Of a stretch of 64,000 nucleotides of DNA, positions 1 to 64,000 are shown piece after piece (the stretch's first letter is position 1; every line of letters begins with the position of its first letter). The notes below the pieces were generated by a model that was not told the origin of the DNA, did no database searches, and saw only the letters and a program-made list of their open reading frames with translations. This DNA is from Holophagaceae bacterium (GTDB taxonomy: Bacteria; Acidobacteriota; Holophagae; Holophagales; Holophagaceae), in NCBI GenBank assembly GCA_013334395.1, contig JAAXXS010000004.1, positions 1 to 64,000 on the forward strand, read 5' to 3'. The position numbers were made by a program, and so were the translations under genes.

Positions 1-1354
1 GGGCTTGGACCATCCTGTGGAATTCCGGATCCCGCTTCATGCGCTCCCGCACCGAGTCGATGGCATTCATCACGGTCGAGTGGTGCATGTTGAAGGAGCG
101 ACCGATGTCCGCGAAGGGCAGCGAGGCGATTTCCCGAGCCAGGAACATGGCCACCTGACGCGGCAGCAGGATGGCCTGCTGCCGGGAGCGCTTCTTCATC
201 AGGTCGACCAGGGAGACATTGAAGGTCTCGGCCGTCATGCGGAAGATGCGTTCCGGGGGGATCGGGGCCGTGGCCTCTTCCCCGCTCTGCCCCTGGAAGG
301 CGGCATGCGCCACCTCGAGGGTGGGAGGGATCCCGATGAGGCTGGCCTGAAAGATCACTCGGGTCAGAAAGCCCTCCAGGTCGCGGACACTGCCCTTCGC
401 CTTGTGGGCGATGAAGGTCAGGACGTCCTCGGGGATCGGAGGAACATTCGAGAAGTCGGCGTCTTCCAGCTTCTTGCGCAGGATGGCGATGCGGGTCTCG
501 AAGTCCGGCGGCTGGATGTCGGCGGTCAGGCCCCACTTGAAGCGGGTGATGAGCCGCTCGTGACAGCCTTCCAGGCGCTGGGGGGGCTTGTCCGAGGTGA
601 TCACGATCTGCTTCCCATGCTGGAGCAGGTGTTCGAGCACGTGGAAGATCTCTTCCTGGGTCCGCTCCATCTTCCCGAGCGTCTGCACGTCGTCCAGCAA
701 CAGCACGTCGTTCTGCTGGTACTTCTTGCGCATGGGCTCTGTGTTCTTGGCGCGGATCGCGACGGTGAGCTCGTTGAAGAAGTTGTCGACTTTGACGTAG
801 ACCACGCGGAGTTTGGGATCCCGCTCCAGAAGGCCCTTGCCGATGCCCACCATGAGGTGCGTCTTGCCCAGGCCCGCGCCACCGTAGATGAACAGGGGAT
901 TCATGCTGAGGGGGGTGGCGGCCTTGCCGTAGCTGTCCACCACGGCCTTGGCTGCGGCGAAGGCGAGCTGGCTGCCGGGGCCCACAACGAAGCGGTCCAG
1001 CGTGTAGCGATTGAACAGGTGGGGGAAGGAGACGGGAGGATCCACCGGACCCGGAGCGACGGCCTGGGCGCGCCGAGCGGGCTTGGGCTCTGCCACGGGG
1101 CCGCCGTTCACCCGGAACTCCAGACGCAGGTCGCCCAGGCCGCCCACGGCCAGCGCATCGCTGAACTCCTCGGGGAGCTGCTGCTCGATCCAGAGCTTGG
1201 CCGCGGCGCTGGGGACCTGGATCCACAGCGTGCCGCCCTTCACTTCCAGCGGCGCGCAGGGCGCGATCCACTCCTTGAAGCTGGCCTCCGGCAACTGCTT
1301 GGACAGGCCCTGCCGGATGGTCTCCCAGAGAGTTGTGGGGTCGGTGGATCGCAT
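1..1354 (-). CDS. dnaA: Chromosomal replication initiator DnaA (3' end beyond window edge)
   Basis: Reverse-strand translation from ATG at 1354 ([17 protein letters not shown]...) has [11 protein letters not shown] Walker A, LLLDDVQ Walker B and a C-terminal HHSTVMNAI DnaA-box-binding motif; divergent from rpmH. Confidence 0.95.
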
Positions 1355-1563
1355 GGGTGGCACCGGAGAAAGCGAGCAAGCGCGCGCACCGTCGACGGAG
1401 GGCGCAGCGCGCGCTCCGGCCACACAGGGCTCGCAGAGGGAAACATCAATCTAGCATCCCGGGCGGGGATGCGCCGTTGGAAATGCCCTTGAGTTGTACG
1501 GACCTCGCTGGTATTGTTGAAGGTTCGTCCTCCTCCCCGGGAGGGGACCCCCGAGGTGGAACC

Positions 1564-1698
1564 ATGAAGCGCACCTTTCAGCCCAACAACCGCCGCCGCG
1601 CCAAGACCCACGGGTTCCTGAGCCGGATGAAGACCAAGAATGGCCGTCTGGTGCTCAAGCGCCGCCGCGCCAAGGGCCGTCACGTCCTGGCGCTCTAG
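1564..1698 (+). CDS. rpmH: 50S ribosomal protein L34
   Basis: [44 protein letters not shown], canonical L34. Confidence 0.97.
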
Positions 1699-1719
1699 TC
1701 TCCGCCCAGGCCCTGGCCC

Positions 1720-2088
1720 GTGATCTTCAAGGACCGATTCCGCACGGTCCGTCACAAGGACCACGCGGTTCCCTTACCCCCGCCCCGGCCCCTGCTGGGG
1801 CATTCCTCGTTCCTGGACATCCGGGCCTGGCAGCACGCCGAAGCGGACCAGCCGCTGCTGCTGGTGACCTCACCGCGGAAGACCGGGGGCGCCGTCCAGC
1901 GGAACCACTTCCGCCGGCAGGTGCGCATGGCCTTCCTGGCCAGCGCCGAGTCCCTTGCGGGCCGCCCCTGGGTGATCTGGGTGCGGCCCAGCCGCTCAAC
2001 TCCGGCCCTCAGCACCCTCCGCTTCCAGGACATTGAAAGCCAGCTTCGGCTGGCCCTGCGTCGTCTTTCCCCCCGGGAAACCCCATGA
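1720..2088 (+). CDS. rnpA: Ribonuclease P protein component (GTG start)
   Basis: RNHFRRQVR RNase P protein motif; position between rpmH and yidC. Confidence 0.85.
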   Translation: MIFKDRFRTVRHKDHAVPLPPPRPLLGHSSFLDIRAWQHAEADQPLLLVTSPRKTGGAVQRNHFRRQVRMAFLASAESLAGRPWVIWVRPSRSTPALSTLRFQDIESQLRLALRRLSPRETP

Positions 2089-3635
2089 AAAACCGCAATG
2101 TCATCATCTTCGTCATCGGCAGCATGATCCTGCTGGGCGGCCAGTTCTGGCTGTCCTCGCGCTATGCCAAGCCCGTGCCCGCGTCCAAGGCCGAGGCCAC
2201 CCAGACCGCACCCGCTCCCGCCAAGGCGGAGCCGGTCGCCCCTGTGGCGACCCCGACAGCCACCAAGTCGGCAGAAGGCGTGAAGGTCGCCGATGCGGCC
2301 GCCACCTACACCCTGTCCAACAACGAGCTGACCCTCACCTGGCAGGTCGCCACCGGCGCCCTCAAGCAGGCGGTCTGGCGGCAGGACGGCACGAAGTTCT
2401 TCCCCGCCGGTTTCCCCGGGCTGGGGGCCACCCGGGGTGCTGGCTTCGAAGCGGTCCGCCAGGAGGACAGGGGTGCCAAGGGCACGGCCGTGATCTTTGA
2501 GAACGCCGCCGGCGAGCACCTGGGCTACGTGGTTCCGAGCCTCGGCCACGTGCTGCAGCTGGAGGGCGCCTCCCCCAGCGGTGCCGCGAGCCTGCTGATC
2601 CCAAACCCCGCCACAGAGGAGCCCGTCAAGTACCTGGGCCGCGTCTTCACGCTCAGCGACAAGGGCATTGAGGCGGTGGCCTGGACCGACATGCTGACCG
2701 ACCCGTTCTTCAGCTTCCTGGGTTCCAAGCGGAAGCTGCTGCCGCCCACCGCGGAGCGCCTGGGCCTGGATGCCGGGCTCGAGAAGGACGAAAAGAACCA
2801 GCGCAACCACTACTTCGCCGCCCTCTGGAAGCTGCCGCGCCCGGCGGCCCGGGACAACGCCGTGGGCTACACCCTGCTGCCCGAGCAGGGCCGCCTGGAG
2901 GCCTCGCTGTATCTGGGGCCCAAGCAGGACCAGCCCCTGCTGGCCTTCGAGAAGCCCTTCACCCAGGTCATCGACTACGGCTTCTTCGGTGCCGTGGCCC
3001 ACCTGCTGTTCTGGATCCTCAAGAAGATCCACGCCCTGGTGGGCAACTGGGGCTGGTCCATCGTGCTGTTCACCCTGGTGATCCGCCTCGCCACCTGGCA
3101 CCTGAACACCAAGCAGACCATCTCCATGCTGCGCATGAAGGACTTCGAGCCGCACCAGAAGGCCATCCAGGCCAAATACGAGAAGTTTGGCAGCGACATG
3201 ACCAAGAAGGCCGAGATGCAGAAGGAGCTCATGGAGCTCTATAAAAAGAACGGCCACAACCCCATGGGCGGTTGCCTGCCCATGTTGCTGCAGATGCCCA
3301 TCTTTCTGGCCCTCTGGTCCATGCTCAACGCGGTCTTCGAGCTTCGCAATGCCCCCTTCTTTGGCTGGATCGTTGACCTGTCCTCCCGGGACCCCTACTA
3401 CATCTACCCGGTGCTCATGGGTGGCTCCATGTTCGCCCAGCAGTACATGACTCCGGCCGTGGGCGATCCCGCCCAGCGCAAGATGATGCTGGTGCTCATG
3501 CCCGCGATGATGACCTTCATGTTCGCCCAGAGTCCTGCAGGCCTCACGATCTACTACTTCGTCTTCAACATGATCGGCCTGGCCCAGACCTGGTGGATCA
3601 TGCGGTCCTACCAGCCCCAGTCCATCACGCTGTAG
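2085..3635 (+). CDS. yidC: Membrane protein insertase YidC
   Basis: N-terminal TM, periplasmic domain and 60KD_IMP-type C-terminal region (GCLPMLLQMPIFLALW...); overlaps rnpA stop. Confidence 0.95.
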   Translation: MKNRNVIIFVIGSMILLGGQFWLSSRYAKPVPASKAEATQTAPAPAKAEPVAPVATPTATKSAEGVKVADAAATYTLSNNELTLTWQVATGALKQAVWRQDGTKFFPAGFPGLGATRGAGFEAVRQEDRGAKGTAVIFENAAGEHLGYVVPSLGHVLQLEGASPSGAASLLIPNPATEEPVKYLGRVFTLSDKGIEAVAWTDMLTDPFFSFLGSKRKLLPPTAERLGLDAGLEKDEKNQRNHYFAALWKLPRPAARDNAVGYTLLPEQGRLEASLYLGPKQDQPLLAFEKPFTQVIDYGFFGAVAHLLFWILKKIHALVGNWGWSIVLFTLVIRLATWHLNTKQTISMLRMKDFEPHQKAIQAKYEKFGSDMTKKAEMQKELMELYKKNGHNPMGGCLPMLLQMPIFLALWSMLNAVFELRNAPFFGWIVDLSSRDPYYIYPVLMGGSMFAQQYMTPAVGDPAQRKMMLVLMPAMMTFMFAQSPAGLTIYYFVFNMIGLAQTWWIMRSYQPQSITL

Positions 3636-3644
3636 GAGTTCGCC

Positions 3645-4109
3645 ATGCGCAAGAGCGGCGCCAGCCTGGAGTCCGTGCCTGAACTCATCGCCCGCTGGGC
3701 GGGCCACCTCGGCTTCACGGTGGAGGCCAAGTTCGCCCCCTCGGGCGACGAGGAGGCCTTCCCCAACCGCGTGGCCATCTCGGGTCCAGACGCCTCCCAC
3801 CTGGCCGCCAACCGGGGCGTGGCTCTGGATGCGCTGCAGTTCCTGGTCCACGAGGCCCAGGGCGAGCGCGAGGACTCGAAGCTGGCCTACCTGGATGTGA
3901 AAGGCGCCCGCCTCTTCCGCATGCAGGAGGTCATGGCCATGGGCCTCTATGCCGCCGAGAGGGCCCGGGAATTGGGCAGTCATACCCTGGGCGCCCTGAG
4001 CGCCCGGGAGCGCCGCTGGGTGCACCTGGTGGTCAGCCGTGAAGCGGGCCTGGGCACCGAGAGCGAAGGGGTGGGCACCTTCAAGCCCGTGAAGGTCTTC
4101 CGGAAGTAG
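3645..4109 (+). CDS. Jag/KhpB-like R3H-domain RNA-binding protein
   Basis: ERRWVHLVVSREAGLGTESEG R3H-like motif; conserved position between yidC and mnmE. Confidence 0.8.
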   Translation: MRKSGASLESVPELIARWAGHLGFTVEAKFAPSGDEEAFPNRVAISGPDASHLAANRGVALDALQFLVHEAQGEREDSKLAYLDVKGARLFRMQEVMAMGLYAAERARELGSHTLGALSARERRWVHLVVSREAGLGTESEGVGTFKPVKVFRK

Positions 4110-4118
4110 ACTGGGCAG

Positions 4119-5426
4119 GTGACTGCCGCTCCGGATCCCATCTGCGCACCCGCCACGCCGCTGTTCCCTGCAGCCGTGGCGGTGGTGCGCCTTTCCGGGG
4201 TGGGCCTTGCGCGAGTCCTCGCGCCCCTGCTGGAGCTGCCGCGGCCCCGCCGGGCCGAGCTTCGCACGCTCTGCTGGGACGGTTTTCGGGAGAAGGCCCT
4301 GGTGCTGTTCTTCCCGGGGCCCGCGAGCTATACCGGGGAGGACGTGGTGGAGCTCCAGGTCCACGGCAACCCCCTGCTGGTGCGCCGACTGCTGGGACAC
4401 CTCGGCACCCTGGGCGTGCGGCTGGCCGAGCCGGGCGAGTTCACCCGGCGGGCCCTGCTGAATGGCAAGCAGGGGCTGCTGGAGGCCGAGGCCCTGCGGG
4501 ATCTGGTGGCGGCGGAGACCGACACCCAGGTGCGTCTCGCCCAGGCCCGGGCGGGGGCCCAGCCGGATTGGCTCCGGGAGGCCCGGAGCCGCCTGGCGCC
4601 CTGGATGGCCCGGGCCGAGGCGGTGGTGGACTACGGTGAGGAAGAGGGCATCATACTAGATCTAAAAGACTTGGCCTCTGATCTCGAGCTCCTGAGGGCC
4701 CGGTTCCACGTGGAACAAGCCCGGTGCGGAGCCGCCCGGCACCTGCGCGAGGGCCTCCGTCTGGCCCTGGTGGGCCGGCCCAATTCGGGCAAGAGCACCC
4801 TGTTCAACGCGCTGGCCGGGGAGGACCGGGCCATCGTTACCGACATCCCCGGCACCACCCGGGACGTGCTGGAGGTCCGCTGCGAGTGGCGGGGCCTGCC
4901 CCTGCGGCTGTTCGACACGGCGGGGGTGCGGGAGACCCTGGATCCCCTGGAGCGCTTGGGCGTGGCCCGGGTCCGCCCCGTGCTGGAGGCTGCGGACCTG
5001 ATCCTGCACCTAATTCCTGCCATGGATGCGGGACCCGACGAGGCCCTGACCCTGGCCCTGGGGCCCTTCCTGGGCAAGGTCGCCGAGGTGTGGACCTTCG
5101 GGGATCAGGCTCCGACGGCCGGAGCTGCCATCTCGGCCCTGTCCGGCGACCTGGACGCCCTCGAAGCGATCCTGAGGGCGCGACTGCTGGGGGGCCTGGC
5201 TCCGGATGCCTGCTTCGGCGCCCTGGCCACGGACCGGCAGGGTGCGCTGCTGGATGACTTGGTCCGGCAGCTGGACCTGCTGCTCGCGCTGACCCCTGGG
5301 GATCCTCCAGAGCTGGTGGCCTCACTGCTCCAGGGGGCCTGGGGCCTGCTGGCCAGGCTTACGGGTGAGGACCGGGCCGACACCGCCCTCGATGCCCTGT
5401 TCAGCGGCTTCTGCCTGGGCAAGTAG
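4119..5426 (+). CDS. mnmE: tRNA uridine-5-carboxymethylaminomethyl modification GTPase MnmE
   Basis: GRPNSGKSTLFNALAGEDRAIVTDIPGTTRD G-domain; C-terminal FCLGK. Confidence 0.95.
   Translation: MTAAPDPICAPATPLFPAAVAVVRLSGVGLARVLAPLLELPRPRRAELRTLCWDGFREKALVLFFPGPASYTGEDVVELQVHGNPLLVRRLLGHLGTLGVRLAEPGEFTRRALLNGKQGLLEAEALRDLVAAETDTQVRLAQARAGAQPDWLREARSRLAPWMARAEAVVDYGEEEGIILDLKDLASDLELLRARFHVEQARCGAARHLREGLRLALVGRPNSGKSTLFNALAGEDRAIVTDIPGTTRDVLEVRCEWRGLPLRLFDTAGVRETLDPLERLGVARVRPVLEAADLILHLIPAMDAGPDEALTLALGPFLGKVAEVWTFGDQAPTAGAAISALSGDLDALEAILRARLLGGLAPDACFGALATDRQGALLDDLVRQLDLLLALTPGDPPELVASLLQGAWGLLARLTGEDRADTALDALFSGFCLGK
4703..4718. other. parS-like site GGTTCCACGTGGAACA inside mnmE
   Basis: 14-bp perfect palindromic core GTTCCACGTGGAAC shared with 11604-11619. 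Confidence 0.65.
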
Positions 5427-5465
5427 GCCCCGGAACCCCCACCCTTGCTTGTTCTGGAGTCATCC

Positions 5466-6209
5466 ATGAAGCGCGCTCTCCTCTTGCTGCTGATCTCGGC
5501 CCTCGGGCTGTGGGCCGACGGCGTGGCGGACCTGCGGGCGGCCCTGAGCCGCCTGCAGGGCACCACGGCGCTCAAGGGGACCCTGGAGGTGAAGCGCTGG
5601 AACCGGAACGGTGAGGGCAAGGAGGCCATCGAGCGCACGGGCCACGCCTCGGCCAGGGTCGAGGACGGGCCCCAGGGGCTGCGGATGTTTTGGGATCGGA
5701 CCCTGCTGGGTCAGGTGGGCCAGGAGGCTCGGGCGGTCCGGAAGGATCCGAACGCCAAAAACCCCGCCACCACCGGCCTGGGGGCCCTTTCGCCGAAGCT
5801 GGTGACCGAGCAGATCAATGCCGCCGAGGTCGTGGCCGGGCAGCTTGAACATGCCATTTTCCAGACTGAATCCAGAGAAAGCTATCAGGGGAGGCCCGCG
5901 AGGATTTTGACATTCGGACTGACAACAAAGGGATTTAGTGATCGAGACCGAAAATACGTGAAGGATTTCGCGGGCACCGCCCAGATCTGGATCGATGAGG
6001 ACGGGACGCCCCTCGCTTCCGCCACGAAGGTGAGCCTGAAGGGGCGGGCCTTTCTGGTGGTCTCCTTCAACCAGGAGCAGGAGGAGTCCTCGGTCTTCCA
6101 GAAGGTGGGGGACCGCCTCGTCTGCGTGCGCACCGAGCTGACCTCCACCGGCAGCGGGGCCGGCGAGAAGGGGAAGACCCACAACGTGACGACCTTCGCG
6201 GTTCAGTAG
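5466..6209 (+). CDS. Secreted protein, LolA-like/outer-membrane lipoprotein carrier-type fold suspected
   Basis: Signal peptide MKRALLLLLISALGLWA; single ORF. Confidence 0.5.
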   Translation: MKRALLLLLISALGLWADGVADLRAALSRLQGTTALKGTLEVKRWNRNGEGKEAIERTGHASARVEDGPQGLRMFWDRTLLGQVGQEARAVRKDPNAKNPATTGLGALSPKLVTEQINAAEVVAGQLEHAIFQTESRESYQGRPARILTFGLTTKGFSDRDRKYVKDFAGTAQIWIDEDGTPLASATKVSLKGRAFLVVSFNQEQEESSVFQKVGDRLVCVRTELTSTGSGAGEKGKTHNVTTFAVQ

Positions 6210-6248
6210 GCGCTTCGCCCCCGGCTACACTGGCCCTGCGGGGGAGGC

Positions 6249-7706
6249 ATGGGCGCTTACGAAGCGGTGATCGGGCTCGAGGTGCACGTCCAGCTGAGGA
6301 CGCGGACCAAGATGTTCTGCGGCTGCGCCAACCGCTATGGCGCCCCGCCGAACACCCAGACCTGTCCCGTGTGCCTGGGTCTGCCCGGGGCCCTGCCCGC
6401 CCTGAACCGGGAGGCCGTCCGCATGGCCCTGGCACTGGGGCTGTCCGTGGACGCCCGGATCCAGCCCCGCAGCACCTTCTACCGCAAGCAGTATTTCTAT
6501 CCGGACCTACCCAAGGGCTATCAGATCACCCAGGGTCCCGTGGCGATCGTCGAGGAGGGGCACCTGGAGATCCCCGGAGACCCCGCCGTCCGCGGCAGCG
6601 AGGGCCCGGTGCGGATTCGCCTGGAGCGGGCGCACCTGGAGGAGGACGCGGGCAAGAGCCACCATGACCTCGACGAGCAGAGCAGCCACGTGGACCTGAA
6701 CCGCGCCGGCGTGCCCCTGCTGGAGATCGTCGGCGCCCCGGACCTGCGCAGCGCCCAGGAGGCCTCGGACTACCTCAAGGCCCTGCACCGCCTGGTGGTG
6801 GCCCTGGGCATCTGTGACGGCAACCTGGAGGAGGGCAGCTTCCGCTGTGACGCCAACGTCAGCCTCCGGCCGGTGGGAGACGCGGCCTTCGGCACCCGGG
6901 TGGAGGTGAAGAACCTGAACTCCTTCCGCTTCGTCCGCCAGGCCCTGGAGCACGAGCTCAGCCGCCAGGCGGCCCTGCTGGAGCGGGGCGAGCCCGTGGC
7001 CATGGAGACCCGGGGCTGGGATGCCGCCGCGGGCGAGACTCGGGGCCAGCGCACCAAGGAAGCCGCCATGGACTACCGCTACTTCCCAGAGCCGGACTTG
7101 CTGCCCCTGACCGTGGATCCCGCCGAGATCGAGGCGGTGCGCGCCACCCTGCCCGAGCGGCCCGACCGGCAGGTCCGCCGCTGGCAGGAGGCCTACGGGC
7201 TGGGGGTCGGAGAGACCCAGACCCTGGCCCAGAGCCCCGCCTTCGCGGCCTACTTCGAGGCCCTGGCCCAGGCGAGCGGCAGCGGCAAGGGCGCCGCCGC
7301 CTGGCTGCTGGGCGAGGTGAGCCGGGTCCTGAACGAGCGCGGGGCCGTCATCGAGGCCTTCCCGGTGGCCCCCGAGGTCCTGGCGGGCCTCGTGAGGCTG
7401 GTGGAGCGCCGCGCGGTGTCCTTCGGCGCGGCCAAGGAGCAGGTCTTCCCGGCCCTGCTGGCCGGCGAAGGCAGCGCCGAGGCCATCGTGGCCCGGAAGG
7501 GCCTGGCCCAGGTGAGCGACCGCGGGGCCATCGAGGCCCTGGTGGCCCAGGTGGTCGCGGAAAACCCGGGGCCCGTGGCGCAGATCAAGGCTGGCAAGGC
7601 CAGCCTGAAGGGGTTCCTGGTGGGTCAGGTGCTCAAGGCCGGTCGGGGCCAGCTCGACGCCCAGGTGGTGAACGAGATCCTGGCTGAAGTGCTGGCCAAG
7701 GACTAG
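6249..7706 (+). CDS. gatB: Aspartyl/glutamyl-tRNA(Asn/Gln) amidotransferase subunit B
   Basis: YEAVIGLEVHVQL...KMFCGC, DLPKGYQI, YFPEPDL motifs. Confidence 0.97.
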   Translation: MGAYEAVIGLEVHVQLRTRTKMFCGCANRYGAPPNTQTCPVCLGLPGALPALNREAVRMALALGLSVDARIQPRSTFYRKQYFYPDLPKGYQITQGPVAIVEEGHLEIPGDPAVRGSEGPVRIRLERAHLEEDAGKSHHDLDEQSSHVDLNRAGVPLLEIVGAPDLRSAQEASDYLKALHRLVVALGICDGNLEEGSFRCDANVSLRPVGDAAFGTRVEVKNLNSFRFVRQALEHELSRQAALLERGEPVAMETRGWDAAAGETRGQRTKEAAMDYRYFPEPDLLPLTVDPAEIEAVRATLPERPDRQVRRWQEAYGLGVGETQTLAQSPAFAAYFEALAQASGSGKGAAAWLLGEVSRVLNERGAVIEAFPVAPEVLAGLVRLVERRAVSFGAAKEQVFPALLAGEGSAEAIVARKGLAQVSDRGAIEALVAQVVAENPGPVAQIKAGKASLKGFLVGQVLKAGRGQLDAQVVNEILAEVLAKD

Positions 7707-7727
7707 CCGCCGCCCCATGCTGGCTCC

Positions 7728-8015
7728 ATGAGCAACGAGATCCCCTCCGCCCTCCAGGCCTATCATCCCGGCGTGGTCCACATCTGCCAGCAGTGCGGCT
7801 GCTCGGTGGTGGACGCGGTGGAGACCCCGGGCGAGCCCTTCCGCTGCCTGGACTGCCGGCACCTGGTCCCGCCCCCGGAGGACGAGCTGACCCGGGCGGC
7901 CCTGGAGGATCGGGGTCCCTACGACATGCCGGACGACAAGCCCACCTTCTGGCGAATCATCACGGTCATCGTCTTCGCCGTGGTGGCCCTGGCCATCGTC
8001 TTCTGGAAGCGGTAG
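7728..8015 (+). CDS. Small zinc-ribbon-like protein with C-terminal TM helix
   Basis: CQQCGC...CLDC cysteine pairs; C-terminal hydrophobic segment. Confidence 0.6.
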   Translation: MSNEIPSALQAYHPGVVHICQQCGCSVVDAVETPGEPFRCLDCRHLVPPPEDELTRAALEDRGPYDMPDDKPTFWRIITVIVFAVVALAIVFWKR

Positions 8016-8079
8016 CGGGCGCCCACAGGCCCATGACCTGAGCCCGCCCCGGCCCTATGCTGGAGGTTCGGAGCCGATC

Positions 8080-9273
8080 ATGTCCAAATCCTGGGGACCC
8101 ACCACCACCGCCATCCACGCCGGGAAGCACTTCAACACCACCCGGGCCGTGACCACGCCGATCTTCCAGACCTCGGTCTTCCAGCTCATGGAGAACCAGG
8201 AGGGGGCCACCTTCTCGGCCAGCGTCGAGCCCCCAGCCTTCTACACCCGCTGGGGCAACCCCAACAGCAGCGAGGTGGAGGCGGTGCTGGCGCAGCTCGA
8301 GGGCGCCGAGCGGGCCCTGGTGACGGCGTCGGGCATGGCCGCCTTCGCCCTGGTCTTCGAGGCCTTCCTGAAGCACGGGGACCACCTGGTGGCGCCCAGC
8401 GCCATCTACCTGGGCACCGAGCAGCTCATCCGCCGCTGGGAAGCCGAGCGCGGCCTGCAGGTGACCTGGGTGCAAAACACCCTAGACCTTTGCGAGTGGG
8501 AGGCCGCCATCCGCCCCGAGACCCGCATGCTCTGGGTGGAGACCCCCTCCAACCCCACCCTGGCCCTCACGGACCTGGCGGGAGTCGGGGCCCTGGGCCG
8601 GCGGCTCGGCATCCGCACCGTGGCCGATAACACCTTCCCGAGCCCCATCCACACGAAGCCCCTGGCCTTCGGGTTCGACCTGAGCGTGGCCTCCGCCACG
8701 AAATATCTGGCGGGCCACTCGGACGTGGTGGCCGGCGTCATCGCCGGGCGGGACGCCGACATCGTGGCCTGCTGGCACCTGACCAAGCTCCTGGGGCCGA
8801 CGCTGGACCCCATGGCCGCCTGGCTGCTGCACCGGGGCCTGAAGACCCTTGCCCTGCGCATGCGGCGGGCCTCGGACAACGCCCAGGCCCTGGCCCAGTG
8901 GCTGCTCTGGCAGCCCCAGGTGGCGCGGGTGGACTACCCGGGCCTGCCGACCCACCCGGGCCACGAGGTCGCCGCCCGGCAGATGGAGAAGGGCTTCGGC
9001 GCCATGATCGGGGTCGAGCTGCGGGCCGGACAGCTGGCAGGGCAGCGCTTCTGCGAGGCGCTGGAGGTCATCACCCGGGGCGTGAGCCTCGGCGGCGTCG
9101 AGAGCCTCATCCAGCACCCGGCCAGCATGAGCCACCTGCGGACCGCCCCCGAGGTGAAGGCCCGCCTAGGCATCACCGACGGCCTGCTGCGCTTCTCGGT
9201 GGGCATCGAGGACGAGCCGGACCTGGTCGCCGACCTCGAAAAGGGCTTCGAAGCCGCCGCGGAGGCCAGGTGA
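8080..9273 (+). CDS. Cys/Met metabolism PLP-dependent enzyme (cystathionine beta-lyase/gamma-synthase/O-acylhomoserine sulfhydrylase family)
   Basis: SVASATKYLAGHSDVVAG PLP-lysine motif; LIQHPASMSH. Confidence 0.9.
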   Translation: MSKSWGPTTTAIHAGKHFNTTRAVTTPIFQTSVFQLMENQEGATFSASVEPPAFYTRWGNPNSSEVEAVLAQLEGAERALVTASGMAAFALVFEAFLKHGDHLVAPSAIYLGTEQLIRRWEAERGLQVTWVQNTLDLCEWEAAIRPETRMLWVETPSNPTLALTDLAGVGALGRRLGIRTVADNTFPSPIHTKPLAFGFDLSVASATKYLAGHSDVVAGVIAGRDADIVACWHLTKLLGPTLDPMAAWLLHRGLKTLALRMRRASDNAQALAQWLLWQPQVARVDYPGLPTHPGHEVAARQMEKGFGAMIGVELRAGQLAGQRFCEALEVITRGVSLGGVESLIQHPASMSHLRTAPEVKARLGITDGLLRFSVGIEDEPDLVADLEKGFEAAAEAR

Positions 9274-9470
9274 AGCTCACCCTGAACGGCGAGGTCCGCG
9301 AGGCCCCTGAGCTGGCCAGCCTGGCCGAGCTGGCCGCCTGGCTGGAGTTGCCGGCCTATGGCAGCGCCATCGAGCTGAACGGCGAGGTCATCCGCCGCGC
9401 GGACCACGCCACCACGCCCCTGCGAGAGGGGGATCGCCTGGAGGTGGTGCGGCTGGTCGGCGGCGGCTAG
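9270..9470 (+). CDS. thiS: Sulfur carrier protein ThiS/MoaD-like (GTG start)
   Basis: 66-aa VKLTLNGEVREAPELASLAELAAWL...RLVGGG ending in Gly-Gly; GTGA overlap with upstream PLP enzyme. Confidence 0.8.
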   Translation: MKLTLNGEVREAPELASLAELAAWLELPAYGSAIELNGEVIRRADHATTPLREGDRLEVVRLVGGG

Positions 9471-10594
9471 CGCCAGACTTCCCAGGTGCCGCTGGGCCAG
9501 CGGGCAGCAGCGGCCTGGGTCCAGCTTTTCGGGAAGGCCAGGCCCAGGGGCGGGCCTCCGGCGGGCTGCTCCGCCTGGAAGCGGTGGAACTCGTCGGCCA
9601 GGCCTTGGCTCAGGAAGGCCTGCACCAGGGAGCCACCGCCTTCCACCAGGAGTCGGCCCACGCCTCGTGCCGCCAGCTCATGCAGGAGATGGCGCAGGCT
9701 GCAGCCCTGGCCTTCCGGGGGCAGGCTCAGGTCCTCGACGCCCCTCAGGGGAACCCGATCCCCCGTGACGGCGCGGAAGGCCGGCTGGCCCGCCACGGGC
9801 GCCCAGACTCGGGCCGAGGCGGGTAGCCGACCCTGGGGATCCAGCACTACCCGCGCAAAGACCCGGTGGGGGGCGCTGGGGCCGGGCCAGCGGTCCGTGA
9901 GCTGGGGGTCGTCCACGGCGATGGTGCCGCGGCCCACCAGGATGGCTTCGGAGGCCCGGCGGAGGGCGTGGGCCAGGCGCTGCACCTCGGGCGGCGTCAC
10001 CTGGGTGGTCTGGCCCGCGGGTCCCAGAGAGCCATCGGAGCCCAGGGCCAGCTTGAGGGTCACCCAGGGCAGGCCCGTGCGGATGAGCTTGAAGAAGGGG
10101 GCATGGAAGCGGGCGCAGGCCTCGCCCAGCACGCCCTCCTCGACCTCGAGGCCCTGGGCGCGCAGGATCGCGAGGCCGCCGCCGTCCACCCGGGGGTTGG
10201 GGTCGCGCACTCCCACCACCACCCGCGTCACGCCGACCTGGAGCAGGGCCTGGGTGCAGGGCCCCGTGCGGCCCTGGTGGCAGCAGGGCTCCAGCGTCAC
10301 GTAGGCCGTCGCGCCCCGGGGATCCCTGCCTTGCGATTCCGCGTCCCGGAGGGCCATGATCTCGCCGTGCGGGTCCCCGGCCCGGGTGTGGACACCCGCG
10401 CCCAGGACCTGCCCCTCCCGCACCAGGAGGCAGCCTACGGGCGGGTTGGGGCTGGCCAGGCCCACGCCCTTGAGGCCCTCTTGGAGGGCCCGGGCCATGA
10501 AGTGATCGTCCCCGGCCAGCTCGGTAGGGTCCGGCCAGGGGCCGCCCGTGGCCAGGGCCCAGGCGACCTCGGGCGTCAGGGCCGGGTCAGCCAT
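9467..10594 (-). CDS. ribD: Bifunctional diaminohydroxyphosphoribosylaminopyrimidine deaminase / reductase RibD
   Basis: HGEIMAL...TLEPCCHQGRTGPC deaminase motif, C-terminal reductase; start taken at MADPALTPEV. Confidence 0.93.
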   Translation of the reverse strand: MADPALTPEVAWALATGGPWPDPTELAGDDHFMARALQEGLKGVGLASPNPPVGCLLVREGQVLGAGVHTRAGDPHGEIMALRDAESQGRDPRGATAYVTLEPCCHQGRTGPCTQALLQVGVTRVVVGVRDPNPRVDGGGLAILRAQGLEVEEGVLGEACARFHAPFFKLIRTGLPWVTLKLALGSDGSLGPAGQTTQVTPPEVQRLAHALRRASEAILVGRGTIAVDDPQLTDRWPGPSAPHRVFARVVLDPQGRLPASARVWAPVAGQPAFRAVTGDRVPLRGVEDLSLPPEGQGCSLRHLLHELAARGVGRLLVEGGGSLVQAFLSQGLADEFHRFQAEQPAGGPPLGLAFPKSWTQAAAARWPSGTWEVWR

Positions 10595-11504
10595 CGAGCA
10601 GGCCGTCCACGAAGGCCTCCGCCTCGAAGGGGATGAGGTCATCCACGCCCTCTCCCACGCCCACGAAGGCGATGGGCAGCTTCAGGCGATCCAGGATGGG
10701 CACCACCACGCCCCCCTTGGCGCTGCCATCCAGCTTGGTGAGGACCAGATCCGTGACCCCGGCGACCCGGGCGAAGGTCTCGGCCTGGTGCAGGCCGTTC
10801 TGGCCCGTGGTGGCATCCAGCACCAGCAGCACCCGGTGGGGCGCGTCCGGGATCACCTTCTGGAGGCTGCGGCGGATCTTGTCGAGCTCCTTCATGAGGT
10901 GGTCTTTCGTGTGCAGCCGGCCCGCGGTGTCGATGAGCACCCAGGAGGTGCCCTTGGCGAGGGCGCTGGTGGCGCCGTCGAAGGCGATGGCCGCGGGGTC
11001 GCCACCCATCTGGTTGCGGATCACGGGCACCCCGGCCCGCTGGCCCCACAGCTCCAGTTGGTCGATGGCGGCGGCGCGGAAGGTGTCGCCGGCCACCACC
11101 AGCACGCTCTCGCCCCGGGTCTTCAGGAGGGCGGCCAGCTTGCCCAGGGTGGTGGTCTTGCCGACGCCGTTGACGCCCACCAGGAGTACCACCTGGCTCC
11201 CCTGGGCGACGAAGGGCTGGGCGGGCCGCTGCCGCAGGATCCGCAGCAGCTCCTCTTTCAGGATGGCCTTGGCGTCGACCTCGATGCCGCCCTTGAGCTC
11301 GCTGCGCAGCCGGGCCATGAGCTGGCCCACAGCGGTCACGCCGAGATCGGCCTGGAGCAGCAGATCCTCCAGTTCCTCCAGCTGGGCCTCGTCCAGGCGG
11401 CGCAGGCCCAGCAGGCGGCCCAGGGGCGCCAGCACCAGCTCCTGGGTGCGCTTGAGCCCCTGCTTGAACTTGTTGAACAGACCACCCAGAAGACCCACGC
11501 CCAC
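10587..11504 (-). CDS. ftsY: Signal recognition particle receptor FtsY
   Basis: VGVNGVGKTTTLGKLA, DTAGR, TKLDGSAKGG motifs. Confidence 0.96.
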   Translation of the reverse strand: MGVGLLGGLFNKFKQGLKRTQELVLAPLGRLLGLRRLDEAQLEELEDLLLQADLGVTAVGQLMARLRSELKGGIEVDAKAILKEELLRILRQRPAQPFVAQGSQVVLLVGVNGVGKTTTLGKLAALLKTRGESVLVVAGDTFRAAAIDQLELWGQRAGVPVIRNQMGGDPAAIAFDGATSALAKGTSWVLIDTAGRLHTKDHLMKELDKIRRSLQKVIPDAPHRVLLVLDATTGQNGLHQAETFARVAGVTDLVLTKLDGSAKGGVVVPILDRLKLPIAFVGVGEGVDDLIPFEAEAFVDGLLDG

Positions 11505-11603
11505 CTCGCGAACCCCCAGTCTACCGAAGCGGGGACCCCGAGGCGGGAATCCGCAGGAGCGGACTCGCGTCGGGGCTTTGGGTGGCGGGGCAGCCGGTGT
11601 GGG

Positions 11604-11619
11604 TGTTCCACGTGGAACA
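11604..11619. other. parS-like centromere site TGTTCCACGTGGAACA (perfect 16-bp palindrome)
   Basis: Matches the parS pattern TGTTNCACGTGNAACA; intergenic upstream of ftsY. Confidence 0.8.
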
Positions 11620-11664
11620 GACCCCCTGGCTCCATCTAATATTCAAAACGTCTAAACAAACACC

Positions 11665-12036
11665 TTAACGACTTTGTGGAGGTGCCATGGGCGGAATCAG
11701 CACGGGTGTGACGCCGCCGACATTCCCCCAGGACCGCAGGGTCCAGGAGCGCTCATCCCAGCCGCCGTGGGTGGCGGCGAGGGCGCCCAGCACCAGCAGG
11801 CCATCCACCACGGGGTTCACCAGGTGGCGCAGAGGGGCACCGGGATGGAGGGCGCTGGGATCCACCGCATAGGACCGGGGCCCAGGCGCGGGCGGCAGCT
11901 TTAGGGCTCGGGGTCGGCCCAGCTCGCCCACGGCGCAGGTGAACTCCCGGGGTGGCGCCACGGCCCGCAGGGGCAGCGGGGGACCGAAGGCCAGCGGGGG
12001 CAACTCCAGGAGCAGCACGAGCGGACCCGTCAGCAT
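11665..12036 (-). CDS. Hypothetical protein downstream of lon
   Basis: ORF from MLTGPLVLLLELPPLAF; GGAGG Shine-Dalgarno-like sequence 8 nt upstream of ATG. Confidence 0.5.
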   Translation of the reverse strand: MLTGPLVLLLELPPLAFGPPLPLRAVAPPREFTCAVGELGRPRALKLPPAPGPRSYAVDPSALHPGAPLRHLVNPVVDGLLVLGALAATHGGWDERSWTLRSWGNVGGVTPVLIPPMAPPQSR

Positions 12037-12085
12037 GGGGCGCCTCCGAAAGCAACATCGGCCCGGAGGCGCCCCAGGGCAAGAC

Positions 12086-14491
<2,406 letters not shown>

Positions 14492-14518
14492 GGAAAACCT
14501 CGGGCGTCCAGTGTAGCC

Positions 14519-15088
14519 CTACTTCCGGCGACCCTTCCGGGGCGGCGCCTCTAGCCCTTCCACCGGGAACAGGGCCTGAGGCAGGGGTTTGGGGACTTCC
14601 AGAGCGGGAGGGGCACCCACGCGGCCTGTGGTGGCCTCCTTGTGCATGAGGCCCTCCAGGGCCTTCACGAAGTCCGGCAGGTCCTTGAAGTCCCGGTAGA
14701 CGCTGGCGAAGCGCACATAGGCCACCTGATCGAGGCCCTTCAGCTCGTCCATGATCAGCTCGCCCAGCTCGCGGCTGCGGATCTCGCGGTCGGGCCGCTC
14801 CATGAGCCGGGCATGGAGGTCCTGCACCAGCTCTTCGATGCGGGCCAGGGAGACCGGCCGCTTCTGGCAGGCCAGCAGCAGGCCCTTCATGAGCTTCTGG
14901 CGATCAAAGGGCTCGCGGCGGCCGTCCTTCTTGAGGATCACCAGGGGGACCTCCTCCACCCGCTCGTAGCTGGTGAAGCGGCGACTGCAGGAGAGGCACT
15001 CCCGCCGGCGGCGGATGGAGTCCCCCTCGCGGGACTCGCGGGAGTCCACCACCTTGTCCTCGAGGTGTCCACAGAAGGGACAGTGCAC
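14519..15088 (-). CDS. nrdR: Transcriptional repressor NrdR (GTG start, extended C-terminus)
   Basis: VHCPFCGHLEDKVVDSRESREGDSIRRRRECLSCSRRFTSYERVE zinc ribbon and ATP-cone. Confidence 0.93.
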   Translation of the reverse strand: MHCPFCGHLEDKVVDSRESREGDSIRRRRECLSCSRRFTSYERVEEVPLVILKKDGRREPFDRQKLMKGLLLACQKRPVSLARIEELVQDLHARLMERPDREIRSRELGELIMDELKGLDQVAYVRFASVYRDFKDLPDFVKALEGLMHKEATTGRVGAPPALEVPKPLPQALFPVEGLEAPPRKGRRK

Positions 15089-15099
15089 TGGACGTCCCC

Positions 15100-15546
15100 C
15101 TAGGCCTCGACCACGCGGGGCTCCATGACGGCCTCGCAGGTGACGGAGTTCGCCACGAAGCAGTACTTGTGGGCCTTCTCGAACAGCTCGACGACCTTGG
15201 CCATGCTGGTGCCCCGGGCCACCCGGATGACGGGCCGCAGGTGGACCTCGGTGATGCGCGTGACCTTGTCCACGGTGTCGAGCACCGCCTCGGCGTGGTC
15301 CTCGTAGGCCAGCACCTGGACCTTGGTCTTGGCGCAGAGGGCCAGGAACGTGAGCATGTGGCAAGTGGCGAGGGCCGAGCCCAGCATGTCCTCCGGGTTC
15401 CAGCGCGCAGGATCTCCGCCAAATTCCGGGGCGCTGCTGACGGCCAGGGCATGCTTGCCCGGGTTGCTGACCGTGGCGTTCCGGTTGTAGATGCCGTCCA
15501 GGGTGTTGCCCGTCCAGCCAACAGTGAGGGGATAGGTGTGGGCCAT
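15100..15546 (-). CDS. OsmC family protein
   Basis: PEDMLGSALATCHMLTFLALCAK peroxiredoxin-like Cys motif. Confidence 0.85.
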   Translation of the reverse strand: MAHTYPLTVGWTGNTLDGIYNRNATVSNPGKHALAVSSAPEFGGDPARWNPEDMLGSALATCHMLTFLALCAKTKVQVLAYEDHAEAVLDTVDKVTRITEVHLRPVIRVARGTSMAKVVELFEKAHKYCFVANSVTCEAVMEPRVVEA

Positions 15547-15623
15547 GGTCACTCCTCGGGAAGTCCGCTCCCAGGATGCCACAGGCCCGCATGCTAGCCT
15601 GGATCAGCCTTTCCGGAGCCCCC

Positions 15624-16793
15624 ATGCGCCCGCTGCTCTCTGTCGCCTTGGCCCTTCTGGCCTGGCCTGTCCAGGCCCAGTTCTGGAGCGAGCTGGCCAA
15701 TCCCAAGGTGGAGGTGGTCCTGGTGCATCCCCCGGGGCTTGGCCTCCGGGTGGAGCGCCTGGCCTTCGCGCCGGCCCGTGACCTGAACTCCCGGGAGCTG
15801 GCCGACATCTTGACGGCCGACCTGGTGCAGAGCCGTCAGGTGGAGGTGGTGGACCGGGCCCATCTGGATGCGGTGCTCCGGGAGCAGGAGCTGGGCGCCA
15901 GCGGCTATGTGGAGCCCGCCACCATCGCCATGCTGGGCAAGCTGCTGGGCCCCAGCGTGCTGGTGATCGTCAACGTGAACCGGTCGGACCTGAGCCGCAC
16001 CCAGTCCAGCAAGGAAGAGCGGACCACCGACTCCAAGACCAAGAAGGAGGTGATCCGGATCAGGCGCACCAGCATCACCAGCCTGGACTTCAGCGCCACC
16101 GTGCAGGTGCTGGACCTCAGCACGGGCCGCGTGTTCGGCGCCCAGCGGCTGGAGGACGCGCCCAGCCTCAGCAATGTCTCCTACGAGGGGTTTCCGGCCC
16201 ATCCCCGGGATTCCGATGTGCGCCGGCTGGCCTTCGAGACCGCCAAGGTCAAGGTGCTCCGGATGCTGTTGGCCTGGAACGAGACCCGCAAGCTGACCTT
16301 CTTCGACGACGAGGTCTTCGGGATGGAGAAGGCGCACGAGCGGCTGCTGGCCCGGGACGTGACCGGCGCCCTGCGCCTGGCCCAGGAGGGGCTCGAGCAG
16401 TCCCTGCGGGACAAGGGGCAGAAGCCCAAGTACTACCCCAGGGCCCAGTACAACGTGGGGATCATCCACTTCATCCTGGGCCGCTACGAGGAGGCCCTCC
16501 CCTTCCTGCGGACAGCCCTGGACATGCAGACCGACGCCAGCATCTTCCAGACTGCCCTGCGGGAGTGCCAGGAGGCCATCGCGTTGCAGGCGGCCCTCCG
16601 TCGCGCCGAGAGCCGCTCGGAGCCTGCCCCCCGGAGCCTGCCCAAGCCCAAGCCCGAGGCCCCGCCCGCCGCAGCCGCCGGCAAGCCCACCCCCGAGGAG
16701 CGCCTACAGAAGATCCAGGACCTCTACAAGCGGGGTTTGCTGGAGAAAAAGGATTTCGAGGCCAAGAAGGCCGAGATCCTGAAGGAGCTGTAG
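15624..16793 (+). CDS. Secreted CsgG-like protein with TPR-like segment and C-terminal SHOCT-like motif
   Basis: Signal peptide; LADILTADLVQSRQVEVVDRAHLDAVLREQELGASGYV resembles CsgG; C-term LQKIQDLYKRGLLEKKDFEAKKAEILKEL is SHOCT-like. Confidence 0.7.
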   Translation: MRPLLSVALALLAWPVQAQFWSELANPKVEVVLVHPPGLGLRVERLAFAPARDLNSRELADILTADLVQSRQVEVVDRAHLDAVLREQELGASGYVEPATIAMLGKLLGPSVLVIVNVNRSDLSRTQSSKEERTTDSKTKKEVIRIRRTSITSLDFSATVQVLDLSTGRVFGAQRLEDAPSLSNVSYEGFPAHPRDSDVRRLAFETAKVKVLRMLLAWNETRKLTFFDDEVFGMEKAHERLLARDVTGALRLAQEGLEQSLRDKGQKPKYYPRAQYNVGIIHFILGRYEEALPFLRTALDMQTDASIFQTALRECQEAIALQAALRRAESRSEPAPRSLPKPKPEAPPAAAAGKPTPEERLQKIQDLYKRGLLEKKDFEAKKAEILKEL

Positions 16794-16834
16794 GCACATC
16801 GGGGGATAATCAGGGTTCTGCCTTTCGGAGCCCC

Positions 16835-18118
16835 ATGCCCACCCCTGCCCGCATCCACGTCGCCCACGCCCTGCATGAAGTGTTCGGAGAGGGTGGCCGC
16901 GTGCCCGACATCTGGGACCGTGACCTGGCCGAGGACGCGCACCTGGCCCAGGCCCTGCTCGGCCTCTGCCTGCGCCACTGGGGGCGCCTGCAGGCCTGGG
17001 TGAAGCCGAACCTGAAGGATCCCACCCGGGGTGTGCCCCTGGGGACGCGCGTCTCCCTGGCCATGGGCCTGGCCCAGCTGGCCTGGCTGCCGGGGGTCAG
17101 CGACCATGCGGCCGTGCATGAAGCCGTGGAGCTGGCGGCCAGCCGGGAGCTGGGCTTCCTGCCCCACAAGGGGCTGGTCAACGCGCTGCTGCGCCGGGCC
17201 TCCAAGGACCGCCAGGCCCTGGCCGCGGAGCTGGACGCCCTGCCCCCTGCCCTGGACCGCACCCCGGCCGTGGAGCGGGCCCTGGCCGCAGCCCTGGCAC
17301 CCCACGGGGCCGAGGGCGAGCTTGAGACCCTCTGGGCCCGGCTCCAGAAGCCGCCCCGGCCCACCTTCCGCCTGCTAAAGGGCGAGGTGCCCGAAGGCAT
17401 GCTGCCCGACCCCGAGCTGCCGGGCTGCCTGCATCTGCCCGAGGGCGAGCCTTTCCCCCGCCCCTGGCTGGAGGCCTCCTGCGGCATGGTCCAGGACCGC
17501 AGCTCCCAGGCCCTGCTGGCCTACGCCTGGGATCGCCCGGTGACGCGCATCCTGGATGCCTGCGCCGCCCCCGGCGGCAAGACCACCTCCCTGGCCCTGC
17601 GGCACCCCGGCGCGGCCATCACCGCCCTGGAGGTGCACCCCAAGCGGGCCCTGCGCCTGCGGCAGACCCTCCAGCAGCGGGGCCTCGAGGCCCACGTGAT
17701 CCAGGCCGATGCCGCCGAGTGGCTGGAGACCGCCAGCGGCGACTTCGACCTCATCCTGCTGGACGCCCCCTGCAGCGGCAGCGGCACCATGCAGAAGCAC
17801 CCTGAGTGGCCGTGGATCTCCCACGATGACCTGCCCCGCCTCACGGGCCTGCAGCGCCGCCTCCTGGCCGCCGCCGCCGCGCGCCTGGCTCCCGGGGGTC
17901 TGCTGATCTACGCCGTGTGCTCCTGGCTGCCCGAGGAGGGGATGGCCCATGCTGACTGGCTCGCCACGGCGCGGCCTGACTTGCGCCCCGCCGCGGTATG
18001 GCCTGCGGCCAAGGTGGCCGGCAGGGGTGTTCCCGCGGGTGCCACGGCTTTCTTTAGGCCCAATCCCATGACCTGGGAGGGCGAGGGCTTCCAGGGGTTT
18101 GCGGTCGAAAGGGCCTGA
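16835..18118 (+). CDS. rsmB: 16S rRNA (cytosine-C5) methyltransferase, RsmB/Sun family
   Basis: N-terminal NusB-like region; ILDACAAPGGKTTSLAL, LLDAPCSGSGTM motifs. Confidence 0.9.
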   Translation: MPTPARIHVAHALHEVFGEGGRVPDIWDRDLAEDAHLAQALLGLCLRHWGRLQAWVKPNLKDPTRGVPLGTRVSLAMGLAQLAWLPGVSDHAAVHEAVELAASRELGFLPHKGLVNALLRRASKDRQALAAELDALPPALDRTPAVERALAAALAPHGAEGELETLWARLQKPPRPTFRLLKGEVPEGMLPDPELPGCLHLPEGEPFPRPWLEASCGMVQDRSSQALLAYAWDRPVTRILDACAAPGGKTTSLALRHPGAAITALEVHPKRALRLRQTLQQRGLEAHVIQADAAEWLETASGDFDLILLDAPCSGSGTMQKHPEWPWISHDDLPRLTGLQRRLLAAAAARLAPGGLLIYAVCSWLPEEGMAHADWLATARPDLRPAAVWPAAKVAGRGVPAGATAFFRPNPMTWEGEGFQGFAVERA

Positions 18119-18122
18119 CCGG

Positions 18123-18174
18123 CCGGGACCCCGGCCATCCGTGGGCGGCGCCCAGGATGGGACCGGGGTCCCGG
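18123..18174. terminator. Long stem-loop between convergent rsmB and gapA
   Basis: Perfect 12-bp arms CCGGGACCCCGG/CCGGGGTCCCGG enclosing nested CCATCC/GGATGG and GGGC/GCCC. Confidence 0.6.
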
Positions 18175-18188
18175 ATCGAGGCTGGTGG

Positions 18189-19322
<1,134 letters not shown>

Positions 19323-19447
19323 TCATTCCAAGACCCGAGGGTCTGCGGCACGCCATCCATGTTCGCCCCGGCGGGGTTCGGGGTCAATCTGACGATCCTG
19401 GGCGAGGGTTCCGGTATTCTCAAAGCTCCCAAGAAAGAAGGGCCACC

Positions 19448-20557
19448 ATGTCCAGTCCCATCCGCCGCATCGCCATCTGCACGGGGGGCGGCGACGCGCC
19501 CGGCCTCAACGCGGTCATCCGGGCCACGGTCATCGCGGCCACGAACCTGGGCTGGGAGTGCTATGGCATCCACGAGGGCTACAACGGCATCCTCTTCCCG
19601 GAGCGCTACCCGGATGGCGGGGTGTTCAAGCTCACCCGGGATCGGGTGCGGGGCATCGCCCACCTGGGCGGCACCATCCTGGGCACCACCAACAAGGGCA
19701 ACCCCCTGCACTTTCCCATCCGGATGCCGGACGGCACCGTGAAGGAGGTGGACCGCACGGACGAGATCCTGGAGTTCTTCGGCCGCCGGGAGCTGGACGC
19801 CCTGGTGTCCATCGGCGGGGACGGCTCCCTCACCATCGCCCACGCCCTGGCCAAGAAGGGCCTGCGGGTGGTGGGCGTGCCCAAGACCATCGACAACGAC
19901 CTGGACAAGACCAACACCACCTTCGGCTTCGACACGGCCGTGGGCTTCGCCACGGAGTGCCTGGACCGCCTCCACAGCACCGCCGAGAGCCACCAGCGCA
20001 TCATCGTGGTGGAGGTCATGGGCCGCTACGCGGGCTGGATCGCCCTCCATGCGGGCATCTCCGGAGGCTCCCACAGCATCCTGATCCCGGAGATCCCCTT
20101 CAACCTGGACAAGGTGGCCGCGAAGATAAGGGAGCGGGACAACCAGGGCCGCATGTACAGCCTGGTCACCGTGGCCGAGGGCGCCAAGCCCGCGGATGGC
20201 CACCGGGCCGTCCTCCAGGCAGCGGAGATCGGCCACGAGGAGCGCCTGGGCGGCGAGGGCGAGCGGGTGGCCAAGGCCCTGCAGGAGATCACCGGGAAGG
20301 ATGCCCGCGTGGTGGTGCTGGGGCACCTGCTCCGGGGCGGTAGCCCCACCAGCTTCGACCGCCTGGCGGCGCTCAGGTTCGGCGCTGCGGCCGTGCGGGC
20401 CCTGCATGAGGGCCACAGCGGCATCATGGTGGCTCTGGGCTTCCCCAACGTGAACTACGTGCCCCTGGAGGAGGTCGCCGGACGCATGAAGGGTGTGCCC
20501 CTGGACTGCGACACCATCCAGACCGGCCGCGACCTGGGCATCTGCTTCGGGGACTGA
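19448..20557 (+). CDS. pfkA: 6-phosphofructokinase
   Basis: GGGDAPGLNAVIR, SIGGDGSL, PKTIDNDLDKT, MGRYAGWIAL. Confidence 0.93.
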   Translation: MSSPIRRIAICTGGGDAPGLNAVIRATVIAATNLGWECYGIHEGYNGILFPERYPDGGVFKLTRDRVRGIAHLGGTILGTTNKGNPLHFPIRMPDGTVKEVDRTDEILEFFGRRELDALVSIGGDGSLTIAHALAKKGLRVVGVPKTIDNDLDKTNTTFGFDTAVGFATECLDRLHSTAESHQRIIVVEVMGRYAGWIALHAGISGGSHSILIPEIPFNLDKVAAKIRERDNQGRMYSLVTVAEGAKPADGHRAVLQAAEIGHEERLGGEGERVAKALQEITGKDARVVVLGHLLRGGSPTSFDRLAALRFGAAAVRALHEGHSGIMVALGFPNVNYVPLEEVAGRMKGVPLDCDTIQTGRDLGICFGD

Positions 20558-20561
20558 GGCT

Positions 20562-22166
20562 TCAGCGTGTCCCGGGTGGCCTCAGGAAGCGGGGCTTCTC
20601 TGGCGCGTTGGCGACGGCCTGGCCGAGGTCGAAGGCGAACTGGGCCTGCTGGACCATGCCCCGCAGATCCCAGGCGGGATCGTATTCATCCGTCACCTGG
20701 TGGTAGCGGGCGCCCATGGTGCCAGCCTTGGCCCGGAGGGCCTTGGGATCGCCGCCCAGGTAGTCCCTCCCGCCGCCGACCGAGAGGGCCGGGACGCCGG
20801 CTTGCACGAAGCTGTAGTGGTCGGAGCGGAAGTAGCCGCCGGCGGTGTCCGGGCGCGGTGAGGCCACGGTCAGCCCCTGGGTCTTGGCCAGGACGCGCCC
20901 TGTCTCCCCCAGGGTGCTGCGCTCACCGAAGGGCAGGCCGATGTCCCGGGTGGGGGCCACCCAGTTGAGGCTGTCCAGGTTGAGGTCCGCGGCGGTCTGG
21001 GCCAGGGGCCAGAGGGGCGCCGCGGCGTAGGCCCGGGAGCCCAGGAGCCCCTGCTCCTCCGCGCAGACGAACAGGAACATCTGGCTGCGCTTCGCGGGTC
21101 GGGCCACAGCCCCCTGGACCATGGTGAGCAAGGCCGCGCAGCCCGAGGCGTTGTCCACGGCGCCGTTGTAGATCGTGTCGGTCTCGTGGCCCGGATGGGT
21201 GTCCTGGGAGGGCGCGCTGCCCTTGCCCAGGTGGTCCCAGTGGGCGGAATAAATCACCAGCTCCTGCTTCAGCCCGGGGTCGGTGCCGAGCACCACGCCG
21301 GCCACGTTGAACTGCTCCACGGTCCGCACGGCGCTGACCAGGGTGCCCTTCAGGGTCAGGCCCAGGGGCACGGGGCGGAAGTCCCGGCGCTGGGCCTGGA
21401 CCCGCAGGGCGTCCAGATCCTGACCGCCGCGCTTCACCAGCGCCCGGGCTGCCTCCTCGGTCAGCCAGCCCTCAAGAGGTGGGCCCTCTGGCTCCTGGGC
21501 CAGGCGGAAGCGCTCGCCATCCCAGCCGTTCCGGACCACGGGCCAGCCGTAGCTGGCCGAGGCGGTGGTGTGGATCAGCAGCACCCCAGCGGCGCCATGC
21601 CGGGCGGCCATCTCGAACTTGGTGGTCCAGCGGCCGTAGATGCTGAGGTTCGGGCCGTCGAAGAGGCCGGGCTCTTCCGCCGTGGGGGCGGGTTCGTTCA
21701 CCAGCATAAGCAGCACCCTGCCGCGCACGTCCTGGCCCTTGAAGTCGTCCCAGCGGTTGTCGGCGGCGTCGATGCCGAAGCCCAGGAAGACCACGGGTGC
21801 GTCGAAGGTCTGCTCGGCCTTGGCCACGCCGGAGCCGAAGACGATCTCGGTACCGAAGGCCGGGGTGGAGCAGGCGTCCTCGCTCATGAAGCTGAGGGTG
21901 CTGCGGCCCACCAGGGTCCGCAGGCCCAGCAGGCTCACGGACTGGTGGTAGGACTTGCCCCGCGCGGGAACCGCGCCCAGCGCCTGCAGCTGGGTCTCCA
22001 GGTAGCGGACCGTGAGCTCGGCACCCCGCTGCCCGGTGCCCCGGCCTTCCAGCAGGTCATCGGCGAGGAAGGCCAGGTGGGCCCGCAGGGGGGCCTCCTG
22101 CACCTTGGGGGGCGCGGACTGGGCGACGAGGCTGGCGGCGACCAGAAAGGGCAGCAGGGCGCGCAT
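20562..22166 (-). CDS. Secreted M28-family metallopeptidase with PA-like domain
   Basis: YSAHWDHLG, GAVDNASGCAALL, EEQGLLGSRAY zinc-aminopeptidase motifs. Confidence 0.9.
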   Translation of the reverse strand: MRALLPFLVAASLVAQSAPPKVQEAPLRAHLAFLADDLLEGRGTGQRGAELTVRYLETQLQALGAVPARGKSYHQSVSLLGLRTLVGRSTLSFMSEDACSTPAFGTEIVFGSGVAKAEQTFDAPVVFLGFGIDAADNRWDDFKGQDVRGRVLLMLVNEPAPTAEEPGLFDGPNLSIYGRWTTKFEMAARHGAAGVLLIHTTASASYGWPVVRNGWDGERFRLAQEPEGPPLEGWLTEEAARALVKRGGQDLDALRVQAQRRDFRPVPLGLTLKGTLVSAVRTVEQFNVAGVVLGTDPGLKQELVIYSAHWDHLGKGSAPSQDTHPGHETDTIYNGAVDNASGCAALLTMVQGAVARPAKRSQMFLFVCAEEQGLLGSRAYAAAPLWPLAQTAADLNLDSLNWVAPTRDIGLPFGERSTLGETGRVLAKTQGLTVASPRPDTAGGYFRSDHYSFVQAGVPALSVGGGRDYLGGDPKALRAKAGTMGARYHQVTDEYDPAWDLRGMVQQAQFAFDLGQAVANAPEKPRFLRPPGTR

Positions 22167-22217
22167 GAGGACTCCGGGAGAGCCACATGTTACCTCGCAA
22201 GACGTGGCCTGGCCTGG

Positions 22218-22715
22218 TCAGATCGGCGTGGCGCCAGCGGGCAGGCTGACCCCGGCCACACCCGCCACCTTCGTGTTGGCCAGCAGCCTGCCACCGGTGC
22301 CAGGGCCGATGCCCAGCGCGGCACCTTGGCGGACGCCAGCCTCCGTGGTGGCGACGGTGGGCACCTTGATGGCAGCCATCCGCTGGATGAGGAAGGTGGC
22401 AGCGCTGCTCCCGTCCCCCACGACCCGGTCGCTGGCCAGGAGCAGTACTGCGTCGGGGTGTCGGCTGGCCAGGGTGCCGAGGGCCTTGCCCATGTCCTGG
22501 GGGCCCTTTACATCCACGATGAGCACCTTCATGCCCGGCAGGGAGCCGACAAGGGTGTCCAGGACGCCCTTGCTGCCAATGGCGTCGCACACGATGGCCA
22601 CCGTGGCCACGTGGGGCCAGGCGGCTCGCATGGCCTTGCCAATGGCGTCGTAGTCCCCGGCGAGCAGGGCGCAAGAGAAGAGGGCCGCGATGCCGAACCT
22701 GGCTGAAAGCCTCAT
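22218..22715 (-). CDS. Secreted conserved hypothetical (ABC substrate-binding-like)
   Basis: Signal peptide MRLSARFGIAALFSCALLAGD; single ORF. Confidence 0.5.
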   Translation of the reverse strand: MRLSARFGIAALFSCALLAGDYDAIGKAMRAAWPHVATVAIVCDAIGSKGVLDTLVGSLPGMKVLIVDVKGPQDMGKALGTLASRHPDAVLLLASDRVVGDGSSAATFLIQRMAAIKVPTVATTEAGVRQGAALGIGPGTGGRLLANTKVAGVAGVSLPAGATPI

Positions 22716-22857
22716 GGGGTGCTCCTTGGGCCGTCCGAAGCCTCCCCAGGCCGACCTTGGGATTTCATCGGCCCCGTCCGGCTTTTTCATTAGCCCACCA
22801 GGTCTCTTGATTCTTGGACCGGTCCAACTCCCGAGGCGCCCGAGACTGGGCCGCCGG

Positions 22858-23583
22858 TCAGGGCCGCTGCAGGTCCGGCAGCTGGAACTGCACGGCCCCC
22901 AGGAGGGCCACCGGGGCGGTTACGGCGCGCAGGATGCTGCGGCCCAGGCTGACGGCCTGCCAGCCATGGGCGACCAGGGCTGCGAACTCCGGCTCGGTGA
23001 TGCCGCCCTCGGGACCACTGGTGAAGGCCAGGGCCTCGGCTCGAAGCGAGGGATTGCTCTGCCCCGTGGCGAGCTCGTAGGCCACCCACTTCTGGGGCGC
23101 CTCCCAGGTGAGCAGGGCCTCGAAGGCCATGGGGGGCCGCAGCTCCGGCAGGCGACTCCGGTGGCTCTGCTCGCAGGCGGACTGGATGAGCCGGGCCCAG
23201 CGCTCCATGCGGGCGGCGGTCTTGCCGGCGTCGAACTCACTGCGCGCGTAGACCACGGGCTGGACAAGGGTGACGCCCAGCTCCACCAGGGGCGGCAGCA
23301 GCTCGTCGAACAGGCTGAGCTGGGCCGGCAGCGGCAGGCAGGCCTGGAGCGCAAAGGGGGGTTCCCGGTCCTCATGCAGGGGCGCCACGAGGCGGGCCAC
23401 ACCGCGGGTCCGGTCCAGCTCCGCCAGGTCGGCCTTCCAGGGCTGGTCCCCCAGCACCACCTCGAGGGCGTCTCCGGCTTTGAGGCGCAGGGCCCGGAGG
23501 TGTCGCACGGCCTCACTTCCCAAAGGCACCGTGGTGTTTTCGGCGGCGGGGAGGGCGGCGAGGAAGAGGCGGGGGAGGCTCAC
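22858..23583 (-). CDS. rsmE: 16S rRNA m3U1498 methyltransferase RsmE (GTG start)
   Basis: HLRALRLKAGD, SACEQSHRSRLPEL, GPEGGITEPEF, SLGRSILRAVTA. Confidence 0.92.
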   Translation of the reverse strand: MSLPRLFLAALPAAENTTVPLGSEAVRHLRALRLKAGDALEVVLGDQPWKADLAELDRTRGVARLVAPLHEDREPPFALQACLPLPAQLSLFDELLPPLVELGVTLVQPVVYARSEFDAGKTAARMERWARLIQSACEQSHRSRLPELRPPMAFEALLTWEAPQKWVAYELATGQSNPSLRAEALAFTSGPEGGITEPEFAALVAHGWQAVSLGRSILRAVTAPVALLGAVQFQLPDLQRP

Positions 23584-23642
23584 CCGCTCATGATCCCACG
23601 GGGGCTTCCCTGATTCGATAAGCTGGATGCTCTGGAGGATTC

Positions 23643-24587
23643 TTGATCGACGCATTGCTTCAAGCTGCGCCCTGGTGGGCCTGGGTCGGGTTCCACGCCT
23701 TCGTGTTCCTCATGCTGGCACTGGATCTGGGGGTCTTCAACCGGCGCATCCACGCCCCGACGGTGCGGGAGGCGGCCATCTGGAGCGGCGTCTGGATCGG
23801 CCTCGCCCTCACCTTCAATGCCCTGATCTTCCAGGCCGAGGGCACCCAGAAGGGCCTGGAGTGGTTCACGGGCTATGTGCTCGAGAAGTCCCTGAGTGTG
23901 GACAACCTCTTCGTGTTCGTCCTGGTCTTCCAGAGCTTCCAGGTGGATCTGCGGCACCAGCATCGGGTGCTCTTCTGGGGCGTGCTGGGGGCCCTGCTGA
24001 TGCGCGCGGTCATGATCCTCGCGGGCACGGCCCTGCTGAACCGCTTCGAGTGGATGATGTACGTGTTCGGCGGGTTCCTGGTCTACACGGGCCTGAAGAT
24101 GCTGCTGGTGGAGGAGAAGGAGTCCAATCCCGCCCAGAGCCCCCTGGTCCGGGCCTTCAAGCGCGTGGTGCCCTATGACGAGAAGGCCGGACACACCCAC
24201 CTGCTGACGCGGCACGACGGACGGACCTTCGCCACGCCCATGCTGCTGGTCCTCCTCACCATCGAGGTGGCGGACCTGGTCTTTGCGGTGGACTCCATCC
24301 CGGCGGTGCTGGCGGTGACCCGGGATCCCTTCGTGGTCTACACCTCGAACATCTTCGCGATCCTCGGTCTGCGCAGCCTGTACTTCCTGCTGGCCAAGAT
24401 GATGGGCCGCTTCCACCGGCTCAAGACCGGGCTGGCCGTGGTGCTGGCCTTCGTGGGCGTCAAGATGTGCATCACCCACTGGCTCTCCATCCCTGTGCAG
24501 TACAGCCTCCTGGTCATTGCCGCCGTCCTGGCGGGAAGCGTCGTCGCCAGCCTGGCCTGGCCCGAGGAACATGGCGGGGCGAGCTGA
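23643..24587 (+). CDS. TerC/Alx family integral membrane protein
   Basis: GYVLEKSLSVDNLFVFVLVF, FAVDSIPAVLAVTRDPFVVYTSNIFAILGLRSLYF. Confidence 0.93.
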   Translation: MIDALLQAAPWWAWVGFHAFVFLMLALDLGVFNRRIHAPTVREAAIWSGVWIGLALTFNALIFQAEGTQKGLEWFTGYVLEKSLSVDNLFVFVLVFQSFQVDLRHQHRVLFWGVLGALLMRAVMILAGTALLNRFEWMMYVFGGFLVYTGLKMLLVEEKESNPAQSPLVRAFKRVVPYDEKAGHTHLLTRHDGRTFATPMLLVLLTIEVADLVFAVDSIPAVLAVTRDPFVVYTSNIFAILGLRSLYFLLAKMMGRFHRLKTGLAVVLAFVGVKMCITHWLSIPVQYSLLVIAAVLAGSVVASLAWPEEHGGAS

Positions 24588-25522
24588 TGGAGGTCTGGCG
24601 TCATGCCCTGGAGAACGCCCCGGCCTCGGGTCCTTTTGTTCTGACCCTGGGTACCTTTGACGGGGTCCACGCGGGGCACCGGGAGCTGCTCCACGCGGCG
24701 GCGAGCCGCGCCCGGGCCGAGGGCCACCGGGCGGCGGTGGTGACCTTTGATCCCCATCCCGCAGTGGTCGTGGCGCCCCAGCGGCGGCCCAAGCTGCTGA
24801 TGACCCTGGAACAGCGGCTGGCGGCCTTCGAGGCCGAGCACATGGACCTGGCCTGGGTGATCCCCTTCAGCCGCGCGTTCTCCGAGTTGGAGCCCCGGGC
24901 CTTCCTCGACAAGCTGCGCCAGATCCTGTCGCCGGTGGAGGTGCATGTGGGCCGGGCCTTCTGCTTCGGCCGGGACCGGAGCGGCAACGTGGCGACCCTG
25001 GAGTCCTGGGGTGCGGACCACGGCTGCCAGGTGCACACCCTGGCCCTCCGGGCCCCGGACGGGGGCCGGCTCTCCAGCACCCGGATCCGGGAGGCCCTGG
25101 ATGAGGGCGATGTCACCGCGGCGGCGGCCTTCCTGGGCCACCCCTATGCCCTGACCGGGGTGGTGGTGGAGGGCGACCGCCGGGGCCGGCACCTGGGGTT
25201 TCCCACGGCCAACCTCGACTGGGAGCAGGAGCAGCTGCCGGCCTTTGGCGTCTATGTGACGGAAGCGGTCCTCCCTCACCACGGGGGCGCCCACCTGGGG
25301 CTCACCAACGTGGGTGAGAAGCCCACCTTCGACGGCCAGCGGCTCACGGTGGAGACCCACCTGCCGGGCTTCCAGGAGGATCTCTACGGCGCGCGCATGG
25401 AGGTGCGGTTCCTCCATCGCATCCGCGGAGAAGCCCGGTTCGAGACCGTGGATGAGCTGCGGGCGCAGATCAGCCGGGATGTGGAGGCGGGCCAAGCCTG
25501 GTGGCAGGCCTGGAAGGACTGA
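24587..25522 (+). CDS. ribF: Bifunctional riboflavin kinase/FAD synthetase
   Basis: LGTFDGVHAGH, SSTRIREAL, GRHLGFPTAN, VGEKPTF. Confidence 0.95.
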   Translation: MEVWRHALENAPASGPFVLTLGTFDGVHAGHRELLHAAASRARAEGHRAAVVTFDPHPAVVVAPQRRPKLLMTLEQRLAAFEAEHMDLAWVIPFSRAFSELEPRAFLDKLRQILSPVEVHVGRAFCFGRDRSGNVATLESWGADHGCQVHTLALRAPDGGRLSSTRIREALDEGDVTAAAAFLGHPYALTGVVVEGDRRGRHLGFPTANLDWEQEQLPAFGVYVTEAVLPHHGGAHLGLTNVGEKPTFDGQRLTVETHLPGFQEDLYGARMEVRFLHRIRGEARFETVDELRAQISRDVEAGQAWWQAWKD

Positions 25523-25723
25523 CTAGCTGGCGACGGCGACGCGCCAGCGGGTGAGGGGGCGTTCCGCCAGGTCCCAGATCTGCATGCCCAGGGGCAGCCG
25601 GGTCACGCCCAGGCGGCGCCGGATGATGGCCTTGGCGGTGTCCAGGCTATCGGCCTCGATGGGGCCGTATTCCATGAAGTAGCCGCTGAACTTGTAGGCG
25701 AAACTGCGAATTTCGGTCCGCAT
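25523..25723 (-). CDS. Small hypothetical protein
   Basis: MRTEIRSFAYKFSGYFMEYGPIEADSLDTAKAII...; preceded by a plausible sigma-70 promoter. Confidence 0.55.
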   Translation of the reverse strand: MRTEIRSFAYKFSGYFMEYGPIEADSLDTAKAIIRRRLGVTRLPLGMQIWDLAERPLTRWRVAVAS

Positions 25724-25749
25724 GGGGGCTCCGTTTGTCCCTTTCACCC

Positions 25750-25778
25750 AGTATTCGTCTTTTTTTCGTGTGTGTCAA
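25750..25778 (-). promoter_or_regulatory. Sigma-70-like promoter for the small ORF 25523-25723
   Basis: Minus strand TTGACA (25773-25778), 17-bp spacer, AATACT (25750-25755). Confidence 0.5.
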
Positions 25779-25885
25779 GGCCGGACACGAAAAAGGTTTC
25801 GGGGCGGGAGGGCTGACGTGCCTCCAGTCTGCCGCCGGCCCCTGGACAGAGGCTGTCCAATCCAGCCCCCTTGGGAGGACCGGGC

Positions 25886-26548
25886 TCAGCGCTCCCGGCG
25901 GTCTCCCACGACCACGGCGGGCACCCCCGCGACGATGGCCCACTCGGGGACATCCCGCGTCACCACCGCGCCCATGGCCACCACGGCGTGGTCGCCGATG
26001 TTGACGCCGTCCGTGACGCCGGCATTGGCGCCGATCCAGACATCCCGGCCGATGCGGATCCCCCGGGAGCGCACGGGCTGGTCCTTGAGGTCGCGGTCGG
26101 GCTTCAGCCCGTGGTCGAAGGCGTAGAGGGCGGCGCCGCTGGCGATGCGGGTGCCGTCGCCGATGTGGAGGCCCTTGCGGCCCCCATCGAGCCGCGCACC
26201 GGCGTTGACGCTGACATCGTTGCCCAGGGTGAGCGGCCCATGGAGGAAGGCCTGGGCCGCCACGGCGCAGCGGTCCCCCAGGACGACGGCGCGGCCGGGT
26301 TCGCCGAAGATGGCCGCATCCGGGGCGATGAAGCAGCCCTCCCCCAGCTCGACGGTCTCCTGGGCCCGCAGCAGGGCCTGCACCTCGGCCTGCCAGGCCT
26401 GGGCCCAGCCCTGGTGCCGGGGCTTCAAGGCGAAGTAGAGCCAGGGCATCCAGGCGAGGCGGCGCTGGTGCTGTTCCCGCAGGGCCGCGAGCCTCGCCGG
26501 GTCCGGTGGAGGGGTGGGGCTGAGGCGGGGTGGCTTCGGGACAGGCAT
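25886..26548 (-). CDS. Left-handed beta-helix (hexapeptide repeat) acyltransferase
   Basis: [46 protein letters not shown]. Confidence 0.88.
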
Positions 26549-26576
26549 GCCGACATGGTAGCGGCAGCCGGGGCGG

Positions 26577-27116
26577 CTACTTGAGGGCGGCTTCCAGAGC
26601 GGCCCTCAGCTCGGCGCTGTCGGGAGCCACCTTGCTGGGGAAGGCCTGGAGGACCTGGCCGTCCTTGCCGACCAGGTATTTGTGGAAGTTCCAGGCCGGC
26701 TCCCCGTTCCGGGCTGTGAGGAACTGGTAGACCGGGGCCTGACGGGGCCCTTTGACTTCCACCTTCTCGAAGAGCGGGAAGGTCACGCCGTAGTTCTTCT
26801 GGCAGAAGGCCTGGATCTGGGAGGCGCCGCCGGGTTCCTGGGCGCCGAACTGGTTGCAGGGAAAGCCCAGGACGACCAGGCCGCGGTCCCTGTAGTCGGT
26901 GTAGAGCTTTTGTAGCCCCGCGTACTGGGGGGTGTAGCCGCACTCGCTGGCCACGTTGACGGCCAGGACCACCTTGCCCCGGTAGGCGGCCAGGGGCTGG
27001 GGCTTCCCGTCCAGGGTGGCGAGGGTGATCTCGTGCAGGCTCATGGGGACCTTCCTTTCAGCGGCGGGCAGGGACAAGCACAGGGCGAGGAGGGCGGGGA
27101 TCGGGCTGGGGCGCAT
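26577..27116 (-). CDS. Glutathione peroxidase family protein (Cys type, signal peptide)
   Basis: [38 protein letters not shown]. Confidence 0.93.
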
Positions 27117-27295
27117 GAAGCCTCCGGGGGCGGTTCCTTGGTTGCCGGTGGCGGGCCGGGCGTTCCAAGCCGAAGCGTTGGGTCCTGGCCAGGTCCTGCC
27201 AGGGTAATGACGGGTCTCCCTGAAACAAAAGAGTTAGGGGGGATCTGACGAAGGAGGACTTGGGCCCCAGATTCCACTGGACCAGAGGCCACCCC

Positions 27296-28660
27296 ATGCC
27301 CGGAGCTCGCCAGAACTCGCCGGAAGCACCCCCGGTCGCCACCACGGGCGCCCTCCGTGTGGCGATCCTCTACGCCGGGTTCTCGGGGCTCTGGATCCTG
27401 CTGTCCGATCGGGGGGTGGAGGCCCTGACCCTGCAGCCGGCGACCATGACACTCCTGAGCATCCTCAAGGGATGGGTCTTCGTGGCGGTGACCGCAGCCC
27501 TGCTCTTTGTCACGGTGAAGCGGCTGGTGGCCAGCGTGGCGAGCCGGGAGGCCAAGCTGCAGACCCTCATCCACGCCATTCCGGACCTGGTGTGGCTGAA
27601 GAGTCCCGAGGGGATCTACCTCGGCTGCAACCGGGCCTTCGAGCGCATGTGCGGTGTCCGCGAGGCGGAGCTGCTCGGTCTCACGGACCACGACCTGTTC
27701 TCCCAGGAGCAGGCGGACTTCTTCCAGCAGAACGACCTGGAAGCCATCGCGGCGGGGACCACCCGGGACAGCGAGGAGTGGGTCACCCAGGTCGAGACGG
27801 GCCACCGGATCCAGCTGGAGGTCCTCAAGACGCCCATCCATGACGCCAGCGGGACGCTCATCGGGGTGCTGGGCATCGGCCGGGACATCACCGAGCACCG
27901 CCGCCTCGTGGCGGAGCGGATAAGGCTCGAGGCCCGGCTGAGCCAGGCTGAGAAGATGGAGGTGGTGGGCCGCTTCGCGGGCGGCGTGGCGCATGACTAC
28001 AACAACATGCTGACCGTGATCCTCGCGAACGCCGACCTGGCCCTGGAAAAGCTGGACGCAGTGCAGTCCGGACGCAAGCACCTGCAGGAGATCCAGCGGG
28101 CCGCCCGCCACTCGACGGACCTCACCCAGCAGCTGCTCGCCTTCGCCCGCCAGCAGCCCGTGGCCCCCCGCCTGGTGGACCTCAACGAGGCTGTGACGGG
28201 CCTTCTGGAGGTGCTGGGCCGGCTGGTGGGACCCGATATTCACGTGGTCTGGATACCCGGCCCCGACCTCTGGAGGGTCCAGGTGGACCCCACCCAGCTC
28301 GACCAGGTGCTGACGAACCTGCTCGTGAACGCCCGGGACGCCATGGGCGGTCCCGGGCGGCTCGATGTCGCGACCTCAAACCGCACCCTCCTGGAGGCGG
28401 ACTGCGCGGATCTGGCCGACCTCGTGCCGGGTGACCACGTCTGTCTGAGCGTGACGGACAGCGGCTGCGGCATGGCGCCCGAAGTGGTGGCGCGGATCTT
28501 CGAGCCCTTCTTCACCACCAAGGCCCCAGGCAAGGGCACGGGGCTGGGCCTGGCCATGGTCCACAGCGCCGTGAGGCAGAACCACGGCGCCATCCGGGTC
28601 GAGAGCGAGCTCGGCCGAGGCACCTGCTTCAAGATCTTCCTGCCGCGGGCGCTGGCCTGA
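27296..28660 (+). CDS. Membrane PAS-domain sensor histidine kinase
   Basis: TM helices, PAS, GGVAHDYNNMLTVI H-box, NLLVNARDAM N-box, DSGCGM, GKGTGLGLAMV. Confidence 0.9.
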   Translation: MPGARQNSPEAPPVATTGALRVAILYAGFSGLWILLSDRGVEALTLQPATMTLLSILKGWVFVAVTAALLFVTVKRLVASVASREAKLQTLIHAIPDLVWLKSPEGIYLGCNRAFERMCGVREAELLGLTDHDLFSQEQADFFQQNDLEAIAAGTTRDSEEWVTQVETGHRIQLEVLKTPIHDASGTLIGVLGIGRDITEHRRLVAERIRLEARLSQAEKMEVVGRFAGGVAHDYNNMLTVILANADLALEKLDAVQSGRKHLQEIQRAARHSTDLTQQLLAFARQQPVAPRLVDLNEAVTGLLEVLGRLVGPDIHVVWIPGPDLWRVQVDPTQLDQVLTNLLVNARDAMGGPGRLDVATSNRTLLEADCADLADLVPGDHVCLSVTDSGCGMAPEVVARIFEPFFTTKAPGKGTGLGLAMVHSAVRQNHGAIRVESELGRGTCFKIFLPRALA

Positions 28661-28672
28661 GCGCGGGCCGGC

Positions 28673-29803
28673 CTACTTCCGGAGCTTGAGCAGGTCCAGC
28701 ACGATGACCAGGGCCATGAGGGAGGCCAGCAGCAGGAAGCCGCCCGTGAGGATCTTTTCCTTCAGCTCGATGGTGAGGTCCTTGCGGCGCAGTTTCTCGA
28801 AGGTGAGCAGGGCCATGTGGCCCCCGTCCAGGGCGGGAATGGGCAGGGCGTTCAGGATGGCCAGCTGCAGGCTGATGGCGCCGCACATGAAGAGGAAGAC
28901 GTCCCAGCCGGTCTTGGCCGCCCGGCTGCCCTGGCGGATGATGCCGATGGGCCCGGCCACCTCGGCGCTGCGCGCCTGGAAGCTGACGAGCCGCTTGAGG
29001 AAGCCCAGCACCTGGCCGCTCATGCGCCAGGAGGTGGTCACGGCGAAGCGGCCGCCCACCAGGAAGTCGCCGGGACGGTAGGCCCGGCGCTCCAGGGGGA
29101 GGGGCATGGGCATGGGCATGAAGCCCAGGCGTCCCTTGCCGCCATCCAGGCGCGGGGTGAGGGGCAGGTCCAGGGGCTTGCCCTCCCGGGTGATCAGGAA
29201 CGGCACGGCTTCCCCGGGGTGGGCCTGGATGAAGCTCACGGCCTCCTCCCACGGGGAGCCGGGAAACCTGAGGGCGCCAATGCCGCGCAGCTCGTCGCCG
29301 ACCTTGAGGCCGCCTTGTTCCGCCGCGCCGCCCGGGACCACCTCGATGACGGTCCAGGATTCCTGGATCTTGGTCACCCGGGCCTGGTCGGCGCCTACGA
29401 AGGTGAACAGGATGAGGGTGGTCAGCAGGTTGGCCAGGATGCCCCCGCTGTAGAACAGCATCCGCTTCCCGTAGGGCTGCTTCAGGAAGCCGTGGGGATC
29501 CTCGGCGCCGGGTTCCTCGGGGTTGAAGCCCGCCAGCTTCACATAGCCGCCCAGGGGCAGCAGGCGCAGGCAGACATCGGTCTCCCGCCACTGGAACCCG
29601 ACGAGGCGGAGTCCGAAGCCCAGGGAGAAGGACTCTACGGGCATCCCCATGTACTTGGCCGCCAGGAAGTGGCCGCCCTCATGCAGGAAGATCAGGCCCC
29701 CCAGCATGACCACGGGGCCCCAGAACCCGACCCCTGGCAGCTTGAAGGCCACGAGGGACAGGATGGCGAAGCTCAGGACGTAAGACAGGCGAAAGCGATA
29801 CAT
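28673..29803 (-). CDS. rseP: Site-2 zinc metalloprotease RseP
   Basis: LHEGGHFLAAK (HExxH), PDZ, NALPIPALDGGH. Confidence 0.93.
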   Translation of the reverse strand: MYRFRLSYVLSFAILSLVAFKLPGVGFWGPVVMLGGLIFLHEGGHFLAAKYMGMPVESFSLGFGLRLVGFQWRETDVCLRLLPLGGYVKLAGFNPEEPGAEDPHGFLKQPYGKRMLFYSGGILANLLTTLILFTFVGADQARVTKIQESWTVIEVVPGGAAEQGGLKVGDELRGIGALRFPGSPWEEAVSFIQAHPGEAVPFLITREGKPLDLPLTPRLDGGKGRLGFMPMPMPLPLERRAYRPGDFLVGGRFAVTTSWRMSGQVLGFLKRLVSFQARSAEVAGPIGIIRQGSRAAKTGWDVFLFMCGAISLQLAILNALPIPALDGGHMALLTFEKLRRKDLTIELKEKILTGGFLLLASLMALVIVLDLLKLRK

Positions 29804-29817
29804 GGACACCCGGAGGA

Positions 29818-30972
29818 TCAGGTCCGAGCTTGGACCCAACCTTCAGCATGACGCCTTGCGGCCCGGTCTGCATCCAGCACTTGGGCGAGGGAGGCCAGCG
29901 GGGCCACCGGGAGGCTGGCCAGGGTGTCCTGGTTGCAGGCCTGGATGTCCCAGAAGCCCAAGCGTCCCTGCAGAAAGGCTTCGACGGCCACCTCGTTGGC
30001 AGCGTTCAGGAGGGCGGGCGCCGTCCCCCCGGCCCGGAGGGCCTCGAAGGCCAGGCCCAGGCAGGGGAACCGCTCCAGGTCCGGGGGCTCGAAGGTCCAG
30101 GCCCGGGCCTGGTCCCAGGAATAGGCGGGCACGGGGCCCGGCTGCCGGTCGGGATGGAAGAGGCAGTACTGGATGGGCAGCTTCATGTCGTTGGCGCAGA
30201 CCTGGAGCTGGTAGCTGCCGTCCTGGAAGCCCACCATGGCGTGGACCTGGCTCTGAGGGTGCACGGTGACCGAGAGCTGGTCGGGACCGAGCCCGAAGAG
30301 CACGGAGGCTTCGATCACCTCCAGTCCCTTGTTCATCAGGGTGGCGCTGTCGATGGTGATCTTGGGCCCCATCTTCCAGGTGGGATGGTTGAGGGCCTGC
30401 TCGACGGTGGCGGCCTGGATGCGGTCCAGGGGCCAGTCCCGGAAGGGCCCGCCGCTGGCGGTGATGCGCACCTCGCGCAGGGTGGCCCGGTCGCGGCCGT
30501 CCAGCAGCTGGTGCAGGGCGGCATGCTCGCTGTCCACGGGCAGCAGCTCGCCGCCGCCGGCCAGAGCGGCCTCGTGCATGAGCGCGCCGCCCACCACCAG
30601 GGACTCCTTGTTGGCGACACAGACCCGCCGCCCGGCCCGCAGAGCGGCCTCGGTGCTGGCCAGGCCCACGCTGCCCACGATGGCGGCCACCACGGTGTCC
30701 ACGGTGGCGTCCAGGGTACAGGCCAGGAGGCCCTGGTGTCCCCAGTGCAGCTCAGGCTGGTAGGAGAGGCTGGCGCGCAGCCACGCGGCGTCTTCCTGCG
30801 AGCTCACGGAGACGCAGCGGGGCCGGAAGGCCTCGCACTGATCCCTCAGCAGAGCCCGGTTCCGCCCCGCCGCGAGGGCCTCCACGCATAGCCGCTCCGG
30901 GTGCGCCCGCACCACCTCCAGGGTGGAGGTGCCGATGGAGCCCGTGCTCCCGAGAACCGCCAGGTGGCGCAC
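29818..30972 (-). CDS. dxr: 1-deoxy-D-xylulose 5-phosphate reductoisomerase
   Basis: LGSTGSIGTSTLEV, ANKESLVVGG, PVDSEH, TIDSATLMNKGLEVIEA. Confidence 0.95.
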   Translation of the reverse strand: MRHLAVLGSTGSIGTSTLEVVRAHPERLCVEALAAGRNRALLRDQCEAFRPRCVSVSSQEDAAWLRASLSYQPELHWGHQGLLACTLDATVDTVVAAIVGSVGLASTEAALRAGRRVCVANKESLVVGGALMHEAALAGGGELLPVDSEHAALHQLLDGRDRATLREVRITASGGPFRDWPLDRIQAATVEQALNHPTWKMGPKITIDSATLMNKGLEVIEASVLFGLGPDQLSVTVHPQSQVHAMVGFQDGSYQLQVCANDMKLPIQYCLFHPDRQPGPVPAYSWDQARAWTFEPPDLERFPCLGLAFEALRAGGTAPALLNAANEVAVEAFLQGRLGFWDIQACNQDTLASLPVAPLASLAQVLDADRAARRHAEGWVQART

Positions 30973-31860
30973 TCAGTTGAAGCCGTGGACGAAGTGCACG
31001 TAGGCGTAGAGCACGGGGGCGGCGAAGACCAGGCTGTCCACTCGGTCCAGCATGCCGCCGTGGCCGGGGATGCCGACGCCACCCACGTTCGAGTCCTTCA
31101 CGCCAGCGCTGCGCTTCCAGGTGCTTTCCACCAGGTCGCCCAGCTGGCCCACGGTGCCCAGCAGCAGACCCAGCGCCAGGACATCCACCAGGGACCACTC
31201 GGAGCAGACCGTGGCCTTCATCAGAAAGGCGCCGAGCAGGTTGCCGCCAAGGTTGCCGAAGGCCCCCTCCCAGCTCTTTTTGGGGCTCACCCGGGGGGCC
31301 AGCTTGCGGCGCCCGAAGTAGCTGCCCACGAAGTAGGCGGCGGTGTCGCCGAACCACGTGATGATGATCAGTGCAAGGATCAGGCGGCTGCCGGTCTTGG
31401 GCAGGGTGCCCTGGAGCATGAACAGCTTCAGCTGGAAGCCCAGGCCAAGCCCCATGTAGAGCGCGCCGAGCCAGGTGATGGCCTGACTGGGCAGGGCCTC
31501 CTCGAGTTTCCGGTCAAAGAAGAGGGCGCCGAGGTGGATCACCAGGACGCCCCCCGCGAAGACGAGCCAGAGGGGCAGCGGATCCTTGCCGCCCGTGGCC
31601 AGGAAGAAGTGGAGGAGCAGGGCCCAGGCCACCAGGACGCCGGTGGTCAGGGAGGGGTTGAAGCCCCGGACCCGGGCCATGAGGGTCATCTCGTGCACGC
31701 CCATGAGGATGGCCCCGGCCATGATCACCAGGAAGGTCCAGGGGGCCCAGGGGCGGTCCCCGAACCAGAGGAGGCTGAAGAAGAAGAGTCCGAACACCAA
31801 GGCCGAGGCCACCCGGGTGGCCAGGTTCTTCGTGTCCATCCTGGGCGTGGTCCGTTCCAT
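30973..31860 (-). CDS. cdsA: Phosphatidate cytidylyltransferase
   Basis: SPKKSWEGAFGNLGGNLLGA, GDLVESTWKRSAGVKDSNVGGVGIPGHGGMLDRVDS. Confidence 0.94.
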   Translation of the reverse strand: MERTTPRMDTKNLATRVASALVFGLFFFSLLWFGDRPWAPWTFLVIMAGAILMGVHEMTLMARVRGFNPSLTTGVLVAWALLLHFFLATGGKDPLPLWLVFAGGVLVIHLGALFFDRKLEEALPSQAITWLGALYMGLGLGFQLKLFMLQGTLPKTGSRLILALIIITWFGDTAAYFVGSYFGRRKLAPRVSPKKSWEGAFGNLGGNLLGAFLMKATVCSEWSLVDVLALGLLLGTVGQLGDLVESTWKRSAGVKDSNVGGVGIPGHGGMLDRVDSLVFAAPVLYAYVHFVHGFN

Positions 31861-32546
31861 CAGATTCCCCCGAATCGCCGTTCGCGCTGAGCATAGTCCT
31901 CGAGGGCTTCCTTCAGCGCCGCGGGACCGAAGTCCGGCCACAGGATATCCGTCATGTAGAGCTCGGCATAGGCGGACTGCCAGAGGAGGAAGTTGGAGAT
32001 GCGATGTTCCCCGCTGGTGCGGATGAGCAGGTCGACGTCGGGCACCCCTGCGGTCCAGAGGCGGTCCCCGAAGGCCGCCTCATCCACCTGATCGGGCCGG
32101 AGGCCGTCCTCCACGCAGCGCCGGGCGGCCTGGGCCAGCTCCAGGCGGGAGCCGTAGTTCACGGCCAGGTGGAACGTCATCCCGGTGTTTCCGGCAGTGG
32201 CCTCCTCGAGGGTCTTGATGTCCGCCTGGATGCCTCCGGGCATGCCCCGGAGATCCCCCAGGTGCTGGAAGCGGATGCCCTTCCGGGCGAGCTGGTGCAC
32301 GAACATGCGCAGATACATGCGCAGGAGGGCCATGAGCGCCGCCACCTCGGCGGGGGGGCGCTTCCAGTTCTCCGTGGAGAAGGCATACAGGCTCAGGTGC
32401 TGGATGCCCTCGTCCGAGGCCGCCTCCAGGATGCGCTCCACCGCCTGGACGCCGGCCTTGTGCCCCTTGATGCGCGCCCAGCCCCGCTGCGCAGCCCAAC
32501 GGCCATTGCCGTCCATGATGATCGCGACGTGGGTCGGTACCGTCAT
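31860..32546 (-). CDS. uppS: Isoprenyl (undecaprenyl) diphosphate synthase
   Basis: HVAIIMDGNGRWA, LYAFSTENWKRP, DLLIRTSGEHRISNFLLWQ. Confidence 0.95.
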   Translation of the reverse strand: MTVPTHVAIIMDGNGRWAAQRGWARIKGHKAGVQAVERILEAASDEGIQHLSLYAFSTENWKRPPAEVAALMALLRMYLRMFVHQLARKGIRFQHLGDLRGMPGGIQADIKTLEEATAGNTGMTFHLAVNYGSRLELAQAARRCVEDGLRPDQVDEAAFGDRLWTAGVPDVDLLIRTSGEHRISNFLLWQSAYAELYMTDILWPDFGPAALKEALEDYAQRERRFGGI

Positions 32547-32784
32547 CGTGTGCCTAAGGGAGAGGAGGGGCGGACAGGTCCGCGTGGCCGACCCAGCAGG
32601 GTCCGGAGGGCCACCCGGGATGATGATCGCAACGGGGGTCGGGGCAATCATCAGGCACGGAAAATCTCGACAAAATTCAAAAAGATAATGCTAACACGGG
32701 GGTTGCCGTTGAGAGGGGAGAGGCGCGCCTCCCCCGTGACCCATCATGGTAGGCTTGAGCCCTTCCTTTTTCCTGGCAAAACTC

Positions 32785-35160
32785 ATGGTTCAGTTCAATA
32801 CCCGAGGCAATGAGATCCTCCTCAAGCTGGTCTACTATGGGCCGGGTCTCAGCGGGAAGACTACCAATTTGCAGTCCCTGCACGCCATGTGCTCCGATGC
32901 CCAGCGCGGGGAGATGTTTTCCGTCAACACGCAGGAAGACCGAACGCTCTTCTTCGACCTGCTGCCCATCAACCTCGGCTACATCTACGGCAATGCCATT
33001 CACCTCCAGATCTACACGGTGCCTGGCCAGGTGCAGTACGACGCGAGCCGGCGGGTGGTGCTGGGAGGGGCGGACGGCGTGGTGTTCGTGGCGGATTCCT
33101 GTGAGTCCAAGATGCAGGACAACGTGGACTCGCTCTCGAACCTCTACCACAACCTCAACGCCAATCGGCTGAACATCAAGCAGATCCCCTTCGTCATCCA
33201 GTACAACAAGCGGGACCTTCCGGATGCCATGGCCGTGGGGGTCATGAACCGGCGCCTGAACTTCCGCAGCGTGCCCTATTTCGAATCCGTCGCCAACCGC
33301 GGCACCGGCGTCCTGGACACGTTTCTCTCCATCACCCGGGAGACCGTGGGCCACACCTTCAAGAAGTACCACCTCGACAAGAAGATCAAGGACTTCGATG
33401 AGATGTTGAACCTCATCGATGCCAACGTCCGGACGAGCATGCGGGAGCTGCCGCTGCTCGAACCGGGCTCCTCGGTGCCCGCCATCGAGACGACAGTGCT
33501 GAGACACAGCAATGTGAGCGTGGCCGACCTCCTGCCGGGCAAGGTCGCGGACGCCCACGAGCTGCTGGAAGACGCCCTCAAGTCCAACATGGAGACGGCC
33601 CGCCTCTACTCTGAGCTCAAGCAGATGAAGGAGGCCGTGGAGAAGAAGAACGAGGAGATGAGCGCCCTCTACGCCCAGCTGGACCGGGCCAACCAGGACA
33701 ACCTGAAGACCCGCCGCTACCTCGAAGGTCTGGTGCAGAACATCGGGGAAGCTGTCATCTCGTACTCGCCGGACGGCAAGATCCTCACCTGGAACATGGC
33801 CGCGGAACGCATCTTCGGCTATTCCCGGCCCGAGATCGTCGGCCGGAGCATGGCCCAGCTGACGCCGGATCACCTGCTCGGGGAGCTGGAACGGGTGGCC
33901 CAGCAGGTGGCCCGGGGCCAGGTCATCCGGGGGGTGGTCACCAGCCGTCTACGCAAGGGGGGCGTTGCCTTCCCGGCCAGCATCACCTACGCCCCCGTCC
34001 GGGGTGCCGACGACCGGGTGCTGGCCTATTCCGCCCTGGTCCGGGACATGAGCGAACAGAAGGACCTCCAGGAGCGGCTGACCCACTCCCAGAAGCACGA
34101 GGCCCTCGGCCGGCTGGTGCCCTCCCTCTTCCACGAGGCCGCCAATCGCCTGACCCCGGTGTTCCTGGAAGCGAACCTGCTTGCCGAAGCCAGCCTGGAC
34201 CCCAAGCAGGCTGGGCAGGTGGACCGTCTGGTGAAGGCGGTGGACTCCATCCAGTTGCTGCTGCAGCCCCTGCAGACCATTCTCAACCCGCCCACGCCGG
34301 TCCGGATGCCCGTCCAGCTCAACGACCTGGTGGCGGAGGTCGCCGCGATGGTCGCCCCCAAGGCCCAGCAGGTGGGGGTCACCGTGGAGCTGAGCCTGGA
34401 TCCGAGCCTGCCCGTCTCGGAGCTGGACCCGGAGCTCATGCGCCAAGCCCTCACCCACCTGCTCCTGAACAGCCTCCAGTCCCTGACGCTCCGTCCCGTC
34501 AAGCAACTGCGTGTGAGCACCCGCCTCTCCGGGGACAGCCTCCACGTGGTGGTGCAGGACAGCGGGCCGCTGATCCCCGAAGCCCGGCAGGCCGAGCTGT
34601 TCAATGCCGCCGCAAGCGTCACCACCGAGGCCCTGGGGCTGCCCATCGCCGAAAGCATCTGCCGACAGCACGGCGGCCGCCTAAGCGTGCAGAGCCAGGA
34701 GGGATCGGGCAATGCCTTCCTGCTCGAGATCCCGCACGTGGTTGCCGCGCCCCGGACGGCCTCGCCCAGGGAGGCGCTCCAGGGCAAGCGGGTCCTGGTG
34801 GTGGACGACGAGACCTTCTTGCTGGAGTGCCTCGTGGACGCCCTCGGCGCCTGGGGCATCGACGTCGCCTCCAGCACCCGGGGCGACGAGGCCATCGAGC
34901 AGCTGCAGAAGGGGGCCTTCGACCTGATCGTCTCCGACATCCGCATGCCGGGGCTGTCGGGCGTCGAGCTGTATGACTGGCTGAAGGCCGAGCGGCCCGG
35001 GATGCTTCGGCGGATCCTCTACACCACGGGGGATTCCTTCGATGCCAAGACCCGGGACTTCCTGGAGACGAACCAGGTCCCCTACCTGGGTAAGCCCTTC
35101 GATCTAAAGCAACTCAAGCAAAGTCTCGAACTCCTCCTAGGGAGTCCGGCGGAGGCGTGA
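32785..35160 (+). CDS. MglA-like small GTPase fused to PAS, histidine-kinase-like and receiver domains
   Basis: N-term GPGLSGKTTNLQ, YTVPGQVQYDASRRVVLGGADGVVFVADS and NKRDLP (MglA-type G1/G3/G4); coiled-coil linker; PAS (NIGEAVISYSPDGKILTWNMAAERIFGY); FHEAANRLTP; REC VLVVDDE...SDIRMPG...YTTGD...GKPFD. Confidence 0.9.
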   Translation: MVQFNTRGNEILLKLVYYGPGLSGKTTNLQSLHAMCSDAQRGEMFSVNTQEDRTLFFDLLPINLGYIYGNAIHLQIYTVPGQVQYDASRRVVLGGADGVVFVADSCESKMQDNVDSLSNLYHNLNANRLNIKQIPFVIQYNKRDLPDAMAVGVMNRRLNFRSVPYFESVANRGTGVLDTFLSITRETVGHTFKKYHLDKKIKDFDEMLNLIDANVRTSMRELPLLEPGSSVPAIETTVLRHSNVSVADLLPGKVADAHELLEDALKSNMETARLYSELKQMKEAVEKKNEEMSALYAQLDRANQDNLKTRRYLEGLVQNIGEAVISYSPDGKILTWNMAAERIFGYSRPEIVGRSMAQLTPDHLLGELERVAQQVARGQVIRGVVTSRLRKGGVAFPASITYAPVRGADDRVLAYSALVRDMSEQKDLQERLTHSQKHEALGRLVPSLFHEAANRLTPVFLEANLLAEASLDPKQAGQVDRLVKAVDSIQLLLQPLQTILNPPTPVRMPVQLNDLVAEVAAMVAPKAQQVGVTVELSLDPSLPVSELDPELMRQALTHLLLNSLQSLTLRPVKQLRVSTRLSGDSLHVVVQDSGPLIPEARQAELFNAAASVTTEALGLPIAESICRQHGGRLSVQSQEGSGNAFLLEIPHVVAAPRTASPREALQGKRVLVVDDETFLLECLVDALGAWGIDVASSTRGDEAIEQLQKGAFDLIVSDIRMPGLSGVELYDWLKAERPGMLRRILYTTGDSFDAKTRDFLETNQVPYLGKPFDLKQLKQSLELLLGSPAEA

Positions 35161-35217
35161 GGGGCCGCCCGGGCGCATACTGGGAGCCTTCACCGTCTCT
35201 TTCCCGAGGAGTCTTCC

Positions 35218-36312
35218 ATGCAGCGAACCTGGGTCATGACCTGGATCCTGGCCACGGGCCTGCTGGCCCAGGCGCCTTCCCCCGAGCCCCCTCCAGCTCC
35301 CGCGGCCCAGGCCCCCAAGCCGGAGCCGCCCGCCGCGCCCGTGCCCGAAGCCGTCAAGCCCGTCGAAGCCAAGACCTTCGATCAGCTGCGACCCAGCCAG
35401 CGGAAGTGGGTCTATACCCTCCACCGGGCCGCCCTCTCGGCCCACGAGCTGGGCTATTACCGGAGCCACCCCAAGGCCGTGGAGCTGCGGACCGCTCTGG
35501 GGGAGCTGCTGGCGGCCAAGCCCGTGCTTCCCGAGAAGGCCTCCGCCTCGTTGTCGGCGGTCGAGGCCTACCTCACCCAGCTTCGGACCAACCACGGAGT
35601 CTATGACGCCACGGGCGCCAAGCTGCTGCTTGGTGGCACCTGGAAGGAGCTCCTGGGGGCCGCCCGCGCCGCGGCCAAGGTCGGCCACCCGGGGCTCGAG
35701 CCGCGTCTGCTCAAGCTCAAGGGCCTGCTCTTCGACGCCAAGGTTGATGCCGTGGCGCCGACCTGGGCCGAGCCCGAGGCCCCCGCCAAGGGCAAGAAGG
35801 CCAAGGCCGCCAAGGCCCCGGGCGCCCCTGACGGCTTTGCCGAGCAGAAGGCCATCACCGCCCTCTGGGTGAAGCGCGCCCAGGCCTGGGTGGAGAACAC
35901 CCCCCAGGAGGTGGAGGTCAACGGCGAGAAGAAGAGCCGGCGGCTGCCCGATCCCGTGCAGACCAATGCCCTGAATGACCTGCTGGCCTGGCTGGACAAG
36001 GAGGACCTCGTCCTGCTGCGCGACCCCGCTTTCGGGTGGCTGGACCTGCATCGGCTCGGCGCCGCTCCCGGGGCCGGGCTGCTCGCGAGGTCAGCCGATC
36101 TGACCGCCGGCAAGGCACCCGAGGGCGCCCCCGGGGAGCTGGCGCTCCTGCCGACCTTCGAGCCCGTGCTGGGCGAAAGCAAGTTCGCCCCGGGCGAGGA
36201 GAAGCGCGCGGTGCTGGTGGAAGTGAAGCAGGGCCCCGCCCCGGCGACGCTTGCCGAGCAGTCGGCCCTCTTCGAGAAGCTGGGCCGCAGCCGGGAGCTG
36301 GAGGTCAAATAG
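35218..36312 (+). CDS. Secreted protein with possible M49 (dipeptidyl-peptidase III) N-terminal-like region, no HExxGH
   Basis: Signal peptide then Pro/Ala-rich linker; QRKWVYTLHRAALSAHELGYYRSHPKAVELRTAL...NHGVYDATGAKLLL resembles N-lobe of M49 peptidases. Confidence 0.5.
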   Translation: MQRTWVMTWILATGLLAQAPSPEPPPAPAAQAPKPEPPAAPVPEAVKPVEAKTFDQLRPSQRKWVYTLHRAALSAHELGYYRSHPKAVELRTALGELLAAKPVLPEKASASLSAVEAYLTQLRTNHGVYDATGAKLLLGGTWKELLGAARAAAKVGHPGLEPRLLKLKGLLFDAKVDAVAPTWAEPEAPAKGKKAKAAKAPGAPDGFAEQKAITALWVKRAQAWVENTPQEVEVNGEKKSRRLPDPVQTNALNDLLAWLDKEDLVLLRDPAFGWLDLHRLGAAPGAGLLARSADLTAGKAPEGAPGELALLPTFEPVLGESKFAPGEEKRAVLVEVKQGPAPATLAEQSALFEKLGRSRELEVK

Positions 36313-36331
36313 AACCCTGTCTGCAGGTCCT

Positions 36332-37051
36332 CTACTCCTCGCCCTTCCGCTGCCGGCCCTCGGGGTCGAACTGGTAGCCCACGCTCCGCAGGGTGTGCAC
36401 CCAGCGGGGGTGGTGGGGATCGTCCTCCATGACGCGGCGGATGCGCACGATGAAGTTGTCCACGGTGCGGCTCGTGGGGTAGGCGTCCTCTCCCCAGACC
36501 TTGTCGAGGATGTCCGTGCGGCTCACCACCTGGCCCGGCCGCTCCATGAGCAGCTTGAGGATCATGGACTCCTTCACACCCAGCTGGAACGGCCCGGCCG
36601 GCCCCTCGCCGCAGAAGTTGTCGAAGTCCACCCAGTAGGCCCCGAAGGTCTGCCGGCTGTTGATCTCCCGGCTCTTGTACCAGGACTCGCGGCGGAGGAT
36701 GGCCCGGATCCGGAGCAGCAGCTCCCGGACCTGGAAGGGCTTGCCCAGGTAGTCGTCAGCGCCGGTCTCGAAGCCGTGGACCCGGTCATCATCCGTGTTC
36801 TTGGCGGTCAGGAACAGGATCGGCGTGAAGTTCTTGGCCTCCCGCACCCGCTCGCAGATGGTGTAGCCATCCAGGCCCGGCAGCATCACGTCGAGGATCA
36901 CCAGGTCATAGGTCTCCGCCAGGATCTGCTTCAGGGCCAGGTCCCCCCGGGGGATCCAGGTGCAGGCGAGGCCCTCCAGCTCCAGGTTCAGCTTGATGCC
37001 TTCGGCGAGGCTGAGCTCGTCTTCCACCAGCAGGATCTTGGGTTCGGACAT
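36332..37051 (-). CDS. OmpR/PhoB-family response regulator
   Basis: ILLVEDELSLAEGI, LVILDVMLPGLDGY, KNTDDD, GKPFQ; C-terminal winged helix RTVDNFIVRIRR. Confidence 0.93.
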   Translation of the reverse strand: MSEPKILLVEDELSLAEGIKLNLELEGLACTWIPRGDLALKQILAETYDLVILDVMLPGLDGYTICERVREAKNFTPILFLTAKNTDDDRVHGFETGADDYLGKPFQVRELLLRIRAILRRESWYKSREINSRQTFGAYWVDFDNFCGEGPAGPFQLGVKESMILKLLMERPGQVVSRTDILDKVWGEDAYPTSRTVDNFIVRIRRVMEDDPHHPRWVHTLRSVGYQFDPEGRQRKGEE

Positions 37052-37105
37052 GGCAAACTCCAGGCACAGGTCTTGATCCTACTAGAATGAGCCCTTGGAG
37101 CACCC

Positions 37106-38068
37106 ATGGACCCCCAATCAAACCCCTTCCTCAGCATCGTCATCCCCATCTACAACGAAGAGGAGAACATCCCCACGCTGTGGGAGCGCCTGTCCCGGGT
37201 GCTGACCGAGCACTTCGCGGACCCGGCCCACAGCTGGGAGGTGATCTTCACGGATGACGGCAGCCGGGACCGCAGCCTGCCGATGCTGGTGGAGATCGCC
37301 CGGACCGAGCCCCGGGTGCGGGTGGTGGAGTTCAACCGGAACTACGGCCAGCACAGCGCCATCTTCGGCGCCTTCGCCGAGGTCCGGGGCCAGGTGGTCG
37401 TGACCCTGGATGCGGACCTGCAGAACCCCCCGGAGGAGATCCCCAAGCTGGTGGCCAAGGTGGAGGAGGGCTTCGATGTGGTGGGCGGCTGGCGCCAGGG
37501 CCGCACGGACAACGACAGCTTCTTCCGCACCATGCCCAGCAAGATCGTCAACGCCGTCACCCGCAAGACCACCGGCGTGAAGCTCCACGACTACGGCTGC
37601 ATGCTGCGGGCCTACAGCCGCGAGGTGGTGGACGCCATGCTGCTCTGCAAGGAACGGTCGAGCTTCATCCCCGCCCTGGCCAACAGCTTCGCCCGGCGCA
37701 TCACCGAGGTGCCCGTGGCCCACGCGGAGCGTGCGGCGGGGGAGAGCAAGTACGGCGTCTGGAAGCTCATCAACCTGCAGTTCGACCTGCTGACCAGCTT
37801 CAGCCTGCTGCCCCTCCAGATGCTCAGCGTGTTCGGCGTGGTCACGGCGGGCATCGGGTTCCTGCTGTTCCTGGGCCTGGTGGCCTACCGCTTCCTGCAC
37901 CCGGAAGGCACGGCGCAGGGTGTGTTCACCCTTTTCGCCATCCTCTTCTTCTTCGTGGGCTGCCAGTTCGTCGCCTTCGGCCTGCTGGGCGAGTACATCG
38001 GCCGCATCTACCAGGAAGTGCGCGACCGGCCCCGGTACATGGTGCGGAAGGTCCACCAGCAGAAGTAA
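37106..38068 (+). CDS. Family 2 glycosyltransferase (DPM1/ArnC-like) with C-terminal TM helices
   Basis: SIVIPIYNEEENIPTL, DDGSRDRS, LDADLQNPPEEI; two TM helices. Confidence 0.92.
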   Translation: MDPQSNPFLSIVIPIYNEEENIPTLWERLSRVLTEHFADPAHSWEVIFTDDGSRDRSLPMLVEIARTEPRVRVVEFNRNYGQHSAIFGAFAEVRGQVVVTLDADLQNPPEEIPKLVAKVEEGFDVVGGWRQGRTDNDSFFRTMPSKIVNAVTRKTTGVKLHDYGCMLRAYSREVVDAMLLCKERSSFIPALANSFARRITEVPVAHAERAAGESKYGVWKLINLQFDLLTSFSLLPLQMLSVFGVVTAGIGFLLFLGLVAYRFLHPEGTAQGVFTLFAILFFFVGCQFVAFGLLGEYIGRIYQEVRDRPRYMVRKVHQQK

Positions 38069-38104
38069 ACCCAACAGGGCTGGAGCTGCATCTGGTTTCG
38101 GTGC

Positions 38105-38290
38105 CTAACCCTCAAGCTCGCCGCTCCAGCCCTCGCCGTCCTCTTCCTGGGGCTTCTCGGGCACGCGGTAGCTCTCGCTGGCCCAGGCTCCCAGGTCCTG
38201 GGTCTGGCAGCGCTCGGAGCAGAAGGGCTTGAAGGCGTTCCCCTCCCAGGAGGTGGGGATCCGGCAGGTGGGGCAGGGGCGCAGGGTCAT
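38105..38290 (-). CDS. yacG: YacG-like zinc-binding protein (DNA gyrase inhibitor family)
   Basis: RPCPTCRIPTSWEGNAFKPFCSERCQTQDLGAW CxxC-x-CxxxC. Confidence 0.8.
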   Translation of the reverse strand: MTLRPCPTCRIPTSWEGNAFKPFCSERCQTQDLGAWASESYRVPEKPQEEDGEGWSGELEG

Positions 38291-38362
38291 GGCTATCAGC
38301 ATATCGGGACCAGAATCGATTTCAAGTTGGAAGAAAATATGAGTGAATTGATGCAGATCGAC

Positions 38363-38390
38363 TTGACAGGGAATTTCCACCCCTTATGCT
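38363..38390 (+). promoter_or_regulatory. Sigma-70-type promoter of dnaK
   Basis: TTGACA (38363-38368), 16-bp spacer, TATGCT (38385-38390), 52 bp upstream of ATG. Confidence 0.65.
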
Positions 38391-38442
38391 CAAGGAGTCA
38401 AGGGTGGGCACGGCCTAGCCCTGAACACGAGGAGGAACAACC

Positions 38443-40347
<1,905 letters not shown>

Positions 40348-40350
40348 GCC

Positions 40351-40391
40351 AGCCAGAAAAAGGGGCGCCGCTGGCGCCCCTTTTTCTGGCT
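40351..40391. terminator. Strong (potentially bidirectional) intrinsic terminator after dnaK
   Basis: Perfect 19-bp inverted repeat AGCCAGAAAAAGGGGCGCC-GCT-GGCGCCCCTTTTTCTGGCT. Confidence 0.85.
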
Positions 40392-40422
40392 ATAAGAAAT
40401 CTTAGTGTCCTAGACTAAAGCC

Positions 40423-41493
40423 ATGTCCCACCCTGACTACTACAAGATCCTGGGCGTGCCCCGGTCGGCCTCCGAGGAGGACATCAAGAAGGCGTACCGC
40501 AAGCTGGCGCGGAAGCACCACCCGGACCTGAACCCTGGCGACGCCAAGGCTGAGGCGGCATTCAAGCAGCTGGCCGAGGCCAACGATGTCCTTTCGGACG
40601 CGGAGAAGCGGAAGAACTACGACACCTATGGTGATCCGGCCGGGCCTGGCGCCCAGGTGCCGCCGGGGTTCCAGCAGGGCGGCGGTGGCTTCGCCTTCGA
40701 GGACATCTTCGCGGGCTTTGGCGGCCGGCCGCTGCGCCATGGCCCCGAGCGGGGCGAGGACCTGCTCCACTCCGTGCGCCTGGGGTTCCGCGAGGCCTTC
40801 GAGGGCACCCGGCTGAACCTTCGGGTGAACCGCTCCGAGCCCTGCATCGCCTGTCGGGGCACCGGTGAGGCCAACCGGAAGCCCGAGCAGTGCCGGACCT
40901 GCCAGGGCAAGGGCAAGCTGGGCTCCGGCTCCGGCTTCCTCTCCTTCGGGCGCTCCTGCCCGGACTGCGGCGGCCGGGGCAGTCGACAGCCGGCCTGTCC
41001 CGACTGCGATGGCGCGGGCCGCCACGCGCGGCAGGAGACCGTGACCATCGCCATCCCGGCCGGGGTGGAAGATGGGGCCCGCCTGCGGGTGGCCGGCAAG
41101 GGCGAGGCGGGACGCCGCGGAGGCGGACCCGGCGACCTCTTCCTGCAGATCAGCATGGAACCGGACGCCCGCTTTGAGCGCAAGGGACCGAACCTCTACG
41201 TGCGGCTGCCCATCAGCTTCTCCGAGGCCGCCCTGGGCGCCAAGGTGGTGGTGCCGACCCCTGAAGGCCACCAGACCATCAAGGTCCCGCCGGGCACCCA
41301 GACCGGCGCCAAGCTCCGGCTCAAGGGCCAGGGCATGCCCATTCCCCGGGGCAGTCAGCGGGGCGACCTCATCGCCGAGGTGGCGGTGGTGACTCCCCAC
41401 ATCCAGGACGAGCGGAGCAAGGAGCTCCTCCGGGAGCTGGCCGAGCTGAATGATGCCGAGCTCCAGAAGCAACGAGGTGCCGACCATGGCTAA
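40423..41493 (+). CDS. dnaJ: Chaperone DnaJ
   Basis: J-domain [31 protein letters not shown] and four CxxCxGxG-type zinc motifs. Confidence 0.95.
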
Positions 41494-41860
41494 GGATCCC
41501 CGCATGGGCGCCTACATGATCGGGGTGGTGTCGATGCGCTACGGCGTCCACCCCCAGACGCTTCGACTCTACGAGCGGGAAGGGCTGCTCGCGCCCAGCC
41601 GCACCGAAGGGAAGACGCGCCTCTACAGCGACGAGGACCTGGAGCGCCTGGAGTTCATCCTGAACCTCACCCGGGACCTGGGTGTGAACCTGGCGGGCGT
41701 GGAGGTGGTCCTGGGGTTGCGAGACCGACTCAACCACATGCAGGAGGACCTGGAGCGCCTCTCCCAGATCCTGGAAGCGGCGGGACTCAAGGATCTGCCG
41801 CGGTCCAGCTCGTCGACGGGCCTGGTGAAGCTGACCACCCACGGCCTGCGGAAGCGTTGA
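41486..41860 (+). CDS. hspR: MerR-family regulator, HspR-like
   Basis: [45 protein letters not shown]; overlaps dnaJ in dnaK-dnaJ locus. Confidence 0.88.
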
Positions 41861-41979
41861 CGGCCCGACTCGTGGCCAACCTTTTTCCAAGGCACAAAAT
41901 CCTGTCGAGCCAAATACCTGGACAAGCTCCAAAGGGTGCCGAACGCTTGGTATGCTGATCCTTCCCCCCAAGGAGCACC

Positions 41980-42846
41980 GTGCCCCTCCGGCATCTCGAA
42001 GAGCGCTCGCTCGATAAATACTTCGACTCCATCCGGCACCTGCCTCTGCTCACGGCAGAGGAAGAGCGGATCAACGGTCGCTTGTGGCAGAACGACCGCA
42101 ACCCTGAAGGCCTGCAGCGTCTGGTGGAGGGGAACCTGCGCTTCGTCGTCAAGGAGGCGCGAAAGTTCGAGGGCATGGGCCTGGACCTGCTGGACCTCAT
42201 CAGCGAGGGCAACCTGGGCCTCATCGAGGCCGCCAAGCGCTTTGACCCCGAGCGGCAGAACAAGTTCCTCACCTACGGTTCCTGGTGGGTGCGGCAGGCC
42301 ATCTTCCACGCGCTGGCCGAGCACGGCAACAAGATCCGCCTGCCCCAGAAGGTGGCGGGGCACCTGGTGCAGCTGAACCGCGCGACCCAGAAGCTGAGCC
42401 AGAACCTCGGTCGCGTACCCATGCTGCAGGAGATCGCCGACGCCATCGGACTGAGCATCGAAGAGGTCGAGCGGCTCCAGTTGCTCCAACAGACCACCTC
42501 GACGGTGTCCACGGAGCAGGGGCTTGGGGACTCCGACCTCACCGTGGGCGACAGCCTGGAGCAGGAGGTGGAGCCCTCCGCCATGCACACCCTGGACCAG
42601 GAGGCCTTCCTCGAGCAGATCGAGGAGAGCCTGAAGTCGCTCAGCGAGAAGGAGCGCACCATCATCACCCTGCACTTTGGCCTCGGCGGCGAGGATCCGC
42701 TGACCTTGGAGCAGATCGGCAAGCAGTTCACGCCGCCCATCTCCCGGGAGCGGGTGCGCCAGCTGGAGGAGCGAGCCCTGGCCCGCATCCGCGAGCGCCG
42801 CCGCGAAGTCCTCGGCGGCTTCCTGCGCGGCGGGGACGGTCCATGA
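41980..42846 (+). CDS. Sigma-70 family RNA polymerase sigma factor (regions 2-4)
   Basis: NLRFVVKEARKF...LLDLISEGNLGLIEAAKRFDPERQNKFLTYGSWWVRQAI; C-term ERVRQLEERAL HTH. Confidence 0.92.
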   Translation: MPLRHLEERSLDKYFDSIRHLPLLTAEEERINGRLWQNDRNPEGLQRLVEGNLRFVVKEARKFEGMGLDLLDLISEGNLGLIEAAKRFDPERQNKFLTYGSWWVRQAIFHALAEHGNKIRLPQKVAGHLVQLNRATQKLSQNLGRVPMLQEIADAIGLSIEEVERLQLLQQTTSTVSTEQGLGDSDLTVGDSLEQEVEPSAMHTLDQEAFLEQIEESLKSLSEKERTIITLHFGLGGEDPLTLEQIGKQFTPPISRERVRQLEERALARIRERRREVLGGFLRGGDGP

Positions 42847-43727
42847 AGGGTCGCCCCGACTGCCCTCGCTGTCAGGGGCAGGGCCTGGTCTTCGATCCGG
42901 ATCCCCTGAAGCCCGTGCGGGTCTGCGGCTGCACGGCGGATCTGGCGCCGGACGCCGAGACCCTGGGCCTGCCCGCCCGCTACCGGGAGGCGGACTTCGC
43001 CCGTTTCTGGAAGTGGTGGAACAACGTCCAGGCCAGCACTGCCCGGGCCCTGCTCAACCGCGTGGGAGAGCTGGAGGACCTGCTGGCCCGTCCCCCGGAG
43101 GAAGTGGGTGAGCTTGAGGGTCGGGAGGATCTTGCGAAGCTGCTCACCGCCCTGCGCAAGCGGCCCGAGCACGGCATCCGCCCCGCGGGCGCCGAGGGCC
43201 TGTCCCAGTGGGCCACGGCCGGCAAGCACCGGTTCCGGCATGGCTGGGAGCTCTGGTGGATCCATGGTCCCGCCCAGAGCGGCCGCAGCACCCTGGCCGC
43301 CGCGGCGCTGCGGGCCTGGACCGAGCGCACGGGTCGGACCGGACGCTTCGTGTCGGTCCGCACCCTCAGCCAGGCCATCAAGGATTCCTACTACGACGTG
43401 CGCAGCTTCCAGAACCAGGCCTTCCAGAGCGTCCGCGACCTCATCGAACCCCTCCAGGAGCCGGCCCTGCTGGTGCTGGACGACTGGGACCGCATGGACT
43501 CGGACCTCCGCGTCGCTGCGGCCCTGGCCCAGCTGCTGGATCACCGCTACAGCGCGGAGCTGCCCACCATCCTCACCGCCGCCGGACCGCCCGAGGCCAT
43601 GGACCGCCGGGAGAACCATCCCCTGACCCGCCTCGATGACAGCAGCCTGCTGGAGCGCCTGCGGGGCGCGGAGCGGGTGGAGATGGTGCCGGCCCTGAAG
43701 CCTTGGTTCGACCGCGTGGAGCGATGA
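42843..43727 (+). CDS. DnaC-like AAA+ ATPase/helicase-loader-like protein with N-terminal zinc motif
   Basis: CPRCQGQG...CGC N-terminus; Walker A-like HGPAQSGRST; Walker B ALLVLDDWD. Confidence 0.75.
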   Translation: MKGRPDCPRCQGQGLVFDPDPLKPVRVCGCTADLAPDAETLGLPARYREADFARFWKWWNNVQASTARALLNRVGELEDLLARPPEEVGELEGREDLAKLLTALRKRPEHGIRPAGAEGLSQWATAGKHRFRHGWELWWIHGPAQSGRSTLAAAALRAWTERTGRTGRFVSVRTLSQAIKDSYYDVRSFQNQAFQSVRDLIEPLQEPALLVLDDWDRMDSDLRVAAALAQLLDHRYSAELPTILTAAGPPEAMDRRENHPLTRLDDSSLLERLRGAERVEMVPALKPWFDRVER

Positions 43728-46273
43728 GAGCACTGCTCGCCGCGCTGCTCCGCCTGCATCTCGCCCGCGCCAGGGGGCTCTGGTTCCTGGGGATCGGCCT
43801 CACGCTGGTGCTGGGCTGGGGCACCCTGCGCGTGGAGCGCGCCCTGGATCTCATGAGCCTGCTGCCCGCGGACCACCCGGCCGTGCGGGCCAACCTGGAG
43901 GCGGGCGTCGGTCAGCAGGAGCTGCTCTGGCTCGTGGCTGAGGGCGGCGAGGCGGACCTGGAGGCCCGGCGCACCTGGGCCGAGGGCTTGGTGGACCGGC
44001 TGCTCACAGAAGGGAACCTGCCCCTGAATGGCCTGGCCGCCGAGGGCCGCCTGACCGAACCCGTGCCCGTGCCGGGACCCGGCGGCCTGAGCCCCTGGCC
44101 GGCGCTCCTCGCCGTGGGCGCCATCGCCGAAGGTGACGCGGCTGTGGGTCGGCTCACCACGGAGACCCTCTACACCCTGGCCCCGGCCTGGCTGGGTGAC
44201 CGCCTTGAGCCGCTCCGGGATCCCGCGGCGCTGCGCCTCCGCCTGCAGGCCACCGCCAAGGCCCTTGCCTCGCCCGAACCTCTGCACGCGGCCCTGGCCC
44301 GGCTCGACCCACTGGGCCTGCGCGACCTGGCCCCCCAGGACGGCGAGGGCATGACCAAGGCCACAGCCCTGGGCCGGGCCTTCACCCTGCGGGTCCGCAC
44401 GGGCTACTTCGAGACCAAGGATGGCCGCTTCGTGCTGCTGCCGCTGGTGGCCGGGTTCCCGGCCTCAGACGCCAAGGCCACCACCCGGGCCATCGCCTGG
44501 CTGGGCCGCGGCGCGGTCGGTCCCCTGCCGCCGGGCGCCAGCCTCCGGGAGGTCGAGGCGGCCCTCGCCCCCACGGCCACCCGGGCCTTCCCGCTGCAGG
44601 TCACCGGGGCCCACGCCATCACCTCCTGGGAGTCCCACCGCCTCACGGTGGAGGTGCTGCTCAGCCTCGGCTTCAGCTTCATCCTCATCGGCCTGGTCTA
44701 CTGGCTGGGGTTCCGGACCCTGGCGGGCTACGGCTTCGTCATGGTGCCGCTCCTGATCGGCATGTTCTGGGCCCTGGGCCTCACCGGCTGGGTGCTGGGC
44801 CGGGTGAACCTCATGGCGGCGGGCTTCGGCGCCGTGCTGCTGGGCGTGGGCGATGACGTGGGCATCCTGCTCTTCAGCCGCTACCGGGACGAGCGCCGGG
44901 CGGGCCAGCCCAAGGACCGCGCCCTCCAGGCCGCCCTGCTCGGCACGGGACCCGGAGTGGTGGCGGGCGCCCTGGCCACGGCCCTGGCCTTCCTGGCGCT
45001 GGCTTTCGCCCCCTTCCCGGGCATCCGGGACCTGGGCATCACCACGGGCCTGGGCCTGCTGGCCTGCCTCGTGGCCACCTTCCTGGTGCTGCCGGCATTG
45101 CTGCTGGGCCTGGATCGTGGCACGGGCACCTTCGCTCCCGGCCCGGCCCAGGCGCTGGCGCCCCGCCGCCGCTGGGCGCCCTGGGCGGCCCTCGCCGTGC
45201 TGGTGCTGGCCCTGGTCGGGGCTCCCCGCACCCGCTGGGAAGAGGACCTGCGACGCTTCCGCGCCCAAGGCAATCCCGCACTGACCCTGCAGGAGCGCCT
45301 GACGAAGACGCTCGGGGCCAGCCTCCAGCCCCTGGCGCTGCAGATCCCCCTGGAGGACGTTGACCGCCTGCCGGCCCGCTGGAACAAGCTGAGCCCCATC
45401 CTTCGCGAGGCGGGCCTGCCCGTGCCCGACTGGCAGAGCCTGGACCCGGAGCTGCGCCATGTGTTGGGTTCCGAGACCTGGCGACACCAGGTGCTCGAAG
45501 TCGCGGGCAAGGCCGGCCTGGACCCCGCTGCCCTGGAGGGTCCTCTCTCGGCCCTGGCCGCTGCCGCCGCAGACCCAGCCCAGCCGGTGCGCGCCCTGCA
45601 GGCGCTGCTGCCCCGGAGCACGCCGCCGGAGGCCCGCCACCCCTGGAACCTGTGGGACGGCTTCCGGCGCGGCCGGAAGCTCGCGCCCCTGGACCCGGCC
45701 CTGATCGTGCCGCTGCGGCTGGACGAAGCCGCCCTCGCCCGCCTGACCCCCCAGGTGGAAGCTGCCGGGGGGCGCTTCGTCGGCACGCAGCCCCTCTTCC
45801 GCGTGGTGAAGGGCATCGCCAAGGAGGCCGTCCAGCAGGCGGTGCTGCTGGCCCTGGCCGGGATCTTCGCCATCATCGCCCTCTTCGGCCGCAGCCTCCG
45901 GTTCGCGCTCTTCGCCCTGGTGCCCCTGGTGGCCAGCCAGGCCGGGGTCTTCGGCGCCCTGGGCTGGGGCGGGGAGCCCCTGACCTTCCTCTCGCTCATG
46001 GCCATCCCCATCGCGCTGGGCGTGAGCGTGGACACCGCCTTCAACCTGCTGCACCGGGCCCGCGGTGAGGTCGACGCGTCCCGGCGGGTGGCCCGGGTGA
46101 ACGCGGTCTGCGCAGGCACCACCCTCGCAGGCTTCGGTGGCATGGTGTTCAGCGGCTACCGCGGCCTTCGGGGCCTCGGCCTCGCCTGCCTGGGCGGCGT
46201 GGCCCTGGCCCTCCTGCTCACCCAGTGGCTGCTGCCCGTGCTGCTGGAGAAGTGGCCCCTGGAGAAGAAATGA
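43724..46273 (+). CDS. MMPL/RND-superfamily exporter
   Basis: Multiple TM helices in two halves; GFGAVLLGVGDDVGILLFSRYRDE and LSLMAIPIALGVSVDTAFNLLHRARGE motifs. Confidence 0.9.
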   Translation: MRALLAALLRLHLARARGLWFLGIGLTLVLGWGTLRVERALDLMSLLPADHPAVRANLEAGVGQQELLWLVAEGGEADLEARRTWAEGLVDRLLTEGNLPLNGLAAEGRLTEPVPVPGPGGLSPWPALLAVGAIAEGDAAVGRLTTETLYTLAPAWLGDRLEPLRDPAALRLRLQATAKALASPEPLHAALARLDPLGLRDLAPQDGEGMTKATALGRAFTLRVRTGYFETKDGRFVLLPLVAGFPASDAKATTRAIAWLGRGAVGPLPPGASLREVEAALAPTATRAFPLQVTGAHAITSWESHRLTVEVLLSLGFSFILIGLVYWLGFRTLAGYGFVMVPLLIGMFWALGLTGWVLGRVNLMAAGFGAVLLGVGDDVGILLFSRYRDERRAGQPKDRALQAALLGTGPGVVAGALATALAFLALAFAPFPGIRDLGITTGLGLLACLVATFLVLPALLLGLDRGTGTFAPGPAQALAPRRRWAPWAALAVLVLALVGAPRTRWEEDLRRFRAQGNPALTLQERLTKTLGASLQPLALQIPLEDVDRLPARWNKLSPILREAGLPVPDWQSLDPELRHVLGSETWRHQVLEVAGKAGLDPAALEGPLSALAAAAADPAQPVRALQALLPRSTPPEARHPWNLWDGFRRGRKLAPLDPALIVPLRLDEAALARLTPQVEAAGGRFVGTQPLFRVVKGIAKEAVQQAVLLALAGIFAIIALFGRSLRFALFALVPLVASQAGVFGALGWGGEPLTFLSLMAIPIALGVSVDTAFNLLHRARGEVDASRRVARVNAVCAGTTLAGFGGMVFSGYRGLRGLGLACLGGVALALLLTQWLLPVLLEKWPLEKK

Positions 46274-47331
46274 ACCCGCTGAACGAGATCCTCCAGACCC
46301 GCCTCGCGGAGGGCCCTGTGCCTGCCGCCGACGTGATGGCCCTGGGCCTCTACCACCCGGAACACGGCTACTACCGGCGCGTGGAAGGCCCCTGGGGCTT
46401 CGAGGGCAAGGACTACTACACGGCCCTGGACCTGGGCCCCCTCCTGGGCCAGACGCTGGCCGTGCGCCTGGAGGCGGCCTGGGAGCGCCTGGGCCGGCCG
46501 GCGCGCTTCACCGCCCTGGAGCCCGGCGCCGGACGCGGCTGGCTGGGCCGGGATCTCCTCAACGCGGCTTCGGGCCCCTTCGCCGAGGCCCTGGTCTACG
46601 TCCACCGCGACGACAACCCCGCGGCCAAGCAGGCCGCGGAAGCGGCCCTGGCGCCCTTCCTGTCGGCAAATCGCGCGCGCTTCGCCGCGGAATCCGAAGC
46701 GCTGGAGCCCTTCACCGGCTGTGTCTTCAGCAACGAGCTGTTTGATGCCCTGCCCGCTCAGCCCTGGCGCTGGGATGGCAGCCAGTGGACGCGGGAGGTG
46801 CTGACGACCGCCGGCCCCGAGTGGCAGGCGGCCGAGCCCGGCGAGGCCGGGGTCTGGTTCGCGGCCCACACCGATGGGCTGGAGCTCCGGGATGGCAGCA
46901 TCTGGTGCGAAGCCCTGCCTGGCGTGGTGCGCGAGCTGGCGGCGCCCATGGAGGCGGGCCTGTTCCTGGCGGTGGACTATGGCGAGGCCGCGGACCGGCT
47001 GCTGGCCAAGGGCGCGGACCTGCGGCGCTTCCTGGCCCACAGCGTGGACGGGAAGTGGCACGAGAAGCTGGGCGAGGCCGACCTGACAGCCGATGTCGAC
47101 TTCACCCGCCTGGCCGACCTGCTGCAGGGTCAGGGCCTGACCGAGCTCTCCCATGTGGAGCTCAGCCGCTGGATCCGGGCCCACGCCCCCCTGGACGAGT
47201 GGGGCGCCGGGTGGCTGGCCCTGCCCACCCCCGAGCGCATGCGGCGCACCGAGAACCTCCTGCAGCTCACCCTGCCCAACATGTTGGGCAGCCGGTTCCG
47301 CGTGCTCGAGGGCTGGAAGGCCAAGGGCTGA
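46270..47331 (+). CDS. SAM-dependent methyltransferase, MidA/NDUFAF7-like family
   Basis: LYHPEHGYYRR...FEGKDYYTALDLGPLLGQ, LEPGAGRGWLG, SNELFDALPA. Confidence 0.82.
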   Translation: MNPLNEILQTRLAEGPVPAADVMALGLYHPEHGYYRRVEGPWGFEGKDYYTALDLGPLLGQTLAVRLEAAWERLGRPARFTALEPGAGRGWLGRDLLNAASGPFAEALVYVHRDDNPAAKQAAEAALAPFLSANRARFAAESEALEPFTGCVFSNELFDALPAQPWRWDGSQWTREVLTTAGPEWQAAEPGEAGVWFAAHTDGLELRDGSIWCEALPGVVRELAAPMEAGLFLAVDYGEAADRLLAKGADLRRFLAHSVDGKWHEKLGEADLTADVDFTRLADLLQGQGLTELSHVELSRWIRAHAPLDEWGAGWLALPTPERMRRTENLLQLTLPNMLGSRFRVLEGWKAKG

Positions 47332-47435
47332 TCGGGCCCCCGATCCCCATTCTCCTCGACGGGGCGCCCGGGTTTTGCTGAACTGGAGGGCGCGCCCCTC
47401 CGTCGGAGCGCCGCCCCGCCAGGAATCTGCCCACC

Positions 47436-48461
47436 ATGACCCGCCCCGCCCCCCGACAGCCCGCCGAATGGGAACGCCACAGCGCCTGCTGGCTGGCCTG
47501 GCCCAGCCACGGTCACCTCTGGCAGAAGAATCTGGCCCCGGCCCAGGCCGAGTTCGCGGCCCTCTGTGTGGCCATCGCCGAGCAGGGGGGCGAGGCCCTG
47601 GAGCTGCTGGTGCAGGATGCCGCCGCCGAGGCCCAGGCCCGCGTGGCCCTGGCTCCAGTATTGGATCAGGTCCGGTTCCACCGGGTGCCCGTGGGCGACA
47701 TCTGGCTGCGGGACACGGCGCCCATCTTCGTGCGGGAGGGGTTCGGCGGCCTGCGGGCCGCCTGCTTCCGCTTCAACGGCTGGGGTGGGAAGTATGTCCT
47801 GCCCGGCGATGACCAGGTCGCGGGCCGGGTCGCGGCCTTGAGTGGTGTGCCGGCGCGGGTCCATGACTGGATCCTGGAGGGCGGCTCCATCGAGGCCGAT
47901 GGGGAGGGCACCCTGCTGACCACGCGCCAGTGTCTGCTCAACCCCAACCGCAACCCGGGCCTGGACGAGGCCGCCCTCGAGGCGGCGCTGCGCGCGGACC
48001 TGGGCGCGGAGAAGGTGCTCTGGCTGAACGAGGGCCTGCTCAACGACCACACCGACGGCCACATCGACACCCTGGCCCGCTTCGTGGCGCCGGGGGTGGT
48101 GGTCTGCATGGAGGCCCGCGAAGCGGGCGATCCCAACGCCGCCACCCTGGACCGGCTGGCGGCGGACCTGGCTGCCTGCACCGACGCCCGGGGCCGCCGC
48201 CTGCGGGTGGTGCGCATCCCCTCGCCCGGGGTGCTGCTCGACGACGAGGGCGAGCCCATGCCCGCCAGCTATGTGAACTTCTACCTCGGCAACCGCAGCG
48301 TGGTGGTGCCGACCTACGGCACGCCCTACGACGAGGCCGCCGTGGCCGCCCTGGCCCCGCTCTTCCCCGGACGCCGGGTGGTGGGCCGCTCGGCCCGTGC
48401 CATCCTGAGCGGGGGTGGCGCCTTCCACTGCATCACCCAGCAGCAGCCGGAGGTCCCATGA
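47436..48461 (+). CDS. aguA: Agmatine deiminase
   Basis: WLRDTAPIFV, FNGWGGKY, EGGSIEADGEGTLLTTRQCLLNPNRNP, GGGAFHCITQQQP. Confidence 0.95.
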   Translation: MTRPAPRQPAEWERHSACWLAWPSHGHLWQKNLAPAQAEFAALCVAIAEQGGEALELLVQDAAAEAQARVALAPVLDQVRFHRVPVGDIWLRDTAPIFVREGFGGLRAACFRFNGWGGKYVLPGDDQVAGRVAALSGVPARVHDWILEGGSIEADGEGTLLTTRQCLLNPNRNPGLDEAALEAALRADLGAEKVLWLNEGLLNDHTDGHIDTLARFVAPGVVVCMEAREAGDPNAATLDRLAADLAACTDARGRRLRVVRIPSPGVLLDDEGEPMPASYVNFYLGNRSVVVPTYGTPYDEAAVAALAPLFPGRRVVGRSARAILSGGGAFHCITQQQPEVP

Positions 48462-49312
48462 GCCCGTCGAGCACCGTCCGCGTCGCCGCCACCCAGTGCG
48501 CCTTCACGGCCAGCCTGGAGGAGAACGTGGCCCGCGTGGAGGGCCTCGTGCGCCAGGCCGCGGCCCAGGGCGCCCAGGTGATCCTGCCCTCGGAGCTGTT
48601 CGAGGGCCCCTACTTCTGCCGCGAGGAGAAGGATGCGTTCTTCGACCTCGCCCGGCCGGTGGAGGGCCACCCGACCATCGCCCGCTTCCAGGCCCTGGCC
48701 CGGGAGCTGGGCGTGGTGATTCCCGTCTCTTTCTTTGAGCGGGACGGCCACGCCCACTACAACAGCCTGGCCATGGTGGACGCGGACGGCGCCCTGCTCG
48801 GCGTCTACCGCAAGAGCCACATCCCGGACGGTCCGGGCTACGAGGAGAAGTTCTACTTCCGTCCCGGCAACACGGGCTTCAAGGTCTGGCCCACGCGCTT
48901 CGGCCGCCTGGGGGTGGGCATCTGCTGGGATCAGTGGTACCCCGAGTGCGCCCGGGCGATGATGCTGCTGGGCGCCGAGATCCTCTTCTATCCCACGGCC
49001 ATCGGCACCGAGCCCGAGACGCCCGAGCTGGACACCAAGGATCTGTGGCAGCGGGCCATGATCGGCCACGCGGTCTCGAACGTGGTGCCCATCGTGGCCT
49101 CCAACCGCATCGGGACCGAAGGCGACCAGACCTTCTACGGCCACTCCTTCATTGCCAGCCACCGCGGCGAGCGGGTGGCGGAGCTGGGCCGCACCGACAC
49201 CGGCGTCATCGTGGCGGACCTGGACCTGGAGGAGATCCGCCGCAACCGCGCCTCCTTTGGCTTCTTCCGGGACCGGCGGCCGGACCTCTACGGCATCCTG
49301 GCCGAACGGTAG
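48458..49312 (+). CDS. aguB: N-carbamoylputrescine amidohydrolase
   Basis: LPSELFEGPYFCREE, YRKSHIPDGPGYEEKFYFRPG, GVGICWDQWYPE nitrilase motifs; ATGA overlap with aguA. Confidence 0.95.
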   Translation: MSPSSTVRVAATQCAFTASLEENVARVEGLVRQAAAQGAQVILPSELFEGPYFCREEKDAFFDLARPVEGHPTIARFQALARELGVVIPVSFFERDGHAHYNSLAMVDADGALLGVYRKSHIPDGPGYEEKFYFRPGNTGFKVWPTRFGRLGVGICWDQWYPECARAMMLLGAEILFYPTAIGTEPETPELDTKDLWQRAMIGHAVSNVVPIVASNRIGTEGDQTFYGHSFIASHRGERVAELGRTDTGVIVADLDLEEIRRNRASFGFFRDRRPDLYGILAER

Positions 49313-49316
49313 CTGG

Positions 49317-50501
49317 CTAGACCCGGAACTGCCCCACCTGCTGGTTCTGGTCCTCGGCGACCCGGGCCAGCTCGGCGGCGGTGCGGGCGACCTCGGCCAC
49401 GGTCTGGGCCATCTGGCCGGTGGCCGCGGCGTTGTGGGCCACTCGGTCCAGGTTCACGTCCACCTGCTCGGCCACCTCGGCGCTGGTGCGGGCCTGCTCG
49501 TCGGCGGCGGCGCCCACCTCAAGCAGCACCGAGGCCAGGGCCTGGATGCTGGTCTCGATGGTGCTGAGGGCGGTGACCGTGGCGCCGACCATCTGGGCGC
49601 CCTGGGTCACGGAGTCATTGCTGCGCTCGATGAGCTCCCCGATCTCGCGGGCGGCGGCGCCGCTGCGCTCGGCCAGCTTGCGGACCTCCTCGGCCACCAC
49701 GGCGAAGCCCTTGCCCATGGCGCCGGCCTTGGCGGCCTCGATGGCGGCGTTCAGCGACAGCAGGTTCGTCTGCCGGGCGATGTCCTGAATCAGCCGCACG
49801 GCGGCCACCATGCTGGAGGTGGCGGTGCGGATCTCCTCCATGGCCTGGGCGCTGGCGGTGCCGGCCTGGGCGCCCTGCTGCACGGCGGCCACGGCGGACC
49901 CGGACTCCTTCCGGGAGCGCTGGAGGTTCTCCGAGACCTGCTCGATGGAGGCGGACAGCTCGGTGACCGCCGCGGCGACGCGCTCGAAGGCGGCCCGCTG
50001 GGCCTCGGAGTTGCCGGCGAGGCTGGCGCTGGTGGCGGCCATCTGCTCGCTGGAGGCGGAGAGCTGGGTGGCGCCGCTGGCCACGGAGCCCGAGGTGCTG
50101 ATGAGGCTCTGGAAGATGGTCCGGATCCGCGCGTTGTAGCTGTTGAAGGCGGTGGCGGCCGCACCGATCTCGTCCTGGCTGTCGACCGGGAGCTGGAGCG
50201 TCAGGTCGCTCCGGCTCAGCCCCTCCGCAAGGGCCTGCAGGGGCCGGGTGATCCAGAGGCTCACCCGGTAGACCACCGTGAAGGTGAGCATCCAGAGCAC
50301 GAAGGACACGACGAAGTCCATGAGGAAGGCCCGCCAGGGGCCCTTGGACAGGTCGATCCCGCCCTGCAGCAAGCCCTGTTCCTGCAGCTGGCCATAGAGG
50401 GTCCAGGTCTCGTGGATGTTGAAGAAGGCGTAGCCCAGCACGGGCGGCAGGATCATGAGGAGGAGCTTCCCACGCACGCTCAGGCGATTGGACAGAGACA
50501 T
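49317..50501 (-). CDS. Methyl-accepting chemotaxis protein
   Basis: TM pair, HAMP-like, hairpin tip [43 protein letters not shown]. Confidence 0.95.
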
Positions 50502-50567
50502 GGGGGCTCCCGGAGGGACCTTGCGGGCCCACCCCTTCATCGGAGTGCTGGGTGGGTTACCTGATAA

Positions 50568-51740
50568 TCAGCCCAGCAGCTTCAGGGTGTCGTCCAGGAC
50601 CCGGATCACGCTGAGGATGTGGAAGGGCTCGACCACGAGGTAGTCCACCGCGCCGGCGGCCATGGCCCGGTTCCGCTTGAGGTCTGACTCCTCGCCGGTG
50701 CCCGCCAGCAGGATGGGAAGGGGACACTTCTCCTGCTGGATCAGGCGGCCACAGCGCTCCAGCGAGGTTCCGGCGCGCTGGCGGTGGTGGATCAGCACCA
50801 GCTTGATGCGACCCCACGCACCCTCGCCGCCGCCCATCTCGGCCAGCGAGGGCAGCACGGGACCCTTCATGAGGTCCAGGGCGGCGACCCCGAACTTGCG
50901 CCCCACGGCCTCGGCCAGCCGCGTGGGGAAGGCGTCCTCGCCCGCGAGCACCAGCAGCATCGGGTCGCGGTCCACGAGCACCTTCAGGAGGGCCGCCGGG
51001 TGGGCGGCCTCCCGGCGGGGGACTAGGCGGGCCGACTCCAGGCCCCCGGGGACGAAGCGCGACAGATCCCGCTGGGCCTGATGGTGCTTGGCCTCCATGA
51101 GCCACTGGCGATAGAGGCTCACCCGCTTCTTGTCCGCGGAGTCGGCGATGCGCAGCCCCCAGACCCGGTCGCCAAAGTAGGCCACCCGCATGGGCAGGGC
51201 CAGGTTCTCGCCGATGGCCGCCCGCAGCTCCACCGATGTGCTGGCGTTGAGCCTCAGCATGTCCCCCAGGATCCGGGTGGCTTCCGGGGGGGCCAGCTCC
51301 AGGCCGTCCTCGCCGAAGGCCAGCACGAAGCCGTCCCGCACATTGTTCGACTGGTCCGCGAAGGGGCAGGGCACGGGCCGGTCGGGGGTGTATTCCGCCA
51401 GGCGGTGCGTGTCCAGGGCTCGCAGCAGGCGCGGCATGGCCACATGGCAGGCCTCGGTGCCGTGAAACTTGCCGTGGCCCTGCAGGTCCACCACAGCCTC
51501 GTAGGGCAGGCCCCGGTCCAGCAGGTGCAGGGTGACCCGGGAGCCGGGCTTCAGGCCCCACTGCCCTCGCCCCATGTCGGAGATGCCGAGGATCACGCGG
51601 TCCGAAGCCTCGGCCAGCACCCGGAAGTCCCCGCGGAAGTGGCCGAAGATCAGGCTGACCATCCCCTCGTCCTCACATAACCGCTGGAAGACCATGCGGA
51701 TGGCCTCGTGCTGATCCTTGTTGAGGCTCTGGGTGCCCAT
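50568..51740 (-). CDS. Putative regulator: PilZ/YcgR-like N-terminal region plus degenerate receiver-like C-terminus
   Basis: ORF from MGTQSLNKDQHEAI; C-term PILLAGTGEESDLKRNRAMAAGAVDYLVVEPFHILSVIRVL resembles the REC beta4-alpha5 region. Confidence 0.5.
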   Translation of the reverse strand: MGTQSLNKDQHEAIRMVFQRLCEDEGMVSLIFGHFRGDFRVLAEASDRVILGISDMGRGQWGLKPGSRVTLHLLDRGLPYEAVVDLQGHGKFHGTEACHVAMPRLLRALDTHRLAEYTPDRPVPCPFADQSNNVRDGFVLAFGEDGLELAPPEATRILGDMLRLNASTSVELRAAIGENLALPMRVAYFGDRVWGLRIADSADKKRVSLYRQWLMEAKHHQAQRDLSRFVPGGLESARLVPRREAAHPAALLKVLVDRDPMLLVLAGEDAFPTRLAEAVGRKFGVAALDLMKGPVLPSLAEMGGGEGAWGRIKLVLIHHRQRAGTSLERCGRLIQQEKCPLPILLAGTGEESDLKRNRAMAAGAVDYLVVEPFHILSVIRVLDDTLKLLG

Positions 51741-51769
51741 GCTCGCTTCATCGGGCAAAGCCCCTGAAG

Positions 51770-52708
51770 CTATAGTTTGTCGAGAATTTCTTCCACGACA
51801 GAGTAGGGGTCCCGGACCCGGTCGGCGATCGCCTGGATGCCCGCCTCCACCCACGGGGCACCCACCCGGGCCTTGGCCCGGCGCGAGGCGGCCTCGGCCA
51901 GGAGGGACTCGAAGCGCAGCCGGGCGCGCTCCCGGGCCTTGCGCTCCAGGCCGCCGTGGGCCCGAAGCCACACGCCGTGCTCCCGGATCCGGGCGATGAG
52001 CTCGGGGATGCCCTGGCCCTGCTGGGCCACGGTGCGCAGCACCGGGGGATCCCAGGGCCGGACGCAGGACAGGGACTTCATGGCCTCGATCCCCTGCTCC
52101 ACCTGGTCGGCGCCATCGCGGTCGGCCTTGTTGATCACGAACAGGTCGGCCACCTCCATGATGCCGGCCTTGATGGCCTGGATCTCATCGCCCATGCCTG
52201 GGACCAGGACCACACAGCAGGTCTGGACGCAGCTCACCACGTCCACCTCGTCCTGGCCCACGCCCACGGTCTCCACCAGGACCGTGTCGTAGCCCGCCGC
52301 GTCCAGCAGGTCGATGGCGTCCTGGGTGGCCCGCGCCAGGCCGCCGAGGGCGCCCCGGGTGGCCATGCTGCGGATGAAGATGCCCGGATCCGAGGCGCAG
52401 CGGCCCATGCGGATGCGGTCCCCCAGGATGGCGCCGCCGCTGAAGGGAGACGTGGGATCCACGGCCAGGATCCCCACCTTCTGGCCTTCGGCCCGCAGGG
52501 CCCGGGCCAGCTGGTCCGTCAGGGTGCTCTTGCCGGCGCCAGGGGAGCCGGTGATGCCGACCACCGCAGCCCGGCCCAGGTGCGGCCACAGCTCGGACAT
52601 GAGCTCCCGGGCGCCGGGGTGGCCGTTCTCCATCCAGGAGATGGCCCGGCCCAGGGCTCGGGCCTCGCCGCGGCGCAGGGGTTCCAGGAGTTCGGCGCTG
52701 GGAGACAT
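51770..52708 (-). CDS. meaB: Methylmalonyl-CoA mutase-associated GTPase MeaB
   Basis: GITGSPGAGKSTLTDQL, AVDPTSPFSGGAILGDRIRM, ETVGVGQDEVDV, NKADRDGAD. Confidence 0.95.
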   Translation of the reverse strand: MSPSAELLEPLRRGEARALGRAISWMENGHPGARELMSELWPHLGRAAVVGITGSPGAGKSTLTDQLARALRAEGQKVGILAVDPTSPFSGGAILGDRIRMGRCASDPGIFIRSMATRGALGGLARATQDAIDLLDAAGYDTVLVETVGVGQDEVDVVSCVQTCCVVLVPGMGDEIQAIKAGIMEVADLFVINKADRDGADQVEQGIEAMKSLSCVRPWDPPVLRTVAQQGQGIPELIARIREHGVWLRAHGGLERKARERARLRFESLLAEAASRRAKARVGAPWVEAGIQAIADRVRDPYSVVEEILDKL

Positions 52709-52814
52709 GCGCCCAGGATGCCAGACAAGGGCCCCGGGCCGGAGTGGAACTCGCGCCCCGGGTCGGGTTGGGGTACCCTCAATTCTCGGCACAGGCCGGA
52801 CTGGAACCAACACC

Positions 52815-53219
52815 ATGAAAAAAGGGCCTCTTTCCATGAGCGATCCCGCAGTTGGGGATTCGGCTCCCGCCGCGGCCCCGAAGCCTGCCCCCGTGCTTCT
52901 CACGAAGCGCGTCGCGGTGGCGCCGCCGGATCCCGCCGCCCCCCGGGAGAAGATCTGCTCCGAGTGCGGGATACACTTCCGCGTGGAGCAGGGCCAGAAG
53001 TTCTACCTCTGCCCGGACTGCTACCGGCGGTCCTTCGTCTACAAGCGCAAGGGCGGCCAGGAGACGGCCCGCATCCTGACCCACATCACCTGCGCCTCCT
53101 GCGGGGCCACGGAATACCTGCCCTTCATTCCCGAGGACCCGGCCAAGGCCCTCTGCCGGGCCTGCTTCGCCAAGGCCCGCCCGGAACAAAAGCCCGCTCC
53201 CCGACACCCTCATCGATAG
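52815..53219 (+). CDS. CxxC zinc-ribbon protein
   Basis: Four CxxC pairs: CSEC, CPDC, CASC, CRAC. Confidence 0.7.
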   Translation: MKKGPLSMSDPAVGDSAPAAAPKPAPVLLTKRVAVAPPDPAAPREKICSECGIHFRVEQGQKFYLCPDCYRRSFVYKRKGGQETARILTHITCASCGATEYLPFIPEDPAKALCRACFAKARPEQKPAPRHPHR

Positions 53220-53232
53220 CTCCGAGGTTTCC

Positions 53233-54384
53233 ATGCGTCTGCGCCTTCTGCCCCTTCTGCTTGCCGCCACCCTCCTGCCCGCCCAGGCTCCGGCGCCCAA
53301 GGCCGCTGCCAAACCGGTCACCAAGGCCGCCCCCAAGCCGGTCGTCAAGGCTGCTGCCAAGCCGAGCCCCGAAGCCGAGACCGCCCGCCGCGCCCTGCGG
53401 GAGACCCTCGACGCCATCGACGCCGCCTGGTTCGGCCAGGCCTACCAGGGGGTCTCCTCCGTGGAGCTGCAGGGCACCTTGGGCATCGCGCTCAGTGGCG
53501 CTGCCGTGAACCAGAAGGTGGACAGCCTCAGCCAGGGCGCCGTGAAGGGCAACAGCCAGGGCGGCCAGACCAACCTCCGGGTCAAGGGCGTCTACTTCGC
53601 CAATGGCGACTTCAAGACGGACATCCTGGGCGACTTCGGGACCCTGCTCTACACCCGGCGCGGCAACCGCGGCTTCCTCTACAGCAAGGAGCAGAACGCC
53701 TACACCACCCGGGTGGATCTGCCCCCCGCCGACGCGCCGCTGACCTACATGTCCTGGTTCCGCCAGACCCTGAACGACATCAAGGCTGTCTACATTGACG
53801 CCCCCACCTTCAAGGCCAGCCTGGCCGCCGATGAGACCGTCGAAGGCCGCCCCCTGCAGCGCCTGGTCTTCACCGCCCCCACCGGGGCCTGGGACGCCAA
53901 GAAGCGCGAGCAGTCCATGGCCCAGAGCCTGGGCTTCTGGAAGCGCGGCAAGCTGGAGGTCGCCATCGACAAAGCCACCAAGCTGCCGGTGCGCCTCGAG
54001 TTCCGCAACGATGACCAGGGCGTGCACACCCGCATGGACTTCAGCTACGGCGACAAGGGCCGCCTCCAGGCCGTCAACATCAGCAACTCCAGCCGGGGCT
54101 TCGAGGGACCGGGCTGGCTGCGGGTCGGCTACGGCGGCGATGGCCGCATGTCCAATGTCGCCGGCGAGCTGAGCGCCAGCGCCGACAAGCGGATCTCCTT
54201 CGCCATGGACCTCGCCTGGTCCAAGACGCGCAGCGCCAGTGAGCTTGCCGCCATTCCCCCCGCCGGCGCCACCAAGCGCGGTCGCGAGGACATGGAGACC
54301 CAGCTGGCCCTGGGCCTCGCCTCCAAGATCTTCGACCTCCAGCGCGCCGGCCTGAACATGCGCAGCATCGCCATCGGCAAGTAG
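53233..54384 (+). CDS. Secreted hypothetical protein (possible LolA/outer-membrane lipoprotein-sorting-like fold)
   Basis: Signal peptide, Ala/Pro/Lys-rich linker, beta-rich C-terminal region; 3' end is duplicated at 57094-57124. Confidence 0.6.
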   Translation: MRLRLLPLLLAATLLPAQAPAPKAAAKPVTKAAPKPVVKAAAKPSPEAETARRALRETLDAIDAAWFGQAYQGVSSVELQGTLGIALSGAAVNQKVDSLSQGAVKGNSQGGQTNLRVKGVYFANGDFKTDILGDFGTLLYTRRGNRGFLYSKEQNAYTTRVDLPPADAPLTYMSWFRQTLNDIKAVYIDAPTFKASLAADETVEGRPLQRLVFTAPTGAWDAKKREQSMAQSLGFWKRGKLEVAIDKATKLPVRLEFRNDDQGVHTRMDFSYGDKGRLQAVNISNSSRGFEGPGWLRVGYGGDGRMSNVAGELSASADKRISFAMDLAWSKTRSASELAAIPPAGATKRGREDMETQLALGLASKIFDLQRAGLNMRSIAIGK

Positions 54385-54387
54385 CCC
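54357..54387 (+). repeat. 31-bp direct repeat, left copy (CDS 3' end)
   Basis: CATGCGCAGCATCGCCATCGGCAAGTAGCCC identical to 57094-57124. Confidence 0.95.
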
Positions 54388-54484
54388 GAAGGCTCTGCCC
54401 CGGTGAAAGGGGGCGTCAGGTGGGGAAGGACCCTCGTCGTGACTGCCGCCCTCTGTGGCTCCTTCTCCTGCACGCCGATAGCTC

Positions 54485-54847
54485 TTGCTGACGCCGGTCC
54501 CGCTCTGGGTGGTCGAGGCCGAGGCGGAGGTGCGCCGCACCAGGCACGTCTTCTTCGACCGAGCCAGCCTCCTCGTCGCGACCCTGGATGATCAGGTGTC
54601 GGATGCGCCTACCCTCGCGCTGGCGCTTACCAACGCCTGCACGACGGAATACGACGCCTATGCCCAGGCAAGGTCCGTTCTGACGGGTCCAACGGATCGG
54701 CAGCGCGAAGACAAGCGCCGGGTCATGACCGTCCGAAGGAGAAGATCCGGACGTCCTTGCCCATCGTGCTCGCCCACCGGCCGGGCAAGCCCCTCAAGCG
54801 GAGGGACTACCCCGGCTGACCGCGAGGCGGCAGCGGGGTTGCGGTAG
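54485..54847 (+). CDS. Hypothetical ORF, possibly a decayed/frameshifted gene
   Basis: Open frame only; no recognisable motif. Confidence 0.2.
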   Translation: MLTPVPLWVVEAEAEVRRTRHVFFDRASLLVATLDDQVSDAPTLALALTNACTTEYDAYAQARSVLTGPTDRQREDKRRVMTVRRRRSGRPCPSCSPTGRASPSSGGTTPADREAAAGLR

Positions 54848-55074
54848 CGGGAGGCGAGGGTGAAGTTGGACTTGCCATCCGTGGAAGGTGTGATAATTTT
54901 TTGTCTACGACAAAAATTTTTTTAGATATTTACCCTTTCCCCCCCCCACCCATAGGTCTCCATGAGCAAATTCCGCAAGGGCATACGAATCCTGAGCCCC
55001 AGCACTTCTGGATCTCAGCATTTCTATCCTTTATTTTTTTCCACTAACTTCCAACTAACGAAGGGAAACCTTTC

Positions 55075-56346
55075 ATGAGTGGCTATAACGCAGTCCTCGC
55101 GAGAAACACGGATAAAGCTCCCAAGGGAATCGGCCCCTATTCACAAACGGTAGCTTTCTCTCATTACAATAATCTCTCCGCTCAATTGCCGATCGATCCA
55201 AAAACTGGCAAAAGGGTGGCTGGTGGTATCAAAGAACAGGCTGAGCAGTGTTTTATAAATATCAGGGCAATTCTGGAGAGCATCAACCAGACCATGAGCG
55301 ATGTGGTCAGGCTCAGTATTTTCGTCAAAAATATCAAAGATGTGGAAGCGGTTGATGAGGTTTATAGGGCCTTCTTTCCCTGCTATGTTCCCACCCGTAC
55401 GGTGGTCGCTGTTGCAGCATTGCCCCTGAATGCTTTGCTGCAGATCGAAGCTCTTGTTTCAAACGGTGTCGGTACCATTCCAAACGCACCCCAGGCAGGC
55501 GATCTCATCAAGCTTACGAACAACACGGCAAATGCGCCGATAAGCGCTCTATCGACACAGGCAGTAGCTTTTTCTCATTATAATAATATTTCAGCTCAAT
55601 TACCTATCGATCCAAAATCCGGTAGAGTGGTCGCTGGCGGTGCAAAAGAGCAGACTGTACAGTGCTTAAAGAATATCAAGGCCATTTTAGAAAGTATCGA
55701 CGTTCCTATTGATGATATTGTTAAAATCAATATTTTTCTTAAAAATCTCTCGGATATTGAAGCAGTAAACGAAGTATATACAACTTTTTTCCCGGACTCG
55801 GCCATTGCCAGGGCCGCAGCCTATGTCCCTGCGCGGACAACCATTGCCGCTTCGGCTCTACCGATGGACGCTTTGGTGCAAATCGAAGCCGTGGTGTCCC
55901 ACGGAGATGGCACGCCCCCGCAAGTCCTTGAAGACAGACATCGGCTCATCATGGAACCAAACAATACGAAAAATGCACCGAAATGTTCTCTCTCTACACA
56001 AACGGTAGCCTTTTCTCATTACAACCATCTTTCCGCCCAATTACCCTTGGATCCAATAACGGGTAAAATGGTGGCGGGTGGTGCCAAGGAGCAGGCTGGA
56101 CAGTGCCTGAAAAACATCAAGGCCATCGTAGAAAGCATCGATCACCGTATGGATGACGTGGTTAAAGTGAATATTTTCCTTAAAAATATCGCAGATATCG
56201 ATGCTGTCGACGAAGTCTACACAACCTTCTTCCCAGGCGGTGTTCCTGCCCGCAGAACTGTTGGCGTATCGGCCATACTTGAAGATGCCTTGGTCCAAAT
56301 TGATGTGGTTTTATCAAACGCTGAAAGCACCCCGCCAAAGGCGTAG
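55075..56346 (+). CDS. Triple-domain RidA/YjgF/UK114-family protein
   Basis: Three tandem RidA units: (K)GIGPYSQTVAFSHYNNLSAQLPIDP..VPTRTVVAVAALP..ALLQIEALVS, then two homologous copies; SD-like GAAGGGA upstream. Confidence 0.93.
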   Translation: MSGYNAVLARNTDKAPKGIGPYSQTVAFSHYNNLSAQLPIDPKTGKRVAGGIKEQAEQCFINIRAILESINQTMSDVVRLSIFVKNIKDVEAVDEVYRAFFPCYVPTRTVVAVAALPLNALLQIEALVSNGVGTIPNAPQAGDLIKLTNNTANAPISALSTQAVAFSHYNNISAQLPIDPKSGRVVAGGAKEQTVQCLKNIKAILESIDVPIDDIVKINIFLKNLSDIEAVNEVYTTFFPDSAIARAAAYVPARTTIAASALPMDALVQIEAVVSHGDGTPPQVLEDRHRLIMEPNNTKNAPKCSLSTQTVAFSHYNHLSAQLPLDPITGKMVAGGAKEQAGQCLKNIKAIVESIDHRMDDVVKVNIFLKNIADIDAVDEVYTTFFPGGVPARRTVGVSAILEDALVQIDVVLSNAESTPPKA

Positions 56347-56433
56347 AAAAGCAGACTGCTGGACCCCCTGCCGGTGGACTTCACCTCATTCCACCGCAGG
56401 GGGTTTATGGTTCTTGTGTCCTAGGAGGCTCCC

Positions 56434-56748
56434 ATGAAGCCAAGGCAGAACCTTGACGCCCTGATCGCAAAGCACCCGGAGATCTACGAGGCCTACGCCC
56501 GGTTTGGGAAGGCGGTCCACGACCAAGGTGGGCCCCTGGACGAGAAGACCCGCTGGCTCGTGAAAGTGGCCGTGTCTGCCACGGTGGGCATCGCCAAGGC
56601 CCAGCTCACCCATATGATCAAGGCGCGGGAGGCGGGCTGCACGCCGGACGAGATCGAGCACGCCCTCCTGCTCATCGCTCCAACAGCGGGCTTTCCCCGC
56701 ATGATGGAGGCCATGGAGCGCTTCCGGGACTTCCTGCAGGAGTCCTAG
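56434..56748 (+). CDS. Carboxymuconolactone decarboxylase (AhpD-like) family protein
   Basis: DEKTRWLVKVAVSATVGIAKAQLTHMIKAREAGCTPDEIEHALLL. Confidence 0.8.
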   Translation: MKPRQNLDALIAKHPEIYEAYARFGKAVHDQGGPLDEKTRWLVKVAVSATVGIAKAQLTHMIKAREAGCTPDEIEHALLLIAPTAGFPRMMEAMERFRDFLQES

Positions 56749-56770
56749 TCTTAGGCCTTTGGCAGGAGCT

Positions 56771-56986
56771 TCAGGCATCGAGAAGCTTTAACCCATCGGC
56801 ACGAATAGACCTATCGGGTGCCACGAAACGATAGAGGGTTTGCCGGGTGATCCCGAGTTCCTTGCAGAGGTTGTCTACCTTGGTCTCAGGCTTACCCATG
56901 GATGCCTGGGCCATTCCTACCTTTGCAGGGGTCATGGTGAAAGGGCGGTCCTTGGCTAGATCGTTCTTGAAGCTGAACCTTCGCAT
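56771..56986 (-). pseudogene. Serine recombinase/resolvase C-terminal HTH fragment
   Basis: RPFTMTPAKVGMAQASMGKPETKVDNLCKELGITRQTLYRFVAPD matches resolvase HTH tails; no catalytic domain upstream. Confidence 0.75.
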
Positions 56987-57093
56987 TCATTTCCACTTGA
57001 AGAGAGGAGCGAAGAGAGGGGGCTAGAAAATCTGGCCGACAAGGGTTTAATGCGGGGCGCCGTGAAGGTGGGTTGCATTAGGGCTACTTTTCC

Positions 57094-57124
57094 CATGCGC
57101 AGCATCGCCATCGGCAAGTAGCCC
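57094..57124 (+). repeat. 31-bp direct repeat, right copy
   Basis: Identical to 54357-54387; repeat period 2737 bp. Confidence 0.95.
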
Positions 57125-57165
57125 AAGGGCCAACCCCGCCCTGTTTGCTATACTTCACGCACCGT

Positions 57166-57273
<108 letters not shown>

Positions 57274-57755
57274 TGGTCGGATGTTGGAACCTCCGAGTGG
57301 GATTTCAGAGGCGCGCCCCTCCGACTGACGGACAGCGCCGGGCGCTGTCCTCCCGATCTTCGCGGCGCTCAGTCGCGGAGTCGGAGCCTCTGTCGCGCCG
57401 AACAAGGCCGGCACCCGGCGGAGCCGGGTGCGTTCGAATCCGCTCCCCTGGGGGGGGCGGCGCCGAGTATCGAGGGCGGCCAACCTCCGAGGGGGACGAA
57501 TTTGGCCCTAGCCCGCTACCAGATCAATCCTTGGCGCCCCTTGTCCCACCGCCAAGCCCCCGAATTCAGCCATTAAGCCCCCGGATTATGCCGCCTGGCT
57601 TGGGGGAGCACGCTTGTCCCTCTTGGAGGCATCTCTTGGCTTATGGGGTGGAACTCCTGACCACCACTCGGGTGTGGTGGTCACGCTCCAGTCTTTCCCC
57701 TTTTTATGCAGAGGTGGCCTCGGGCCACCCCTTCAACACCACACCGGAGGCTTCA

Positions 57756-58442
57756 ATGCTCAAGCCCTTTACATGGTCAGTGCTCCTTGCCAGTAGTCTG
57801 ATTCTGGCGGGCTGTAGCGGAACTTCCGGCCAAGGGGGTTCCCACCCCGGTGCCGGCAAGGGCGCCGCCGCTGTGCTGCCTTCCAGCCTGGCCCTGACCG
57901 AAGCGGAAGCGCAGGATCTTCGCTTCATGCGGGAGGAGGAGAAACTGGCCCGCGATGTCTACCAGACCCTCGCGACGCACTGGCGGGGACAAGCGGGTGC
58001 CGAGAACCTCGTGGCCGTCCTCGACAGCATCGCGCCATCAGAGCAGCGCCACATGGACCGCCTGAAGGCCTTCCTGGGTCCCGCCGGGTTGACAGACCCG
58101 GTGGTGGAGGGGGAAATCCTCGGGCGTTTCAACGATCCGACCTTGGCGCAGCTATACACAGACCTTGTCATCCGTGGGAAAACAGGGATCGTGGCGGCGC
58201 TGAAGGTGGGCGGGCTCATCGAGGAGAAGGATCTCCTGGACCTTTCAGACGCCCTTTCCCGATGTCAGACCGCGAGCCTGAGCACCGCCTACGGGTCCCT
58301 GGGATGCGGATCCGAGAACCACCTTCGGGCCTTTGCGGCAGCCCTGCGGCCGACCGAGGGCGCCTATGTGGCCCAGGTGTTACCACAGGCGCAAGTCGAT
58401 GGCATCCTGGCCGCAGCATCGGGTCCCTGTGGCGGGAATTAG
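57756..58442 (+). CDS. DUF2202-type ferritin-like lipoprotein
   Basis: Lipobox LILAGCSG; LRFMREEEKLARDVYQTL...SEQRHMDRLKAFL. Confidence 0.85.
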   Translation: MLKPFTWSVLLASSLILAGCSGTSGQGGSHPGAGKGAAAVLPSSLALTEAEAQDLRFMREEEKLARDVYQTLATHWRGQAGAENLVAVLDSIAPSEQRHMDRLKAFLGPAGLTDPVVEGEILGRFNDPTLAQLYTDLVIRGKTGIVAALKVGGLIEEKDLLDLSDALSRCQTASLSTAYGSLGCGSENHLRAFAAALRPTEGAYVAQVLPQAQVDGILAAASGPCGGN

Positions 58443-58469
58443 GCCAGTTTCCTGGAGATCGCTGAGGTC

Positions 58470-58500
58470 GTCCGGCATCCGGCGCATCCGGGTGCCGGAC
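58470..58500. terminator. Strong hairpin downstream of DUF2202 gene
   Basis: 13-bp arms GTCCGGCATCCGG/CCGGGTGCCGGAC (one G-U) with loop CGCAT; no clear U-tract. Confidence 0.45.
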
Positions 58501-58728
58501 AAGCCTGCGCAGGGGTGGGTCGGTGCGGCGTGCCGGGAACGGCTAGCCTCCGGGTGAGAACGCACGGGGGGCCATTCTTGGCAGGCTTGAATAATTATCG
58601 ATTTTTTATAAACATAAGCCAATCGTCCAAGGGATCTTGGTTCCATGTCTTGTGAAGGGCATTTCAGGTCTCAAGGTCAAGCAAACCCCCCTTCGGCCTG
58701 ATAAGGTGCCAAGGAACCGGGGTCGTCC

Positions 58729-60636
58729 ATGGAGCAGGGACAGGGTGCGCATCAGGCAGCGAAGGACGGGTGCACCGCGCCCCGGCGGGTGCTCCAGCCT
58801 GAGCTGCTCAGGTCCATGCTCGACGCCACGCGCGACCTGATCTATGCCAAGGATGCGGATGGCTTCTATCTGGCCTGCAATGAGGCCTCCGAGCGGCTGG
58901 TGGGCCTGCCGGAGACCGAGCAGATCGGGAAGACGGATCGCGACTTCTTTCCCCCGGAGTTCGCCCAGGCGGTGCTGGCCGAGGACCGCGCCATCATGGC
59001 CACCGCTCAGGAACGGCGCGTGGAGGAGTGGGTCACCTACCCGGACGGCACGAGGGTCCTGCTGGAGTCGGTCAAGACCCCTTTCTATGGCCCCGACGGC
59101 AAGGTCGCCGGGATTGTCGGGGTGTCGCGGGACATCACTGTTCGCAAGCAGGCCGAAGAGAGGCTGGCTAGTGCGCTCGCCTTCACGGACCTGATGATCA
59201 CCGAGGCCCCCATCGGCATCGCCGTCTACGAGGCCGAGTCCGGCCGGTGCCAGAAGGTCAACCAGGCCGTCTGCGAGATCATCGGCGCCACCCCCGAGGA
59301 GATGTCCACTCAGAACTTCCGGGAGCTCGCCTCCTGGCGTGAGTCCGGCATGCTCGCCGCAGCGGAAGCCGCCTTGGCCAGCGGGGAGACGCAGCAGCTG
59401 AATGTCAGCGCGACCACGACCTTCGGGCGAAGGATCTGGGTGCTGGCGGTCTTCTCCAGCCTCCGCTCTGAAGCAGGCCTGCACCTCCTGGTCCTACTCA
59501 AGGACATCACGGACCGCAAGCTGGCAGAGGCAGAGCAGAAGAAGCTGCAGCTCGAGGTGGCGCACCTCCAGCGCCTCGAGAGCCTGGGGCAGCTCGCTGG
59601 CGGCGTGGCCCATGAAATCAACAATGTCCTGGCCTCCATCATGGCGGCGTCCGAGGTGATGCTGATGAGGGGGGGCGAAGCGGCGCCCCTCGCCGAGCTC
59701 ATCCTCCAGTCCACGCGCCATGGTCGTGACATCGTGAGGGCCCTCATCGATTTCAGCCGGAAGGACCTGACGACCACCGCCCTCCTGGACCTCAACGAGG
59801 TGCTGCGGAGCCAGGCGCAGCTGCTCTCCAACACCACGCGCCAGAGGATCCGGATCGAGGAGGCCCTGGAGGAGGGCCTGCCCCGGATTCTTGCAGAACC
59901 CGCCGCCCTCTCCGGCGCGGTCCTGAACCTTTGCCTGAACGCAGTGGATGCCATGCCCGAGGGTGGCGTGCTCACCCTGCGGACCCTGAAGACCTCGCCC
60001 GGCGGGGTGCAGCTCTGCGTGGAAGACACGGGCCAGGGCATGACCGAGCAGGTTCGGGCCCGGGCGATGGAGCCCTTCTTCACCACCAAGCCCTTCGGCA
60101 AGGGCGCCGGCCTCGGGTTGTCGATGGTCTTTGGGCTGGTCCAGGCCCATGGAGGGACCATCGAGATCGAGAGCTCCCCCGGCGTGGGCACGCGGGTCCT
60201 CCTGACCTTCCCTGCCGCCGCCGAGCCGTGCCTTCCCCCTCCCGGGCCGACCGTTCCCGCCGTGGCGGCTTCCGCGAAGCTCCGCAGGATCCTCCTTGTC
60301 GACGATGACGCCCTCGTGCGGGAGAGCATTCCCATCCTCCTGGGGTCCATGGGCCACCAGGTCGAGGTGGCCTCCGGGGGAGCGGAGGCCCTCCGGCGCC
60401 TCGCGGCGGGAGCTGCCGTCGACTGCGTGATCCTGGACCTGAACATGCCCGGCCTGAGCGGAGAAGAGACCCTGCTCCACCTTCGGGAAAGCCATCCCGG
60501 ACTCCCCGTCATCATTGGGTCAGGGGAAACGGACCCCGGGCGATCAGAGCACCTCCTGGTCATGCCAGGGGTGACCCTGCTTCCCAAGCCCTATGGGTTT
60601 CTGGACCTCGAAGCAGCCTTGCGGCGGCTGGACTGA
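58729..60636 (+). CDS. PAS-PAS hybrid histidine kinase with C-terminal receiver
   Basis: Two PAS domains, GGVAHEINNVLASI, DTGQGM, ILLVDDDALVRE...LDLNMPGLSG. Confidence 0.92.
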   Translation: MEQGQGAHQAAKDGCTAPRRVLQPELLRSMLDATRDLIYAKDADGFYLACNEASERLVGLPETEQIGKTDRDFFPPEFAQAVLAEDRAIMATAQERRVEEWVTYPDGTRVLLESVKTPFYGPDGKVAGIVGVSRDITVRKQAEERLASALAFTDLMITEAPIGIAVYEAESGRCQKVNQAVCEIIGATPEEMSTQNFRELASWRESGMLAAAEAALASGETQQLNVSATTTFGRRIWVLAVFSSLRSEAGLHLLVLLKDITDRKLAEAEQKKLQLEVAHLQRLESLGQLAGGVAHEINNVLASIMAASEVMLMRGGEAAPLAELILQSTRHGRDIVRALIDFSRKDLTTTALLDLNEVLRSQAQLLSNTTRQRIRIEEALEEGLPRILAEPAALSGAVLNLCLNAVDAMPEGGVLTLRTLKTSPGGVQLCVEDTGQGMTEQVRARAMEPFFTTKPFGKGAGLGLSMVFGLVQAHGGTIEIESSPGVGTRVLLTFPAAAEPCLPPPGPTVPAVAASAKLRRILLVDDDALVRESIPILLGSMGHQVEVASGGAEALRRLAAGAAVDCVILDLNMPGLSGEETLLHLRESHPGLPVIIGSGETDPGRSEHLLVMPGVTLLPKPYGFLDLEAALRRLD

Positions 60637-60725
60637 GGCGGTGACGCGGGGCCAGGCTGTGGCAACCCCCGCCCGAGGGACCTCCCGCTGGGCTGCTACT
60701 GTGAGGTGATTTCTTCGGGGACCCC

Positions 60726-61136
60726 ATGCTCACGCCAGCCAGCTTCAACCAGCGCGGGTCCGACTGCCTGCCGGGCCACCTCGGCATGGTCATCACCCAC
60801 GTGGCCAAGGGCGAGCTGCGCATCGAGCTGCCGGTGACCCGGGCACTCATGGCGCCCAACGGCTTCCTGCACGCGGGCAGCATCGTGGCCCTGGCGGATA
60901 CCGCCGCGGGCTACGGCTGTATCGCCAGCCTGCCCGAGGGTGCGGCGGGCTTCACCACCCTTGAGCTGAAGTCCAACCACCTGGGCACGGCCCGGGAGGG
61001 CACCCTGGACTGCGTGGCCAAGGCCGCACACCTCGGCAGGACCACCCAGGTCTGGGACGCGGTGGTCAGCCACCGCGAGACAGGGAAGACCCTGGCCCTC
61101 TTCCGCTGCACCCAGATGGTGCTGCAGGCGAAGTAG
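60726..61136 (+). CDS. PaaI-family hotdog thioesterase
   Basis: NGFLHAGSIVALADTAAGYG hotdog motif. Confidence 0.88.
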   Translation: MLTPASFNQRGSDCLPGHLGMVITHVAKGELRIELPVTRALMAPNGFLHAGSIVALADTAAGYGCIASLPEGAAGFTTLELKSNHLGTAREGTLDCVAKAAHLGRTTQVWDAVVSHRETGKTLALFRCTQMVLQAK

Positions 61137-61144
61137 GGCGGGCC

Positions 61145-62794
<1,650 letters not shown>

Positions 62795-63961
62795 CTACAT
62801 GGCTTCCGAGTAGAGGGCCAGAAGATCCTCCCGGCTGGGAAGGCGTGGGTTGGTGGCGTTGCAGGGATCCTCGATGGCCTTGCTGGCCAGGCGGTACAGG
62901 TCCGAGCTGCGGACGCCCCGCTGCGACAGCCCGTCGTCAATGCCGCAGTCCTTCCGCAGCGCCATGACATGGGTCATGAGCCGGGACCGGGACTCCCGGT
63001 CGTTGAGCCCGCGCAGGTCGCAGCCCATGGCCCCGCCGATGCGGCGGAAGCGCTCGGGGGTCATGGCGAAGTTGTAGTCCATGACGTGGGGCAGCAGCAG
63101 GGCGTTGCACTCGCCGTGGGCCAGGTCCATGTAGCCGCCCAGGCTGTGGGCCATGGCGTGCACCGAGCCCAGGCTGGCGTTGGAGAAGGCCAGGCCCGCC
63201 TGGAGGCTGGCCAGCATGATGTGCGTGCGCAGCTCCAGGTCGGCCGGGGCCTCGGCGCTGGCGCGCAGGTGGGTGGACACCAGCCGGATCGCCTCCAGGG
63301 CATGGAGGTCGGTGATGGGCGAGTGGGCGTTCGAGACATAGGCCTCGATGGCGTGGACCATGGCGTCCATGCCCGTGCAGGCGGTCAGGTAGGCGTCCAT
63401 GGTCAGCAGCGTGGTGGGGTCGATGAGGGCCACGTCCGGGACCACGGCCTTGCTGATGATGGCGATCTTCACCCGCTCCTGGGTGTTGGTGATGATGGCG
63501 AACTGGGAGACGTCCGCCGAGGTGCCGCCGGTGGTCGGGATGCAGATCAGCGGGGCCATGGGGGCGGGGACCCGGTCCACGCCCTCGAAGTCCAGGATGG
63601 AGCCCCCGTTGGCGGCCACGATGCCGATGCCCTTGGCGCAGTCCATGACGCTGCCGCCGCCCACGGCCACGATGAGATCACAGGCCGCCTCCCGGAAGAG
63701 TCGGGCGCCCGTGGTGACTTCCGTGTCCCGGGGATTGGGGGACACCCCGCAGAAGCGGGTGACGAGCAGCCCCTCGGCCTCCAGGTTGGCGACCACGTCC
63801 TCGGTCCAGCCCGCGGCGGCCACCCCGGGGTCCGAGATCACCAGGACCCGGCTGCCACCCAGCTTCCGGGCATAGCGACCCGCCAGCCGACGGGCCTCCA
63901 GCCCGAAGATGAACTCCGGGGCCACGAACTTGCGTAGCTCCTCCATGACGGAACTGCCCAT
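62795..63961 (-). CDS. ercA: Iron-containing alcohol dehydrogenase family, ErcA-like
   Basis: AVGGGSVMDCAKGIGIV, PTTGGTSADVSQFAII, GMDAMVHAIEAYVS, HAMAHSLGGYMDLAHGECNALLLPHVMDYN; directly abuts PAS kinase. Confidence 0.85.
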   Translation of the reverse strand: MGSSVMEELRKFVAPEFIFGLEARRLAGRYARKLGGSRVLVISDPGVAAAGWTEDVVANLEAEGLLVTRFCGVSPNPRDTEVTTGARLFREAACDLIVAVGGGSVMDCAKGIGIVAANGGSILDFEGVDRVPAPMAPLICIPTTGGTSADVSQFAIITNTQERVKIAIISKAVVPDVALIDPTTLLTMDAYLTACTGMDAMVHAIEAYVSNAHSPITDLHALEAIRLVSTHLRASAEAPADLELRTHIMLASLQAGLAFSNASLGSVHAMAHSLGGYMDLAHGECNALLLPHVMDYNFAMTPERFRRIGGAMGCDLRGLNDRESRSRLMTHVMALRKDCGIDDGLSQRGVRSSDLYRLASKAIEDPCNATNPRLPSREDLLALYSEAM

Positions 63962-64000
63962 GGCGCTCTCCTGGGGAATGAATGGCTGCTTTTTCCTTCG

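Follow-up and report, generated by a model that had tools for sequence, protein, structure and literature searches.

Proteins of the MglA GTPase family and two-component proteins are separate molecules in Myxococcus xanthus and in Streptomyces, where the effect of phosphorylation on the GTPase is hard to isolate. Group 1 MglA, as in M. xanthus and Thermus thermophilus, has MglB as its GAP and is a single domain of about 195 aa, mostly encoded adjoining mglB (PMC4316618). In the RomR/Frz system of M. xanthus, a receiver-domain protein regulates the MglA GTPase (PMC3441718; PMC9481161); there, the receiver is a separate protein. The Streptomyces conservons (CvnA-D) unite a sensor histidine kinase-like protein and an MglA-family GTPase in one system, with CvnB and CvnC, as separate operon-encoded proteins (PMC4316618; PMC13343842). 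DivL of Caulobacter combines PAS with a histidine kinase (HK) fold whose kinase function is lost; it has neither kinase nor phosphatase activity, carries Tyr at the His site and lacks a G domain, but it binds a phosphorylated receiver (PMC4211667), so an HK fold can serve such a role. A survey of prokaryotic Ras-like GTPases used a size criterion of 150-240 aa and dropped proteins over 240 aa (PMC4316618), a cut that would have hidden a class of MglA fusions.

The window, a 64,000-nucleotide stretch of a Holophagaceae contig (JAAXXS010000004.1), encodes such a fusion. Its 791-aa product shares about 50% identity with Group 1 MglA in the G domain, including the P-loop, R53, T54, Q82 and NKRD. 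Unlike Group 1 MglA, it does not adjoin mglB and falls outside the tree group of stand-alone MglA. Unlike RomR/Frz and the conservons, it holds the receiver, PAS and HK-like core in the same chain as the GTPase, with no MglB-like neighbor. Each domain is known, and links of MglA to receivers and to kinases are known in trans. No description of MglA-kinase fusions was found in the open-access literature searched; the covalent architecture and its spread across the phylum therefore appear undescribed in that literature.

The fusion gene and its domains

Translation gives a single uninterrupted open reading frame on the plus strand, with an ATG at 32785 and a stop at 35158-35160. Its features are as follows.

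32785..35160, + strand: whole gene, stop included, MglA-PAS-HK-like-REC fusion of 791 aa (translation; family-wide orthologs sharing the start)
32785..33354, + strand: MglA G domain, aa 1-190, with P-loop GPGLSGKTT, R53/T54, TVPGQ (Q82) and NKRD (phmmer; ortholog conservation)
33355..33552, + strand: linker, aa 191-256, with near-invariant helix TFKKYHLDKKIKDFDEML (alignments)
33553..33720, + strand: coiled coil or signaling helix, aa 257-312 (AlphaFold helix 257-318)
33721..34050, + strand: PAS domain, aa 313-422 (Pfam PAS, 9e-14)
34051..34314, + strand: DHp-like helical hairpin, aa 423-510, with H-box FHEAANRLTP (H450, E451, N454) (alignments and AlphaFold; no Pfam HisKA match)
34315..34749, + strand: degenerate HATPase_c (CA) domain, aa 511-655, with N562, D592, DSGPLIP and ALGLP (Pfam, 3.8e-13; conservation)
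34780..35139, + strand: receiver (REC) domain, aa 666-785, with D674, D675, D718, T748 and K770 (Pfam, 1.8e-19; invariance)

Above the Pfam cut-offs, the protein matches an Arf/Ras-type GTPase, PAS (313-422), HATPase_c (548-651) and Response_reg (670-781); HisKA gives no score on the 791-aa protein. Residues 5-187 match M. xanthus MglA structures (6h17) by phmmer with E = 1.4e-54. The fusion and the domain order given in the preliminary description thus stand, every motif quoted there is present, and the receiver called apparently intact has all of its active-site residues: acidic pocket, phospho-Asp, Thr and Lys. None of the 19-residue windows in the protein is hydrophobic enough for a membrane helix. 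A mechanical open reading frame would begin at 32746; this start was rejected, as the residues upstream of MVQFNT vary between orthologs, whereas MVQFNT at 32785 is their conserved start.

Homology and the nucleotide-binding and catalytic motifs place the first domain in the MglA family. With 791 aa and four further domains in place of one small domain of 150-240 aa, and with mglBA encoded elsewhere in the genomes of relatives, the protein is, by its sequence, a carrier of an MglA-family G domain rather than an MglA protein in the strict sense. The label "polarity GTPase" would likewise derive from homology to MglA. The H-box consensus (H-E/D-x-x-T/N) occurs as HEAAN at 450-454. The ATP site departs from the intact set of N-box Asn, DxGxG and GxGLG, with DSGPLIP and ALGLP in place of the latter two.

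AlphaFold predicts a long helix (257-318) followed by PAS, a helical hairpin, a HATPase-type domain and REC. Confidence is high for PAS, CA and REC and lower for the hairpin, and the overall arrangement is unreliable (pTM 0.36). The full-length prediction left the G domain and its placement unresolved, probably owing to the near-lack of alignment variation there. Foldseek matches for DHp/CA include PAS-HK structures, HK853 and DivL, and the DHp/CA fold is predicted to be intact and to resemble the latter two.

Orthologs and conservation by domain

Because the window comes from a fragmented metagenome-assembled genome (MAG) of 343 contigs, a frameshift or misassembly joining two genes could in principle have produced the fusion, as the preliminary description warned. 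This explanation is rejected. Orthologs with 63-91% identity occur in many independent assemblies, single-contig genomes and finished genomes among them, and named isolates carry them: Geothrix fermentans, G. rubra, G. campi, G. oryzisoli, G. fuzhouensis and G. limicola. They occupy one syntenic locus throughout Holophagaceae, with the divergent upstream block rseP-dxr-cdsA-uppS kept at nearly all loci examined and, usually, a PhoB/OmpR-like regulator and a glycosyltransferase downstream. The recurrence of full-length syntenic orthologs across independent assemblies indicates that the fusion is genuine. Matches of 1e-60 or better occur in 72 of 77 genomes from the order, in a few of them through paralogs alone, and none was found in the roughly 1-Mb genomes of genus g8. 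One record titled Deltaproteobacteria (L039, JAIFMW010000027.1) holds a Holophagaceae-type ortholog (63% identity) inside the Holophagaceae group and is probably misnamed or misbinned. At the syntenic loci examined, no conserved operon partner was found except a downstream gene of the Geothrix group. This co-oriented gene (35218-36312, + strand) has a signal-like start and a Pro/Ala-rich region, has no NCBIfam match, and is conserved in Geothrix and weak or undetected across most other genera.

Conservation was compared in 51 distinct orthologs, with identities relative to the window's protein. The G domain averages 94% identity, 143 of its 190 positions are invariant, and the P-loop, R53, T54, Q82 and NKRD are kept without exception. 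In M. xanthus MglA, R53 is the Arg finger, T54 is the Mg-binding Thr, and Q82L abolishes hydrolysis (PMC6876712). Mean identity is 80% in the coil, 77% in the linker, 76% in PAS and 74% in REC; it is lowest in DHp (60%; 5 of 88 positions invariant) and CA (54%; 10 of 145). The receiver residues D674, D675, D718, T748 and K770 are invariant in all 46 REC-bearing orthologs. Every domain has dN/dS below 1 in the twelve pairs compared, and the G domain has the lowest value in most of them, a sign of purifying selection throughout the protein.

The kinase/REC half does not belong to the conserved core, since REC, or the kinase together with REC, is gone from the protein in some genera; L181 and L183, which sit at the shared syntenic locus, stop after PAS. 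Judged from these sequences, the conserved core is the G domain, linker and PAS. The kinase and receiver could then be decaying leftovers of what is in essence a PAS-regulated MglA, as the low DHp/CA conservation and the PAS-only orthologs and class relatives (L156, L157, L181, L183) might suggest. We consider this improbable because DHp, CA and REC all have dN/dS well under 1 and the REC active site is strictly invariant, which points to continued selection in most lineages.

The degenerate kinase core and a proposed switch

The preliminary description regarded the HATPase motifs as degenerate and the kinase as possibly weak or allosteric. The degeneracy is family-wide, and the motif losses support and sharpen the second suggestion as far as sequence can. 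The second Gly of the G1 box (DxGxG) is absent in 51 of 51 orthologs, the N-box Asn N562 is present in 36 and lost in 15, and only 6 have Gly at position 616 of the G2 box. All 36 orthologs of the Geothrix group have H450; outside this group, ten REC-bearing proteins carry Asn at that site, and the five REC-less ones carry Asp or Thr. Seven of the 36 His-bearing orthologs lack N562, including one that is 91% identical to the window's protein (L013). This pattern appears to agree with a DivL-like pseudokinase.

The Asn of the H-box behaves differently. N454 occurs in 46 of 46 REC-bearing orthologs versus 0 of 5 REC-less ones, and E451 is retained in 44 of the 46. In CrdS, two homologs and HK853, the equivalent of N454 is required for phosphatase but not kinase activity, and the counterpart of E451 in CrdS is tied to kinase activity (PMC3510030). 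The five REC-less orthologs form one clade, so the loss of N454 with REC counts as a single event; the REC-less L154 and L155, from another family, likewise lack an N454 equivalent. The association of N454 with REC suggests a phosphatase role for the HK core.

Our preferred reading, to which we assign a probability of roughly 0.4, is that the protein is a G-protein switch with cis inputs from PAS and from a receiver phosphorylated in trans. The protein would be a soluble, probably dimeric MglA-family GTPase whose G-domain state is tuned in cis by the PAS sensor. Another kinase would phosphorylate the receiver, which would also tune the G domain in cis. The DHp/HATPase core, presumably no longer an efficient kinase, would dimerize the protein and dock the receiver, and the retained Asn454 may help strip phosphate from it. 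Signals would likely reach the GTPase by way of the coiled coil and the conserved helix that follows the G domain, and the GTPase may in turn act on MglA-type effectors alongside the separate mglBA pair. This reading draws on the almost frozen G domain with all catalytic MglA residues kept; on the CA and DHp as the least conserved domains, with losses of the G1 Gly, N-box Asn and His; and on the invariance of the REC active site wherever REC exists. The absence of kinase and REC in L181 and L183 and a DHp/CA fold that is predicted to be intact, with purifying selection in every domain, also favor it. Counting against it, H450, E451 and N454 are all present in Geothrix and in the window's protein, the kinase-linked E451 is mostly retained, and the concerted loss of REC and N454 is one phylogenetic event. 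The coupling of GTPase state to two-component signaling that was initially proposed would be the natural inference from this domain set.

Since H450, E451 and N454 all persist in Geothrix, the proteins of this group may retain some activity as kinases or in phosphotransfer. A functional hybrid kinase would take this further: GTP loading of the MglA domain would gate a slow but real autokinase, from which phosphate would go to the REC of the same protein and then further, making two-component signaling, not the GTPase, the output. The conserved H450 of the Geothrix group, the HATPase_c score above the Pfam cut-off, and the intact H, N, DxGxG and GLGLGL motifs of relatives in other families are in line with it. 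We nevertheless judge it unlikely, given that the second G1 Gly is missing throughout, that seven of the His-bearing orthologs have lost the N-box Asn, that the kinase region diverges fastest, and that sister genera lack the His.

Alternatively, the GTPase could be an address tag rather than an output, with a pole-located, GTP-bound G domain positioning the PAS/HK-like/REC half as a scaffold that binds two-component proteins. MglA-GTP is polar in M. xanthus (PMC9481161), and the HK fold of DivL has been repurposed to sense a phosphorylated receiver (PMC4211667). However, the G domain is invariant and the variable part is the scaffold half, which L181 and L183 lack; we hold this explanation to be quite unlikely.

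MglB genes and related fusions

As noted initially, no MglB-like gene lies at the fusion locus. Elsewhere, the search for MglB succeeded in relatives and failed in the window's own MAG. A Robl_LC7 protein scores above the Pfam cut-off in all eight relatives checked; in G003, it is encoded within an mglB-mglA operon (183 and 194 aa), the MglA being a second, stand-alone one. Neither the mglBA region nor the deoC that flanks it was found in the MAG, which is compatible with an assembly gap. The MAG has three PilT-family ATPases above cut-off, making type IV pili a plausible but unproven target. It also encodes two further, longer MglAs, C325 (L002:1501-2376; 291-325 aa) and C189 (L003:847-2070; 407 aa), whose C-terminal regions look beta-rich and have no Pfam match; MglAs of this kind are spread across Acidobacteriota and cluster with stand-alone MglA. 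A second Robl_LC7-like protein of relatives, weak and encoded apart from mglB (G000 C151:12603-12869, L102; G003 C1:3134778-3135044, 131 aa in G003), is possibly another roadblock regulator of an MglA.

A model of the G domain plus linker was run on 396 Acidobacteriota genomes, and chosen matches were scanned for domains; counts from this search are lower bounds. Among the matches listed, MglA-GAF-HisKA-HATPase occurs in several families (at least L164, L159, L163, L187, L162 and L179), alongside MglA-HisKA-HATPase (L176), MglA-PAS-HATPase (L154), MglA-GAF (L184, L178), MglA-GAF-PAS (L167) and MglA-PAS (L156, L157). Several of the listed fusions have intact kinase motifs, and others lack the His. 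The MglA-GAF-HisKA-HATPase fusions resemble the window's protein in that a single chain holds an MglA G domain, a linker, a sensor and an HK core, with alignment to model A1 reaching about position 296 for several; they differ in that GAF replaces PAS, REC is undetected and the kinase motifs are intact in several. Four fusions from f39 and f86 (L161, L174, L189 and L190, in G138, G424, G385 and G278) extend into a long C-terminal region without a match to Pfam or to an HMM built from the CA domains, and we do not claim these as kinases.

In a midpoint-rooted G-domain tree, the Holophagaceae fusion and PAS fusions from its class cluster together (100/99). A separate group of 17 (100/99) holds stand-alone MglA together with M. 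xanthus MglA and with MglAs that bear a C-terminal tail or small domain. The tree is compatible with, but does not prove, a single origin of the sensor fusions. The initial picture of a lone oddity is therefore wrong: the fusion is conserved through Holophagaceae and has relatives in several Acidobacteriota families, MglA-sensor(-kinase) fusions are common in the phylum, and a normal mglBA pair lies elsewhere in relatives. More broadly, Acidobacteriota might possess phylum-wide, one-chain G-protein/two-component switches in which an MglA GTPase is under the cis control of a sensor, an active or dead kinase fold and, in the present protein, a receiver, whose phosphorylation would regulate nucleotide exchange or GAP access from within the chain; we regard this generalization as doubtful. 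The one-chain format and its natural variants, in which the kinase is active, decayed or absent or REC is missing, allow domain-by-domain tests of coupling, and Geothrix isolates carry the fusion.

Two other phyla were sampled, with 247 genomes from that of L064 (a record named Desulfobulbus) and 133 from that of L061 (a record named Zixibacteriota). No sensor-kinase fusion was seen by eye in their seven longest or most notable MglAs, which have acidic/proline-rich or short beta-type tails. Most MglAs in these phyla measure 200-480 aa by open frame. L208, L210, L213 and L214 are long MglAs with acidic or Pro-rich tails, and three of the four share a basic, aromatic C-terminal motif, SLFGWxKxLG, which could be a membrane anchor.
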